This document shows, piece by piece, positions 1 to 59,500 of a stretch of DNA of 59,500 nt. The stretch's first letter is position 1. Every line of letters starts with the position of its first letter. The position numbers and the translations under genes were made by a program. Source of the stretch: Parietichytrium sp. I65-24A (taxonomy: Eukaryota; Sar; Bigyra; Thraustochytrida; Thraustochytriidae); assembly GCA_012862575.1 (NCBI GenBank), contig BLSF01000112.1, positions 1-59,500 of the forward strand. Direction: 5' to 3'. The notes beneath the pieces are model-generated. The model saw only the letters and a list, made by a program, of their open reading frames with translations. It was not told the origin of the DNA and made no database searches.

Positions 1-1
1 T

Positions 2-532
2 TCTTTCAGGAGCCCGCGCTCATTCAAAGGTTCAAAGAATGCAGTTGCCCCAATACTCTCCGCTGAACCGAGAGTGTCTGGGTTTCGACCGCGCGGGGGG
101 TCCTGCGAGTCATTTCGGTCCAAAGCACCAGGGCCATCATGGAAAATGAGCTCTTTTCGAATGCCAGCACCTCTAGTCATTCCTGAAAAAGGAACCACAC
201 CCGCGTCACACTCTAGGGGGCTCAATGCTGAGGAATACTTTGCAATGGAAGGCGCCTTTCGAGGACGAACGCAATCTTTCCGAGCGAGTGCGTCATTTAA
301 ACAGAAAGCCCCGATGCTTCGCAACACGTCAGACGGCGACGTCCCTCGTCTTGCGTTGTCAACTACGTCCAGCTTCGCGATGAAGCCGCTATCGAAAAAT
401 CGTAACGCATGGCTCTCTGAGGCGCACTGCTCTGGAAGTGTGGGTGCTGAGCAGAACCCACACTCTTTCGTCTCTGACAAGAGCAGCGTTGGAAATTCGC
501 TATTTTCCACTTTCAATGCCTCCAGAGGCTGA
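2..532 (+). CDS. 3' part of an unidentified gene running off the left edge
   Basis: The frame is open from base 2 to a TGA ending at 532, with no in-frame ATG near the left edge, so this is the C-terminal part (about 176 residues) of a longer protein that starts outside the window. The sequence is rich in Ser, Arg, Phe and Pro, with no predicted membrane segment and no domain I recognise; it looks largely disordered. It converges on the EF-hand-like gene on the other strand, whose stop lies 318 bases away. The identification as a gene rests on length, continuity to the edge and lack of a better frame on the opposite strand; it could still be a chance open frame. Confidence 0.5.
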   Translation, partial: SFRSPRSFKGSKNAVAPILSAEPRVSGFRPRGGSCESFRSKAPGPSWKMSSFRMPAPLVIPEKGTTPASHSRGLNAEEYFAMEGAFRGRTQSFRASASFKQKAPMLRNTSDGDVPRLALSTTSSFAMKPLSKNRNAWLSEAHCSGSVGAEQNPHSFVSDKSSVGNSLFSTFNASRG

Positions 533-850
533 GCGAGCTCTCAACGTCGTTCCCTTCGCTTTGTTTTGGTTAGGTTAGTTAGGTGCGCCATTGAAGATTA
601 AGTTGAAAGAAAAAGGAATACTTTTTTGTGTGCTGTTTGTGAGGTTTCTAAGATTCTCCCTTCATGGAATCAACGTTACTCGGTGCTTCGAAAGACCCAA
701 ATAGATTAAAAGCAGAGCAAGTAGATACAAAACCATTTTATGGTTATCAGCATAGAAGAATACATAATCGACATGTTTTTTTCACAAAAGAGAGGAAATT
801 CGAGTGTTTGAGCATCTCCGGGAACCAAAAGCTTTTGCCGCATCTTGCAT
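533..850. other. intergenic spacer between convergent genes
   Basis: This 318-base spacer separates two convergent 3' ends. It contains a short run of GGTTAGGTTAG-like sequence near 568-580 and AT-rich sequence that could hold both polyadenylation sites. I see no gene or RNA in it. Confidence 0.5.
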
Positions 851-2824
851 TCAGATTGGCTGACCTTCTGGTGAAAGCGGTGCCTCAACATTCAAAAGAA
901 ACATCTGCAAGCGAAGTTTCATTTGGGAGGCAAACTCAAGAATGAGGGGATGCTGGTCAGCCGGTCCATACATGGTTAACATTCTCTCGAATTCTTCCAA
1001 ATGGATGAACCCTGGAGGGCTCAGCAAGGTGTGGGAAAGAAAAAATGCCCGCGCATCTTGCAAGAGCATCTGTACCCGCTCTTCTTCCTCTTCAAAAATA
1101 CTACAAACGGTGAGAACGCTTTCCACTTCCTGCATGGATAAAATGCTGGTTTTCCTATGACGATCCATCAGCCTCAAAAGCCCCAACGTCTTTTCGAGCG
1201 CGCTCTCCTGCGGCTTCCAAAAGCAGCGCTGCGCAACCATTACTATGCGGTAGTCCACTTGATCAATTCTGCCCGGGTCGAAACTAGAGTACAGCTTATT
1301 CATTCTACGTCGGTCGGCGTGCTCGAAGTGGCCGCACATGAGGTTGACAAATACCTCCCGTGTGAGGCAGGGCGTTTCGGGCTGATTTAAAGAACTGTTC
1401 CTCTCGGCGTCCGCCAAGACCTTATCCTCCCTGTTTGCTATCGCTACAAATCTCTCTGTGTCTCCACTTGCGAGCTCTGCCAAAGGGCCTTCCAAGGCGG
1501 CCTTGAGATCGTTGAACAGCGTGCGGAACTCTTCAAGACCAGGCTTCAGTTGCATGGAAAGACTCCTGAGCAACTTGAAGAGGTAGAATGACTCTGTCCA
1601 CTTTAGTTCTCGCATTTTTAGCTTGTTGTCCCTGGCTTTATCGAGGGCCTTCTCGATGTCAACTTCTCTGCCTTCGGTAGCACAGATAGCTGTCATACCT
1701 GGCCAATACCTCATCTTCCTCTCTTCCTTGATGAGCTTATTTTTCTCGTTCTTCGGCCTGAGTGTCTCCATGGATATTTCCACAGTGCGGTATTGCCGCA
1801 AGCTCTTCTCCAGGGCATCTTGCCGGTGTTCTTTCGTGATGTTGTCGTTCAGTTCTTCGATGTGATCTTCGATTTTATCCAGTTGCTTTTGGAAACAGTG
1901 AGGTATTTCGATTGGCTTTTCCTTCGGCTTCAGTTTACTGCCGGTCACGTAAGTCGCCTTGACGTCCCACTTCCTTGGCGGACCAGAGATCATGGGAACG
2001 TACTCGTCGATAATACTGCTGGGCCCGAGGTACTTTGGCAACGAGTTTTTCGTAGTCAGGCTTGTCAGGCCATAGTCCACCGCGCTGCGTGAGCCGATCC
2101 CTTTCTCCATTCTCGTCATGTTGAGCGACCCGCCATGTCCGTACCTCTGGTCCGCGACGGAGCTGGGCGGCAAGTTCGTGGAGTTCTGGTACCCCACATA
2201 CCACGGATGCTTGTGGATGTCGATGTTACAGGAGGCCTCTGTGGTCGGCCCAGATGGCTGTTTCTCCCGGGTTTCTTGCGACGCTCGTCGCGCGCTTCTC
2301 TTCTTCCTCTTCTCAGGAAGCCCGAGCTCGCTCTCCAAGTCGTCGTCCTTGCCCTCCTCATAGTTGCGACTCGCCGGCATCATCCACTCGTCGCCCACTG
2401 TGTCATCGTCCGCCACGTACGGCACGCCGCTCGACGACGCGGAAGAGACGCGCCTGGAGGCATCTGCAGCGACACCAGATCCCAGGAAAGCGTCGAGCTC
2501 ATCGCCGGTTCCGAGCAGCCCCATGCTCGCTTGGAACTGCGGCAGCACGCTCTCGCTCCTTGTGTTGCGATGCTTGAGTGCCTCCGCGTCATTCTTGTAC
2601 GGCGTCATGCTCCTGCGGTCGGAATCTTGCGTCTGGCGACCCGCTTTGCCCATGCGCTGCTGGATCACCGCGCTGGAAACGCTGTACCCGTACAGTGAGC
2701 TCAGTCTCCGAGACCGCTCCTGCTTGGCCTTGTGCGCGTCCGGCTTCTGGATGCTCCATTGCTCGCGCAGCGCATTGTCCAGCACCGACCTGTAGAACTC
2801 GTTCGTGCTCGGCTTGTTCCGCAT
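851..2824 (-). CDS. conserved-looking protein with degenerate EF-hand pair, 657 aa
   Basis: An uninterrupted 657-residue frame starts at an ATG (2822-2824). Residues 1-200 are charged and low in complexity. Residues 305-345 are helical and charged and may form a coiled coil. Residues about 480-640 are alpha-helical with calmodulin-like spacing: a helix around 490-505, a loop near SFDPGRIDQVDY (514-525), a second unit near 545-570 (MDRHRKTSILSMQEVE) and a third near 595-615. The loops lack most of the Asp/Glu ligands, so calcium binding is doubtful. The fold resembles EF-hand proteins of the flagellum, which would suit the other ciliary genes here, but this is inference. Upstream of the start lies a GACAGA/GACAAG repeat within the probable 5' leader. 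Confidence 0.75.
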   Translation of the reverse strand: MRNKPSTNEFYRSVLDNALREQWSIQKPDAHKAKQERSRRLSSLYGYSVSSAVIQQRMGKAGRQTQDSDRRSMTPYKNDAEALKHRNTRSESVLPQFQASMGLLGTGDELDAFLGSGVAADASRRVSSASSSGVPYVADDDTVGDEWMMPASRNYEEGKDDDLESELGLPEKRKKRSARRASQETREKQPSGPTTEASCNIDIHKHPWYVGYQNSTNLPPSSVADQRYGHGGSLNMTRMEKGIGSRSAVDYGLTSLTTKNSLPKYLGPSSIIDEYVPMISGPPRKWDVKATYVTGSKLKPKEKPIEIPHCFQKQLDKIEDHIEELNDNITKEHRQDALEKSLRQYRTVEISMETLRPKNEKNKLIKEERKMRYWPGMTAICATEGREVDIEKALDKARDNKLKMRELKWTESFYLFKLLRSLSMQLKPGLEEFRTLFNDLKAALEGPLAELASGDTERFVAIANREDKVLADAERNSSLNQPETPCLTREVFVNLMCGHFEHADRRRMNKLYSSFDPGRIDQVDYRIVMVAQRCFWKPQESALEKTLGLLRLMDRHRKTSILSMQEVESVLTVCSIFEEEEERVQMLLQDARAFFLSHTLLSPPGFIHLEEFERMLTMYGPADQHPLILEFASQMKLRLQMFLLNVEAPLSPEGQPI

Positions 2825-2846
2825 CTCACCAACTCACCAACTCCGC

Positions 2847-2931
2847 CAAGACAAAGACAGAGACAGAGACAGAGACAGAGACAAGGACAGAGACAGAGAC
2901 AAGGACAAGGACAAGGACAAAGACAAAGACT
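2847..2931. repeat. GACAGA/GACAAG hexanucleotide repeat in a 5' leader
   Basis: About 85 bases of six-base units alternate GACAGA and GACAAG types. On the coding strand of the neighbouring minus-strand gene it is a pyrimidine-rich tract 23-107 bases before the ATG, so it is probably in the promoter or 5' UTR. Confidence 0.8.
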
Positions 2932-4233
2932 AAGGGCAGCGCGGCCTGCGAGCTTGCGCGAAGCGGCCGATCTGTGCGGTAGACATGCGCCACGCGCGAT
3001 CCTGCCTTATTAACCCGCGAGCCTTGTCAGCAGGAGCCCTCCGAGGACACGAGCTTCGAGTGGGAAGAGAGAGAGAGAGAGAGATTAGATGAGTTGAGAT
3101 GAGTTGAGATGAGTTGAGGAGAGGGCGCGAGTGGTGGTGGATGTGTGGTAGATGGTGGCTCCTATGCGCTGTCAAACTTTGCCGATGATCGGAAAGCTTC
3201 GACTTGCAACTTGCAACTTTGGACTCTCGATTGAGTTGTGATGTTGAAAGTTGTGATGGATTGATTGATTGTGGATTGAGGATTGAGGAATGGATTGGTC
3301 GATTCACTGAGTGATCACGTGATTGAATGGTTGATTGGCTGATCACTGTCAACCTTTCAGAATCAAAAGGCGATAATGAAAACAGCAAAAGAGAGTTATC
3401 CTTTGATTTGATGCTCATTGAACTCGACAGTGAATGTTCATTGAAGAATGAAGAATGAAAAATGGAATGAATTGATCGATCGATCGATCGATCGACTAAA
3501 AATAAAAAACTTGATAGTTTTGGGCTGCAACGGATCTAATCTCGCTACCCGCTACTTATGATTTACTTAAGCCCGGCGCTACCAACTCAGCTATAGGCTC
3601 CCGCCTAGATGGCTATACGCTGAGACTTCCTTTTTTTATCTCCAACAAGGTTTCATTGGGGTTTCTTTTTCTGTCACCCCCACGTTTCAAGGAATTCCGA
3701 CGAAGCTCTTTCTTTTTTTAAGATTTGTCGAAACTTCAATTATAAAATATTTTAACTTGGTCCGCACAGTTTAAACTTTCCGACTTCGGCCATCTTGATA
3801 GCCTTAGTGCCACTTCCGTCATGAGGACTCATTTATCACGGCTAAAAGTGCAATATTTACTGGAATGTTATGTATTTCTCTCTGTAGGCGTGACAACTTT
3901 TGGTCAAATCCCCCCTACAACTAGATCCCCGACCGTCAAGCCAATCGTCAATAAGCGCGCGAAACAGGCGGGACAGGGAGAAGCGCGAGGCGGCTCCAGT
4001 GGCAGTACCAGCAACAGCAGCAACAGCGGCAATGGCAGCAGAAGCGGCTCTGATCGCTCCGGCCGTGGAAGCGTTCTTTCAGCTTTCAGCTCTGCGCCAG
4101 AATACATTGAGGAGCAAATTTTTTAACTTTGTACTCACATCTCTTTTTTCATGGGTATCACACATACAATTGCTCTCTGTCAAATTTCTTTTTTTTGGAT
4201 GAAATTGAAGTACTCAAGAATGAACACTTCAGC
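2932..4233. other. gene-free spacer with simple repeats
   Basis: I see no convincing gene. The tract holds a GA run at 3068-3082, a ten-base GATGAGTTGA-type repeat at 3085-3120, ATTG/GGATTGA-rich sequence at 3235-3300 and a GATC tetranucleotide run at 3472-3494. A box-A-like motif lies on the minus strand near 3585, followed by a T run near 3510, but it does not fold into a good tRNA. A 101-codon plus frame at 3821-4126 is Ser/Gly/Asn-rich low-complexity sequence with an equally open opposite strand, so I do not call it. The tract ends at a single N (4234). Confidence 0.5.
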
Positions 4234-4234
4234 N

Positions 4235-5367
4235 TTGTTTGCGAGCATGTCTTCCAAGAAGCGTGTGTAGATGAACTTGCCTTCCGAGCGTTTGACCAGC
4301 TCGTCGACGACTGGCTTCATCTCAGATTCCTGAACTATGCCGGACAAGCGGTGCCGGAGGTAAGCAGCCATATCTTGGTCATTCTTGGCCACCTCGGCGT
4401 CGATTATGGTTGGGTTGAAGTTTCTCAGCTTGTCGGGAATAAAGCTCTCTGGACGGGAGGTGAGCACCAGCCCGAGCCACTTTGGCGTCTTCTTCACCCA
4501 ATTATTATGAATCACGTTGAAGAACGTTACCAGAGAGTCTTCCTTGCACTCGTCCAGAGCATCGAACACGACCAAGATGCGGACGCGCGGATCGGAGACA
4601 TTGCTGCATGGAGTAGCAATTAACGTGTTAAAAGCTTCTGCGATGGACATCTTGCTCAGATCAGAAAAGTCGGTTCTGTCATCCATCAACTCTTTTTTCA
4701 GCCCAGGTACGACACGGCTTAGCTGGTTAGTGATTGACTTGAAGGCTTGGAGCAGGTCGCTCGTGTTAGAATCGTCGTGCATGAACGAATGAATGGCCCC
4801 AACATGGACCTTTCCATCTTGCCTCGCCTCGCTTTGTTGAGAAGACAAACGACGAGATATGCGCTGGACTATAGAAGACTTGCGCTGTTCTCCGGTGGCT
4901 AACAGCGACTCCATGTTTCCATCATACAACCCACCACGCCTCGCCAGCTCTGCTGCCAGGGTGGATTTGCCAGCACCAGGGCCGCCAAGAAGTACGAACG
5001 CTCGCGTCCACTCTCGTTCCGGCCTCAAGTTCCACTGGTGTAGCTCGTCCAAGATCCACTGTCGCGTGCCCGGCGCGAATTCCTCTGCTTTCGTCATGGC
5101 TGCTCTCACAGGATTTGCGAGTCGTACTCGAAACAGATTGAGACGAGACTTGCCTGAAGAGCTGAGGCCGTGGGTTTCGTCTTTCCTTTTTTGTTCGACG
5201 TACTCCTTCAGCTTCTGGGCAATGTCCTTCTTTCGCTCATGGTCGTCCTCGTCGTGGCATCCGTCCACGACTTCGAGATCACCAACGTCCATCTTGAGCC
5301 GGGCTCCCCATTGCGACTTGTCCTTCATCTCTGGCTCCGTCACCAGCGGAATCATTCCAGTGATGCC
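4235..5367 (-). repeat. 1133-bp duplicate of part of the TIR-NACHT gene, flanked by single Ns
   Basis: This block reads the same as 6250-7382 (offset 2015 bases) along its whole length, and every encoded residue matches residues about 287-663 of the neighbouring receptor: the end of TIR2, the linker, the NACHT P-loop and the Walker B region. It is bounded by an N at 4234 and another at 5368. The block therefore looks like a collapsed or misplaced contig filling the gap where the receptor's WD40 region should be. It is not an independent gene: it starts and stops in mid-domain at the Ns. A real partial duplication with no divergence is the less likely alternative. Confidence 0.85.
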
Positions 5368-5368
5368 N

Positions 5369-8240
5369 CCCCGTCGCTAGCCACGCTGCTCACCCATTCA
5401 GTATGACCGACGAGCACCTTGCGAAGAGCGGACCGCGCAGGCGTGAGTGTGGGCTGGAGAAACTTGAGCCACGGCTTTGGCATCGCGTCCTCAAAGTCTC
5501 GTTCGAGCATCACATGGTCGCGCGGAAGCCGGCCCCACAGCTGGGAGGCCAGCTCGAGCGGGTCGCGAGCCAGGATGTTTGAGGCCATATCGAGAACCCG
5601 AAGCACGTCATCCGCGTTCCGATCGCGCTTCTCTTCAGGGTACGCTTCGTCCATGTCCGCTACCAGCTGGATCGCTTGGACGCCATCCCGTAGCGCACGC
5701 AAGAGCCACTCAAAGTCCAGCAAGTGCTTGTCTGCTTCGCCAAACCTTTTGACCTTGCACAGATGAAAGAGCAAATGTCGAAGGGAATAGGGGTCACCCT
5801 CTTCTTCAGCCAGTACCTTTCCCATGACCTTCAGCGCCCCCTTACGTCTAATAACCAACTCTGGAGGTCGGCCCTCGAGTTCGCTATTGACAAGCCAATC
5901 TGCCATGGACTTGTGCACAAACTGCAAGCGTCCCTCTGGACTCAAGTATAGCATGTTCTTTGCCTTTCCGAGCAACCTGTTCGTGGCCGCAATTCGCTCC
6001 TTCTCATCATCATCATCACCGTCATCGGAGTCAGAATCGCTGCTCTCGTTCAGGATGTGCTTAGCAAGCACCTTGCGCACCAGCGACTCTGGCAAAGGCT
6101 CGCGAGCTACCACCATGAGCGAAAGCAGCTCCCTGTACAACTTGTCCCCAAGTTTGATATAAAGGCGGTCGTAATACTCCGCGTACAATGCATCCACACC
6201 AGCCGGAAAGAGACTGTAATCTTGCAGAGCCGCCAAAGACAAGGATTTCTTGTTTGCGAGCATGTCTTCCAAGAAGCGTGTGTAGATGAACTTGCCTTCC
6301 GAGCGTTTGACCAGCTCGTCGACGACTGGCTTCATCTCAGATTCCTGAACTATGCCGGACAAGCGGTGCCGGAGGTAAGCAGCCATATCTTGGTCATTCT
6401 TGGCCACCTCGGCGTCGATTATGGTTGGGTTGAAGTTTCTCAGCTTGTCGGGAATAAAGCTCTCTGGACGGGAGGTGAGCACCAGCCCGAGCCACTTTGG
6501 CGTCTTCTTCACCCAATTATTATGAATCACGTTGAAGAACGTTACCAGAGAGTCTTCCTTGCACTCGTCCAGAGCATCGAACACGACCAAGATGCGGACG
6601 CGCGGATCGGAGACATTGCTGCATGGAGTAGCAATTAACGTGTTAAAAGCTTCTGCGATGGACATCTTGCTCAGATCAGAAAAGTCGGTTCTGTCATCCA
6701 TCAACTCTTTTTTCAGCCCAGGTACGACACGGCTTAGCTGGTTAGTGATTGACTTGAAGGCTTGGAGCAGGTCGCTCGTGTTAGAATCGTCGTGCATGAA
6801 CGAATGAATGGCCCCAACATGGACCTTTCCATCTTGCCTCGCCTCGCTTTGTTGAGAAGACAAACGACGAGATATGCGCTGGACTATAGAAGACTTGCGC
6901 TGTTCTCCGGTGGCTAACAGCGACTCCATGTTTCCATCATACAACCCACCACGCCTCGCCAGCTCTGCTGCCAGGGTGGATTTGCCAGCACCAGGGCCGC
7001 CAAGAAGTACGAACGCTCGCGTCCACTCTCGTTCCGGCCTCAAGTTCCACTGGTGTAGCTCGTCCAAGATCCACTGTCGCGTGCCCGGCGCGAATTCCTC
7101 TGCTTTCGTCATGGCTGCTCTCACAGGATTTGCGAGTCGTACTCGAAACAGATTGAGACGAGACTTGCCTGAAGAGCTGAGGCCGTGGGTTTCGTCTTTC
7201 CTTTTTTGTTCGACGTACTCCTTCAGCTTCTGGGCAATGTCCTTCTTTCGCTCATGGTCGTCCTCGTCGTGGCATCCGTCCACGACTTCGAGATCACCAA
7301 CGTCCATCTTGAGCCGGGCTCCCCATTGCGACTTGTCCTTCATCTCTGGCTCCGTCACCAGCGGAATCATTCCAGTGATGCCTTTCTCCATCACTGTTCC
7401 GTTGAACTCGCGGAGGCAGTTGTCGTTTGTTTTGGTGCCAATCCAGTCCATGTCAATCTTGCTGCTGTAATTCTTTGTCACACAAACGACCACAAATTGT
7501 GAGTTCTTGATTCCATTAGCCATGGCTTGACCAATGCCAGACCCTTTCGCCATCTGTCCTCTCCCATTCTCTCCGTCGTCCACCCACACGTCCAGACCCA
7601 GTTTCTCGAGTTGGAACGCGATGGAAGCGACTTTTTTGTGGTTGGAGCTTTTATCCCCCCAGTCGTGCGACAAGAACACGTCCCAGGTTTGCTTACCATT
7701 GTAGCCAAGGCGGGACGATAACATATGGGTCATCTTGTTGGCGACGTCAGAGTGTTTTCCACTCGTCGCATCGATGTACAGCATCTCTCCGAGCTCCATC
7801 TTGAGTCGAGGACTCCACTTGCCTTGGTTCCTCATCGCGGAACCCGTGACAACTGGCAGCATCCGCCGCGTGCCCTTCTGCACGGCGAGGTCGAACTCGC
7901 TCCGGCACGTCCTGCTTTGCGTCTTGAGCGCATCTTCTCCGGCACCGACGCATTCGTCGTATTCGTCGTCGATGAGCACGAACACCATGTCAGCTGCAGC
8001 TAAGGTGCCCGCCCGGTCAGTCTTGTCCTTCTTCTTCCAGCTTAACCTAGCCAACGACTTGCGCTTGCCATCGCCATCGCCATCGCCATTGCCACTTTTT
8101 GCGGGCTCGTCGAAATCGAAGGAGGCAGAGACGTTCAAGCCATGCTCTTTTGATGCGAGCAGATTGCAGAGCTGCTTCGCAACGGTGCTGGACGCACGGC
8201 TGTGCGACAGGAACACGGTTACGCCACCACTTTTGCCCAT
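5369..8240 (-). CDS. TIR-TIR-NACHT(-WD40) NLR-like receptor, 3' end lost at an N
   Basis: Starts at the ATG at 8238-8240; 957 residues are readable before the N. TIR1 covers about residues 5-160 (VFLSHSRAS at 8; C112..E115 as the WCxxE-like site). TIR2 covers about 184-325 (VFLSHDWG at 188; C275..E278). Both TIRs end with a related LKM-D/E-x-G segment, which suggests internal duplication. The NACHT domain has the P-loop GGPGAGKST at 414-422, Walker B LVVFDALDE at 551-559 and a sensor-like LTSRPES at 598. A winged-helix-like segment (FVHKSMADWL, 774) and helices follow. The first WD40 strand (LVGHTEWVSSVA) begins at 943 and is cut at 5368. In related proteins the NACHT oligomerises after WD40 sensing and TIR acts as NADase or signalling module. 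A role in immunity or self recognition is inferred. It is probably single-exon. Confidence 0.9.
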
Positions 8241-11110
8241 CTTCTGCTGCCGCCCACGCCCGTTTCAGCTCACCGATCAGCGCCGTTCGTTTCACGTCGA
8301 CGGAACAACGGTCTGGTCAGTTGGTGAGTGGATGTACAGCTTCCAGCTTCCTAATCTTTCGTCCAGTCACCACGACGTTGATGCACTGCCCTCTCTTGCT
8401 ACCTCTATCTCTATCTCTATCTCTTGGTTACTGGCGTCTCGTCTCGTCTCGTTTCGTCTCATTCAACGTTGACTTGGTTTGGCTTGGTTGACTTGGTCGC
8501 ACAAACAACTAAAAGAACTAACTTAAAAGAACTAAAAGCCTCAGAGTGCTTTTCAAATCAATCGACTGCGAATTAGTGAATTGTCGATTCTTTGGGACCT
8601 GTAATAAATGTCTAGTGCAAACATTAGTTCATCATGCGCACGTACTAAAGACGTAAAGATGCACACGCTAGTAGTTGCTATTGCTCAGGAGTGCGTTTTA
8701 GCAGCTCTTTTAAAGACTCTTCGCTGCCGGTCAACTAGTACCTAGTTAAGTACTGAGAGTTGGTGTGTACCAAGGTAATAACTTAGTGCATAGTAGGAGT
8801 TGGTTCTACTAGCTAGCATTTCGCCGATGTCTGGTAAACTTATGTGTGGATGCAAAAGAAGCAGAGGAGTTTCGAAGATAGCGGGTCCTATCAATTTTTC
8901 CAGTCCATATATGTCCATATCCTAGAGCTGCTGGGTTGCTGGGCGGCTCTTGCTGTGGCGTTTTTTGACCTCCTTCTCATTTCTTTCTTTCTAGCGAGAG
9001 AAAGGCAGCACCTACCAGCGCCTACCAGCGAAACTCGGCTTAGGAGCAACGAGCTGTTCTCGAGAACCTGGTGAATAGAGAAGAACAGTAAGGAACGAAG
9101 ACGAGGAACTCTGAAAAAAGGGGAGAGAGGCGCAAATGAAACATGGCAAGAGAGTCGAGAGAGTTGAGAGTGTGGCACCAAATATAGCGGAGACAAATGG
9201 TCCCTCAGGCGACAAGTCACTGGACAAGTCACTGGAGTCCCATACCAGCAAAAATTGATAATCGAGTGCTATTTTCATTGGTAGCAAAGAACGGAAGGCG
9301 ACGGAGTTGTCTTGAAGAATCAATCAATGAATGAAACCAGTCACTTCATTCACTGTCAATTTTTTTGGAGAGCGCGAAAGTTGAAAAGTCTTTAGGTTGC
9401 AATTGAAACGGCAAATGACAAATGATGAATGATAAATGATGAACGCGAAATGCGAAATGTAAAGTGTGAGGTTTGGAGCTTGGGAGTCTTCCGCCTCGCC
9501 AAGACTGAATCGCACGGTCGCTTGTTCCACGTTTGGTGCCACAGCGACGAATGCTTGTTTATTTCATCCGGCTCGGTCGGTCGTCGCAAGTCTCCGTCCA
9601 AGCCTCAAAAGTCGCGGTTCTGTCTCGAATGGAAGATGGAAGATGGATTCTTTGGGTTGCAGATTGACAGCGAACATCCAACTTATCTCTGCTGAGCGGG
9701 GCGCAGGAGCGCGTTGCGCGAGAAGCGTAAAGTGTCCTCGGGACCTTCGCCGTTCAAGGAAAGCTTTCGTTTCTCATCTTCACCCAGCAAAGTGCGAGCA
9801 GAAACGGGTTCGAGCGAGCACGATCTTGAAGGAGCATGGGATACGTACAAGTAGTACTCATTACCTGTTCGTGTGCCTGCACTACGTACTGGCAGTGGAT
9901 AAGGAGTAGTGTAGCCTCGCGTGCGTCTATGTGCGTCTGTCTGTCTTTCTTTCTTTCTGTCATTCTCTTGTTGTGTGTAAACAGTGTAAACTGCGAGTTC
10001 GTTTTTATCTTCATTTGCATTCTGTTTTCATTGCGTTCCATCTGACCGCCTGTTTGCGCAAAAACGGGCAAGAAGAGCTCAACTTGAAGACGCTCAGCTG
10101 GTCGAGCTAGTCGCCTTTTCGTCGCACCTCGCTTCCGCTTGCAGTACTGTGCGGCATTGTGCGTGCCTTTCTGCTGTATCCAGATCTTCGCAATTCGAAG
10201 CGAGCCTCGATGCATGCGCAGCGGAGTAGCGGAGATCGCACGATCCAAGCGGCTATCTTTCAGCAAGCGGCACGGAAGGAGCGCAGAAAACAGAGAACGC
10301 AAAGTTCTAAAACGATAGCTCCACATTCTGGATTGGAAAAAGTGTCGACGAGCCGCAAGCCCTGAACCGGAAGCCAGTTGCAGTTCCGAGTCTGAACTAG
10401 CACGCTTTCGCAGAGAGCATTCATTTCACCCATCTTCTCTGCATGTGAAGTGTAGAAAAGAAAGGAAATAGGCCATGCTGGCCTCCAAGCCGAGAAATTA
10501 CTCAGGTCGCAGCTTCCAAATGAAAATGCCAAGTAAAGCAATTGATCGAACGAACTGGGCTCACTGGCAATCAAAGAGCTCGCACCAAACAGACAGATAG
10601 ACGGACAGACGCACAGTCTGAGAGCAAGCGCAGATATTTTGCATACATGAGTTGTCTGTCAAATCAAGTTCAAATTCTGTTTGCAGTCAACCGAAAGCAG
10701 GCAATCCAGAGCGACGTTTTGAGCAAGCAATTTCTTCTAGCTCTCATTCTCCGTCTCTGCCAAGTCCACAATCCTTCCAAGTCAAATAAGTTCGCATTCA
10801 TTCATTTCGTCCAAAACAACTTGAACACACAACTTTCAACAATCAATCAATCAATCACGGCGCCATATAAATGTATCAAGATGCACCTTACGTACCTACG
10901 TACAAGTCACTCTACTATCTCAATTAATGCAAGATCTACCTTTAACTATAAAACCTCATCATGTATATGGACTATGGTTCCCCTCCTACTCATCCAATTA
11001 CCCATTCGACTAGTCTTCCGACGACTCTTACTTTTTGCATACTCGGCGACGACAAAAGTGGTGGGGAGTGCTAGCGACTCTCTATGCAATCGGGTAGCTC
11101 TTTCCCGCCA

Positions 11111-11150
11111 ACTACTATCAACTACTATCAACTACTATCAACTACTATCA
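11111..11150. repeat. ten-base tandem repeat (ACTACTATCA, four copies)
   Basis: Four perfect head-to-tail copies, in the spacer upstream of DNMT2. Confidence 0.9.
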
Positions 11151-11547
11151 ATTACTCTCTCTCTCATTCATATCCCGACAGACCGCAGTACGCACGTGTG
11201 GGGTCCTCGCACCGTTCCCGCAACGTTCCGGCAACGTTCCCGAAACAAAGAAGCGGCATACACGCGCGCACACTCGCCAGCTCGAAGGCGTCCTCGCGCA
11301 GCAGCCAGCAAGCAGACCCGAAACGGAAGGGCCGCCTCTGCACCGCACAGTCGAACGAACAACAAAACCAGAACAAACAAAGCTAACCAACTAGCAAACA
11401 GACGAACTGAGGAACCGACGAACCGACGAGCCCTCACATCGAAAGCGTACGCGCGTGTCCCCGCAACTGGACCTGTGTGTCCCCGATCGATATATCGTAC
11501 TTGTGGCGCGGAAGGAGGAGGTGTGTACCGAGAAGCGTGGTGGGGCA

Positions 11548-11776
11548 TTCATTCATTCATTGATTCATTCATTGATTGATTCATCATTGATTGATTCATT
11601 GATTGATTCATCATTGATTCATTCATTGATTCATTCATCATTGATTCATTCATTGATTCATTCATTGATTCATTCATTGATTCATTCATTGATTCATTCA
11701 TTGATTCATTGATTCATCATTGATTCATTGATTGATAGATTCATCATTCATTGAGTAATTGATTGATTCATCATAC
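11548..11776. repeat. ATTC/ATTG tetranucleotide-based tandem array
   Basis: About 230 bases are built from ATTC, ATTG and ATC units, mostly in a higher-order pattern GATTCATTCATT that recurs roughly every 12 bases in the middle of the array. It lies about 270-500 bases upstream of the DNMT2 start codon. The open frame through it (Ile-His-Ser-Leu repeats) is a by-product of the period being a multiple of three. Confidence 0.9.
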
Positions 11777-12049
11777 ATACGTACATACATACACACAAAC
11801 ATACGCATTGACTGGTGCTTGGCGCGGCTTTGAGGGGCGAGGACGTGTATACATATCCATTTACATATACGTATGCTCTGCGTTGCGTTGCGTTGTGGAG
11901 GTATAGTATAATCTCTCCATCTCTCCATCCATCTATTTACCTAGGTGTCACAATCGTTGAGGCACGCAAGAGTGTATAGGTCCGCATTGGAGAGAAAAGA
12001 AAGAAAGAGAGAAAAGAAAGAGAGAGAGAGGGCAAGGGCATCGCACCGA

Positions 12050-13525
12050 ATGAGGATTACGGAGCTGTACAGCGGGCTTGGAGGGTTCAGGCTTGCTGTG
12101 GAGAAGAGCGGTGTTGTGTACGGGAATGGCGGGGACGAGGCGATCCATGCGGCGTTCGATATGAACGACGTGGCGAATGTGGTGTACAAGCACAACTTTG
12201 CGTCGAATGTGTACGTGAGCAACCGCAATGTGTTGTTCTTGAAACCGAAGGACGAGGAATTTGAGACGCACGTGGCCAACGCGGACTTTCTGCTGCTCAG
12301 CCCACCGTGCCAGCCGTACACGAGGAGGAGGCAGAACCCGGTGTGCAACAAGACGTTCACGTCCGGGGAGCAAGACCGCAGCGGCAAGTCGGACACCAGG
12401 GCGCTCTCCATCCACCACCTGATCGAGCTCATGCACACGGAGGGGACCCCGCAGCCGCAGTTTATATTCATCGAAAACGTGCTGGGGTTTGAGCTGTCAG
12501 AGACGTTTGCGCGACTTCGACGGATGTTCGAGCACCGCGGGTACTCTTGGCAGTGCATCGTGATGTCTCCAGTAATGCTCGGGATCCCCAATTCCCGGCC
12601 GAGGCTCTACGTGATGGCCAAACGCAGCCCTTTCTACCACTCCAAATGGCACGGCTGTGTAGTGCAGGAGCGGTCTTCAGCGCCATCCAAAGCTAGCGCC
12701 CCAGGTGGTCAGGTTAGTAATAGTAATAGTGATGTCGCCGACGGCGGCAGCAATAAAGGTAGCAGCAGCGCAAATGATGAGGGTGACGAGATGGATTCCA
12801 GCGAGATCCGAAGAGTGCTTCTGAGTCCTGGCGAACTGATACACACGTTGGTGAACATCATTGGAGTGGATTGTGACGGCTTAGTCGAAGCGCCTATGGT
12901 CAACGCTTTGGAGGCCTTGAAAGCCAACCCAGAGCTTGGCGTTGGGACCCTTGCCAATACCCGCGTAGCCTGCGAGAAAATTGAGGCTTACATTTGCAGC
13001 GAATTGTCCCCGGAAGAGATAGAAGGGTCGCGGATATCGCCCTCCACGCTGTGGAAAGCGGGGAATATGTTCGAAATTGTCACTCCTCAAGCGCAGTGGT
13101 CACACTGTTTTACAAAATCGTACTCTCGTTTCCAGCTTGGGGCAGGCTCCGTCCTCTCAACCGCCCCCGAACTAGTTGACATGTCGCTTGAGGATGCCAA
13201 AACCTACTTGGCAGAAGCTTACGAGAAATTTTACCAAAGTCGGAATCGAATCATGGAATCTGAGGAGTTCAAGTCCCAAAGCGGCTCCTCCACGACCAAG
13301 TGGGCTGCCGTCTCCGAATCGGAGGGAGGGTGCCCTCACCTGGATCCTCTACGTCTGCGCTACTTTACGCCGCGAGAAATCGCAAACCTGATGGGTTTCC
13401 CAGAGTACTATAGCTTTCCGAGCTCAATACAGTTCAAGCAGTGCTATTCGCTGTTGGGCAACAGCCTCAATGTGAAAGTGGTGGCGCTTTTGCTTCGTTA
13501 CATGATGATGAATTCGGCTAGTTAG
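12050..13525 (+). CDS. TRDMT1: DNMT2-type tRNA (cytosine-5) methyltransferase
   Basis: The protein has 491 residues from the ATG at 12050; an upstream GTG extension was rejected because MRITELYSGLGG is the normal family start with SAM-binding motif I. Catalytic motif IV is PPCQPYTR (85-92, nucleophile C87), motif VI is ENV (142-144), motif VIII is RPRLYVM (183-189), the DNMT2-diagnostic CFT motif sits at 353-355, the target-recognition end RYFTPREIANLMGFP is near 437-451, and motif X is GNSLNV (470-475). DNMT2 enzymes methylate C38 of tRNA-Asp with S-adenosylmethionine. The protein is about 100 residues longer than the human form, mainly through a Ser/Asn/Gly/Asp-rich insert at about 207-252. 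It converges on the dynein gene 400 bases downstream. Confidence 0.95.
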   Translation: MRITELYSGLGGFRLAVEKSGVVYGNGGDEAIHAAFDMNDVANVVYKHNFASNVYVSNRNVLFLKPKDEEFETHVANADFLLLSPPCQPYTRRRQNPVCNKTFTSGEQDRSGKSDTRALSIHHLIELMHTEGTPQPQFIFIENVLGFELSETFARLRRMFEHRGYSWQCIVMSPVMLGIPNSRPRLYVMAKRSPFYHSKWHGCVVQERSSAPSKASAPGGQVSNSNSDVADGGSNKGSSSANDEGDEMDSSEIRRVLLSPGELIHTLVNIIGVDCDGLVEAPMVNALEALKANPELGVGTLANTRVACEKIEAYICSELSPEEIEGSRISPSTLWKAGNMFEIVTPQAQWSHCFTKSYSRFQLGAGSVLSTAPELVDMSLEDAKTYLAEAYEKFYQSRNRIMESEEFKSQSGSSTTKWAAVSESEGGCPHLDPLRLRYFTPREIANLMGFPEYYSFPSSIQFKQCYSLLGNSLNVKVVALLLRYMMMNSAS

Positions 13526-13927
13526 CACGGCGGACCCACATGCGGAGAGAACCAGCAGTCGACGAGAGTGTTTTCTTTTGAAGTTCCAACGTGTTGGTCG
13601 CCCAATCCGTCCGTCGTTATAAAATATGATAGTGAGGAGTGAACAAGATTTGACTGACATAAACACTTTGTTTCCAATCCCTTTTCGCGTTAGTACTGTT
13701 GGCACACGTACGTAGTACACTACGCATGAATGCATCCACGTGCAATGACACTATTCTTTACGAGCTGGTTTTTAAAGAGAAGAAATCTGCTCCATTCGGG
13801 TTGCCAAGTCATCAGTTTCTGTTACCTTGAGAAAGACTGAGAAAAACTCCTGGAAAGAAAAATTCGTGTGGACAGAGAGAGAGATCTAAGTTTTGGTTTC
13901 ATAGCAATTCCAGTCAGAACAAAATAA
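13526..13927. other. spacer between convergent DNMT2 and DNAI4-like genes
   Basis: About 400 bases between two stop codons. It is AT-rich near 13615-13630 and should contain the two 3' UTRs. No further gene is seen. Confidence 0.5.
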
Positions 13928-16879
13928 CTACTTTTGATTCTGTTCCACAACACTCTGCAAGACAAGCGCGGCTTCTTCTTCGTTTTCGTACATGGCGTCC
14001 AATCCACGTAGACGGTACACGTTTATAAATCCTAGGGACGAACCGGCTACCACGATCGGAGCGTTGTACGCGAACGCGAGCGACGAAAAGAAGAGCCCGG
14101 AGCTCGACCTGCCGGCATCTGCTGAGGATTCCGACGGAGGGACTGGTGGACTAACAGCGGACTTGGACGCGCTTCTACGCAGTCGAACCTTGCGTTCAGC
14201 GTCGTTATCAATAAACCTCGTAATGATTGGATCCAGAGTGCTCTTACTGAGATCCCAAATTTCTATGCGGCCGTCACCAGCAACGGACCCAAACACAGTG
14301 GACTGTGCCGTCGACCATGCCACGTCGTGAACAACATCCGCAAGATCGACGGACTGGAAGTGCATCAAAGGCGATTCGTTTTCAGGCTCCCACAGACGCA
14401 CCGCCCAATCCGCGGAACAGGTGAGGAAAGCCTCCGGCCAGAAAGGCGAGCATCGCAGCTTGTAGACCGGGCCAGAGTGCGCGAAATATGTCTCCAAGTA
14501 CTGCTCGTTGTAGCTAACGGAACATCGGTGCACCGTGCCGTCCTCAGTACCAGCGTAATAAATGCCTGGATCGTTGACAGGGAAGTCAAGAGTGAGCCCC
14601 GCAGCAGTCCTGGAGATGATACCTTCTCCGCTGCCGCCCAGCTCTGGGGGAATGTGAACGCGTTTCAGCACCATGAGGTCGGTACTTGCAAGGCCCTTCT
14701 TGAGCGACCACTCCGTGACTCTTCCATCCGTGCTGAGAGACACCAAAACTTCCCCTCGCTCATTCTTGTTCACCCACTTGACTTGCCATACCGCGTCCTT
14801 GTGCTGCGTGGCCAGCCTGGACGTTTCTAGCACAGGCTTGGTGCCCTCGGGACCCTCGCGATGAAGGTCATAGATCGCGATCGTTCCGTCGTACATCCCC
14901 GCGGCAAGAAGGCTTGGGTGGGCGGTTGAAAAATCTATACTACATACTCCACTATCACAGCGGATGATTCGCTCGGGAAACTCAGGGTTTTTAAGCGTCC
15001 AAAACAAGATGAGACCGTCCTTTTGGTCGGCGAAGTGGAACTGGCAATAGGATACGGCGAGTAGATCTTGATTGACTTTGTTCCAGGACATGCATGAGAC
15101 TGTGCGATTTTCAGCCTCCTGGCAGTGGAACTTCCAAAGCAGCTGCAATTCTGGCGACTCGGTTTCAGCCGCGACTGGATTGTGTCTCTCTGAAGCCTCA
15201 GCTGCCAAGTCTTCACCATCGCTTCCGTGTGGTCCCTGCGATTCCTGGTCCTCCTCTTCCTCTTCGTTGAGGTCCTCTTGCGCTTCTGCGATCGAAACGG
15301 GTTGCTCCATGTTTCCATGCTCCTCTTCCCATTTTGACTTTCTATATTCCTCGTCAGCTGTCGGTACCGCTCGATAAAGGAGGTGTTTGTCGTGATAGAT
15401 ATTTTGCTGAATACCGCGCTCGACAGTCCTCAAAGCATTTAGGAGTGATTCGCTCCTCAGAATGTCGTCAGCCTCCTCATTTCGAGCACCTGGACTCATA
15501 GGGCTGAGCGCAACCTCGCTGGAGGGCTTGGAGCTGCCAGAGGCAGACTCTAAAGGCAAAAGGCAATCTTGGGCCTTCATTGACATTTGTACAAGCTTTT
15601 CAACATGCTGCTCACGAGCATTGGCCAGCGTCTGCCCAAGTGACCCGTAGAGTTTTGGGCCCGTTGTAACCCCAGGCCCGTCCTCATCGATGGGAGGGCT
15701 GGACTCGTCTTCCTTGCTCTCCGCGGTAGTTGGCGTGCCATCAGCAGTGTTTGGCTGAGCTGTGGCAGTGTCGTCATATCCCACCCCTTCTGCTTGCTGA
15801 GTGATGAGCAGGTCTTCCGCTGCATTAGATCCTTCTTCGAGCCCCTCCATCTGATTATCATGAATATCCCAAGAGGTGGCTTGGCAGTGGGCGTCCTGCA
15901 CGGCAGGCGAGTATGTGGAGACTTCGGTATTTTTGAGGTCGTGATTGAGAGTTTGCGCAGGACGAGGCACGAACAAGTCGGAGCCGTCGCGGGATTTGCA
16001 AAGCTGTACGTAGGTCGCGTTCTGGTCGGTGATAGCACGGTGCTCGGCGGACTCCAAGCTAACGCAGACACCGGTCATCGCAAAGAGGGTAATCGTCGGG
16101 CTTTCCACGACATTCATCATAACCTCTTCCTGAAGATCAATCTGGTCTTCTTCGCGACGACCCCTATTCTGCTCGGTGGGGCTAGAGCCAAAATTCATCC
16201 TCGAAAACGTTCCTTGGCGAGCGAGAGGTGAGGTAGGTTCCTTTGGTTTACTGTTCTGCGAAGCCGCCGCCGTCGTGTCAGTTTGCAGAGTGGGCTTGGC
16301 TGTCTGATCGTTCTCGGCTTGATTATTCGGCATTGGCCGTGCCTCCTTCTTCTGGCTGCTGTACCTGAATCTGTCGTCATCGCGGCTAGGCGAGGAGTCC
16401 AGCTCGTCTCCCAAATTTGACCCTTTATCATTCTTCCCGGACCTGTGCTTCGACTTTGACCTGTTCAAACTCGAGCTGGAGAAGCCGGGCATCCCAGTGG
16501 AGCTCGCGAAGATGTTTGTCCCGCTCTTGCTCTCGTCCTCTGCGCCTTTTCCATTCTTGCCAGGAATAGCAAGACTCTCTCCTTCGTCCAGCAGCGACAA
16601 CGGCGTGAGATCGATTCCATCCACCATGACTTTAATAGGCTTCCTTCCCCCAGAAACTGTCGTGGCCGTCTGCATATCCTTATTGCCTTTCGCACTGCTT
16701 CCCGACAGCTTGGACGAGAAGATCGACACTGCGCTGCCTTGACCGCCTTTCTTCTTCTTCTTCATCGACGCATTATTATTACTCATCATCCTGCCATTGC
16801 TATTGTTCGTGGCTGAACCTGTCGAACCCACGTTCGCCTGATGCTGCTGCTGCTGTGCATGCTGTTTCTTCGAGCTCAT
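13928..16879 (-). CDS. DNAI4: axonemal dynein intermediate chain (DNAI4/WDR78, IC138-like)
   Basis: The protein has 983 residues from the ATG at 16877-16879; a longer frame beginning at GTG (16948) was rejected. The N-terminal half is low in complexity (Gln-rich, Lys run, Ser/Asp). A conserved linker (ERGIQQNIYHDKHLLYR, near residue 487) and SPELQLLWKFHC (near 575) precede about five or six WD40 repeats. Blades include VSCMSWNKVNQDLLAVSY, AAGMYDGTIAIYDL, VSLSTDGRVTEWSL, YAGTEDGTVHRCSV, LTCSADWAVRLWEP and GSVAGDGRIEIWDL. This order fits the intermediate chain of the inner-arm dynein I1/f, which regulates flagellar beat. It implies a flagellated stage such as a zoospore. A TATA-like stretch is at about 16931-16942. 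The main alternative is another axonemal intermediate chain. Confidence 0.88.
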   Translation of the reverse strand: MSSKKQHAQQQQHQANVGSTGSATNNSNGRMMSNNNASMKKKKKGGQGSAVSIFSSKLSGSSAKGNKDMQTATTVSGGRKPIKVMVDGIDLTPLSLLDEGESLAIPGKNGKGAEDESKSGTNIFASSTGMPGFSSSSLNRSKSKHRSGKNDKGSNLGDELDSSPSRDDDRFRYSSQKKEARPMPNNQAENDQTAKPTLQTDTTAAASQNSKPKEPTSPLARQGTFSRMNFGSSPTEQNRGRREEDQIDLQEEVMMNVVESPTITLFAMTGVCVSLESAEHRAITDQNATYVQLCKSRDGSDLFVPRPAQTLNHDLKNTEVSTYSPAVQDAHCQATSWDIHDNQMEGLEEGSNAAEDLLITQQAEGVGYDDTATAQPNTADGTPTTAESKEDESSPPIDEDGPGVTTGPKLYGSLGQTLANAREQHVEKLVQMSMKAQDCLLPLESASGSSKPSSEVALSPMSPGARNEEADDILRSESLLNALRTVERGIQQNIYHDKHLLYRAVPTADEEYRKSKWEEEHGNMEQPVSIAEAQEDLNEEEEEDQESQGPHGSDGEDLAAEASERHNPVAAETESPELQLLWKFHCQEAENRTVSCMSWNKVNQDLLAVSYCQFHFADQKDGLILFWTLKNPEFPERIIRCDSGVCSIDFSTAHPSLLAAGMYDGTIAIYDLHREGPEGTKPVLETSRLATQHKDAVWQVKWVNKNERGEVLVSLSTDGRVTEWSLKKGLASTDLMVLKRVHIPPELGGSGEGIISRTAAGLTLDFPVNDPGIYYAGTEDGTVHRCSVSYNEQYLETYFAHSGPVYKLRCSPFWPEAFLTCSADWAVRLWEPENESPLMHFQSVDLADVVHDVAWSTAQSTVFGSVAGDGRIEIWDLSKSTLDPIITRFIDNDAERKVRLRRSASKSAVSPPVPPSESSADAGRSSSGLFFSSLAFAYNAPIVVAGSSLGFINVYRLRGLDAMYENEEEAALVLQSVVEQNQK

Positions 16880-16993
16880 CTTCTCTGCTGCTTTCGCTGG
16901 GACTCTTGATTGGGACTCTTGGGACGCTTTTCTATATAAATAATACACCGTCCGCGTATGCCACCGAGTACCCGGCCGTCGTCCTCTGTTGCC

Positions 16994-17073
16994 TATAGTT
17001 TATAGTTTATAGTTTGTAGTTTGTAGTTTTTACAGTTTGTAGTTTGTAGTTTTGTAGTTTGTAGTTTATAGTT
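16994..17073. repeat. TAGTTT/GTAGTTT minisatellite
   Basis: About 80 bases of imperfect six- to seven-base units of the TATAGTT and TGTAGTT types, just upstream of the DNAI4-like gene. Confidence 0.9.
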
Positions 17074-18904
17074 GGCGCTTGGGGTTTGGCCGTTCCCATA
17101 CATTTCTATTGGGGTCCGTTTCGGTTGCTTTGCGATGCTTGGCGGTGCTTGGCGATGCTGTGCGACCGTTGCTGTAGGAGCGGCTACGGGGCCGGTAGGG
17201 AAGGGGCTATGTGAAGCGGGTAGTAAGGGGGAGTAACGGGGGCGGAAAAGTGTGGAGAACGAAGAGCTGTTCGCGCTTTGGGAGCCAATGCGTTCCGCGG
17301 AGGAGCGGTGAAAGTGGTGAAAACTTGGAAAGTGCCTGGCTGTGAGAGAGGGTGGCGCGGGTGTTTGTTGTTTTATTTTATTGTTATTGTTTCACGCGAG
17401 AGCGCACACTCCGATGACAGAGTTGGTCGTGCGTCAGTATTCAGTATTCAGGATTCATAATTGCAATGTAGGGCTCAGAATGAACATTTTGCAAACTGTC
17501 AGTTTACACTGGCGCAAGTCCATCAATCCATCGATTCGATCAAGGAAAACATGGTCAGCCATTGTTGTTCTGTAAAATGCATGAATGATAACAGTTTACT
17601 CAGCACTGCCTCTCAGTCACTGAGGACGTAATTTCCAGTTCGCCCTCTTTATTTCTACCTTCAACCACAAATTACGACGAAGCAACTCTCCACGTGAACT
17701 CTGCAAAACTACACATTCAAAAGATGATTGATTGATTGAACAGTACTGAGTACTAGTATACTAGCACAGAAGTGAAATGTGTGGCTTCGCACACCATCGC
17801 CCGCGTACTAGGACGTGATAGGGCCAACGTTAGTGCCGCTCCTTGCTCTCGCCAGCTGCTAGCTCAAGCCTATTGTAGTCTGCGAGGTACTAGAGAGGTA
17901 ATGCGAGGGTTAGCCACAGTTACGCGCTTTGTAAGACGAGCGGTGAAAGTGCGAGAAAGCTAAGAGCGGTTTGACTCTGAGTTGCGAAAATTGGATAAGA
18001 TTAGTTAGTCGATTGATAATGCAGTCGGATGTACGTGCCCTCTCTTAGGTTGTTAAAATGGACCCGTGAAACAGAAGAGAGAAGAACTATGAATGTATCC
18101 GTACAATTCTCAAATTGTTCCGACTAGAATGTTGAGTTTGCTGAATTAAGTAGAGTTATAATCCTTTTCACGAGTTCTAAAATAGATTTTTGGAACACTG
18201 GCCGCCTTCAAATAGCTGCCCAGTTTCCTCCTTCTGGGTTCCCATCCTTATTGAACCGTACTATACGGCGTAGTGCTTAAGTACAGTCCGTGCGTGTGGA
18301 TCATAGCGATTCTATTAGTATTCTACAATCACGGCAAGCAACGCAGAGTCTAGTGAGTAGTCTATTGGGTAGATAGGAGTCTGCTATCGCTAGGCTAGGA
18401 CACTAACACCAGCGTAGTAGCGGGGGCTACTATTCTGGTTACGGTAGGTCGTAGCCTCGCTCGGAGAGTACAGTACGAAGCTTGCAGTGCTACCGCAAGC
18501 ATCAATGCTCTTGATAAGAGTCAGCGTTATTATTGTAAATAGTAGAAAACTACCTACAGTACCTCACCAAAAAAGCCAGAAGAGCAATCCGAATTGAGGT
18601 TCCCAGAACGTGCGCTTTTGAGAGTGCTAACAATATCCATCGACTACCACTACCAGTGCAGTGGCCACAAATGCTTTGAGAGGAGCGCAAGTCTCAAAAC
18701 CTAGTGAGCAACATTTGGCAAGAAGTAGATTATCCCCTATCGAAGACTAGCAAACTCGAGAATGTAAAGAAAAGTGTTCCCTCTTTCTCTCTCCCACTGA
18801 TTCCTCTCTTCTTTTTCTCTCTCTCAATCAAACATCAATCAAACACAAACATTCCTATCCAACACCTTATAAAACTATGTAACACTGTGAAGCTTCTGCA
18901 CGTT

Positions 18905-18938
18905 GAGATAGAGAGAGATAGAGTGAGAGAGAGAGAGA

Positions 18939-18973
<35 letters not shown>

Positions 18974-18985
18974 CGAGAGAGAGCG
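18905..18985. repeat. compound GA/GT microsatellite
   Basis: A GA/GATA run, then about nine GT dinucleotides, then more GA. It lies about 280-360 bases before the start of the receptor gene. Confidence 0.9.
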
Positions 18986-19038
18986 CCAGGTGGGTAGCAG
19001 CAGAACCCAAACGCGGGCACTGCGGCGAGTGCAGCGGA

Positions 19039-19101
19039 ACGCATTCACGCATTCACGCATTCACGCATTCACGCATTCACGCATTCACGCATTCACGCAT
19101 T
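19039..19101. repeat. eight-base tandem repeat (ACGCATTC)
   Basis: Nearly eight perfect copies head to tail, ending about 160 bases before the receptor's start codon, so in the core promoter or 5' UTR. Confidence 0.95.
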
Positions 19102-19262
19102 TCGAATCAGTTGGTGAGATTGGTGACATCGCGAGCGCGAGGAAACACACAGCTGATATAGTATCTTGCCATAGTGCCGTAGTGCGATATTGATCAAGCA
19201 AGACCTGTTTGGCAGCTGAAGTTTGGGGCTGTTTTGGCTAGTTTTGGGCGCAATTTGGAAAG

Positions 19263-22200
19263 ATGTCTGCGTCTGCATCTGCTGGATCGGTGGTGGTGGT
19301 GTATGAAGTGGGAAATGAGGAGCATCTCGCCTGTGGCAAGTCGGTGTTGGACCTGACGGAAGTGGTCGCTGCGAGTCTGAGCAGCAGCGGCTATGCTGTG
19401 TGGTACAGCGGAATGCCAGAAGCATCGCCAGAGGCAGCACAGGCGAACAACGATAGCGACGACGAAGGCGATTTTTATGGTCGACGTAACAGACAAGGAA
19501 GAGGCCGAGGAGGGCCGGATGCAAGAGACCTGGAGTCGGTGTTTGTAGAGAAGCTGGCACACGCAACTGGTGTTGTGTTGATGCTGACCTCATCGTTCAT
19601 GAAAAATGCAGCGAGCGGCAACATCGCTGACAAGTGCAGGGTACAACTGGAGCAAGTCATGCTTACAAAGCAGAGCGAGGTCATCACTGTGGCTCTGGAC
19701 TCAGGGGTGAAGGTTCCAAAGTCTTGGGAGGGGCCCGTAGCCGTGTTTTGCAATCCCAGCTCGTTCGTGGATATGTCGTCCAAGTCGCAGCCGGAAGCGG
19801 CCATCCCGTTCATCACAAATATTTGCGAGGAGCTGAAACAACCTTACCAGGAGAGGCCGCTCAGCCTTCAGACGCCATCTCAGCAGGAAGTCCTCTCCCG
19901 CGTTTTCGAGCTCCCAGATGACTTTAAGCCTTTCGAGCACATCCAGTCCAAAGCGATGGAGTACGTAAAGGGGACCAGGTCGGACTTCCGTGAGGCAATA
20001 GAGAACTGGTACGCCAAAGATCTGCCCAAATCGAAGAACAGAGTGCTTCCCTTCCTTGGACCAGTGGGCTACGGCAAGTCGGTCATGATGGCATTGATTT
20101 GCTTTCTTGGAGGTCTCACCACGCGTCGCGATGGCGAAGCAAGCGAGCGCAGCTCAAAGCGATTCAAATTTGCGTTACGTCGCCTGAGCTTCCGTGCAAG
20201 TTCTGGCGACAAGCTCGTTGTTGGCGCTGCGCACTTTTTCAAACGCAACGACCGATCTGCCTCTAAGCTCCGTGTGTGCATTTTGTCTCTGGCGAACCAG
20301 ATTGCACTTGTTGTTCCAGGTTTTCGGGCTGTCCTGGCCAGTCTCGCCTCGGATGCCGCAATTGAGACGATGGACTTGGACGAACTATTTCGCACTCTGT
20401 TGAGCAGGCCACTTCAACAGATCTCCAAGCCAAGCAAGCCGTTCGTCGTTGTCCTGGACGCTGTAGACAGCGTTTGCGCGGAAGACAAATCGTCTCTCAT
20501 GTCGATTATTCAAGAACGTTGGGTCAACGAAATGCCTGGCTGGCTCGGATTGGTGGTGTCCTCGCGATTCGATGCTGATGTGGAAGCAGCTGTGCAAAGC
20601 TTCTCTCCAACGAGACTGGATCTGAAGAGTCGATCAAACATGGACGACCTGAAGAGTTTTCTCGTTACTAGGCTCACTCCCAGGTTTAACCGCAAATCTG
20701 AAGCTCAGAGTGCAGCTGCCGTTTTAGCCACTAGAAGCGAGGGTTTCTTTTTGTATGCGAGCTACGTGGATAAATTTCTATCCAACATCCCGGATGAGAA
20801 ACTCACCATGGCAAACATCACAGACATGTCTCTCTTTCCGCCCGGGCTTGATGCTGTCTACCGTGACAACTTTGAGCGTCTTCTCGTGGAGTCCCTCGAA
20901 GACAATTTTGATCGCTACGACAATCTTCTTGCTGCGATGGTGGCCGCTCGTGCACCTCTTCCGAAGTACATAGTCAAAGTGCTTCTCGATCTTGGTTCCG
21001 ACGAGGAATTGAGCCGATTCTTGTCCAAGACTGCGCAGTTTCTGGCCGTGTCCGAGAGCACAGTCACATTCTTGCACCCCACCATGGAGGAGTTTATTCG
21101 TGACAAGAAGAGAGCTGGCAAGGTCAGTGACGTCTCCACCACAAATGCTGGTAAAAGCCTCGCTGTCTCGGTGGCGCACGGCCACCAGAGTCTCGGGCAT
21201 GCTCTCGAGGAATATCCCGACTCTGAGTTTGCCAATCAACACCTCCTGTATCACCTTTGTTGCGCAAAGTTACACGAGAAGGTGAGCTCCTATGTCCTCA
21301 ACTTCCCATGGTTGTACAACGTTATCAAAGGCCCAGGCAGCGCACGTGTGGTGGTTGAAGACATCGACGGCAACTACAGCTTTGAGAAAAGCTCTCAGAA
21401 CAGTGTCGTTGACGTAGTGCGCTGCCTCGAACTGAGCTTGCCATTGATCTCCCAGAATCCAGCTGTCTTCGTGTTCAACCTTGTTTCACGGATTTCGGAC
21501 CCGGAGCACCCAATTCTCAAGTCCTTTTGGGCATCCGAGCTGTCAAAGGCCCCAGAGATTGCTGACATGTTTGTTGTTTCCCAATCAACACTTTGCGCAC
21601 CTTGGCTGAACCAGCGCAAGACAATATCAACCTCGTCGCCTCAATCCCGTATCGTTGAGTCCAACGGCGAGCTTCTTTACAGCGACTCCAAGAGCGGCCT
21701 CGTTCTCATGGATTGGCACTCCGGACAGATCAAGCGCACTTACACTCACAATCAAGGAAGGTATTCTCAGCCAATAAATACCTTTGATATGAACGAAGCG
21801 GTTATCGTAGCTGACATAGGTCAATCCCTTGTGGTCTTAGAGCGGGCCACTGGGAATGAACTGGGCAGCCGGTCAAACTTGAGGAATGAAATGTCTGTGA
21901 TTGCTATCGGTGGAGATAAGATTGCTATCGGTTCTTGGACTGGCTCGGTGCTCCTTACAGACACCTTGAATGTCTCTGGTACTGAACCAACTCAGATTGT
22001 TGCCGACCAAACATCTCCCCTACACACATCTGCTGTAAATGCTCTTGTGTTCCAGGACAACTTTCTTGTTTCCGCATCGTCTGATAACCGTGTTCGTGTC
22101 ACAGACATTGCAGCAAGTCGCCCAGCCGTGAAGTTGACTTTGACCGGGCACACGTCTCCAGTAGTGTCTCTTGCCGTAGACGAGAGGGTGATCGTTTCTG

Positions 22201-23417
22201 GTTCATGGGACTGCACTGCTCGTGTTTGGGACTTCAATTCTGGAGACCTGATTCACACCTTGGAAGGACACGAAAGCTGGGTTCTCGGAGTGGCGTTGCA
22301 TGACAACCGCATCGTCACAGCGTCACATGACAAGACGTTGCGCGTCTGGGACACTGACTCTGGTGAGTGCACGACACGCATGGTCGGTCATACGTCGTAC
22401 GTCACGTCGTGCGTCATCGGGAGCGACTCGTCGGCCATCAGCTGCTCCTATGACGGAACTATTCGCGTCTGGGATATGAGTGGTGACAAGGACGAGTTGG
22501 AAATCATTGGCCACAGTGATCGTGTCTCGTGCATTTCTGCGGACGGAGACCTGTTCGTGACTGGATCGTTTGACAACACGATAAAGTTGTGGAACGTTCA
22601 CAGCAAATCTTGTTTGAGAACATTTACCGGCCACACGGACCTGGTTGAGTCTGTATACTTGAAGAACGGCGTCGTGCTCTCTGGCTCACGTGATAAGACT
22701 TGCCGCGTATGGGAAGCAGAGACTGGCAATTGCCTTCAAGTGTTCGACCAGCACGAGAATGATGTGGTCAGCGTTTGCCTCGTGGGGAACAACGTCGTGA
22801 CCTTGTCGCGGGACAACAAGCTCAGGGTGTGGGACCTTCAATCAGGCGAGCTCAAGCACACCGAAGAATTTCTGTGCTTTCGCTCCGTCGGGCCGGGTGC
22901 CATCATCACCCCTGTGGACAGTGAGCACGTCAGGTTGTACGGGCAACAAGTGTCTCTCTTCAGTCTTGCAGAGATGAAGGTCGTTGAAAATGCACCGAAC
23001 ACTACTGTACGGTACGTGTCCGCTGATGGGAAGACGGTGTGCCGCAGGGAAGGACACAAGAGCTTTGCTGCTGACACTTCATCCTCGGATTTGCTCAATC
23101 TCGTCGGCCCATCTACGGAACTGATCTCGTTTGATGCAAACTCCACCCTCGTGGCCAGCAGCTTATGGGATGGAAGAGTGTATGCTTTTCATCGAGGCGA
23201 GGATGGCCCTGCTAATGAGGAAGACGTCAAAATGGAAGAAGAGGGTGGAGAAGAAAATGAAGAGGAAACTCTATTCCCAGTTACGAATGCTCCCAATCCG
23301 CGACATTTGGTTGGATTATTTGACTCTCGCGCTGCCGCACTTGCTGTGACTGGGAATAACATTATCGTCGGTGAATGGAGCGGAGCTGTGCACATTCTCT
23401 CTCCACTTCACGGGTAA
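19263..23417 (+). CDS. TIR-like-NACHT-WD40 NLR-like receptor, 1384 aa, complete
   Basis: One uninterrupted frame from the ATG at 19263. Residues about 8-195 form a TIR-like module (VVVVYEVG at 10, VVLMLTSSF at 104); at the WCxxE-like site it reads C125-R-V-Q128, so the usual catalytic glutamate is replaced by glutamine. The NACHT domain has the P-loop GPVGYGKS (266-273), Walker B FVVVLDAVDS (394-403) and a VVSSRFD segment (431). A FLHPTMEEFI winged-helix-like motif lies at 603. WD40 repeats run from about 800 to the end; typical blades are VSGSWDCTARVWDF, VTASHDKTLRVWDT, VTGSFDNTIKLWNV and LSGSRDKTCRVWEA. The acidic stretch at 1318-1336 is unusual inside the propeller. This looks like a sensor-NTPase-effector protein of innate immunity; its function and ligand are unknown. 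Confidence 0.93.
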   Translation: MSASASAGSVVVVYEVGNEEHLACGKSVLDLTEVVAASLSSSGYAVWYSGMPEASPEAAQANNDSDDEGDFYGRRNRQGRGRGGPDARDLESVFVEKLAHATGVVLMLTSSFMKNAASGNIADKCRVQLEQVMLTKQSEVITVALDSGVKVPKSWEGPVAVFCNPSSFVDMSSKSQPEAAIPFITNICEELKQPYQERPLSLQTPSQQEVLSRVFELPDDFKPFEHIQSKAMEYVKGTRSDFREAIENWYAKDLPKSKNRVLPFLGPVGYGKSVMMALICFLGGLTTRRDGEASERSSKRFKFALRRLSFRASSGDKLVVGAAHFFKRNDRSASKLRVCILSLANQIALVVPGFRAVLASLASDAAIETMDLDELFRTLLSRPLQQISKPSKPFVVVLDAVDSVCAEDKSSLMSIIQERWVNEMPGWLGLVVSSRFDADVEAAVQSFSPTRLDLKSRSNMDDLKSFLVTRLTPRFNRKSEAQSAAAVLATRSEGFFLYASYVDKFLSNIPDEKLTMANITDMSLFPPGLDAVYRDNFERLLVESLEDNFDRYDNLLAAMVAARAPLPKYIVKVLLDLGSDEELSRFLSKTAQFLAVSESTVTFLHPTMEEFIRDKKRAGKVSDVSTTNAGKSLAVSVAHGHQSLGHALEEYPDSEFANQHLLYHLCCAKLHEKVSSYVLNFPWLYNVIKGPGSARVVVEDIDGNYSFEKSSQNSVVDVVRCLELSLPLISQNPAVFVFNLVSRISDPEHPILKSFWASELSKAPEIADMFVVSQSTLCAPWLNQRKTISTSSPQSRIVESNGELLYSDSKSGLVLMDWHSGQIKRTYTHNQGRYSQPINTFDMNEAVIVADIGQSLVVLERATGNELGSRSNLRNEMSVIAIGGDKIAIGSWTGSVLLTDTLNVSGTEPTQIVADQTSPLHTSAVNALVFQDNFLVSASSDNRVRVTDIAASRPAVKLTLTGHTSPVVSLAVDERVIVSGSWDCTARVWDFNSGDLIHTLEGHESWVLGVALHDNRIVTASHDKTLRVWDTDSGECTTRMVGHTSYVTSCVIGSDSSAISCSYDGTIRVWDMSGDKDELEIIGHSDRVSCISADGDLFVTGSFDNTIKLWNVHSKSCLRTFTGHTDLVESVYLKNGVVLSGSRDKTCRVWEAETGNCLQVFDQHENDVVSVCLVGNNVVTLSRDNKLRVWDLQSGELKHTEEFLCFRSVGPGAIITPVDSEHVRLYGQQVSLFSLAEMKVVENAPNTTVRYVSADGKTVCRREGHKSFAADTSSSDLLNLVGPSTELISFDANSTLVASSLWDGRVYAFHRGEDGPANEEDVKMEEEGGEENEEETLFPVTNAPNPRHLVGLFDSRAAALAVTGNNIIVGEWSGAVHILSPLHG

Positions 23418-23796
23418 TGCATTCGCCGCAATTGTGCTTCTGAGGAAGCTAATGTTTAAAATGTTAATGTTTCGGAATTCCTCTCATTCTTCCAAGTATT
23501 TCTGTGATGCACGCCGCTCCTGTTTGAGCACCGTCTTCGTCGAAAATTTCCGTTTCGCGTTTCCGCCATAGTTTTTACTCGCACAACTATCGCGCTGAAG
23601 GAGAGTAAGCAATTAGCCGTCCATCAAAAGCTCATTTCCGACACCGTCAAAACGCAAGCCACCTCTGCCAATGGTTTTCCGTCTGGGGAACAAATCGATT
23701 GGGGAGATTGGGAAGAGCACTAACAACACCCAACGCCACAAAATGTTGCGAAAGGTTGCCAAAATTTCGAACTCTAACAAAAAGGAAAAAAAGAGA

Positions 23797-23869
23797 TACT
23801 CGCGCCGGGGCTCGAACCCAGGACTTCAACCGTGTCAGAGTTGCACTCTACCAACTGAGTTACGCGGGC
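23797..23869 (-). tRNA. tRNA-like gene, anticodon GAC (Val), copy 1
   Basis: The 73-base cloverleaf has acceptor 5' strand GCCCGCG, D arm ACTC-AGTTGGTA-GAGT, anticodon arm CAACT-CTGACAC-GGTTG, variable loop of five and T arm CTGGG-TTCGAGC-CCCGG. The internal promoter boxes A and B are good. The anticodon is GAC, reading GUC/GUU (valine). In the acceptor stem, pair 3-70 is a C-A mismatch and pair 1-72 is G-U. A run of seven T on the minus strand just downstream can end RNA polymerase III transcription. No CCA is encoded, as expected for a nuclear gene. A tRNA-derived short interspersed element is the alternative. Confidence 0.75.
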
Positions 23870-24169
23870 GAACGGCAGGGAGCCCTCGCCCTCTATGTGA
23901 CTCACAAGTTCGTAACGGTAAGCACTGGGCACACTTCCATTTTTTTTTTTTTTTTGGAATTTTAATTTTGATTTTTTTGTCATTTCGATATTTTTTTACT
24001 GTTGCTAATTGTTAATTTGAAGGTTTTTAATTAAATTATTTTTAAAAATAACTGAAGATTCTACTAACCAGGCGAGGTGTAATGAGCACAGAAGGCGCAC
24101 ACCAAAAGCTTGTTGACTTTTTATAATATAAAAAACTAAGCCGGAACGGAAGAAAAAAGACAAAACAGA

Positions 24170-24242
24170 TACTCGCGCCGGGGCTCGAACCCAGGACTTC
24201 AACCGTGTCAGAGTTGCACTCTACCAACTGAGTTACGCGGGC
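24170..24242 (-). tRNA. tRNA-like gene, anticodon GAC (Val), copy 2
   Basis: The sequence is identical to copy 1 over all 73 bases, including the C3-A70 mismatch. About 25 bases of 5' flank are also similar to copy 1, which points to local duplication; the rest of the flanks differ. T runs follow within about 10 bases of the 3' end. Confidence 0.75.
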
Positions 24243-24522
24243 GAACTGCAGGGCAACCTCGCCCTCTATCTTGCTGTGCCGGCGAGCGTCTCCAATCAAA
24301 CAATGAAGAAGAGCGCTGGCGGTTTCTTCATTCATTACCTTTTTTAAAAATAAAAAAGATTTAAAACGAGTCCAACACTTGATGATGGAAATTTAGAGGA
24401 AAAGAGAATACAGAAACACGCTTCAGTGTAGTGTCGCGAGTGACGATACTACTATGGTACTAATGCAGATAGGAATTTGTAGCAAAAAAGTAATTGGGAG
24501 GAAAAATACAAAGAAAAAAGAA

Positions 24523-24595
24523 TACTCGCGCCGGGGCTCGAACCCAGGACTTCAACCGTGTCAGAGTTGCACTCTACCAACTGAGTTACGCGGGC
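24523..24595 (-). tRNA. tRNA-like gene, anticodon GAC (Val), copy 3
   Basis: Identical to copies 1 and 2 over 73 bases, but with unrelated flanks. A T6 run on the minus strand starts within about five bases of the 3' end. Strict identity of the gene with diverged surroundings supports selection or gene conversion. Confidence 0.75.
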
Positions 24596-25007
24596 GGAAG
24601 TCGTTGAGGACCCTACTTTATTATACTCCTAGTAATTTGTAAACTAATACGTGGTGACGAGCACCGGTCTCTCTACAGATAGATAAATTTCCAATAAATT
24701 TTCAGTCAGATCAATCGCATGCAAGGGTTTCTGAGCTTTCCGCGCATGCTCTGGTCTCCACTGCTGAGACTAGGATGCAAACACCTTCACATTGGCGTTT
24801 GGGTTAACAATCTATCTGTGCGTCAGGTTCATCAGGCTCCTGACTCACAACAATCACACCTGTTCGAGTTATGAGACCGTACGGTTTGTTCTGTTGCATG
24901 ACGCACAAAGATTGTCCAGTTGTAGAGCGCGTTCGATTGTGAAACAGGTCTTCGATTTGGTATTTGCATTCTTTGTTGTTCAACAGTTCCCAACGTAGCT
25001 AACGTTT

Positions 25008-25098
25008 ACAGAGCCAGGAACCCATCCCGTTTGCCTTGTTGCGAAAAACGCAATATTGACAACATGTAAAGAAGGGTTTGATCGTGAGAAGCTCTGCT
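25008..25098. repeat. 91-base direct repeat, copy 1
   Basis: It begins ACAGAGCCAGGAACCCATCC and matches 25172-25262 with only a few substitutions; the copies start 164 bases apart. No coding function or mobile-element termini are evident. Confidence 0.9.
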
Positions 25099-25171
25099 CT
25101 CAGGATATGGTTTGATTGAATGTATCCTTTTTCCTTCATTAGTTTTTATATTGACAGGGTATTTCGAATTC

Positions 25172-25262
25172 ACAGAGCCAGGAACCCATCCCGTTTGCCT
25201 TGTTGCGAAAAACACAATATTGACAACATGCAAAGAAGGGTTTGATCGTGAGCAGCTCTGCT
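25172..25262. repeat. 91-base direct repeat, copy 2
   Basis: Second copy of the repeat at 25008-25098, in the same orientation, downstream (3') of the first PT-repeat gene. Confidence 0.9.
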
Positions 25263-25370
25263 TTTAAGTTTAGATTATAGATTGAAAGGTGGTGCACGAA
25301 GCACATAGAAATAGGGACTTAGTTGTGAAGGGCCCAAAAAGCCCCACCAATGTTTGGACTCGCGCTCTAC

Positions 25371-26843
25371 TTACGCGAACAGAGCCACGAGCAATGGCGC
25401 CAACAAGAAGGCAGTGGATGCTGCTCTTGGAGCTTCACTAAGGTCCACGCTGACACTTGGCGTGATTGCGGTGATGTTAACAGTTGGTGCATTTGTTGGC
25501 GAAACAGTTGGAGAGGTGGTTGGAGCGTTGGTCGGGGAGACTGTCGGAGTTGAAGTTGGCGCCGCAGTTGGGGACTTGCTTGGAGCAGCAGTCGGAAGTG
25601 GCGTTGGGCACACGCAAGTGGTTGGTGCGAATGTTGGAGAAAATGTTGGAGACGCGGTTGGCTTCATCGTTGGAGACGTGGTTGGCGCAGCAGTTGTTGG
25701 TGACGCGGTTGGGCTCTTCGTTGGTGACACAGTTGGGCTCTTCGTTGGGGAGTCAGTCGGTGAGACGGTTGGCGCTGCAGTAGTTGGGGAGGCAGTTGGG
25801 CTCATTGTTGGAGAAACCGTTGGAGACGCGGTTGGCTTCAACGTTGGAGACTCGGTTGGCGCTGCAGTAGTTGGTGACTCGGTTGGGCTATCGGTTGGTG
25901 ACACAGTTGGGCTCTTGGTTGGTGAGTCAGTTGGTGACTTAGTTGGCGAGTTGGTCGGTGAGACAGTTGGTGACTCAGTTGGCGAGTTAGTCGGTGAGAC
26001 AGTTGGCGCTGCAGTTGTTGGTGACGCGGTTGGGGTCTTGGTCGGTGACAATGTTGGGCTCGCTGTTGGTGACACTGTTGGGCTCACTGATGGTGAGTCA
26101 GTTGGGCTCACTGTTGGTGAGTCTGTTGGGGTCTTGGTTGGTGACACAGTCGGGCTCTTAGTTGGTGACACAGTTGGGCTCTTGGTTGGTGAGTCAGTTG
26201 GGCTCGTTGTTGGTGACACAGTCGGGCTCTTAGTTGGTGACTCAGTTGGGCTCTTGGTTGGTGAGTCAGTTGGTGACTTAGTTGGCGCTGCAGTAGTCGG
26301 TGAGTTGGTTGGGTTCATTGTTGGTGACTTGGTTGGGCTCTCTGTTGGGAACGCAGTTGGGCTCACTGTTGGTGAGTCAGTTGGGCTCACTGTTGGTGAG
26401 TCAGTTGGCGCTGCAGTAGTTGGTGTGGCAGTTGGGCTCACTGTTGGTGAGTCAGTTGGCGCTGCAGTAGTTGGTGTGGCAGTTGGGTTCTCGGTCGGTG
26501 ACAGAGTTGGGGCCTTGGTTGGAAGCTGAGTTGGTGAGTGAGTTGGTGTTGCAGTAGTCGGTGAGACAGTTGGGCTCTTTGTTGGTGAGACAGTTGGGCT
26601 CTTTGTTGGTGAGTCAGTCGGTGAGACAGTTGGGGCTGCAGTAGTTGGAGCAGATGTGGGCGCCAATGTGGTTGGCGCCTTTGTCGGAGCAGAAGTCGGC
26701 GCATTGGTTGGTTCAAAGGTCGGCGCGAAGGTTGGGGCCAAGGTCTGACGGCAAAAGCTTTGGCATTCGTCCGAGATCGCAAGCGCAGGCTCAGATCTCG
26801 CTAAGAGAACCACGGCAGTGAATAGTGCGGCCGAGATCTTCAT
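25371..26843 (-). CDS. secreted PT-repeat mucin-like protein 1, probably GPI-anchored
   Basis: The protein has 490 residues from the ATG at 26841-26843. A signal peptide (residues 1-22, cut after ALA) is followed by a short conserved head with C27 and C31 ([19 protein letters not shown]). About 400 residues of four-residue repeats of the S/A-P-T-x type follow, likely heavily O-glycosylated. [10 protein letters not shown] motif lies near the C-terminus, and the protein ends with [10 protein letters not shown] plus a hydrophobic tail ([13 protein letters not shown]), which fits a GPI signal. The predicted role is a wall or surface glycoprotein. The DNA repeat has a 12-base period, which leaves an antisense Val-Gly-rich frame open. 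A possible 59-base 5' UTR intron (GTAAGC donor at 26907, AG at 26849) precedes the start. Confidence 0.88.
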
Positions 26844-29051
26844 TTTTACTGCAAAGTAAACTCGGCTATCGAACAGTAACTTGGGATTTGCCAGAAAGTA
26901 TGCTTACCTGCTGATCGGTAGTCTTTGCTGAGCAGCTTGATTCGGGTTTTGGTTTTGGTTTTGGTTTTGCAGCTTCGAGCTTGCTTGTGGCCCAAACATA
27001 TCACTCTCTTCAACCATCTCAGTGCTCTAGCTCTAGAATATGGTAGGTAGTATTGGCTGGGCGTGTTCACTAGCGACTATTCTATTCTACGAACATCGAC
27101 TTAACAGCTGGCCAAGATTTTCATCCGTTGCTTGCGAGATTGGCATAGTACGAGAGAACGCAAAACCATTAGCAGTCCCAAAACCATTAGATTCAAAAGT
27201 CACAGATTGAGAGCTTGGCCCCGATCACGTACGGCATATTGAACCTGAATGCCGCTTTGCGTGCGGGGCAGGGTCACCGGCCACAAGCAGACCGGTAATC
27301 GCTTCTTGTCCTTCAACAACGGATCGCTTCAGACAGCTACAAGTTGCATTGCAAGTAGGACCAGACTCCAAAAACTTTAGGACAGACAAATTCGCTTTGA
27401 CCATGGTCGCCATGACCGACAGCATTTGTGCCGGGAGCGCCACCGGAACTGACTGCGAACCAATGATTCCGTTGCCTCTCTTCGAGTCCGAGTCCAAATT
27501 GACCCGTTTGGACTCCACCTACTAGTACCTGCTCTATCTATCCTTATCAGGGCCAACAGAATGTATTTACAGTTAGTGTGAGTACTTACCTCGCATGTTA
27601 GTAGTCGGTAGTACGCCTGCTATGAGCACGGGTATTCTAGCTAGCCAATAGAGCTCTCTACTAGCTAGCTAAAGTATTGTATAGATAATGCCCGTGCTAT
27701 CAGTATCAGAATTCAGACAGCAAGTTACCGGTACTTGTACCCGTTGCCAGTGGCTGCATGGCCCATTGGCAGGCAAGAGAGAAAAATGTGAGGACAAATT
27801 GGATCAAAGTTCTCGATTTCGGAAACCTGTACCTTTAGTCAAAGGCTCTTCTCCTCTTCATTTCAGGCTTGAAAACTCGCTCGCGGCTCTGCATTTGGGA
27901 TGACTGCGAGCTGAGTCAGGACATGGTCATTTTATGCCTAAGGAACCAAATCTTCACTGCTCATGAAGCTCAAGTCCTCAGTAGTTTCGGTAGTTTCGGC
28001 ACGATGAAGTCATCTTCAACTGCTCTTTTATTACGAGTCGATTTTTCTGTCCATTCGAATTTGCAAAGTCTTGTCACGAGGAATTCCAAGTCTTGATGAG
28101 ATGAAAATTTGCTCCAGTAATTGCGGCAAAGGCGAAAACGAAATGTTCGATGGACAAAACGTCCTTACACAATTTCTTCAAAGTAATCTTATGGGCAAAG
28201 AAAACAAATTTAATCCGGTGATGGGTTTGCTAAGTTTAGGTTGAGTCATTTGCATGCTCGTTTAATTTGATGCAACTCGTTTCTCGGCTTGAGCGTGAAT
28301 TTGTTTCGCCTAATTTTCCAACGGACGTAGTGCATTCAAGAAGCTTAAAAAACGAGAAGAAATAACCACAAACGATCAAAAAGGTTCGCAACTCATTTGT
28401 AAGTGATAAATTCACAGTCCATCTCTTCGCAACAAGAATTTACCGGTATTACAGTACTACCACACATAATCAAAATGATAATAATTTGTTTTAAAAAATA
28501 AAAAAATAGGTTTCAAGACAAATAACGGTCCTCACTGTCAGTATTGCCCTGACCGTTGATTGAAAGGTTAACTTAAACTTATTGTGAACTTAAGAGGGGC
28601 CATACGAACCGCTGTGTGAGGTCGTCGCACGACGCGCCGTCGTGAAAGCTCAAAAACGCCCAAAACACATGAATGACTTGAAGTTTGCTGGTTTGAAACG
28701 AGAGATAAAATGTAGATTTTGTTTCCGAAATTCTAAACAAAAGTTACCGCACGCAGCACTGCACGCAAGCGCGTGATCGGTAGATACACAGATGAACGTC
28801 CAAAGACTTTCTGACTAACAGGAACTAAAAGAAAAGCTGGCGACGCACACTCACCCACACGCACCCACAGCGCATGGCCGATGGATCTCTTCCAACCTGA
28901 GGGCGGGCCACCTCTTGGCAAAGGTGTGTGCCCACGCAACGCCGGAGACTAGGTAGCTAGGTGGTTCTAACCTAACTCTAACTAATGAAGTTGAGCTGTA
29001 GCTAGCACTCTAGTCACATGCATCTTGCGATCTTCCCTCTGCGGTGGAAAT
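26844..29051. other. 2.2-kb spacer between PT-repeat genes
   Basis: Upstream region of PT-repeat gene 1. There is a short GGTTTT repeat near 26944-26968. A 97-codon minus frame at 27225-27518 starts at GTG and has no recognisable features, so I do not call it. No RNA gene is seen. Confidence 0.5.
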
Positions 29052-30242
29052 TTAGACCATGATTGCCATGACAAGAGGAGCGATCAGGAACGCAGCGACG
29101 GTGGACTTGGGCGCGGCGCTGAGATCCACGACAACGCTTGGGCTGACGCTCGGGTTGTAGGTACCGTTGTTGTAATAGTCGGTGGTGTTCAGAGTTGGCG
29201 CAGCAGTGGCTTCAACGGAAGGTGCAGCACTTGGCGACACAGTTGGAGCATCGGTTGGTGCCACTGTTGGCGACACAGTTGGAGCATCGGTTGGTGCCAC
29301 TGTTGGCGCATTTGTTGGCGCTTGAGTTGGAGAAGTGGTTGGAGTCTTGGTTGGGGCATCAGTTGGGGAGGTGGTTGGCGACTTGGTCGGAGAAACTGTT
29401 GGGGAGGTGGTTGGCGACTTGGTCGGGGATACTGTCGGAGCCGAAGTTGGCGCGGCAGTTGGGGATCTGGTTGGAGAAGCAGTCGGAAGCGGCGTTGGGC
29501 ACACGCAAGTGGTTGGCGCGAATGTTGGAGAAAGTGTTGGAGACGCGGTTGGCTTCATCGTTGGAGACTTTGTTGGCGCTGCAGTAGTTGGCGACTTGGT
29601 TGGGCTCATTGTTGGTGACACAGTTGGGCTCTTGGTTGGGGAGTCAGTCGGTGAGACGGTTGGCGCTGCAGTAGTTGGTGACACAGTTGGGCTGTTGGTT
29701 GGTGACACGGTTGGGCTCTTGGTTGGTGAGTCAGTTGGGCTCACTGTTGGTGAGTCAGTTGGCGCTGCAGTAGTCGGAGACTTGGTTGGGCTCACTGTTG
29801 GTGACTTGGTTGGCGCTGCAGTAGTTGGTGACAAAGTTGGGCTATCTGTTGGAAAGGCAGTTGGGCTATCTGTTGGAAAGGCAGTTGGGCTCACTGTTGG
29901 TGAATCAGTTGGGCTCACTGTTGGTGAATCAGTTGGCGCTGCAGTAGTCGGAGACTTGGTTGGCTCCATTGTTGGTGACTTGGTTGGGCTCACTGTTGGG
30001 AACGCAGTTGGTGACATTGTTGGCGCCGCAGTAGTTGGCGACTTGGTTGGGTTCATTGTTGGTGACTGAGTTGGGTTCTTGGTTGGGAACTCAGTTGGTG
30101 ACGCAGTTGGTTCAAAGCTCGGCGCAAAGGTTGGAGCCAAGGTCTGGCGGCAAAAGTCTTGGCATTCGTCCGAGATCGCAAACGCAGGCTCAGATCTTGC
30201 TAAGAGAACCAGGACAGCAGTGAACGCCGTCGAAACCTTCAT
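29052..30242 (-). CDS. secreted PT-repeat mucin-like protein 2, probably GPI-anchored
   Basis: The protein has 396 residues starting at the ATG at 30240-30242; an 18-residue upstream extension was rejected because the signal peptide [20 protein letters not shown] begins here. The head has C27 and C31, as in protein 1, followed by x-S/A-P-T repeats interspersed with TTAAPT units, a [10 protein letters not shown] motif, an N-glycosylation-type [13 protein letters not shown] stretch, then [10 protein letters not shown] and a hydrophobic end ([14 protein letters not shown]) that fits a GPI signal. It is a clear paralogue of the genes at 25371 and 34714. A second, diverged version of its 5' half lies 1000 bases to the right. 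Confidence 0.88.
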
Positions 30243-30924
30243 CTTTATCCTAAAGTACCTGAATACTTTACGGAGTTGACAGGTCTTACGGAGCAAGAAT
30301 TCGCGAACAATCGCAGGACTGCGCTAGAAGTTCAGATGATGGCTGCCAACTGATTGAACTCCTTGTTGCTCAGATTGGTTTTGGGTTTGCCGCATGTCTT
30401 CCGGTTGAATTCTGAAAAGGCGATGCCGATCTTGCAAATCACCAATATGCACTAACCGTGTTAACTCAAACTAGAAGTGGATGATGCCGCGAAGCAGACC
30501 TTCTCTAGACGAGCTTTGCCAGCCAGACAAAGTTGATATGCACATCTACTTTGGTCCGTTGACTGCCCAAGTTCCGGCCCCATTAAAAATAAAAAAAGGT
30601 CCCAAAAGTGCATGAGTTGCCTATGTACTCATCAATTCCAATCTTATTTGGGCTTTTGAACCGTCTTGATAGATCTTGGTGTCCGTTCTTTTGCAGGTTT
30701 GGTGTCCGTTCTTTCCACTTCGTCTCCAATCAGCAGAAACCTGATCACCATGACGGAAAAAAGTCAAACGGATAAGAAAGCATCCTCTACAAAACTGTCT
30801 TTCCCGCCTCGTTGGCTGAAATAACTTCCGGCTCAGATTTTTCTAATCTCCTGAAGTGACTCGAGCAGTAGTGCCGCCATGAGAAACTAATCGACTTCCT
30901 TGACGCGATTGTGAACATTGGCCT
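30243..30924. repeat. upstream half of a 1000-base-offset duplication, left copy
   Basis: The upstream region of PT-repeat gene 2 matches 31243-31924 at a constant offset of 1000 bases, with roughly a dozen substitutions and no net indel. The left copy ends at the N at 30925 while the right copy continues. The homology also covers the first part of the coding sequence. Confidence 0.85.
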
Positions 30925-30925
30925 N

Positions 30926-31242
30926 CTCTCTGTTGTTGGGCTCTCTGTTGGTGACTTGGTTGGCTCCATTGTTGGTGACTTGGTTGGGCTCGAGGTAGGG
31001 TACGCAGTTGGCTCCATTGTTGGCGCTGCAGTAGTTGGCGACTTGGTTGGGTTCATTGTTGGTGACTGAGTTGGGTTCTTGGTTGGGAACTCAGTTGGTG
31101 ACGCAGTTGGTTCAAAGCTCGGCGCGAAGGTTGGAGCCAAGGTCTGGCGGCAAAAGTCTTGGCATTCGTCCGAGATCGCAAACGCAGGCTCAGATCTTGC
31201 TAAGAGAACCACGACAGCAGTGAACGCCGTCGAAACCTTCAT
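30926..31242 (-). CDS. 5' fragment of a PT-repeat gene, cut at an N
   Basis: About 105 residues starting at the ATG at 31240-31242. The signal peptide and C27/C31 head are nearly identical to PT-repeat protein 2, followed by PT repeats that diverge near the break. The frame runs into the N at 30925, after which non-coding sequence follows, so the C-terminal part is absent. It is either an allele of gene 2 joined end to end by the assembler or a real tandem paralogue broken by a gap. Confidence 0.75.
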
Positions 31243-31924
31243 CTTTATCCTAAAGTACCTGAATACTTTACGGAGTTGACAGGTCTTACGGAGCAAGAAT
31301 TCGCGAACAATCGCAGGACTGCGCTAGAATTTCAGATGATGGCTGCCAACTGATTGAACTCCTTGTTGGTCAGATTGGTTTTGGGTTTGCCGCTTGTCTT
31401 CCGGTTGGGATCTGAAAAGGCGATGCCGATCTTGCCAATCACCAATATGCACTAACCGTGTTAACTCAAACTAGAAGTGGATTATGTCGCGAAGCAGACC
31501 TTCTCTAGACGAGCTTTGCCAGCCAGCCAAAGTTGATGTGCATATCTACTTTGGTCCGTTGACTGCCCAAGTTCCGGCCCCATTAAAATTAAAAAAAGGT
31601 CCCAAAAGTGCATGAGTTGCCTATGTACTCATCAATTCCAATCTTATTTGGGCTTTTGAACCGTCTTGATAGATCTTGGTGTCCGTTCTTTTGCAGGTTT
31701 GGTGTCCGTTCTTTCCATTTCGTCTCCAATCAGCAGAAACCTGATCACCATGACGGAAAAAAGTCAAACGGATAAGAAAGCATCCTCTACAAAACTGTCT
31801 TTCCCGCCTCGTTGGCTGAAATAACTTCCGGCTCAGATTTTTCTAATCTCCTGAAGTGACTCGAGCAGTAGTGCCGCCATGAGAAACTAATCGACTTCCT
31901 TGACGCGATTGTGAACATTGGCCT
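31243..31924. repeat. upstream half of the 1000-base-offset duplication, right copy
   Basis: Near-identical to 30243-30924. It continues without a break into unique sequence after 31924. Confidence 0.85.
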
Positions 31925-34713
31925 CAAAGAGCATGTTTAGTAGAAGCTGTCAGACTTGCTGTGAGAGTGTGCTGTTTACCGCACATTCGAAGACAATCGC
32001 TGAACAGGACATGTATCGCTTGCTAGACAAGCGTATAGACTCCAGAACATTTTCCGATAAAGATTGACAATTCACCTCACACAAAAAACTCAGTCCTCCA
32101 GCAATTTGAATACCTATGCTCATACTCACTATAGGTATATTATGTTCCCAAACGCTAATTACCTGTCAATCCACTGTCGGCAACTGTGACTTGCACATAA
32201 ATCTACGCTCCTACTGGTAAAAGCATTCTGACCACCAACCGAATGTCACCTGACTTTGGCAGGGGTTTTACCTACCGCTGGTCACTATCGATTTCTTCCG
32301 CCGGATCTGATTTCTGACTGACAGCAAGAGTCGAGATCAGAAGAGACCTCTAAATGCTAGTTAACAGTCCACATCCATTCTCTAGCAGTACGTTGGAATG
32401 AGGACACTCAGGCTGCAGAAAACTGTGCGATCCAATGACAACACTTGATTTTTTTTTTTTTCTTTTGGGAGAAGAAAAAAATTAGGTACAGTTGGAACTA
32501 GCACTCTTCTTGACACGCCCATGGCCTCATCAGGACAGGAAGCGACATACATATCCTATACATTTTGCATCCAGTGCTCAGACTTCAGAAAATCCGGTAG
32601 TAAAACAACGTAGGTTTCGTGTAGACAAAACAAATGGGGACAAAACTTTTGTCAAAGGGACTTTCGGTTAGAGAGCACATAATTCCTTCCACACAAATTC
32701 ATCTTTCTATCGCCGACACTATACAACCTGGTACGGCGCATATGTCGCCATGTCGTGGCTCTTGCAAGGGTCGCTCATACATAGCATTGGGAAAGAAGGC
32801 CTGCTCATAACCGACTGTGAGGTTTACCGTAAACCTATCAGCCTTGAAACCGTTGCTCGCGCATGAATGAACGTCATAGTACTGGCATCGTACCCCCCCC
32901 CCCTAAGGAATGGGTATGAATATTTACCGATAACTGGTTTGACCCTCGAATAAAATTGGTGCTCTCTTCTCTTTCGATCTCTTTGCCTCTCTATCGTACT
33001 AGCATAGGTAGTGTTGTCCGGCAGAGTAGAAGCGGTTACGCATGGTTACGCCACTCCTCCGCCAAAGGTACTGAGTACTCTCAGGTACTCTGTATACTCA
33101 GTACTGCAAATTCCCACTTCAAAATTCTTTTTATCATTCCCACTCACGATTCAACCTTTTCTTGTTCTTTGTGATTATGACTTTGCAGTCAATTATCTGA
33201 ATTGCAAATTAAAAAATGTCTTCGACAAAGAGAGGAGAGGAACGCCGTGTACTGAGTACTGTCCTCTGAGGGGATAATTGATCTTGAGCCAGCTGCCCCT
33301 GGCCATTTCTATGCCTCGTCTTGTAGAATTTGACAGATTGGAGCGCAGCAAGATTGGAGAAGAGTAACTAAATTTGGTTGCGCCGAGGAGAAGAGCCGGT
33401 ACAACAGTGCATTGCTGCCAACACATTTCCGGATTTAAAAAAAAAACAATAATTGTTTCGCGGGATGTTCACGGAAAGAAGGCGTTGATGAACATACTGT
33501 CGCTGCTTTGAAGCGTCAAGCTGAGAACGGAACTTGTCGTTGGAGTTGCGTGAATCTTCAACAAAACACCTGGACAAGGACAGCAAGTGCGTTGCTCACT
33601 CCGAGACTGCACTCGATCGATGTCCCGGAAATCACAAGGCCTCCCCTGAACGGATGATATTCTCGCATTCCAATCGACGTTCTCGCCTGATTTCCGTTGA
33701 CATGTTGAGCTCCGAATTACAACCGGATAAAATGTTGCATGCATATCAGACATCTTTTGCAATCCGTTTCTCGTTAAATTTGATGAAACCATCTAGACCT
33801 GACGGAGCTCCCTGTAGAAACTTGACGACAATGTCCAGAGCAAATGTGTTCGTTGATCCAACAAGAGACTAACTCGTGAGCAGCTCTCGCAGGTGTTTTC
33901 GTTCTGAATTCCGAAATCGGATAAACCGAGCTCAATTTGGAGTCTGGGACATGCGCGGTGTATCCTTTTTCATCAGTCCTTGTTAACTTGCTCTTTGCCG
34001 ACTCTATAGTCTAGGGCAGCCATGTACCCAACTATTCATAGCTGACAACTTTGCAGAACCTAATCCGACTCCAAATTGCGCAGGGCTTTACTTTGAATCG
34101 CCTGTCAGAACATGCCTCGTCGCGACGCCGTTCACGCGAGCACGTCAAGTGATTGGTGCGGCTTGAAATGAGAATCCCGCTGGGCTATCTTTGGCGTCCT
34201 GATTGCCAATCAGAGTCTCGCGGGAAATCGGACAATGGCACAGAGAGAAACTCTGACGGCACATAACTTCGCGCACCCAGGATGCTCGTGGAGCAGCCTG
34301 AGGGCACATGTTGCCAAGGTATTGCGATGAGACCATACTTCGGCAAAGCGTCACTGCATTAGAGGTCAAGCGGTGACACATGTGCTGGGCTTGGGCACGA
34401 GAGACGCACTCGGGACTTGGGTAGTACTTGGGCAGGCAGTTCGCAAGCCTGTTTGGTCTGATGAACATGAAGCTAGTCTGAGCCATGTCCACCAGGGAAA
34501 AATCGGATGAAGGAACTGAGATTGAAACACAAAGAGAAGAAACTTGGAGCGCTTAACCTTCTAAAGAAAATTGACACAGACCCTGGCATGCCAGCAGAAC
34601 TAGAGATCAGAAGAAAAAATGGCGACACCCGCAGTGAATAGAACGCCGAGAATTAGGGACCACAAACCTGAGGGCATTTGAAAAATGGGTGCCCTCTACG
34701 GCTTGCGAATCAT
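31925..34713. other. 2.8-kb spacer without a confident gene
   Basis: It holds homopolymers (T13 at about 32449, C runs at about 32890) and several short open frames on both strands between 33400 and 33900 that compete with each other. A 113-codon cysteine-rich minus frame with an ATG near 34486 (ending 34145) could be an exon of a small secreted protein, but it lacks a signal peptide and a recognised pattern, so I leave it uncalled. Confidence 0.45.
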
Positions 34714-35628
34714 TTAAGCAAATGCGACGAGAAGTAGCGGTGCGAACAACAGGGCAGTGAACCCAGTCTTTGGCGCAGCGCTCAGATCCACGGAAATGCT
34801 TGGGCTCAGGGTACCGTTGTTGTAAATATCAGTCACATTGACAGTTGGAGCCAATGTTGGGGTCGCTGTTGGGGTTGCTGAAGGAGCACTGGTGGGAGCA
34901 GAGCTTGGGGCCAAGGTTGGCTCAGAAGTTGGGGCATCGGTTGGAGATGCAGTAGGAAGAGGTGTTGGGCAAATGCAAGACGTTGGAGCGTCGGTTGGTG
35001 CATCGGTTGGCGCAGCAGTTGGTTCAGCAGTTGGCGCATCAGTTGGCTGAGCAGTTGGTGCATCAGTTGGCGCTGCGGTTGGCTGAGCAGTTGGTGCATC
35101 AGTTGGCGCATTGGTTGGTGCAACAGTTGGCGCATCGGTTGGTTGAGCAGTTGGTGCATCAGTTGGTGCTGAGGTTGGCTGAGCAGTTGGTGCATCAGTT
35201 GGTGCTGAGGTTGGCTGAGCAGTTGGTGCATCAGTTGGTGCTGAGGTTGGCTGAGCAGTCGGTGCATCAGTTGGCGCATTGGTTGGTGCAACAGTTGGCG
35301 CATTGGTTGGTGCACTGGTTGGTGCATTGGTTGGTGCACTGGTGGTTGGCGAAGCACTTGGCGCGTTAGTTGGAGCGCTGGTTGGAGCGCTGGTTGGAGC
35401 GCTGGTTGGAGCGCTGGTTGGAGCGCTGGTCGGAGCGCTGGTTGGAGCGCTGGTTGGAGCGCTGGTCGGAGCGCTGGTTGGAGCCTTTGATGGTGCAAAG
35501 GTCGGTGCAAAGGTTGGCGCGAGGGTTTGTCTGCAGATCTGTTCGCATTGTGCTGAGATTGCTGACACCTGAAGTTCTTCGCGCGAGGCGAGAACCACAG
35601 CAGCGAAAAGAGCAGCCGAGATCTTCAT
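34714..35628 (-). CDS. secreted PT-repeat mucin-like protein 3, probably GPI-anchored
   Basis: The protein has 304 residues from the ATG at 35626-35628. The signal peptide covers about residues 1-23, followed by a head with C28 and C32. Next comes a very regular SAPT block (about 35-85) encoded by perfect 12-base units, then APTDAPTAQPT-type units, a CICPTPLPT motif, NVTDIYNNGT and SISVDLSAAP, and a hydrophobic tail. It shares the whole plan of proteins 1 and 2 but with Ala-Pro-Thr rather than Ser-Pro-Thr repeats. The perfect SAPT block suggests recent repeat expansion. A cell-surface role is inferred. Confidence 0.88.
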   Translation of the reverse strand: MKISAALFAAVVLASREELQVSAISAQCEQICRQTLAPTFAPTFAPSKAPTSAPTSAPTSAPTSAPTSAPTSAPTSAPTSAPTSAPTNAPSASPTTSAPTNAPTSAPTNAPTVAPTNAPTDAPTAQPTSAPTDAPTAQPTSAPTDAPTAQPTSAPTDAPTAQPTDAPTVAPTNAPTDAPTAQPTAAPTDAPTAQPTDAPTAEPTAAPTDAPTDAPTSCICPTPLPTASPTDAPTSEPTLAPSSAPTSAPSATPTATPTLAPTVNVTDIYNNGTLSPSISVDLSAAPKTGFTALLFAPLLLVAFA

Positions 35629-38476
35629 TGTGCAAGTTTTTTCCTCCCTTCTTACTCCAACTCAAGCTTCGCTATTCTGGTCGAGTGCAGATTGACGAGA
35701 TACTTGGGTCTGTAGTTGGACTCGGGAGTGCTTTTGCTACCTGTGCTTTGCTGTGCTGAGTGTTTCGGGTTTGCCGGTGCGAGGTCGATGCGATGCGATG
35801 CAAATGGTCTCTCAACTCTGACCAGGCAAGCCCCACGTTGAGTCTTACTCCACTTTCCTAGTCCCCGAGTAAATGGATCCTTTGTTGACAAAGGAGAAGA
35901 ATGGCTGAGTGGTCCGTTGTGCACTCTCCATGAACAGAATGCGTAGTAGTAGGACTCATTATCTCCGACTTAACTTCGCCAACGGACCCAAATCCTCACA
36001 TCCTTGGAGGCCACTTGGCCGCACAACTAATTACTAACGCACACCTATCGAACCCTTGAAAGCTGACGAGTGATGCGAATAGCGTTGAGATGCGCTTGAA
36101 ATTTAGTCGTTCGCTTTGGCCAGCCATCTCGAGCAGTTCATATCGGTTGATGGCACATCTTGCTTTTGGGCAAGTTAGGCTACCGGTTGGATCAAGCGGA
36201 TAGAAGATACTTGACGACGCAACGCTTTTGGGAAGGAAAACCAAGTGCTGCTAGCTTGAGAGACACCAAGTTGCGTTAAAAGTTTCTTACTCTGTCGATT
36301 TTGATTGTAGTGTTTGTCAATTTTGTTTTAAACTATTCATTTTTTGCGGTAAACAACGAAATACAGCTCAAGTGTACAGTCAAATTTTCAAACAACGGAC
36401 CGTTTTCATTAGCCGAAGCTGATCTCCGTCTTCGGGCACTCGATTGAAATTCAGAATCAATTCGTTCTCTTCTGGCAAACCAAGTCCAACAAGTTGTTCC
36501 TTGGAATGTCAAATGCCACTTGAGCCGCTCCACTCCTAGCTAGCTCGCTAGTTGCACATTAGTGGCCATCTTCGAAATGTGCGTAAACGGTTCAAAAGTC
36601 ACCTCATTTCCGAAGTCGAAATTGGGAGATTCCATGTACCACATCTTTTTTTTTTCTTTTTTTTTCGCTACGCGATTTTTAACTCGTACTTCGAAAATTT
36701 TGTGAGTGCCTTGCCGGAATTTGTCCACTATCGATTCATTAATCCGTTGGAAACTTACAGCCCGGGCACCTCTACGCGTTCGACTAATGGTGTCGATAAC
36801 GGAGTTCCGACTTGGAAGTTTGGCCTTACTGTTAATTACGCTGTCAATGTGAGCAGTTGACTCGCGAACCGTTCTGAATTTACTGTTAGTGCTTGAGAAA
36901 CGAGCCTGAGATGAGCGGAAAGGTACAATCTTGGCGAAGGTGGCTTGGTCTGCGAGGGAATACATAAGAGCTTAATTCTTGACATCGTGTTGCCCGAAAG
37001 CGCTGTACTGGAACACTCCCTGCTCCAAACCACTGGCATCAAACCCATTGGCGTCTGTCGCTCTTTCATTTACTTTCACTATCTCAGTTCAGAAAAAATT
37101 AGAATGTAGAATATAGATGAACGCATTAGATGCTGGAATCGGTTGGCTGTCTGAAGCGATCTCGAGTTTTGTTTTTACTTGTAAGCGGTTTATGGGAAGC
37201 GCTATTGGACGGGACATTTTTCCAACATTTGGGTACATTTGCACAGACTGCAGGCTACATGCTATGGTAATCGGAGAGCGTGATAGGCAACAATTTTGGC
37301 TAGTGATTTGCTCGCGAGCCTGGGGCTACAGATGGTAGAGAGCAATTACTTCCACTTTGCTGTGCCTGCCGCCTCCGGCTTGGTGGTTATTTGCAAATGT
37401 TGTAGTGGATACTTTGATTTTCCAAACAAAACGACCAAGGATGCGAATACTGTGCAACGGCACGTCGTCATGTCCGTTCACATTATTTTCGCTGCAAAAA
37501 TGCTTTTCATGAACTCTGTTACAACATCGAGAGGAATGTTTTGTGCTCTCCAACTCTTCAGCAGCAAGTCTTTCTCAGCTAAAAATTAAAACAGGGACCA
37601 AGCAAAGGCCCAGCCCCTCAAAATAACATCATCTTCATCAAGGAGGAGCTACAGGTAGGCTCAACATTTGACGAGGGTTTTAGACTTGAAGATGTCTGCG
37701 AAATCGGAACCGGTTAGCTCCCTTCCGCACAATCGAGGTGAGGTTGGGGTTCAGAGAGTCCAAATTCTTGCGATTCAAGCTTTGAGCTGAATATACATGT
37801 CACTGTGACAGTCTCACGCTCGACGAGTGAAAAACATCGAAAAACGGCTCGAATTGTGGGGTTTACATAATTCAAAGACAAGGTCGCCTTGTTGAACTCC
37901 CGGTCAATTCACAGTCAATCCAATTCTCAATTCAATTCAATTTAAATTCAATCCAATTTAAAATTCAATTCAATTTTATTCAATTCAAAGGAAAAAAAAT
38001 AAGGTTGAAGTTCGCGTTACCGGTACGCATTGCTCGCCAACTAAAAGAGTCCAGCGGCCGAAGACTCAACAAGTGAGGCCAACCGGTTCTCTTTCCAGAA
38101 TCGGCATCACGCTTTGTCACTTACACGTCTTCTCGACCGCGAAACGGAAAAATAAATCTAAAGCCTCGGGCCCAGCTTCGCACTTTGGAACTTGGAAGCG
38201 CTCAAGCATCCCTTTCTTCTCTGCGACCCCGACGCCAAACTTAGAATTTAGAATTTAGAATAGTGTCATGATGGTACTACTACCAGTAAATATGCCTCTC
38301 AACGGCTCTTTGTGTGACGTGCGACTTGGTTTGCTGTAAAATGAGCTTAACTTTTGCGATAGGCGGTGCGAAAAGAGCGACCGCTTTGCTGCGAGCACGA
38401 GTGTTGAAAACAGTAGGCGCACGAAGGCGTTTATGGGCCGTGAGACAAGGGTGAGGAGCCCATTCTTGAGCGCAAC
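35629..38476. other. 2.8-kb spacer without a confident gene
   Basis: AT-rich sequence with scattered short frames and an imperfect CAATT/AATTCAATT-rich stretch at about 37905-37990. A 141-codon minus frame at 36540-36965 and its opposite-strand competitor show no domain. No RNA gene is recognised. Confidence 0.45.
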
Positions 38477-39061
38477 ATGGCGCTCCCGGAAGCAGGACTG
38501 CGAGATGCTATCGAGAACACGTTCGAGTTCATCAGCTCGCTCAAAAAGGAAGCTCGGTTGTCCAGAAGAGATGCGAGCGCTGGGACTTGTGCGAATCCGC
38601 CGCAGTCTGCGAGGCCCGGCGAACATGCTCAGAGCTTGATGAGCTGGGACCAAAAGAGGCGAACGAAGGTGGAGGCGCAGAGGGAGCGCAACAAAGAGGT
38701 TGCCATCAAGGGTTGCAGCTTTGCGCCAGAGGTCAACGCCAGGTCGACAATACTTGCTGCGAAAAGTAGAAAGAGACAATTGCATCGCATGGCTGAGCTG
38801 AAACGAAGCTCATGCGACACTGTTGGCGAAAATTCGATGAGACGCGGGAACGAAAGAGTCGAGGAGCATGCTAGAGCCGATTCGAAGAAGTCCGCGTTCA
38901 GAAGTAGCAATGTATCAAGGGTTTTGACGAATGCCAATGCTAATCAGACCAAAGAGGAGGAAAGTGATGATGAGTCCCTGCTGCTGCGCTGTGGGGGAGA
39001 GTATTTGCTTCGCGAATCACAGGTTCTCATGTTTCTTGAGCGAGAATTCTTTGCAAGATGA
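38477..39061 (+). CDS. small basic protein with a cilia-type FxPEVN motif, 194 aa
   Basis: Single frame from the ATG at 38477. A central segment (MSWDQKRRTKVEAQRERN, residues about 55-72) is followed by CSFAPEVNARS (79-89), which resembles the CTFxPxIN motif repeated in many cilium-associated proteins. It is highly charged and probably disordered or helical. It faces the PI4K-like gene, with 410 bases between the stop codons. Its function is unknown; the ciliary link is inferred from the motif and from other ciliary genes in the window. Confidence 0.65.
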   Translation: MALPEAGLRDAIENTFEFISSLKKEARLSRRDASAGTCANPPQSARPGEHAQSLMSWDQKRRTKVEAQRERNKEVAIKGCSFAPEVNARSTILAAKSRKRQLHRMAELKRSSCDTVGENSMRRGNERVEEHARADSKKSAFRSSNVSRVLTNANANQTKEEESDDESLLLRCGGEYLLRESQVLMFLEREFFAR

Positions 39062-39471
39062 AAAACCTATTTTGTGCATATTGAAAAGAACGCGCACTTT
39101 CTAACCACCTTCTTGTTCTGTTCTTTGAACTGCCTCAACTTCGAATAGATATGCAAGCCCAATCTTTGCAGCGACAATCGCGAGCCGCAGTTCACCCACT
39201 TCTCGTTACGCATGGAGGACACGAAGTGCGGCTACGGGGGTATATTTACACAAACTTAATTACTTTTTGAAATAAAAAATGAGGTTTTCGGAACTCCTTT
39301 GTGACAAAGAAAGGAGCCTTCAAGCGGGGACACGAGCATGAACAACCACAAGTAGTCGCGGTTCATGATAGCGAGTCTGATCCTCTCCTATTACCTACAA
39401 CCGTTGCTACAACTACACTCTAGTAGCTTCCAGCGAGCGAAGAGAAACCTGAGAGCTTGCTTACATCATTT
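39062..39471. other. spacer between convergent genes
   Basis: About 410 bases between two stop codons, likely 3' UTRs. I see nothing else in it. Confidence 0.5.
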
Positions 39472-41907
39472 TTAAATGTGCAAAAACTCGCGCCATTTCC
39501 CAGAAGCACAGCACTCTTCAACTACGGATCCAAACGCCTCATAAAAGCCTTCGGGTGGCGGGAGGTCCCCGAACGCAAGGCGCTCCATTTCATCAATATC
39601 TACAGTTTCGGCAGCTTCGACGAGTCCATCGTAAGCTGGATCCACAGTGCCGTTGAAAAGTTCAAGAGATTGCTCTGTTCCAGACGGAAAGTACTCACTA
39701 GAGCACTTCCGACAAGCTTCCATGACCATGTGCTCGAGAGGTGAAAAGTACTTGTTGTGAAGATTATGACCTGCGCAGAAAGGTCGCTGAAACATTGTGC
39801 CCAGCTCCTTAAGATGAAGACCATGACGGGCGCCTGCCTTGAGAGCCAAAGACGCAAGAATGTTTGTCGCGACGCAACCTTCCGGAAAGCCCAGGTCTCG
39901 GAGCGCCGCGGCATCTTGTTCAACATCAATCGCTTCAATCACGTGCAGGGTCTCTTCATCAAACTTGGTGTCGGCCTGGGCCCAATACTGCCAATCAAAG
40001 TAGGCTTCAGCAAGAAAATGCCAATCAGGCAGCGAAAGACCGTGGTCGATCGGGATCAGTCTCACTTGGCCCGTCTCGTCGTCTTCTTTGCAGAGGATAT
40101 TCCCACCATGGCGGTCAGTTTGAAGAATTCTAAGATCTAGAATTCCAATTCCATGCACCTGACGAGCCGAAGCTTTACGTACGAGATCGGGGCGGTCCTC
40201 CGCAGAACCATCGCTTTCGCAATATCTTTGCAAAGAGCCGCGCTTCATCTGGAAGCGATCGGGACCGAGGTGCCCAGAATTTGCGGCCGCAGCGGCCTCC
40301 GCGCTGGTGCTCGGTGCAGGAAGTTTTGACATGACCAAAGCCGTTTCGGGGACGCCGCTAAAACGGCCAATGTTTTTGTCGAGGATGTACGCTGCTCTTT
40401 CGCGCTTGGCTCCTCCACCGACAATGAGACCTCCGCGCTCAGGATTTCGCATTCCTACCGTCTTGGCGGTCGTGGCTCCAGTCTCCTCGTCTTCGGGCTT
40501 GAATACAGCTAGTTTCGAGGCATACTTTCTCTTAAGTATGGAAGCCGTACTCTTGGAAGCCAACGACTCCTGAGACTCGCTCGGAACACCGGACGTTTGG
40601 GAGTCGGAAGAGTCACTCACAAATGCAGACTCCGTTGACTGCATTGACGATGCCGGAGACTTCAAGCCGTCCTGAGCATCTTCCTTCTCGATGTGGTGCT
40701 GTAATCTGTCGCTAAACGGCTCAAAGTGACGAGTATCTACGGGCGATGAGGCTAAGCGGCGCAGGGTGCTATCACTGGTGCTGTGCTGGGACACAGGCTT
40801 ACGAAGAGGGGAAGTCGGCAACTTGTCGGTCTCGGGAAAGATCTCATGCTCCTCCACCACCTCGGCGATGCTGAACGCACTAACAGGACTTCTAGAGTCC
40901 AAGAACCCGGCAGTGGACTCCCCGTTCAACAGGTTAGACCTTGCGCGGGAGAGGGTTCTCTTTTGCATATTCCCCGGTCTGGAGAGAGGGTTGGGAACAG
41001 CCGGTTTGTCGCCATGCAAACCGTTGTTGAGTGTGAAACTCTTTGACCTGCCAGATCTACCAATAAACTCCTCCAGAGGTCCTGGCCGGTGATGCCGAAG
41101 GATTCGCTTCGATGGAGCTGGCGGTGCATTTCCTGCAAAAGTCTCGGACGCAGGTACTTGCTGGTCATTTTGCTTTTTGCTATTAAAGAACCTTGGGCGG
41201 CCTTTGAACACTGGGGACTTTGGTGACGGGGTGTCGCCACAATCACCAGAGTCCTTTGATGAGTGAAGAGAATCGTCCTGCACGTGAGAGTAGAAGGATT
41301 TCTGCCTTCGCAGTTGGTATACACCACCAGTGCTTTCAGCTTCCATGGGCATCAGAGCGCTTGGTGATTCGCAAAGGGCTTGCGCAGCCTCTGAGAGCAT
41401 CACCATGGATGGGGTTTCGGTCAATCGGCGAGCGCCGCGCCCAACTCCAGACCTGCGGCGGAAAGGTTCGCCATCGTCGTCAGAAGGCGAATCGTCTTGA
41501 GCCATCGAGTTATAAAACAGCTGACACCCTTCGCGACCGAGCACCATGTAACGCGCATCTGACTTTTTCGAATCGCTGCTCGCCACGCTTTGGGTGTCAA
41601 CGCTCTGAATCTCTTGTGAGAGCTGCTCGAGAACAGGGTCTCTTTTTCCCTCTTGCGCGTTCAGCATGGCTGATGGCGGAGCGATAGATTCGTCGCGTTC
41701 GGACAAGTCTCCTTGTTTTTCGCTCAAGTCTGACGAAGGTGGCATGGGAGGCATTGCCGGCACTTGGTCGACACCTGCAGTGCCGTGCACCAGCTGAGAC
41801 CTTGACACCGGAGAGGCTTCGTGAACAGTAGCACCAGGGCTCCACGAGCTCGACGCACTTGTAGCCAGCGACGAGAGTTTTTCCATCGTAAGATTCGCGA
41901 AAATCAT
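39472..41907 (-). CDS. PI3K/PI4K-superfamily kinase, PI4K-gamma-like, 811 aa
   Basis: Starts at the ATG at 41905-41907 (a second Met is residue 8). Residues 1-455 are Ser-rich and disordered, with no ubiquitin-like domain such as plant PI4K-gamma proteins often carry. The kinase domain is about 463-745: VFKPEDEE (468-475, with the ATP-binding lysine K470), GGLIVGGGAKRERAAYILD (492-510, the glycine loop and following helix), FSGVPETALV, then the catalytic loop LQTDRHGGNIL (595-605) and the DHG metal-binding motif in PIDHGLSLP (619-627). Plant relatives act on phosphatidylinositol or as protein kinases, so the substrate is uncertain. All core residues are present, so activity is likely. Confidence 0.87.
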   Translation of the reverse strand: MIFANLTMEKLSSLATSASSSWSPGATVHEASPVSRSQLVHGTAGVDQVPAMPPMPPSSDLSEKQGDLSERDESIAPPSAMLNAQEGKRDPVLEQLSQEIQSVDTQSVASSDSKKSDARYMVLGREGCQLFYNSMAQDDSPSDDDGEPFRRRSGVGRGARRLTETPSMVMLSEAAQALCESPSALMPMEAESTGGVYQLRRQKSFYSHVQDDSLHSSKDSGDCGDTPSPKSPVFKGRPRFFNSKKQNDQQVPASETFAGNAPPAPSKRILRHHRPGPLEEFIGRSGRSKSFTLNNGLHGDKPAVPNPLSRPGNMQKRTLSRARSNLLNGESTAGFLDSRSPVSAFSIAEVVEEHEIFPETDKLPTSPLRKPVSQHSTSDSTLRRLASSPVDTRHFEPFSDRLQHHIEKEDAQDGLKSPASSMQSTESAFVSDSSDSQTSGVPSESQESLASKSTASILKRKYASKLAVFKPEDEETGATTAKTVGMRNPERGGLIVGGGAKRERAAYILDKNIGRFSGVPETALVMSKLPAPSTSAEAAAAANSGHLGPDRFQMKRGSLQRYCESDGSAEDRPDLVRKASARQVHGIGILDLRILQTDRHGGNILCKEDDETGQVRLIPIDHGLSLPDWHFLAEAYFDWQYWAQADTKFDEETLHVIEAIDVEQDAAALRDLGFPEGCVATNILASLALKAGARHGLHLKELGTMFQRPFCAGHNLHNKYFSPLEHMVMEACRKCSSEYFPSGTEQSLELFNGTVDPAYDGLVEAAETVDIDEMERLAFGDLPPPEGFYEAFGSVVEECCASGKWREFLHI

Positions 41908-44900
41908 ATTCCTCTTGTTGGCTACCTCTCACAGACGCTATACAACGCTGGCACTAATGGTCACCGAGTTCAACTGAATACCTTCAACACCCAATTATTC
42001 ACTCGCCCAGGCCCTCGCAAATGCACTTGACGCTGCCTCGCTCTAGCGACGGGCCAAACACCACGCCACCACGAACCAACACGGGACTTTTGACAAGCTA
42101 CCTGCGAGAATTACCGGGACACAAACTGCACAGTTCTTCCTTCTTCCACAAACATCCACCAATCTCGCAACGCCAGAGCCAGCAGCCGCCGCAACCTGTG
42201 CACCGCCAGGCGAGTAGAAGCAACCAACTATCGATCCAACTAAACTGATTTCTGCAGAGCCACCAAGATACAAAGCCAAGCACGAGTGATCGATCCCTTC
42301 TTCAATCTCAATCTCAATCTCGATCTCGATCTCCCACTCTCTCTATCTCTCTATCTCTCTATCTCTCTATCTCTCTATCTCTCTATCTCTCTCTCCGCGA
42401 CGTCAAAACAACAACACACAAACACACACACACACTGCTCCGCGCTGCGACCTCAACGCCCGCTAGTCGAAAACTCTAACGATAGCTCGGTACTCGTGCT
42501 GCCTGCGCGTACACTTTGACGGTCTCTCTCTCTCTCTCTCTCTTCACAAAGAGTAATTGACTACTCTCTCTACGATTTCTTTTGCATTCCCTGCTCCTCT
42601 TCCTCTGACTAACACCTTGCTACCAGTTTCAATAACAATGCCATGCACTGTGCCACATTCATTTGAACAAGGTATTCCATTCACAGTCAATCAATCAAAA
42701 CTCAATCAATCAATGAACGAATATAAAAGCGGTAGCCGGGCGATAGAACGTCCTACCGGGCAGCCACTTTACCTTCTGCTTAGCTCTTTCTACCTTCCCA
42801 CGGTACTCCTTCCTTCACGGAGTATTAGCGCTATACTAGGAGTTTTTTCAGCGCTTGGCGGTAGCATGGGATGCCACGCTAGAGTGGATAGGCTTTCCGT
42901 TAACTAGTGGATAGCTTGTTGGTTAGGCGTGTCTTAGGCATTTGTAGATGATGGAAAGAAGTGGGGAGGAGGAAGTAGAAGGTTAGCGGGAGGAGGAAGA
43001 AATGGCCAGTGGATAGGAAGGGGAGGCTATTGTTAAGCTTATATACTTAGTAACATCTTGTAGAGTGCTAGTGAGGCGCTAGTCCATTAAAGAAAATGGT
43101 TAAGAGTTTCACTAACAGGGGAGTTCGGAGACGTTAGCATGGCGGTAAGACGCGGCTATGGGATGAGTAGCTGTTTTCAGTAGGTGAGTGATTGGCTGCA
43201 TCGTAGCAGGTCGGTTATCCAGAAGACTAGAAGGCGTTTGGCCAATGTGGCAAAGATTACATTTCTTCGTTGTTGTGATTGAGATTGAGAAAACATTGAC
43301 TGATTTCTTTCAATTCAGAACATTGACTTCAAGAACAAGAAAAAAAAGCTTCAAACTTTTTGTTTGTTCGTGGGAATGCGAAACAAACTCGGAACCGAAT
43401 TGGATTGAACATGTTCACGGAAAAGATTGCATGATTTTCAGAACTCAGATTTCAGAAGAATTCAGAAGGTTATGAGCGCCACACGAAACTCTAGCTATTT
43501 AGAGCTTCTCCATCAAAACTCTGCTTCTACCTTGCGCTGTTTCATGAACGATTGCAAAGAATGACGGCGTTCAGAACCCGCTGTTGAACCGGCGTGCGAA
43601 TACACTGACTGTGAATTCAGAATTCAATTCTGAATTCTGAAAGGCGATTCTTGATTGACGTTCCCATCAATTCGAAGCGTGTAGGCGGCTGGCAACTGCC
43701 TGCAGCCACTGCACGGGCATGTCAGACCCGCGAGTGCGTGAGGCTGAAATAATGTACTTGGTTTGATTTTGGCTGATCTCCGGGTATGATGATTTGCTTT
43801 TTGAGAGCGTATTCCAACTGCAAACTGGCATCAGCGGCGCCTGGCGATTCGAGTTCCATCCACAGGTATTATAAGAACAGCTTTGTTGGAGTACGCGGTC
43901 AAGTGTCCCGCTAGATGCACCGGTATCATCTGTTCACAGCGCTTCACAGCCTTCGATTGGATTGTTGAGAACAACTATGGTGTCTTGAAGGGAAATACAG
44001 GAGAAGAAATGTCTTGGACGTTTGCTGGGGTCAGTCCCAAGTCTTTCCGCATGGCGTTGTCGTTCGAGTCCGGGTAGTCCGGGTTTTCGAACGAGAATCT
44101 TTTGCAGATCCTGAAAGATCTCCACGAAACCTTTCCAATTCCTCTCATCAAGACACTACCTTCTGCACTGCAAAGGGCCGCAGCCTATCTCGAAGTGGCG
44201 GTGAGGTTGTGAATACAGCCCCGACTCGAGTTCCGAAACGATTTATAAGGAAGACTAGAATATAGATAGAAGCTCACGTGTTGGGTTGGTCAGTGCACAA
44301 TAAACTCTCGGCATTTCGGATTTCAGAAATTTAGATCTCACGAACGCAGTTATCTGATTCTGTTTTTTTCTTTCATTCACAGCCACTTAGTCTTCAGGGC
44401 CAAAAAGGCCGAAAGCGCTCGTTCCATTGCACGAAAAAGCTTGGATTCAACTCCCGATCTTAGCGAAATGCTTAATGGATCGCTACGCTGTCGCACCACA
44501 CAGCTTGGCGTTCGTCCCTCAGCTTTCCCAATGATTCAGCATTACTGTTTCTTATGCGCTGCTTATGTGAAAATATGTACTAGATGAACAGCCACGTTGT
44601 CGTCAGTCTCCATCGTGATTATTCTATTTATCCCTCTTTTGCAGAGATGACTTCAAGTTAAATAATACACATTTCTCAGTCAGTTCGATGAACATCAATG
44701 AACATAGCATGCCTTCATTCATTCTTCATTTCAATGAACATGAACCTTGGACATTGGCTTTTTCGAGTCAGAGTATGTCCGAGTCTTCCACTGGCACTGG
44801 CAGTTCAGTCAGGAGAGTATGGGAAAATACTATGATATCCAGATATGGCCGCCTCGTATGCGCGTATATGCCGCTGCTCAAACGGACACTCTCGTGATAA

Positions 44901-45322
44901 TCGTGATAAGATGACCCTTTGTAGTCTTTGTAGTCTTTGTAGCACACAAAAGCGTTCGCTTTCCTTACTCGCGAAAGCGAAAGAAGAAAGGAAGGAACGA
45001 AGGCGAAGAAGAGCGTTGCGTTGTGTTGTGTCTCAGTTGTATTGCGTTGAACAGCGGATAAACAAGAGCCACATCTCGGGACGCATTCACCTTCTCCATC
45101 GTCGCTGTCATCCTTATCATTGGAATCCGGTGGGCGAAGAGTCAAACTTGAAGAGCACGCAGCAAAGGCGGTTTGATGTGAACTGGCACATACTGATTGA
45201 AAGGATCGGGCACGCTGTCACCGAAAGTGCGTGCGTTGCATGCCTTTGTTCAAGAACCTTACCGGCAGGACAGGCGGGGGCAATAGTCTGGCCTTTGAAC
45301 TGGTGCGAGGTTGGCAATCCTC
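41908..45322. other. 3.4-kb spacer with microsatellites and no confident gene
   Basis: This is the promoter region of the PI4K-like gene and then of the 502-residue gene. Repeats are an ATCTCTCT array (about 42337-42394), CA (42415-42436) and TC (42522-42542). Short frames between 43880 and 45360 have no recognisable features. A small 5' exon for the gene at 45323 cannot be excluded. Confidence 0.45.
42297..42394. repeat. AATCTC then ATCTCTCT microsatellite array
   Basis: Tandem AATCTC/GATCTC units followed by about seven ATCTCTCT units, 390-490 bases upstream of the PI4K-like gene. Confidence 0.9.
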
Positions 45323-46831
45323 ATGCTATCGAAGCGGCCATCTTCGGCCAAGAGCAGGAATGATGCTGCGCTGTCGTGTACTGCAGCTCACAAGTGTCGG
45401 CCTCGGTCAGCGAGGCCGCTGCTGAGCCGAGCTGTGGAGCAAGATGGGAATGGGCTGTATCCAGCAGGTCAAACCACTCAGACTGATGTCATGGAATTTA
45501 CTAAACGCGCAATCAAGCACTGCGAGCGGGGGCCGTTGGAGCAGCCTGTGCGGCGCGCCAAGAAGAAGTTGAGCAACAATGCCAGCAAGCGGAATCATGT
45601 GGAGAAGCTTCGAAAGGCAGAAGAAAAAAAGCGGCAAAAAGAGGACGGCTGGGACAGGACGTTCGTGAAAGCACACGCTTTGGGCGAGGAGCCAGTAAGC
45701 AAATGCTGCCCACTGGTGGAGCAATCCGCATCTGGAAGCGGATTTCACGCAGTCAGACGGAAGAGCGCACCAGTGCACCGAAAGCCACAGCGCAAGCAAA
45801 AGCCTGCTCCTTGGGAGGAAAGCTTTGAAAAGCTCTGCAACCAGGTCAAGACATTGTGGGAGGAAGTGCATGTTCCGCAGCGCGACAGGACCTTCTTCTG
45901 GGACAGCTTTGCCCGCTTGAAAAGTGAGGCAAGGAAAAACCCGCAAAGTCTCAAGGCGGTAAAAACAACGGTCGTGGAGCACAAAAAAACTCTGCTGGAG
46001 CACAAGACACTGACGCTGTCGGTTTTAGAACTTATTCAGGAGCGCGAGGAATTATTATGCAGCATGAACAGCATATGCGTTCAAATGCATGGGAAAAAGA
46101 AAATGAAGGACAAGAGTGCGGTGCATTTCTCATCTTGGGAAGTAGACCCGTCCGTGGGTATGGCCCCAGCCCTGCCTCTCTCTGGGAGAAGTGGGCGCGA
46201 GGAGACGCGTGACCAAATTTTGCAGGATATATTGGAGAAGGGGGTGCGGGACGGCGAGCAGTCCGGAGATAGCAAAAAATCTGATGAATTAGTGCGGTTA
46301 GTCAAGCGGTTCCGACAAATTGTAGTTAAATTAGTAGAGGCCATCAGGCATTGGCGCGCGTCTTTGTGGCGCCCACACCCTTTCATGTGGCAAGGCGTAA
46401 ATTACCTCTTAAAGATGCGCGTGGACACTCGGGTGTTTTGTCAGCTCGTGCCCAACGTTACTGATCTGATCTTTCTGACAGATCTGGTCCCGGAAAACGG
46501 AAAGTCTGTTCCGGTGAACGTCCGTGATTCCGTGAAGAGTGTGTTGAATGATGAGATGAAGGTGCAATGTGCACTGCACGTGGAGAATCAGCGACTGCTT
46601 AAGGAAGGGTTTTATATTCCCCTGCTTCGATGGGACGCTGGGGTGAGCATGATGCCGCAACAGCCCTCTTCTCCAGGTCCTGCTGCAGGAGACGCAGCAG
46701 AAGAGTGTGACATGGAGGTTTCAAGCGATGAAGAATTTGTGTACTCGGATGATGAAATATTTAGCGACGGTGCCATTTCTCCAGCTGAGAAGCAGCCGAC
46801 GCTAAGCCGCGTGCAGAGCTCCTTTTCCTAG
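45323..46831 (+). CDS. unidentified 502-residue protein, helical, basic N-terminus
   Basis: The first ATG is at 45323; the frame also extends upstream through a TTG. The N-terminal 150 residues are basic (RRAKKK, EKKRQKEDGW). A helical middle part (LEHKTLTLSVLELIQEREELL, about residues 225-245) and a segment with many aromatic residues (RHWRASLWRPHPFMWQGVNYLLKM, about 335-358) look like a structured, conserved core. The C-terminus is acidic. I do not recognise the family; the style resembles flagellar or cytoskeletal proteins of protists. It converges on the Tat-SF1-like gene with 216 bases between the stop codons. Confidence 0.75.
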   Translation: MLSKRPSSAKSRNDAALSCTAAHKCRPRSARPLLSRAVEQDGNGLYPAGQTTQTDVMEFTKRAIKHCERGPLEQPVRRAKKKLSNNASKRNHVEKLRKAEEKKRQKEDGWDRTFVKAHALGEEPVSKCCPLVEQSASGSGFHAVRRKSAPVHRKPQRKQKPAPWEESFEKLCNQVKTLWEEVHVPQRDRTFFWDSFARLKSEARKNPQSLKAVKTTVVEHKKTLLEHKTLTLSVLELIQEREELLCSMNSICVQMHGKKKMKDKSAVHFSSWEVDPSVGMAPALPLSGRSGREETRDQILQDILEKGVRDGEQSGDSKKSDELVRLVKRFRQIVVKLVEAIRHWRASLWRPHPFMWQGVNYLLKMRVDTRVFCQLVPNVTDLIFLTDLVPENGKSVPVNVRDSVKSVLNDEMKVQCALHVENQRLLKEGFYIPLLRWDAGVSMMPQQPSSPGPAAGDAAEECDMEVSSDEEFVYSDDEIFSDGAISPAEKQPTLSRVQSSFS

Positions 46832-47047
46832 CGTTGGAACAGTACCATCTCATATATTTCCGTGTTTTCTCTTCTCTGCGTGTCTGTCTCGTGGTTGTCG
46901 GATGGGCCGGACAATCACAATCACAGCGGTGTGGTGATCGTAATTGTTTGCTTGTGTCAATGTAAAAAAGTAAAACATAGACAAGTTAGTTTTCATGTAC
47001 CCGCAAGACAAAAAACGCGCTGGTATCGTCTTGGTTGCTCGCAAAAG

Positions 47048-48172
47048 TTATGCAGGCGGAGTTTCCTCTTCAAGCGCGGCAGCGAAGGCATCTAAGCGCT
47101 GGATGTCGTCCTTGTCGCTATCGTGCGCGGCCACCTTGCCGTCCTGATCGAAGACGACAGGTTTCTGTGCGGGTGAGTAATCCTTGACCCCATCCCAGAA
47201 AGTGGCCACGACTTTGCGCCCTGCGAAGAATCTTCCGTCCATGGTCCGCACGCACTCGTGCGCGTGGATGGCATTTTCGAATTTCACGGTGACCACGCCG
47301 TCCGGGTGCTGGTTGTACACTGCCACGCGATGTACGGGGCCAATCTTTTCACATTCCTCTCGCATGTCCTCTTCCATCTCCATCACAAAATCCGGCGTGG
47401 CACAGTCTTCTTCGGTAGCCGGGTCGAACAAGTTCTCGAGCACAACGGTACGCAGCTTCTCATTCACCTTGACATTTCCATGTGCGTCGACTTGCTGAGA
47501 TTGGCCGCCAAGCTTGTCCCCATCTTCGGACTCATCCACCTGCCAGGTAACCGCTTGCTGCTCTCTCGAGCGCTGCTCCTTTCGGGCTCTTTTGGCCTCT
47601 CGCGAGTCGTCCATGTCGAAATCGAACTGCGGATTGGCAGTTCCGGCTTCCACGAGCATTTCGGTTCCCGGTCCTCGCAGTGGCGCGCCGTCGTAGAGAG
47701 TGACGGCCAACTGCACGGACGGTTGCAGCGCGAACACCACGCATGCGCTTTTGAGAGAACCCTTGTCCTGCTCAGCGGGATACATCTGAATGCAATACTC
47801 GTCAGGGCGCAATGGATTCGCTCGAATCTGCCCGCACCGAGAAAAGTGAGTTCGAAGCTCCTCTACAGACGCGTCCGCCGGGACATTTCTAACCATCACG
47901 CACGTTGCTGGCTCCGGGACCTGCTGCCGCTTTCCATTCCCGGCATCCCGACCATCTCTCCTACGATTCCCATTCCCATTCCCATTCCCATGCCTGCCAC
48001 TTCCTCTCCAATTCCCATTCCAATTCCCATTCCCGTGCCTCCTCACATCTGCTCGCGACCCACCGCGTCGCCTGCCGCCCCCTCTTTCAGCCCAGTCTCC
48101 GCTCCCATTCCCAATACCTTTCCCAATACCTTTCCCATTCCCAATACCTTTCCCATTGCCGTGCCCGCTCAT
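47048..48172 (-). CDS. HTATSF1: Tat-SF1/Cus2-type U2 snRNP splicing factor
   Basis: The protein has 374 residues from the ATG at 48170-48172. Residues 1-80 are a Gly/Asn/Lys/Arg low-complexity tail encoded by hexanucleotide-like repeats. RRM1 covers about 90-175 (CVMVRNVPADASVEELRTHF). A linker with KRARKEQ follows. RRM2, about 240-330, is of the UHM type: VVLENLFDP, a long acidic helix (EMEEDMREECEKIG), and RFF (314-316) as the RXF motif, then GRKVVATFWDG. This arrangement is that of Tat-SF1/Cus2, which binds SF3b1 ligand motifs and helps U2 snRNP assembly. Such a factor fits a genome with spliceosomal introns. It is divergent to the gene at 48692, sharing a 519-base promoter region. Confidence 0.9.
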   Translation of the reverse strand: MSGHGNGKGIGNGKGIGKGIGNGSGDWAERGGGRRRGGSRADVRRHGNGNWNGNWRGSGRHGNGNGNGNRRRDGRDAGNGKRQQVPEPATCVMVRNVPADASVEELRTHFSRCGQIRANPLRPDEYCIQMYPAEQDKGSLKSACVVFALQPSVQLAVTLYDGAPLRGPGTEMLVEAGTANPQFDFDMDDSREAKRARKEQRSREQQAVTWQVDESEDGDKLGGQSQQVDAHGNVKVNEKLRTVVLENLFDPATEEDCATPDFVMEMEEDMREECEKIGPVHRVAVYNQHPDGVVTVKFENAIHAHECVRTMDGRFFAGRKVVATFWDGVKDYSPAQKPVVFDQDGKVAAHDSDKDDIQRLDAFAAALEEETPPA

Positions 48173-48691
48173 TATCTCATGCTCCGGGCCAACTCCGCGA
48201 GCGCAAGAGTGTCATGAATGGTGTCCCCCACCTAATGTCCTCGCTACATACGCGGAGTCCTCGCTCTACCAGAGCTCTAGCTAGCTAGTAGAGAAAAGCA
48301 AAGTAATCTTTGATCAATCAATCAATCAATCAATCAATCAAAGTAGTAAAAGTGGAGGTTGCGCAAATGCATGTGATACATCCATGGCTAATGTCCTTTG
48401 CATGTAATGGAATGGCACTGGTACATGTTGTCACGGTACTAAAAACAACGCTGGGGAGTCTGGGGAGTAGCGATTGAGGAGATTGCATGTATTTGGAATT
48501 AGCAATACAGAAGATTTGGAAAGATGGATAGACATGTTCTCATTCAACATCCTTTATCAGTGAGTGAGAGAGTCACTGCGAAGAGCGTGGGACGATGCGT
48601 GAGAGAGAAGGTCTGAGCAAACGCCGAGGACACTGCACATTGGGAGGAAACGCGGCAAAATCAATCGTAGCGCTGAGATTTGGGCAGATAG
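48173..48691. promoter_or_regulatory. shared upstream region of two divergent genes
   Basis: These 519 bases lie between the start codons of the Tat-SF1-like and CNB-domain genes and should contain both promoters. An AATC repeat occurs at about 48312-48341. No TATA box stands out, and no other gene is seen. Confidence 0.5.
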
Positions 48692-51174
48692 ATGGAAGAG
48701 CAGCTGGAAAATGTCTGCTGCGCCGGAGCTCTGGAAGAAGTGCGGCCGTTCAGCTACTTGGGCGGTGCGGAGCGAGCGAGCGTTGAGCAGCAGCTAGTTC
48801 TGGAGAAGGTGGATCCTGGGAGCTTTGTGGTGCTGCAAGATGACGAAACGGAGACGGACTTGTTTATCGTGGTATCGGGCACGTTTGAGGCGCTGCAAGA
48901 CGGAGTCGCAAAGCTGGACGTTTCTCTCGGGCCTGGGACGTATTTCGGAATGAGGGCGGCTCTGTTTGGAGCCAAGCACAGATTTGCAATTCGGGCGATC
49001 GCTGGAAAGGAGGCCTCCTATGTGTGGAGGCTCAAGCACGCTGTGCTCCTAGACCTTCTGTGCAAGCACAACACTCCATTCGCTCTGGCCATTGCAACGA
49101 ATCTGAGGTACAAGCAAGGTATCTTTGACAATTTTTTTGGTTTTCGCTCATTCGTGTTCTCCTCTGTACATGACCCGTTTGACACGAGTTTGAACTTTCA
49201 AGAGCTACAGACAAGATATAGGAAACTGCACCCGGCGATACACTCCAAGCTAGACAAAGACGACCAGGTCGACTTCGAAGGATGGAGTTACGCTCTCCGG
49301 AGACTTCCCGAGAATATTACTTCCACCTACTCGGTGGTTTGTTCGACGCGGGTTATCAACGTTCTAAAGATCCGCCCAATCAAATTTCGCAACGATGGCA
49401 GTGACAAAAAACTCGTTCCAATTCAGACCACGTCAAGCACGGAGGAAAGTGTGCTTCTCGACGAGGAGACTGCGGACCAGCTCGAGTTTGTGGTGTCGAA
49501 GCTCTCACCTGGGAGATCCGTTCCCACAGCTGAGCGCCGGCGAACCTGCTGGGAAGTTATGCCTGGCAAACTTTTCGTGCTGCTGCGAGAACTCGTGAGC
49601 GACTACCTAGATTTCTTGACAAATCTTTGCGTCCACACCATAGAGTCTAATAAAATGCGGCGACGGTTGCGACCCATATCATTGGCTGTTCCTCGCATAC
49701 AAGGCGGGATCAAGGCGATGGAAGAATACAGCGACTCCACTGACAAAGGCAAACTCAGAGACATTGAGAATGCCACTCTTACCTCCTGCGGGCTCTCGGA
49801 AGAAGACATGATTGGCCTGAAAAAGCTGTGGCCCGGCGAGACAACTCTACACAGGTTACTGGAAGTGCTGATTCACCATAGCGACTATAACGTGTTCCTG
49901 GACTCCAAGAGCTCCGACTTTGTGGTGAGCTCAGACGAGCGCTGGTGCGCTCGAGTGCACAAACTGGCTCAAGATCTCGTCGGGCCATTCGAGAATAACT
50001 CCACTTGCGACCTCGCAGTGGACATCATCTCCTCCAACACTCACTCCGTCCTCAACTGTTTGTCTCCGTATGTCCATGCAAACAAAGAGCGAATCCTAGA
50101 GTGGGGAAAGACCGGCACCTCCTTGTTTGAAGAGTCCTTCCCTCATGAGATGGATCGCCTCTACCCAATCGTGAGAGAGTATTTCATTGCTTTTCCGGAA
50201 GAGGAGAAGAAGGCCCGGCAAGTGCAAAAAGAATGCGGAGTGGAAATCCTTGAGGAGCGCGAAGTCACCGGAGTAAGTGTGCAAATGTATGATCTGAACC
50301 GCCTCAAGGAGAAAGGAAGTGGGTTTGATGCACTCCTGAAGACGGCGTGCAAACGGCCGCTGGGGGCCCAGAGGCATCTCTTGATCAATATCGATTACTG
50401 CTTTGGCAGTCAAGCCGAGCAAATACTTCGGCTTCTCATACTCACTTTTGGAAGTCTGGTTCGCTCCATTAACGTCCTCGGCAAGGCCGGGGGGCTGACT
50501 GGAAAGCGAGGGGACATCCTCTTTCCAACTCACGTACTAGATGAGAATCAACACGGTCAGATGATGGCTGTGGAGAATGACGGCCTGGACCCCGACGAGC
50601 TTTTGCGTTGCAGCGGACGAGATGTTCACGTTGGTCCAATTATCACTGTGCTTGGCACGGTCTTGCAAAGCAGGGAGCTGTTGCTTTTCTACGAGAAACT
50701 GTGGCACGCGACGGGCATGGAAATGGAAGCCTCTTGGTATCTTCGGGCGATCGAAGAAGGGATCATGCGTAAGTTTATTGTTCTGAAATTCAGATCGGCC
50801 GTGGTTGCCAATTCGCTGCATGTGGGCAAAGCTCAGAACTAACATTATGCGCGCAAAATACCTCAGTTGGAATCCTCCAACCCGGTGTGAAGAAGCGCTT
50901 TCTGTATTACGTCTCCGACACGCCTCTACGGCCGTCCAGTAGCCTCGCTCAAAAGATGTCACTTTCCGAAGGAGTGCCTCCACTCTACTCCATTACGAGA
51001 GTACTTTTGGACGCTGTGCTTGATGTGAGCGATGAGAATGCGGAATGCGAAGCTGTCAAAAAGTCGAGAGCGATTTCGAGGTGGAGGAAGGTCAGAGCCA
51101 TCGTCAGAGCTGCTCTTCCGCTCTCTTCGCGAAAGAAGGTAGCGAGAAGGACTTGCAGCAATTTGACATCCTGA
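48692..51174 (+). CDS. degenerate cyclic-nucleotide-binding domain fused to a phosphorylase-like domain (two exons)
   Basis: Join of 48692-50768 and 50867-51174, 794 residues. The intron (50769-50866, 98 bases) has GTAAGT, a CTAAC branch site at 50838-50842 and a CAG end; splicing replaces an unrelated read-through tail by sequence continuing the conserved domain (GILQPGVKKRFLYYVSDTPL). Residues about 30-125 are a cAMP/cGMP-binding-like domain; the phosphate cassette reads FGMRAALFG..HRFA (85-99), so the usual ribose-binding Glu is Met and ligand binding may be lost. A conserved middle region includes FEGWSYALRRLPENITSTY. The C-terminal part (about 560-745) has GPIITVLGT and GMEMEAS, like nucleoside-phosphorylase folds. 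Similar domain combinations may occur in bacteria; transfer is possible but untested. Confidence 0.8.
50769..50866 (+). other. spliceosomal intron, 98 bases, phase 1
   Basis: Donor GTAAGT, branch-like CTAAC 24 bases before the terminal AG. Removing it joins two frames into a continuous and coherent protein end. It is the clearest intron in the window. Confidence 0.85.
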
Positions 51175-53684
51175 AACCAGTTCCGCTTCCCGAGAGAAGC
51201 GAAGCAGAGAGGAAGTTTCACTGCCTTTCATTCTGGCACACGCGAGTCTGAACAAAAGTGATTTTGCTTCACTCCATTCTATTTAACTGCAGAAAGCTAA
51301 GCCATTCTTTTTATTGCCACAAATTGTTGAAATGGCACCTGCACAAGTCCTGACTTTGACTTTGTTACTGACAGGGAGGTCTATGCTGTGTGCATCCTTC
51401 TCGTTTGCATGTCATCCTGGACTGACCTTCCGTCACCGGGCTTGGGGCACACTATCACAGCAGTAAGCAATCGCTCCAAGGTTCCATCGTTTTCATGTTT
51501 TCATCGTTCCATCGTGGCAGAGACAAACATTCACGACCTCGGTTAATGAATGAATCTGACTTTACACAGTCAGCTCGAGCTCCGACACTTGACTGCGAAC
51601 ACGCACACTCACGCCCACTTGAACTCGCCAGTAGCGTACTTGTTCTGTACTGTCCTCAAAGGTTGGACATGTTAGAGAGAAGAGATTGGACATGAAAGCT
51701 CAAACAACGCCACTGCTCGGAGGTGTGGGAATGGGATTGGGATTGGGATTAGGATTGGACCTTCCTTCAGCTCACACAGAGCGGACACAGACAGTCAGTC
51801 CTAGCATTCGTGTTGAAGAATTTGGACCAAGCAACAACCAACCCTTTTTCTGATCGACAAGCTTATGCCTCTCATGTCCGCTCTAGCTAGCTAGAGCCAC
51901 GGTGTGGTCGCGTACTGGTACTCACTGTCAGTAACGTTAAACAATCGATTGGAAAGTGAATTTATTCGCGACGAAAGAAGCGCCACTTGCAAAGTGAGCA
52001 AAGAGATAGATGTCTTTGCAACAGCTCCCAATTCAACTAATTCAACAGAGACTGTCGAATGAAGAGCGCCACACTGGCACCCACTGCCACCATGTAATTT
52101 CCTATGTGACTCCCGTACTATTGAATTCTAAGTGCTAATAATTACAGTAGTGACTGTGAACATACAGTACGGGATCGTTGGAACGCGATGATCAAAAATT
52201 CCCGGAATGAAAGAGAGGTAATAAGAGAGGTAGAAAGAAACAAAGCGAAGGGTTTGAGAACAGTAAGAATGGCTTGTTCAGCTTAGTCGCTCATTATAAG
52301 TGTAAGACTGAACCGAAAGATTTTTCCTCGCCGCTGCGAGACCAGCTTCAAGAGGTCTATGCATGGACATGGGCAACACGTTCGATTCCGAAAGCGGAAG
52401 TGTATTGAATATTTGTTGGTGTTGAAACTTCTTCCGCGAGTTTGGATGTCACGCAATTCACAAAGAACGTCTCGCGCAAGGTCGCCCAGAGTGTATTTTA
52501 AAACCTTGCTGATGCAAAACTGTTATTATATAATACGGTAGCTTGAGCACTATGCAAACCAGCCCCCTCTCAAGCAGCACGTGTGAGTGTCCAGAAGAAC
52601 TCAATCAACCTAATATCGTTTACAGGCGGTGCTAAGAGTCGGTAAGATACTACAGAGGTCACACAAACGATGAGTTGTAGTCGTGAGTGAAACTGTTATT
52701 CCCTTTAGCTATGGACAACCATATATCCTCCTCCTCTTTCCAAAGGTCAGGTGTTTGACTCCTCTACTCTCAGTCAAGAAAAACATTAATAGTAAAAGGA
52801 GTCCCAGCCTTTAACACATAGACTCCCCTCACGGCCTTCACTTTTCGCTATCCCATTGTTTGTGCTAGATGTACTGTACCATTCCATGCCACCGTATCTT
52901 ACACTCGTCATACGTCATTCCGCAAGAGCTTCGCCGGCCAGACTCCTAACGTTCGCGCTGTTTATGACTATACATGGTCAAGTGCATCCCAAGGCTCTGA
53001 TGACCCTATAGTCCATTCCATAGATGCATCATACTCGATGTAATAGGACTTACTTAGCTACCCAACATTCCGAGTACTAACGTTTCACCTATTCCGGAGA
53101 GTGGGACAGGGTGTAGGGATCATATAGACATGGATAAGCCTCGCCGTCAGTGCTATCATTCAACCTAACCTAACCTAACGGCTCAGCTGAGGAGGAGAGG
53201 AAGGAAAAAGAAGGACAGGGAGAGAATCAAAAGCTGATTAGCAGTATAGGTAGGATTTCATTAGTAGTTTCTTGGGATGCGCTGGAAGTGGAAACAACAA
53301 CAACAACAACAGAGGCGAACAGTCCAAGTCTACAATTATTTTTCATTATTTTTTGGCTTTTTGCTAAGCCTCTCCTCACACCAGGCAGCGCTTGGGAGCC
53401 TTTATTATTCAGCATTCTTATTTTGATAGTTTAAACGCTATTGCACTGCTAATCATTCGATAGTAAGTAAGTGAACGAATGATTCGCTCTCCTCTCTTTG
53501 TGTCTCGGGCTCTCTGTGTCCCCTCTCACAAAACCCGGTCCTCCTCCTCACCACTGACGCCCCTCACACGGCGACCCATCTCCATCCTGCTTCTCGCCCC
53601 TCACAAGCCACTCTATCGCCCTGCCACGCCCCGCGGTAGGACCCACTCCCACACTCTCATACTTTTCATCACTTTTACAAAACT

Positions 53685-53689
<5 letters not shown>
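51175..53689. other. 2.5-kb spacer without a confident gene
   Basis: It contains a GGGATT-like repeat at about 51728-51757 and three CCTAA units at about 53162-53179. Short frames have no features. No RNA gene is recognised. Confidence 0.45.
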
Positions 53690-53748
<59 letters not shown>

Positions 53749-53775
53749 NATTGCATATATTGGCGTGCGTGAGTG

Positions 53776-53813
<38 letters not shown>

Positions 53814-53907
53814 CGTGCGTGGGATATATATATATATAGATAGATAGATATATAGACGGCATATAATTCTCGTCGGCGGCACGTGGTGGATATATATATA
53901 CATTTAT
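53690..53907. repeat. TC and TA microsatellites with a single N between them
   Basis: A TC run fills most of 53690-53749 and ends at the N at 53750. From about 53779 to 53907 TA-rich repeats follow (TA, TAGA, TATATACAT). It lies just upstream of the SPRY gene, so its promoter or a 5' exon may be missing at the break. Confidence 0.9.
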
Positions 53908-54033
53908 ATATATATACATTTGAAGGCGAGAGGAAGGGGAGATCGCTTGTGGATTGTGCGTCCGTCCGCCTGGGTGGGCGAGGAGCGCGAAATTAGGTTG
54001 GCAGAGAAGGAGGAATTGATTGGGGAGAAGGAG

Positions 54034-55956
54034 ATGCATTTGAAGGAGACGTTCGCTGATAAGGCTGCCGAAGGCAAGTCGAAGGTTTTGGAGATTGGAG
54101 TGTACATACTGGAGACGCTCGGGGCAGTAGGATTGCCGGCTGAGCAAGTGGCCGCAGCTCTGCTTTCGCTGCGGCCCAAGGTGAAGCAGGATTCTCAACA
54201 AAAGCAGGCTGCGAGCAAGAAGAAACGCAAGAGGAGGAGAAATGCTGCGCTGGTGTCAGCCAAAAATAGAGATGCCCATCACGTGGTCAGACAGGATGAA
54301 AGTTGCAGAAAGATTAACCACCAGTCACGCAAGAATAATGATCTGTTTCACAGAGCGGTTCGATTTGTAATTGAGGCCGGCACCAGCAGTCCGCAGCAGG
54401 TTATCAGCAGGATATTATTCTACCTTGCCGACGCCCTAGGTGAATCACTGGACAAACCCAGCAAGAGAGATTTGGAGCGCGCGGTAGGTGCTTTTGTGGA
54501 GGAGGCCCACTGTCAGCGTGGCAGCAGGGTCAAGCTGGAGCGGATCCCTCAACCTCTCTGCAGAGCAGTCACAGGGGTCGTTCTCTCTTACCAGGAGCGC
54601 GACGACCTGACGTTGCCCTCGCACACTCTCAACAAGATCAGGCGAGGGATGCACTTCCATATCCCAATCAGACCGTTTGACGCCACCGTTCAGCTCCTCC
54701 CCCCTCCGAGCCGAAAGAACCGTGCTGGCATCAACGTGCAGCAGCTCAGACTCACAGATGGTAGTTTAGTGGACGAATTTGATGAGGAAGAGGAGGACAA
54801 GTCTGTCCACTTCGACTACGAGGAGCAAGACTACATGGGACGTGCCACAGCGCACTCCAGATCCACTTCTCGCGGTAATCCTGCTTTCACAGATTGTGTG
54901 ATTCCTTGTACTCCGCAGTCCTTCCCTCCTACCCCAGAGTCCAGGACACAGCTCATGGGCGACTATTCAGAGTTTACCGAGAATGTCCTTTGGCGCGCGC
55001 GCGATGAGCTTCGTGGCGAGCAGCAGGAAGACGACCGACCCCGTATGGCTATCTTCAATCCAGAGGATGCTCATCCAAAGATTCTCTTAGGCTGTGGCGC
55101 TCACTGCGCTTCCCTCGAGCACCGTTCGCGTCGCCCAAGCACGAGCAACCTTCAGTCCCAGCAAGGGAATCAAAATCAGCATGTACAAAGAATTTACCGG
55201 TCGGTGCGCGCTGCGCTTACCTTCCAGTATGGGAAGACTACCTATTTTGAGATCTGCCCCGTGTGGAGCGGGCCTGACGCTTCGGAGATGCACAACTTTC
55301 CACTTCACCTCTGCGTGGGTCTTTCCTCCAAGGCCATGTCTCTCCGCAACACAGTGGCTGGCTGTTCCGCCAAAACAATTGGGCTAGACTCCTCCGGGGT
55401 GATGCTCTTTTCTGGCCGCCGCACGCGTACTACCGGCTTCACGTATGGAAGCGTAATAGGTGTGTGCGTGCGCTCGTGGGTGTCGCATCTCGTCGTTGGA
55501 TTTTTCGTAGATGGTGAGCCGGTATATGGCGATTCTTGCGATCTCGGAGTCAAGCTCTGCGACAACGACAACGAAGAGTTTAAGGACTCGGTCAATGCGT
55601 TCACCATCCAATACGATGGTGGTGCACCTCAGCAATATTTTCCAACCATCTCCATCAAATCCAATCACGTCAAAGTGTTTGGTCACTTTTCCGCCGCAGA
55701 CATGCGCCACCCAGAGTCCGACACTGCGTTCTGGACTCATATTCGCAATTTTATGCCCAATGAGCCGTTGTATGCTCTTGACGGGACAAGGCTGCTCACT
55801 ACCTTTGACGAGCTGTCGTCCACCAGACTTGAGTCCACGGGAGGCAGCAGCGGACCAAGTAGCAGCAGCACTGGTAGCAGCAACAACAACAACATCGCCA
55901 GTACTGGAGACTCGATGATGCCACCGCCAAGCTCTCCAGCTACTTCACTGGCTTAG
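54034..55956 (+). CDS. SPRY (B30.2-like) domain protein, 640 aa
   Basis: The first ATG in the frame is at 54034; the open frame extends further upstream (to about 53920) without an ATG, so an upstream exon is possible. Residues about 10-50 are helical (ILETLGAVGLPAEQVAAALL) and followed by a KKKRKRRR basic patch that could be a nuclear signal. Two more helical segments lie at about 105-185. The SPRY domain is at about 390-510: YFEICPVW, PLHLCVGLSSK, GVMLFSG, YGSVIGVCVRSW and VVGFFVDGEPV. The C-terminus is Ser/Asn-rich. SPRY domains are protein-interaction modules; partners are unknown. It faces Atg18, with about 700 bases between the genes. Confidence 0.85.
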   Translation: MHLKETFADKAAEGKSKVLEIGVYILETLGAVGLPAEQVAAALLSLRPKVKQDSQQKQAASKKKRKRRRNAALVSAKNRDAHHVVRQDESCRKINHQSRKNNDLFHRAVRFVIEAGTSSPQQVISRILFYLADALGESLDKPSKRDLERAVGAFVEEAHCQRGSRVKLERIPQPLCRAVTGVVLSYQERDDLTLPSHTLNKIRRGMHFHIPIRPFDATVQLLPPPSRKNRAGINVQQLRLTDGSLVDEFDEEEEDKSVHFDYEEQDYMGRATAHSRSTSRGNPAFTDCVIPCTPQSFPPTPESRTQLMGDYSEFTENVLWRARDELRGEQQEDDRPRMAIFNPEDAHPKILLGCGAHCASLEHRSRRPSTSNLQSQQGNQNQHVQRIYRSVRAALTFQYGKTTYFEICPVWSGPDASEMHNFPLHLCVGLSSKAMSLRNTVAGCSAKTIGLDSSGVMLFSGRRTRTTGFTYGSVIGVCVRSWVSHLVVGFFVDGEPVYGDSCDLGVKLCDNDNEEFKDSVNAFTIQYDGGAPQQYFPTISIKSNHVKVFGHFSAADMRHPESDTAFWTHIRNFMPNEPLYALDGTRLLTTFDELSSTRLESTGGSSGPSSSSTGSSNNNNIASTGDSMMPPPSSPATSLA

Positions 55957-56662
55957 AACGAGAAGAAGCAAAAGTATTGCAGATGTTTGAATCGCTCAAA
56001 GCTTACTCGATTGTCCGATAAGTCGGTTCTATTTCGCGGCAGCGCTCAATTCTAAAAAGCACGCACATTATTCACGGATAGAGGGAGCCTTTCGCTCGTA
56101 GATCGACTGGACCCCTCTGGCTTATTTATTGTATGCCAAATGTATGTACCATCAACATTCAATCTGTTGTTTTTGCCAAAACTTCTTTTGGTTCCTGATG
56201 CTTTATTTAATTTTAGGTGAAACGATGAAGGTTGCACGATGTTTGCTGTCACATCTGAAACCCAACTCGCATCCACTTCGCGACGTTGCCTCCGGAATAA
56301 TCATGATGAAAAGAAATTGCTATTCCAGTCGTGGACGTGGAACAGTCTTGTGCCTATACAGGACCGTTGTGCTGTCAGTTCTGAAATCGTCATGCGTCTC
56401 GGCGATTGCTTTATGGGTCTTAGGCTCCGGGCTCACGATAGAAGAAGGTACTCACAGTCAGTACACAGACCGGCCAAAACCGCACTGCACGTAATAAACA
56501 TATTTAAAGAAGGTGCAAAATAACATATTCACAGACTCAATCAATTCCACCGCAAGTGTCATAGAGAGTATAGGGTTGTTGTTTGACGGCATGACGCCTC
56601 TCCCGCCCGCCATCTTCGCATTACATCACGACAGGGACAGAAAGGAAGGAAACGCAATTTAG
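55957..56662. other. spacer between convergent SPRY and Atg18 genes
   Basis: About 700 bases. Short frames on both strands have no recognisable content; most is probably 3' UTR. Confidence 0.5.
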
Positions 56663-58027
56663 TCAGTCGCTGTACTTGTAAAACCTCGTGAAGCTTTCGT
56701 CTTCATTCTCCTGGACGTTGAGAGAAATCTCAAACTCCAGCTGACACTCTCCCCGCCGAATGCTGAATTGGTAAAAGTGGCCGTCCGAAGTGACCACGAA
56801 TAAAAAGCCTTTGGCGAGAGCACATTGTGAAACGACCTTGCTGTCCCTGAGACGAGCGGTCGCAAAGCTCCGAAACGGTTCTACAAGGTCGCTGAGAGTC
56901 TCGGGCAGCAGCCCCACGAGTTGCTTTCGCCGGTCAAGAAAAGATAAGGCGTTCGAGGCAACACTCCCGAAAAAGCTGCCTGCGTGAGTATCCTCTGTGC
57001 CGCTGCTGTTTAGGTTTCCAATCGTATTTGAACCGATTCGCGACGCGGAAGTCGAACTCCCTCCACCGCTCGCAGCGCCTTCTTGACGCTGATTATCTGC
57101 CTCTGAGACGGCACCGGCTTTCGCGCTGGCGTCTCTGCCGTGCTCGTGACCCCCACTACCGCTCGAAGAGATCAATCCATCGCTTGTGCTGGCGCCTGAG
57201 CCGTTGCTCAGCTCAAAGACGTGGACGGTGCCGTTGCTGCTGGTCACTGCGAGCTTGGAATTGCACTCATCGAATGCCAGCGAGTACACGGTGGCAGAGT
57301 ATGTCCCCCGGCGAAACGAGTAGAGTTTCTCCCCAGAGGGTACCCGAAACACCCGTATCACTGTGCCAGTCTCCGAGGCCGTGGCAAGCATGGTTCCGTC
57401 AAGGCTGAACTTGAGGGCAGTGAGCGGCGCCTTGTGCGCGTGAATCCATCGGAACTCAACCAGGTTGAGCGCATCGTACAGAAAGACGTCGCCTGCCACA
57501 CTGTGTGCAGGAAGGGCCAGGAAGGAGTTGTTCTCATCGGCCGACAGCTCGCAGAGCGAAGAATACTTGAGCTTTTGATGCGGCGAGGCGGCCCCGGAGA
57601 CGTGGTTCTGGTTTTGCCAGCTGGCTGCCGGCCTAGCAACTTCCAATGTCTGCAAGTTGACCATCGAGTCCAAGTCATAGATATGCAAGGAGGTTTCCAG
57701 CAACACCACCAGCCTCTTACGGTTCATGCGCACGGCCTGGATCTCTGAATCAAAGTCCAGCTCGCAAATGGAGCTCGCGGTCTTCGTGTTCCACAACTTC
57801 AAGTGGCACGGCGAGAATGCCGACTTGTCGCCCCCTGCGCCGACAATCGCTACGAGGCTCGTTGAAAAGAGCATTTCGACGATTCCGATCCCGCCTTCTG
57901 CCGAGAAGATGTTCCGCCCGAACGGCTGGCAGTTGAAGATCCTGTACCCGTCCCTCGAACCCACGGAAACACAGCTTGCATCCTGGTTGAATCCCATAAA
58001 CAGCAACTCATGCCTCTCGCGCTTCAT
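56663..58027 (-). CDS. ATG18: Atg18/WIPI PROPPIN, phosphoinositide-binding autophagy protein
   Basis: The protein has 454 residues from the ATG at 58025-58027; seven upstream codons from a GTG were rejected. The N-terminus LLFMGFNQDASCVSVGSRDGY is typical of the family's first blade. The PROPPIN hallmark is YSFRRGTYSATVYSLAF with FRRG at 238-241, whose two arginines bind PI3P and PI(3,5)P2. Preceding blades include WIHAHKAPLTALKFSLDG and ATASETGTVIRVF. A Gly/Ser/Asp-rich insert at about 274-345 interrupts the propeller between the last blades. It acts at autophagosome formation and on endolysosomal membranes. The other family members (Atg21, Hsv2) are alternatives. Confidence 0.92.
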   Translation of the reverse strand: MKRERHELLFMGFNQDASCVSVGSRDGYRIFNCQPFGRNIFSAEGGIGIVEMLFSTSLVAIVGAGGDKSAFSPCHLKLWNTKTASSICELDFDSEIQAVRMNRKRLVVLLETSLHIYDLDSMVNLQTLEVARPAASWQNQNHVSGAASPHQKLKYSSLCELSADENNSFLALPAHSVAGDVFLYDALNLVEFRWIHAHKAPLTALKFSLDGTMLATASETGTVIRVFRVPSGEKLYSFRRGTYSATVYSLAFDECNSKLAVTSSNGTVHVFELSNGSGASTSDGLISSSGSGGHEHGRDASAKAGAVSEADNQRQEGAASGGGSSTSASRIGSNTIGNLNSSGTEDTHAGSFFGSVASNALSFLDRRKQLVGLLPETLSDLVEPFRSFATARLRDSKVVSQCALAKGFLFVVTSDGHFYQFSIRRGECQLEFEISLNVQENEDESFTRFYKYSD

Positions 58028-59109
58028 CGTCCCTCTGCCTTTTTGCACAGTTTTACGTCACTCACCTCCACCCACCGGTTGAACGCGGGGAATATAATAT
58101 ATTTACCCTCCGGGTCTCCAGGCAGAACGGTGTGCAGACTCGTCAGGAGAGATCTTGCCAGTAGTGCCAGCAGTACCAGCAGAGGATGAGCCGCAGGGAG
58201 CGTTCTGCCAACGAGGCACTTGTGAACGATCAACGATGGATCAAGCGCTGGAGCACTCACTCTGAGTACACAGACAGTCCGTTCGTTCGAGCAGTACCCG
58301 GAACCTTCACTGTACGCATCAAATACGTGCTCTCTTGGCACTCGCGTGTAGCAAGTACGTGTACACCTTACGTGTACGTGTACCTGTACGCGCACACTCT
58401 TAGCGGATACTGAACTTGCTGCTTAGTTGTGCATTCTGTTCATTCTGTTCTGATCTTGCTCCAAATTCCTGGAACTTGTCTACTCTTACTTCCATGGCTA
58501 TCTATGTAGTAGAACAGAGACCGCTTAAGGTGGTAGCAAACAGATAGAATGAAAGTGTAAGTGCAAGATTCGCAGTGAACCTCCTTTGTCCACTACTAGC
58601 TTGAGATAGGTTTCGCCTCTGGTGATAAGTTAGTGCCACTAAATGTAAACATTGCATTTACTGTTAAATTAACTCTAGTAGTGCATCCGTGGCATGCTAA
58701 ATCTCTAAGTCTTACGAATTATAGTACATTCTATCCAGGGGAAACGATAATGCAAGAGTAAAAGCTAAATGCATAAGAGTAGGTAGGACAAGTACGACTA
58801 CCTAAAAGGAAACCATAAGAAAAGTCACTTAGGGGAGAACTGATAACAATCATTAGAAGTCACACAATCATCACGACCTTTATTTTTCTCAAAGTTGAAG
58901 CAAGTCAAGCGGGTCATGCGAGTCACGACGCTTGTGAGGAAGCGGCGGGGTTCGGCCTGATGCACTCACATTCCTGCGACTCCCGAATCCGGTTCTTCTC
59001 AGGAAACCTTGTTTGTTTGAGTTCTTCGCTCCAAGGATGGACCCGGGACATTTATTGCTACGTTCGAAGACTTCGCCACTCCCAATTCTCCCAATTCCAA
59101 GAGGTTCGA
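58028..59109. other. 1.1-kb spacer without a confident gene
   Basis: It holds the promoter of the Atg18 gene and the 3' flank of the WD40 gene at the right edge. A GTGTACACGTACGTGTAC-like palindromic stretch is near 58360-58390. No gene is seen. Confidence 0.45.
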
Positions 59110-59500
59110 TTAAGTGGCTCTGCCTTCGCAAACACAGCAAATGTGCACTGAATTTCCACTCCGAGCTACCACTGTATCAGAGCCATGGCATTCCTCTTCA
59201 ATCGGACCTTCCACTGATATACCCACCACGCCATCTGCCGAAAGCTGATTGCCACTGATGGTATATACAGCGCTAGAACCAGGCAACGAGGTCTGCGCGC
59301 TGGTGGTGCCAGCGACAAGCCGCTTGCCGGTGCTTGCGCTCCACACAAGCGTGGATCCGCTCCAATCAACGCTCACAATCCTGTCCCCGTCGATGGCCAC
59401 GCTTAATACAAAAACCTAGTGTGTCCCTCCACAGTGTGAAGCAGTGCGCCGTCCTTGGCACTCCACACGCGCACCGTCTTGTCATTACTGCCGCTCACAA
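59110..59500 (-). pseudogene. C-terminal end of a WD40-repeat protein with a one-base frameshift, running off the right edge
   Basis: Minus-strand reading from 59500 gives [18 protein letters not shown] and VEGHT, a clear WD40 blade, then stops at 59403-59405. A frame one base away continues with VAIDGDRIVSVDWSGSTLVW, the next blade, to a stop at 59110-59112. Adding one T to the five-T run (plus-strand A run 59410-59414) would join the two. It is either a sequencing error in a homopolymer or a recent disabling mutation. The blades resemble the propeller of the receptor at 19263, so this may be the end of a third receptor of that family, but its N-terminal domains lie outside the window. Confidence 0.7.

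Follow-up and report, generated by a model that had tools for sequence, protein, structure and literature searches.

Introduction

The nearest worked example of a receptor built like the one described here is provided by HET-D and HET-E of Podospora anserina, in which the WD40 sensor is reported to recognise HET-C variants (PMC12222747). In the repeats of the HNWD proteins, codons 7, 9, 25 and 27 are described as being under strong positive selection, the two pairs flanking conserved residues (Paoletti et al. 2007, PMC1805685), and the 11 conserved and 3 cryptic repeats of HET-E have been modelled as two seven-bladed propellers (PMC12222747). High internal conservation of repeats, for which Dyrka et al. 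(2014, PMC4986451) use a criterion of 85% identity over 100 residues, is presented there as over-represented among fungal NLRs and, overall, uncommon in plants and animals. Of the 305 highly repetitive WD40s found by Hu et al. (2017, PMC5587647), half come from bacteria and a third from fungi, with none in animals or plants; the same text describes variable hotspot sites in repetitive WD40s. Because it also mentions protists, the presence of similar WD40 repeats in such an organism is in itself no novelty.

The gene that we analysed lies in a window (the whole stretch of DNA under study) that corresponds to the entire 59.5-kb contig C112 of a 42.5-Mb genome in 172 contigs, the size of which points to a microbial eukaryote. 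Its family shares with the HNWD proteins (HET-D, HET-E and HET-R) an N-terminal effector, a NACHT domain and a high-identity WD40 array, and differs from them in carrying two TIR_2 domains where those have one TIR-related HET domain. The layout also resembles that of the plant TIR-NB-LRR (TNL) receptors, in which a TIR effector likewise precedes a STAND NTPase and a repeat sensor, although these have NB-ARC in place of NACHT/NPHP3_N, LRR in place of WD40 and usually one TIR. SARM1 (ARM-SAM-SAM-TIR) differs from the family in having neither NACHT nor WD40.

We propose, at a probability of roughly 70%, that the window gene is one member of a diversifying NLR-like STAND family with the layout TIR1-TIR2-NACHT-helical arm-WD40, for which we infer a mechanism below. 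The individual pieces are known. Among the open-licence PMC papers listed, no title or abstract opening announces a protist TIR-NACHT-WD40 protein, and none of these listings showed twin TIRs joined to a WD40 repertoire that diversifies in concert.

Architecture of the window gene

The gene occupies 5369..8240 on the minus strand, where an open reading frame begins with the ATG at 8240 and extends for 957 full codons up to an assembly gap. It encodes, in order and all on the minus strand, TIR1 (residues 5-160; 7761..8228), TIR2 (residues 185-346; 7203..7688), a NACHT/NPHP3_N-type STAND NTPase core (residues 406-660; 6261..7025), a helical arm (5466..6260) with weak matches to TANC1-HTH and APAF1_C, both below cut-off, and the opening 13 residues of WD40 repeat 1 (GHTEWVSSVASDG; 5369..5408), recognised by comparing the translation with the repeats of paralogs. 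The frame is then broken by a single N at 5368, which stands for a gap of unknown length within the WD40 array; the array beyond it is unseen in this copy, and all of the sensor results come from paralogs.

In Pfam, TIR_2 matches residues 188-325 of the frame, and the best stretch of the NPHP3_N/NACHT-type match lies at residues 449-591. NPHP3_N scored 67.2 bits against a cut-off of 24.8, which groups the P-loop region with the STAND NTPases, as the sequence-only reading had supposed, and the NACHT model PF05729 scored 22.7, below its cut-off of 26.7. No HET family occurs among the 18 Pfam matches of the frame at E<=1, and TIR_2 is found instead. The Walker A (GGPGAGKST; 6975..7001, minus strand) and Walker B (ILVVFDALDE; 6564..6593, minus strand) motifs, which had been described as intact, are indeed so, and both are present in 10 of the 10 family members examined. 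With these motifs and with a tripartite order of effector, NTPase and repeat sensor, which the window copy follows up to the start of the WD40 array and which is complete in the copy on contig C10, the gene is predicted to encode an NLR-like STAND NTPase of the NACHT clade.

Directly beyond the gap lies a 1133-bp segment (4235..5367, minus strand), with an N at both ends, that is 100% identical to 6250-7382; it is either a misplaced repeat contig or what is left of an identical copy in tandem. With single-N gaps and such a duplicate so close by, the gene itself might be suspected of being a scaffolding chimera, in which case the order from the TIRs through NACHT to the start of WD40 would be artificial. 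We regard this as extremely improbable, because there is no N within 5369-8240 and the copies on C24, C49 and C10 repeat the same domain order across the whole query, at 79-81% protein identity.

Two predicted TIR domains with conserved C-x-x-E motifs

The sequence-only reading had described an NLR-like receptor with two tandem TIRs before NACHT and WD40, and profile and structure searches now place both domains in the TIR fold. Pfam TIR_2 matches TIR1, a divergent representative, in 11 of 11 family members at E<=1. In AF2 models built from five-row alignments, each of which had the other TIR as one row, both domains adopt TIR folds, and the TIR1 model (pLDDT 74.7, with a low-confidence insert at residues 46-72, pLDDT <50) returned TIR structural matches. 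Among the VIA rows listed, 50 of 50 were of the TIR superfamily for TIR1 and 47 of 50, judged by title, for TIR2; Foldseek matches at E<=0.001 numbered just one for TIR1 and three for TIR2. A profile of TIR1 run against PDB sequences gave two matches (E 0.68 and 1.7), neither of them a TIR. By model fold and profile match together, TIR1 and TIR2 each classify as predicted TIR domains.

The Foldseek rows also included arginine decarboxylase for both domains, quinone reductases and CENP-M for TIR1, and nucleoside deoxyribosyltransferases for TIR2, all of which we took to reflect common alpha/beta arrangements. Matches of the TIR part to PADLOC models (PDC-S66 at 1.2e-9, bSEFIR at 3.5e-8 and others weaker) were not taken as membership, nor was the match of the PADLOC HEAT-ARM model to the WD40 region of C10.

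Each domain carries the C-x-x-E pattern that had been noted from the letters (CRSE at residues 112-115 of TIR1, 7896..7907; CLRE at residues 275-278 of TIR2, 7407..7418; both on the minus strand), and the pattern is retained throughout the family, in 11 of 11 aligned TIR1s, where C and E are invariant, and in 10 of 10 aligned TIR2s. The motif of TIR1 shares its alignment column with the C-x-x-E of three related proteins. We take the glutamate of both motifs to be the putative catalytic Glu of NADase TIRs; in the HMMER alignment of TIR2 with AbTIR, however, the C-x-x-E Glu does not fall on the catalytic Glu of AbTIR.

A C-terminal LKM-D/E-x-G segment common to the two TIRs had been read as a sign of internal duplication. 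We did not retain the segment as specific evidence for this, since a related one is visible by eye in other TIR proteins of the genome (C29, C7 and C42), and a tree of the TIRs does not resolve TIR1 with TIR2: TIR1, TIR2, the other host TIRs and four outside TIRs are each supported as a group, with the order of the groups left open and with long-branch warnings.

Relatives outside the genome

With the full-length protein, the homolog search gave at least nine distant matches among 7995 scored, and the family profile gave at least seven matches elsewhere at E<=1e-10 among 7997 scored; residues 1-345 gave none among 2188 candidates. Two peptide patterns in each case led to a homolog at 0 of 44 pattern stretches in viral contigs and at 1 of 577 in prokaryote genomes, and we treat such absence as weak evidence.

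Three single-TIR relatives (P0002, P0003 and P0009), which are NACHT-WD40 or NACHT-TPR proteins, resemble the family in having TIR_2 followed by an NPHP3_N-type NACHT and, in P0002, by WD40; L046, from a Clostridia MAG, is TIR-NACHT by eye. All four differ from the family in having one TIR only, at 23-26% identity to it, and in the tree their TIRs are placed, on long branches, away from those of the host, TIR1 and TIR2 included.

A multicopy family constrained on average

Rather than standing alone, the window gene is one of 12 long copies, recovered from 11 contigs by DNA and protein searches of the genome (one each on C112, C24, C49, C123, C10, C144, C169, C45, C128 and C139, and two on C30) and matching at 64-84% protein identity. 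Shorter pieces, at 44-90% identity, lie at seven more places (C26, C65, C156, C95, C72, and C49 and C24 a second time); this count does not include the exact duplicate that lies in the window. The two C30 copies (C30:354141-359720; L021, L025) are near-identical and stand in a row with N between them, and represent either a tandem duplication or an assembly artefact like that at 4235-5367 of the window.

The C10 copy is an uninterrupted frame from ATG to stop, of 1413 aa and with nine WD40 stretches, and the C24 copy stays open through 1487 codons, with its end taken from L045. Stops are present in C123, C144, C26 and at the second places on C49 and C24. Between copies, median omega is 0.25 in TIR1 (35 pairs), 0.24 in TIR2 (36 pairs), 0.23 in NACHT (45 pairs) and 0.34 in the helical arm (21 pairs), so both TIRs are constrained on average. 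These values bear on the idea that the copies form a repeat family which was amplified recently, is partly in decay and now does little or nothing; this would account for the stops in C123, C144, C26 and the second place on C49 and for the seven places that hold shorter pieces only. We consider such decay quite improbable for the family as a whole, given a median omega of about 0.24 in both TIRs and NACHT, Walker motifs intact in every member examined, and the uninterrupted frames of C10 and C24.

Hypervariable columns in the WD40 repeats

The diversifying WD40 sensor, the feature that says more about the family, lay beyond the view of the sequence-only reading. In both relatives with complete frames (C10 and C24), the protein closes with an array of WD40 repeats that are 40 residues long and similar to one another, and the repeats of the paralogs, mostly at an exact spacing of 120 bp, give a 40-residue consensus. 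From 68 forty-codon windows, 60 without N or stop were kept, 49 passed the register filter, and removal of 5 terminal degenerate repeats left a set of 44 core repeats, drawn from eight arrays in seven genes. Some real repeats are missing from this set (repeat 3 of C49b, repeat 4 of C123, repeat 8 of C144 and repeat 3 of C49a, which contains an N), the C144 array is entered at its second repeat, and nothing was taken from C112, C128, C139, C156 or the other C30 copy, which also have arrays or partial repeats; leaving out deviant repeats favours framework conservation.

Among the 44 repeats, columns 5, 7, 21, 4 and 23 are hypervariable, with entropies of 3.7-2.6 bits against a next highest value of 1.23, and the five-residue signatures include 41 distinct ones. 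The selected HNWD codons 7, 9, 25 and 27 (PMC1805685) correspond to columns 5, 7, 21 and 23 here, in a register mapped by hand after the repeats had been seen and with the four-column set taken after the entropies were known; all four columns are in the top five of 40 by entropy, columns 5 and 7 flank V6, and columns 21 and 23 flank D22. The repeat differs from that of HNWD in its length of 40 residues, with two fewer between the selected pairs.

Pooled pN/pS, a rough measure here that comes from counting statistics on recombining repeats, is 1.25 at columns 5, 7, 21 and 23 (bootstrap over repeats 1.05-1.51); for the 35 framework columns that remain without the variable five it is 0.43 (0.35-0.51). 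The pN of the four columns that match HNWD amounts to 2.6 times the pS of the whole repeat. Taken singly, columns 5, 7 and 21 have pN above pS, column 23 has pN 0.43 below pS 0.47, and column 4 has pN and pS both at 0.67; several framework columns also have pN above pS, at low values. An alternative seven-column set gave a pN/pS of 1.36, but it includes columns 3 and 30, neither of which is hypervariable.

Such variation could also arise if these were non-immune signalling or scaffold STAND proteins, with roles in development or stress, whose TIRs served as homotypic adaptors and whose WD40 repeats varied through relaxed constraint and recent repeat duplication. Repetitive WD40s with variable hotspot sites are indeed described from bacteria and fungi, with no immune role shown in the available part of the source (PMC5587647). 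Relaxation, however, is not expected to restrict change to five columns, and the purifying selection on the framework, the excess of four-column pN over the pS of the whole repeat and the constraint on the TIRs and NACHT seen in omega all argue against it, so we judge this alternative unlikely and favour the diversifying receptor family.

Mean pairwise amino acid identity within arrays ranges from 0.66 to 0.875 and reaches 0.85 or more in 2 of 8 arrays, those of C123 (3 repeats) and C49a (2 repeats); this is a mean identity, and not the procedure of PMC4986451. The longest array, that of C24, is the least homogeneous (0.66). It comprises 11 core repeats, a degenerate one and a tail, to be set beside the 11 conserved and 3 cryptic repeats of HET-E, and the other copies show fewer, in an assembly too unreliable for a comparison. 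As controls, a second NACHT-WD40 gene in the window (19263..23417, plus strand; complete, 1384 aa, a distant relative with 31% identity over query residues 372-913) has repeats that are 31% alike over 28 columns, from 10 pairs among five pattern-found repeats, and a third NACHT-WD40 gene, on C86, gave 55% from three repeats only.

Probable concerted evolution of the sensor

The framework of the repeats is 0.889 identical at the nucleotide level between genes and 0.874 within them, and the nearest neighbour of a repeat belongs to another gene in 32 cases of 44. In the other 12 it belongs to the same gene, against 6.6 expected at random, so local duplication also occurs, which is a point in favour of the non-immune alternative set out above. 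Positional ancestry is not erased either, since repeats of the same index are slightly closer between genes than those of different index (0.839 vs 0.827).

The dS of the WD40 framework is lower than that of the body in 20 of 21 gene pairs (medians 0.185 vs 0.382), the exception being C24-C123; the pairs are not independent, those with C123 use 330 body codons, and C30 contributes the body of one near-identical copy and the WD40 repeats of the other. Along the protein, median dS per 80-codon bin is 0.37-1.5 over the 11 bins up to residue 880, drops to 0.09 in residues 881-944, the last 64 before the WD40 array (seven genes, 15-21 pairs), and is 0.35 in the C-terminal tail (eight genes, 28 pairs). 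A lower dS in the repeats than in the bodies is as expected of concerted evolution, and we read the low dS as a probable trace of conversion or exchange that has acted repeatedly on the sensor part of the copies. Exchange would not all be recent, since each of the 44 repeats is distinct over its 120 nt and only 3 have a between-gene match of at least 95%. Judged by sequence, the WD40 sensor evolves as a separate unit, its framework homogenised between paralogs and its variation gathered at the residues that match those selected in HNWD.

Homogenisation of repeats between paralogs is a further likeness to HNWD. Membership in that group fails on the HET domain, and the sensor, to judge from its repeats, behaves like an HNWD sensor; HNWD proteins act in allorecognition, a phenotype not known for the present family.

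A possible mechanism and its implications

The likely role of these proteins, as we infer it, is non-self recognition inside the cell, by a diversifying receptor whose effectors are its paired TIRs. Variable ligands, which might be pathogen-derived or might be polymorphic self or guarded proteins as for HET-D/E, would bind the top face of the propeller; binding would free NACHT for NTP-driven oligomerisation, and the oligomer would gather the tandem TIRs of adjacent subunits. The gathered TIRs could then cleave NAD+ or make a nucleotide signal, with a cell-death or defence response as the output. Two TIRs per chain might double the TIR density of each oligomer, or might divide the work between one catalytic and one scaffold TIR.

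We give about even odds to the wider proposition that a non-fungal microbial eukaryote has built an HNWD-like repertoire independently, with a twin-TIR effector in place of a HET domain, and that the diversifying-propeller solution is convergent across eukaryotes; in such a multigene NLR family, repeats would be traded and evened out among loci, and diversifying selection would act on the matching residues of the propeller face. If our reading is right, the diversifying, concertedly evolving NLR sensor would extend from a filamentous fungus to probably another microbial eukaryote lineage, and would there be paired with tandem, putatively enzymatic TIRs; the two C-x-x-E motifs and the five hypervariable propeller columns are offered as candidate residues. 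Illumina-based assemblies are reported to fail to reconstruct such arrays (PMC12222747), and here too the assembly breaks in the WD40 arrays; such breaks at the sensor suggest that short-read assemblies can hide repertoires of this kind.

Other genes in the window and genome

The N-terminus of the second NACHT-WD40 gene (19263..23417) is TIR-like by eye, without the C-x-x-E Glu, and its WD40 repeats are of the ordinary divergent type. Other TIR proteins of the genome have different layouts. Two are ankyrin-repeat proteins with a C-terminal TIR (L042:1522-3177, minus strand, on C7; L004:313-1944, plus strand, on C42), in which the stretch before the TIR is SAM-like by eye, an arrangement reminiscent of SARM1. 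A ROCO-like protein on C81 (L041:1-2331, plus strand) has a COR-A domain followed by a TIR, and a protein on C43 (L002:1381-3306, minus strand) has a Mind-bomb-type SH3 repeat domain followed by a TIR.

Elsewhere in the window, three proline/threonine-rich repeat proteins with similar N-termini are encoded on the minus strand at 25371-26843, 29052-30296 and 34714-35628, and a gap at 30925 is adjoined by two sequences, 29947-30924 and 30947-31924, that share 97% identity. Three tRNA genes found with Rfam, with equal scores, lie in repeated segments of ~80-120 bp at 23797-24595 (minus strand), and an open reading frame at 11945-13525 (plus strand) resembles, by eye, a DNMT2-kind C5-cytosine methyltransferase.
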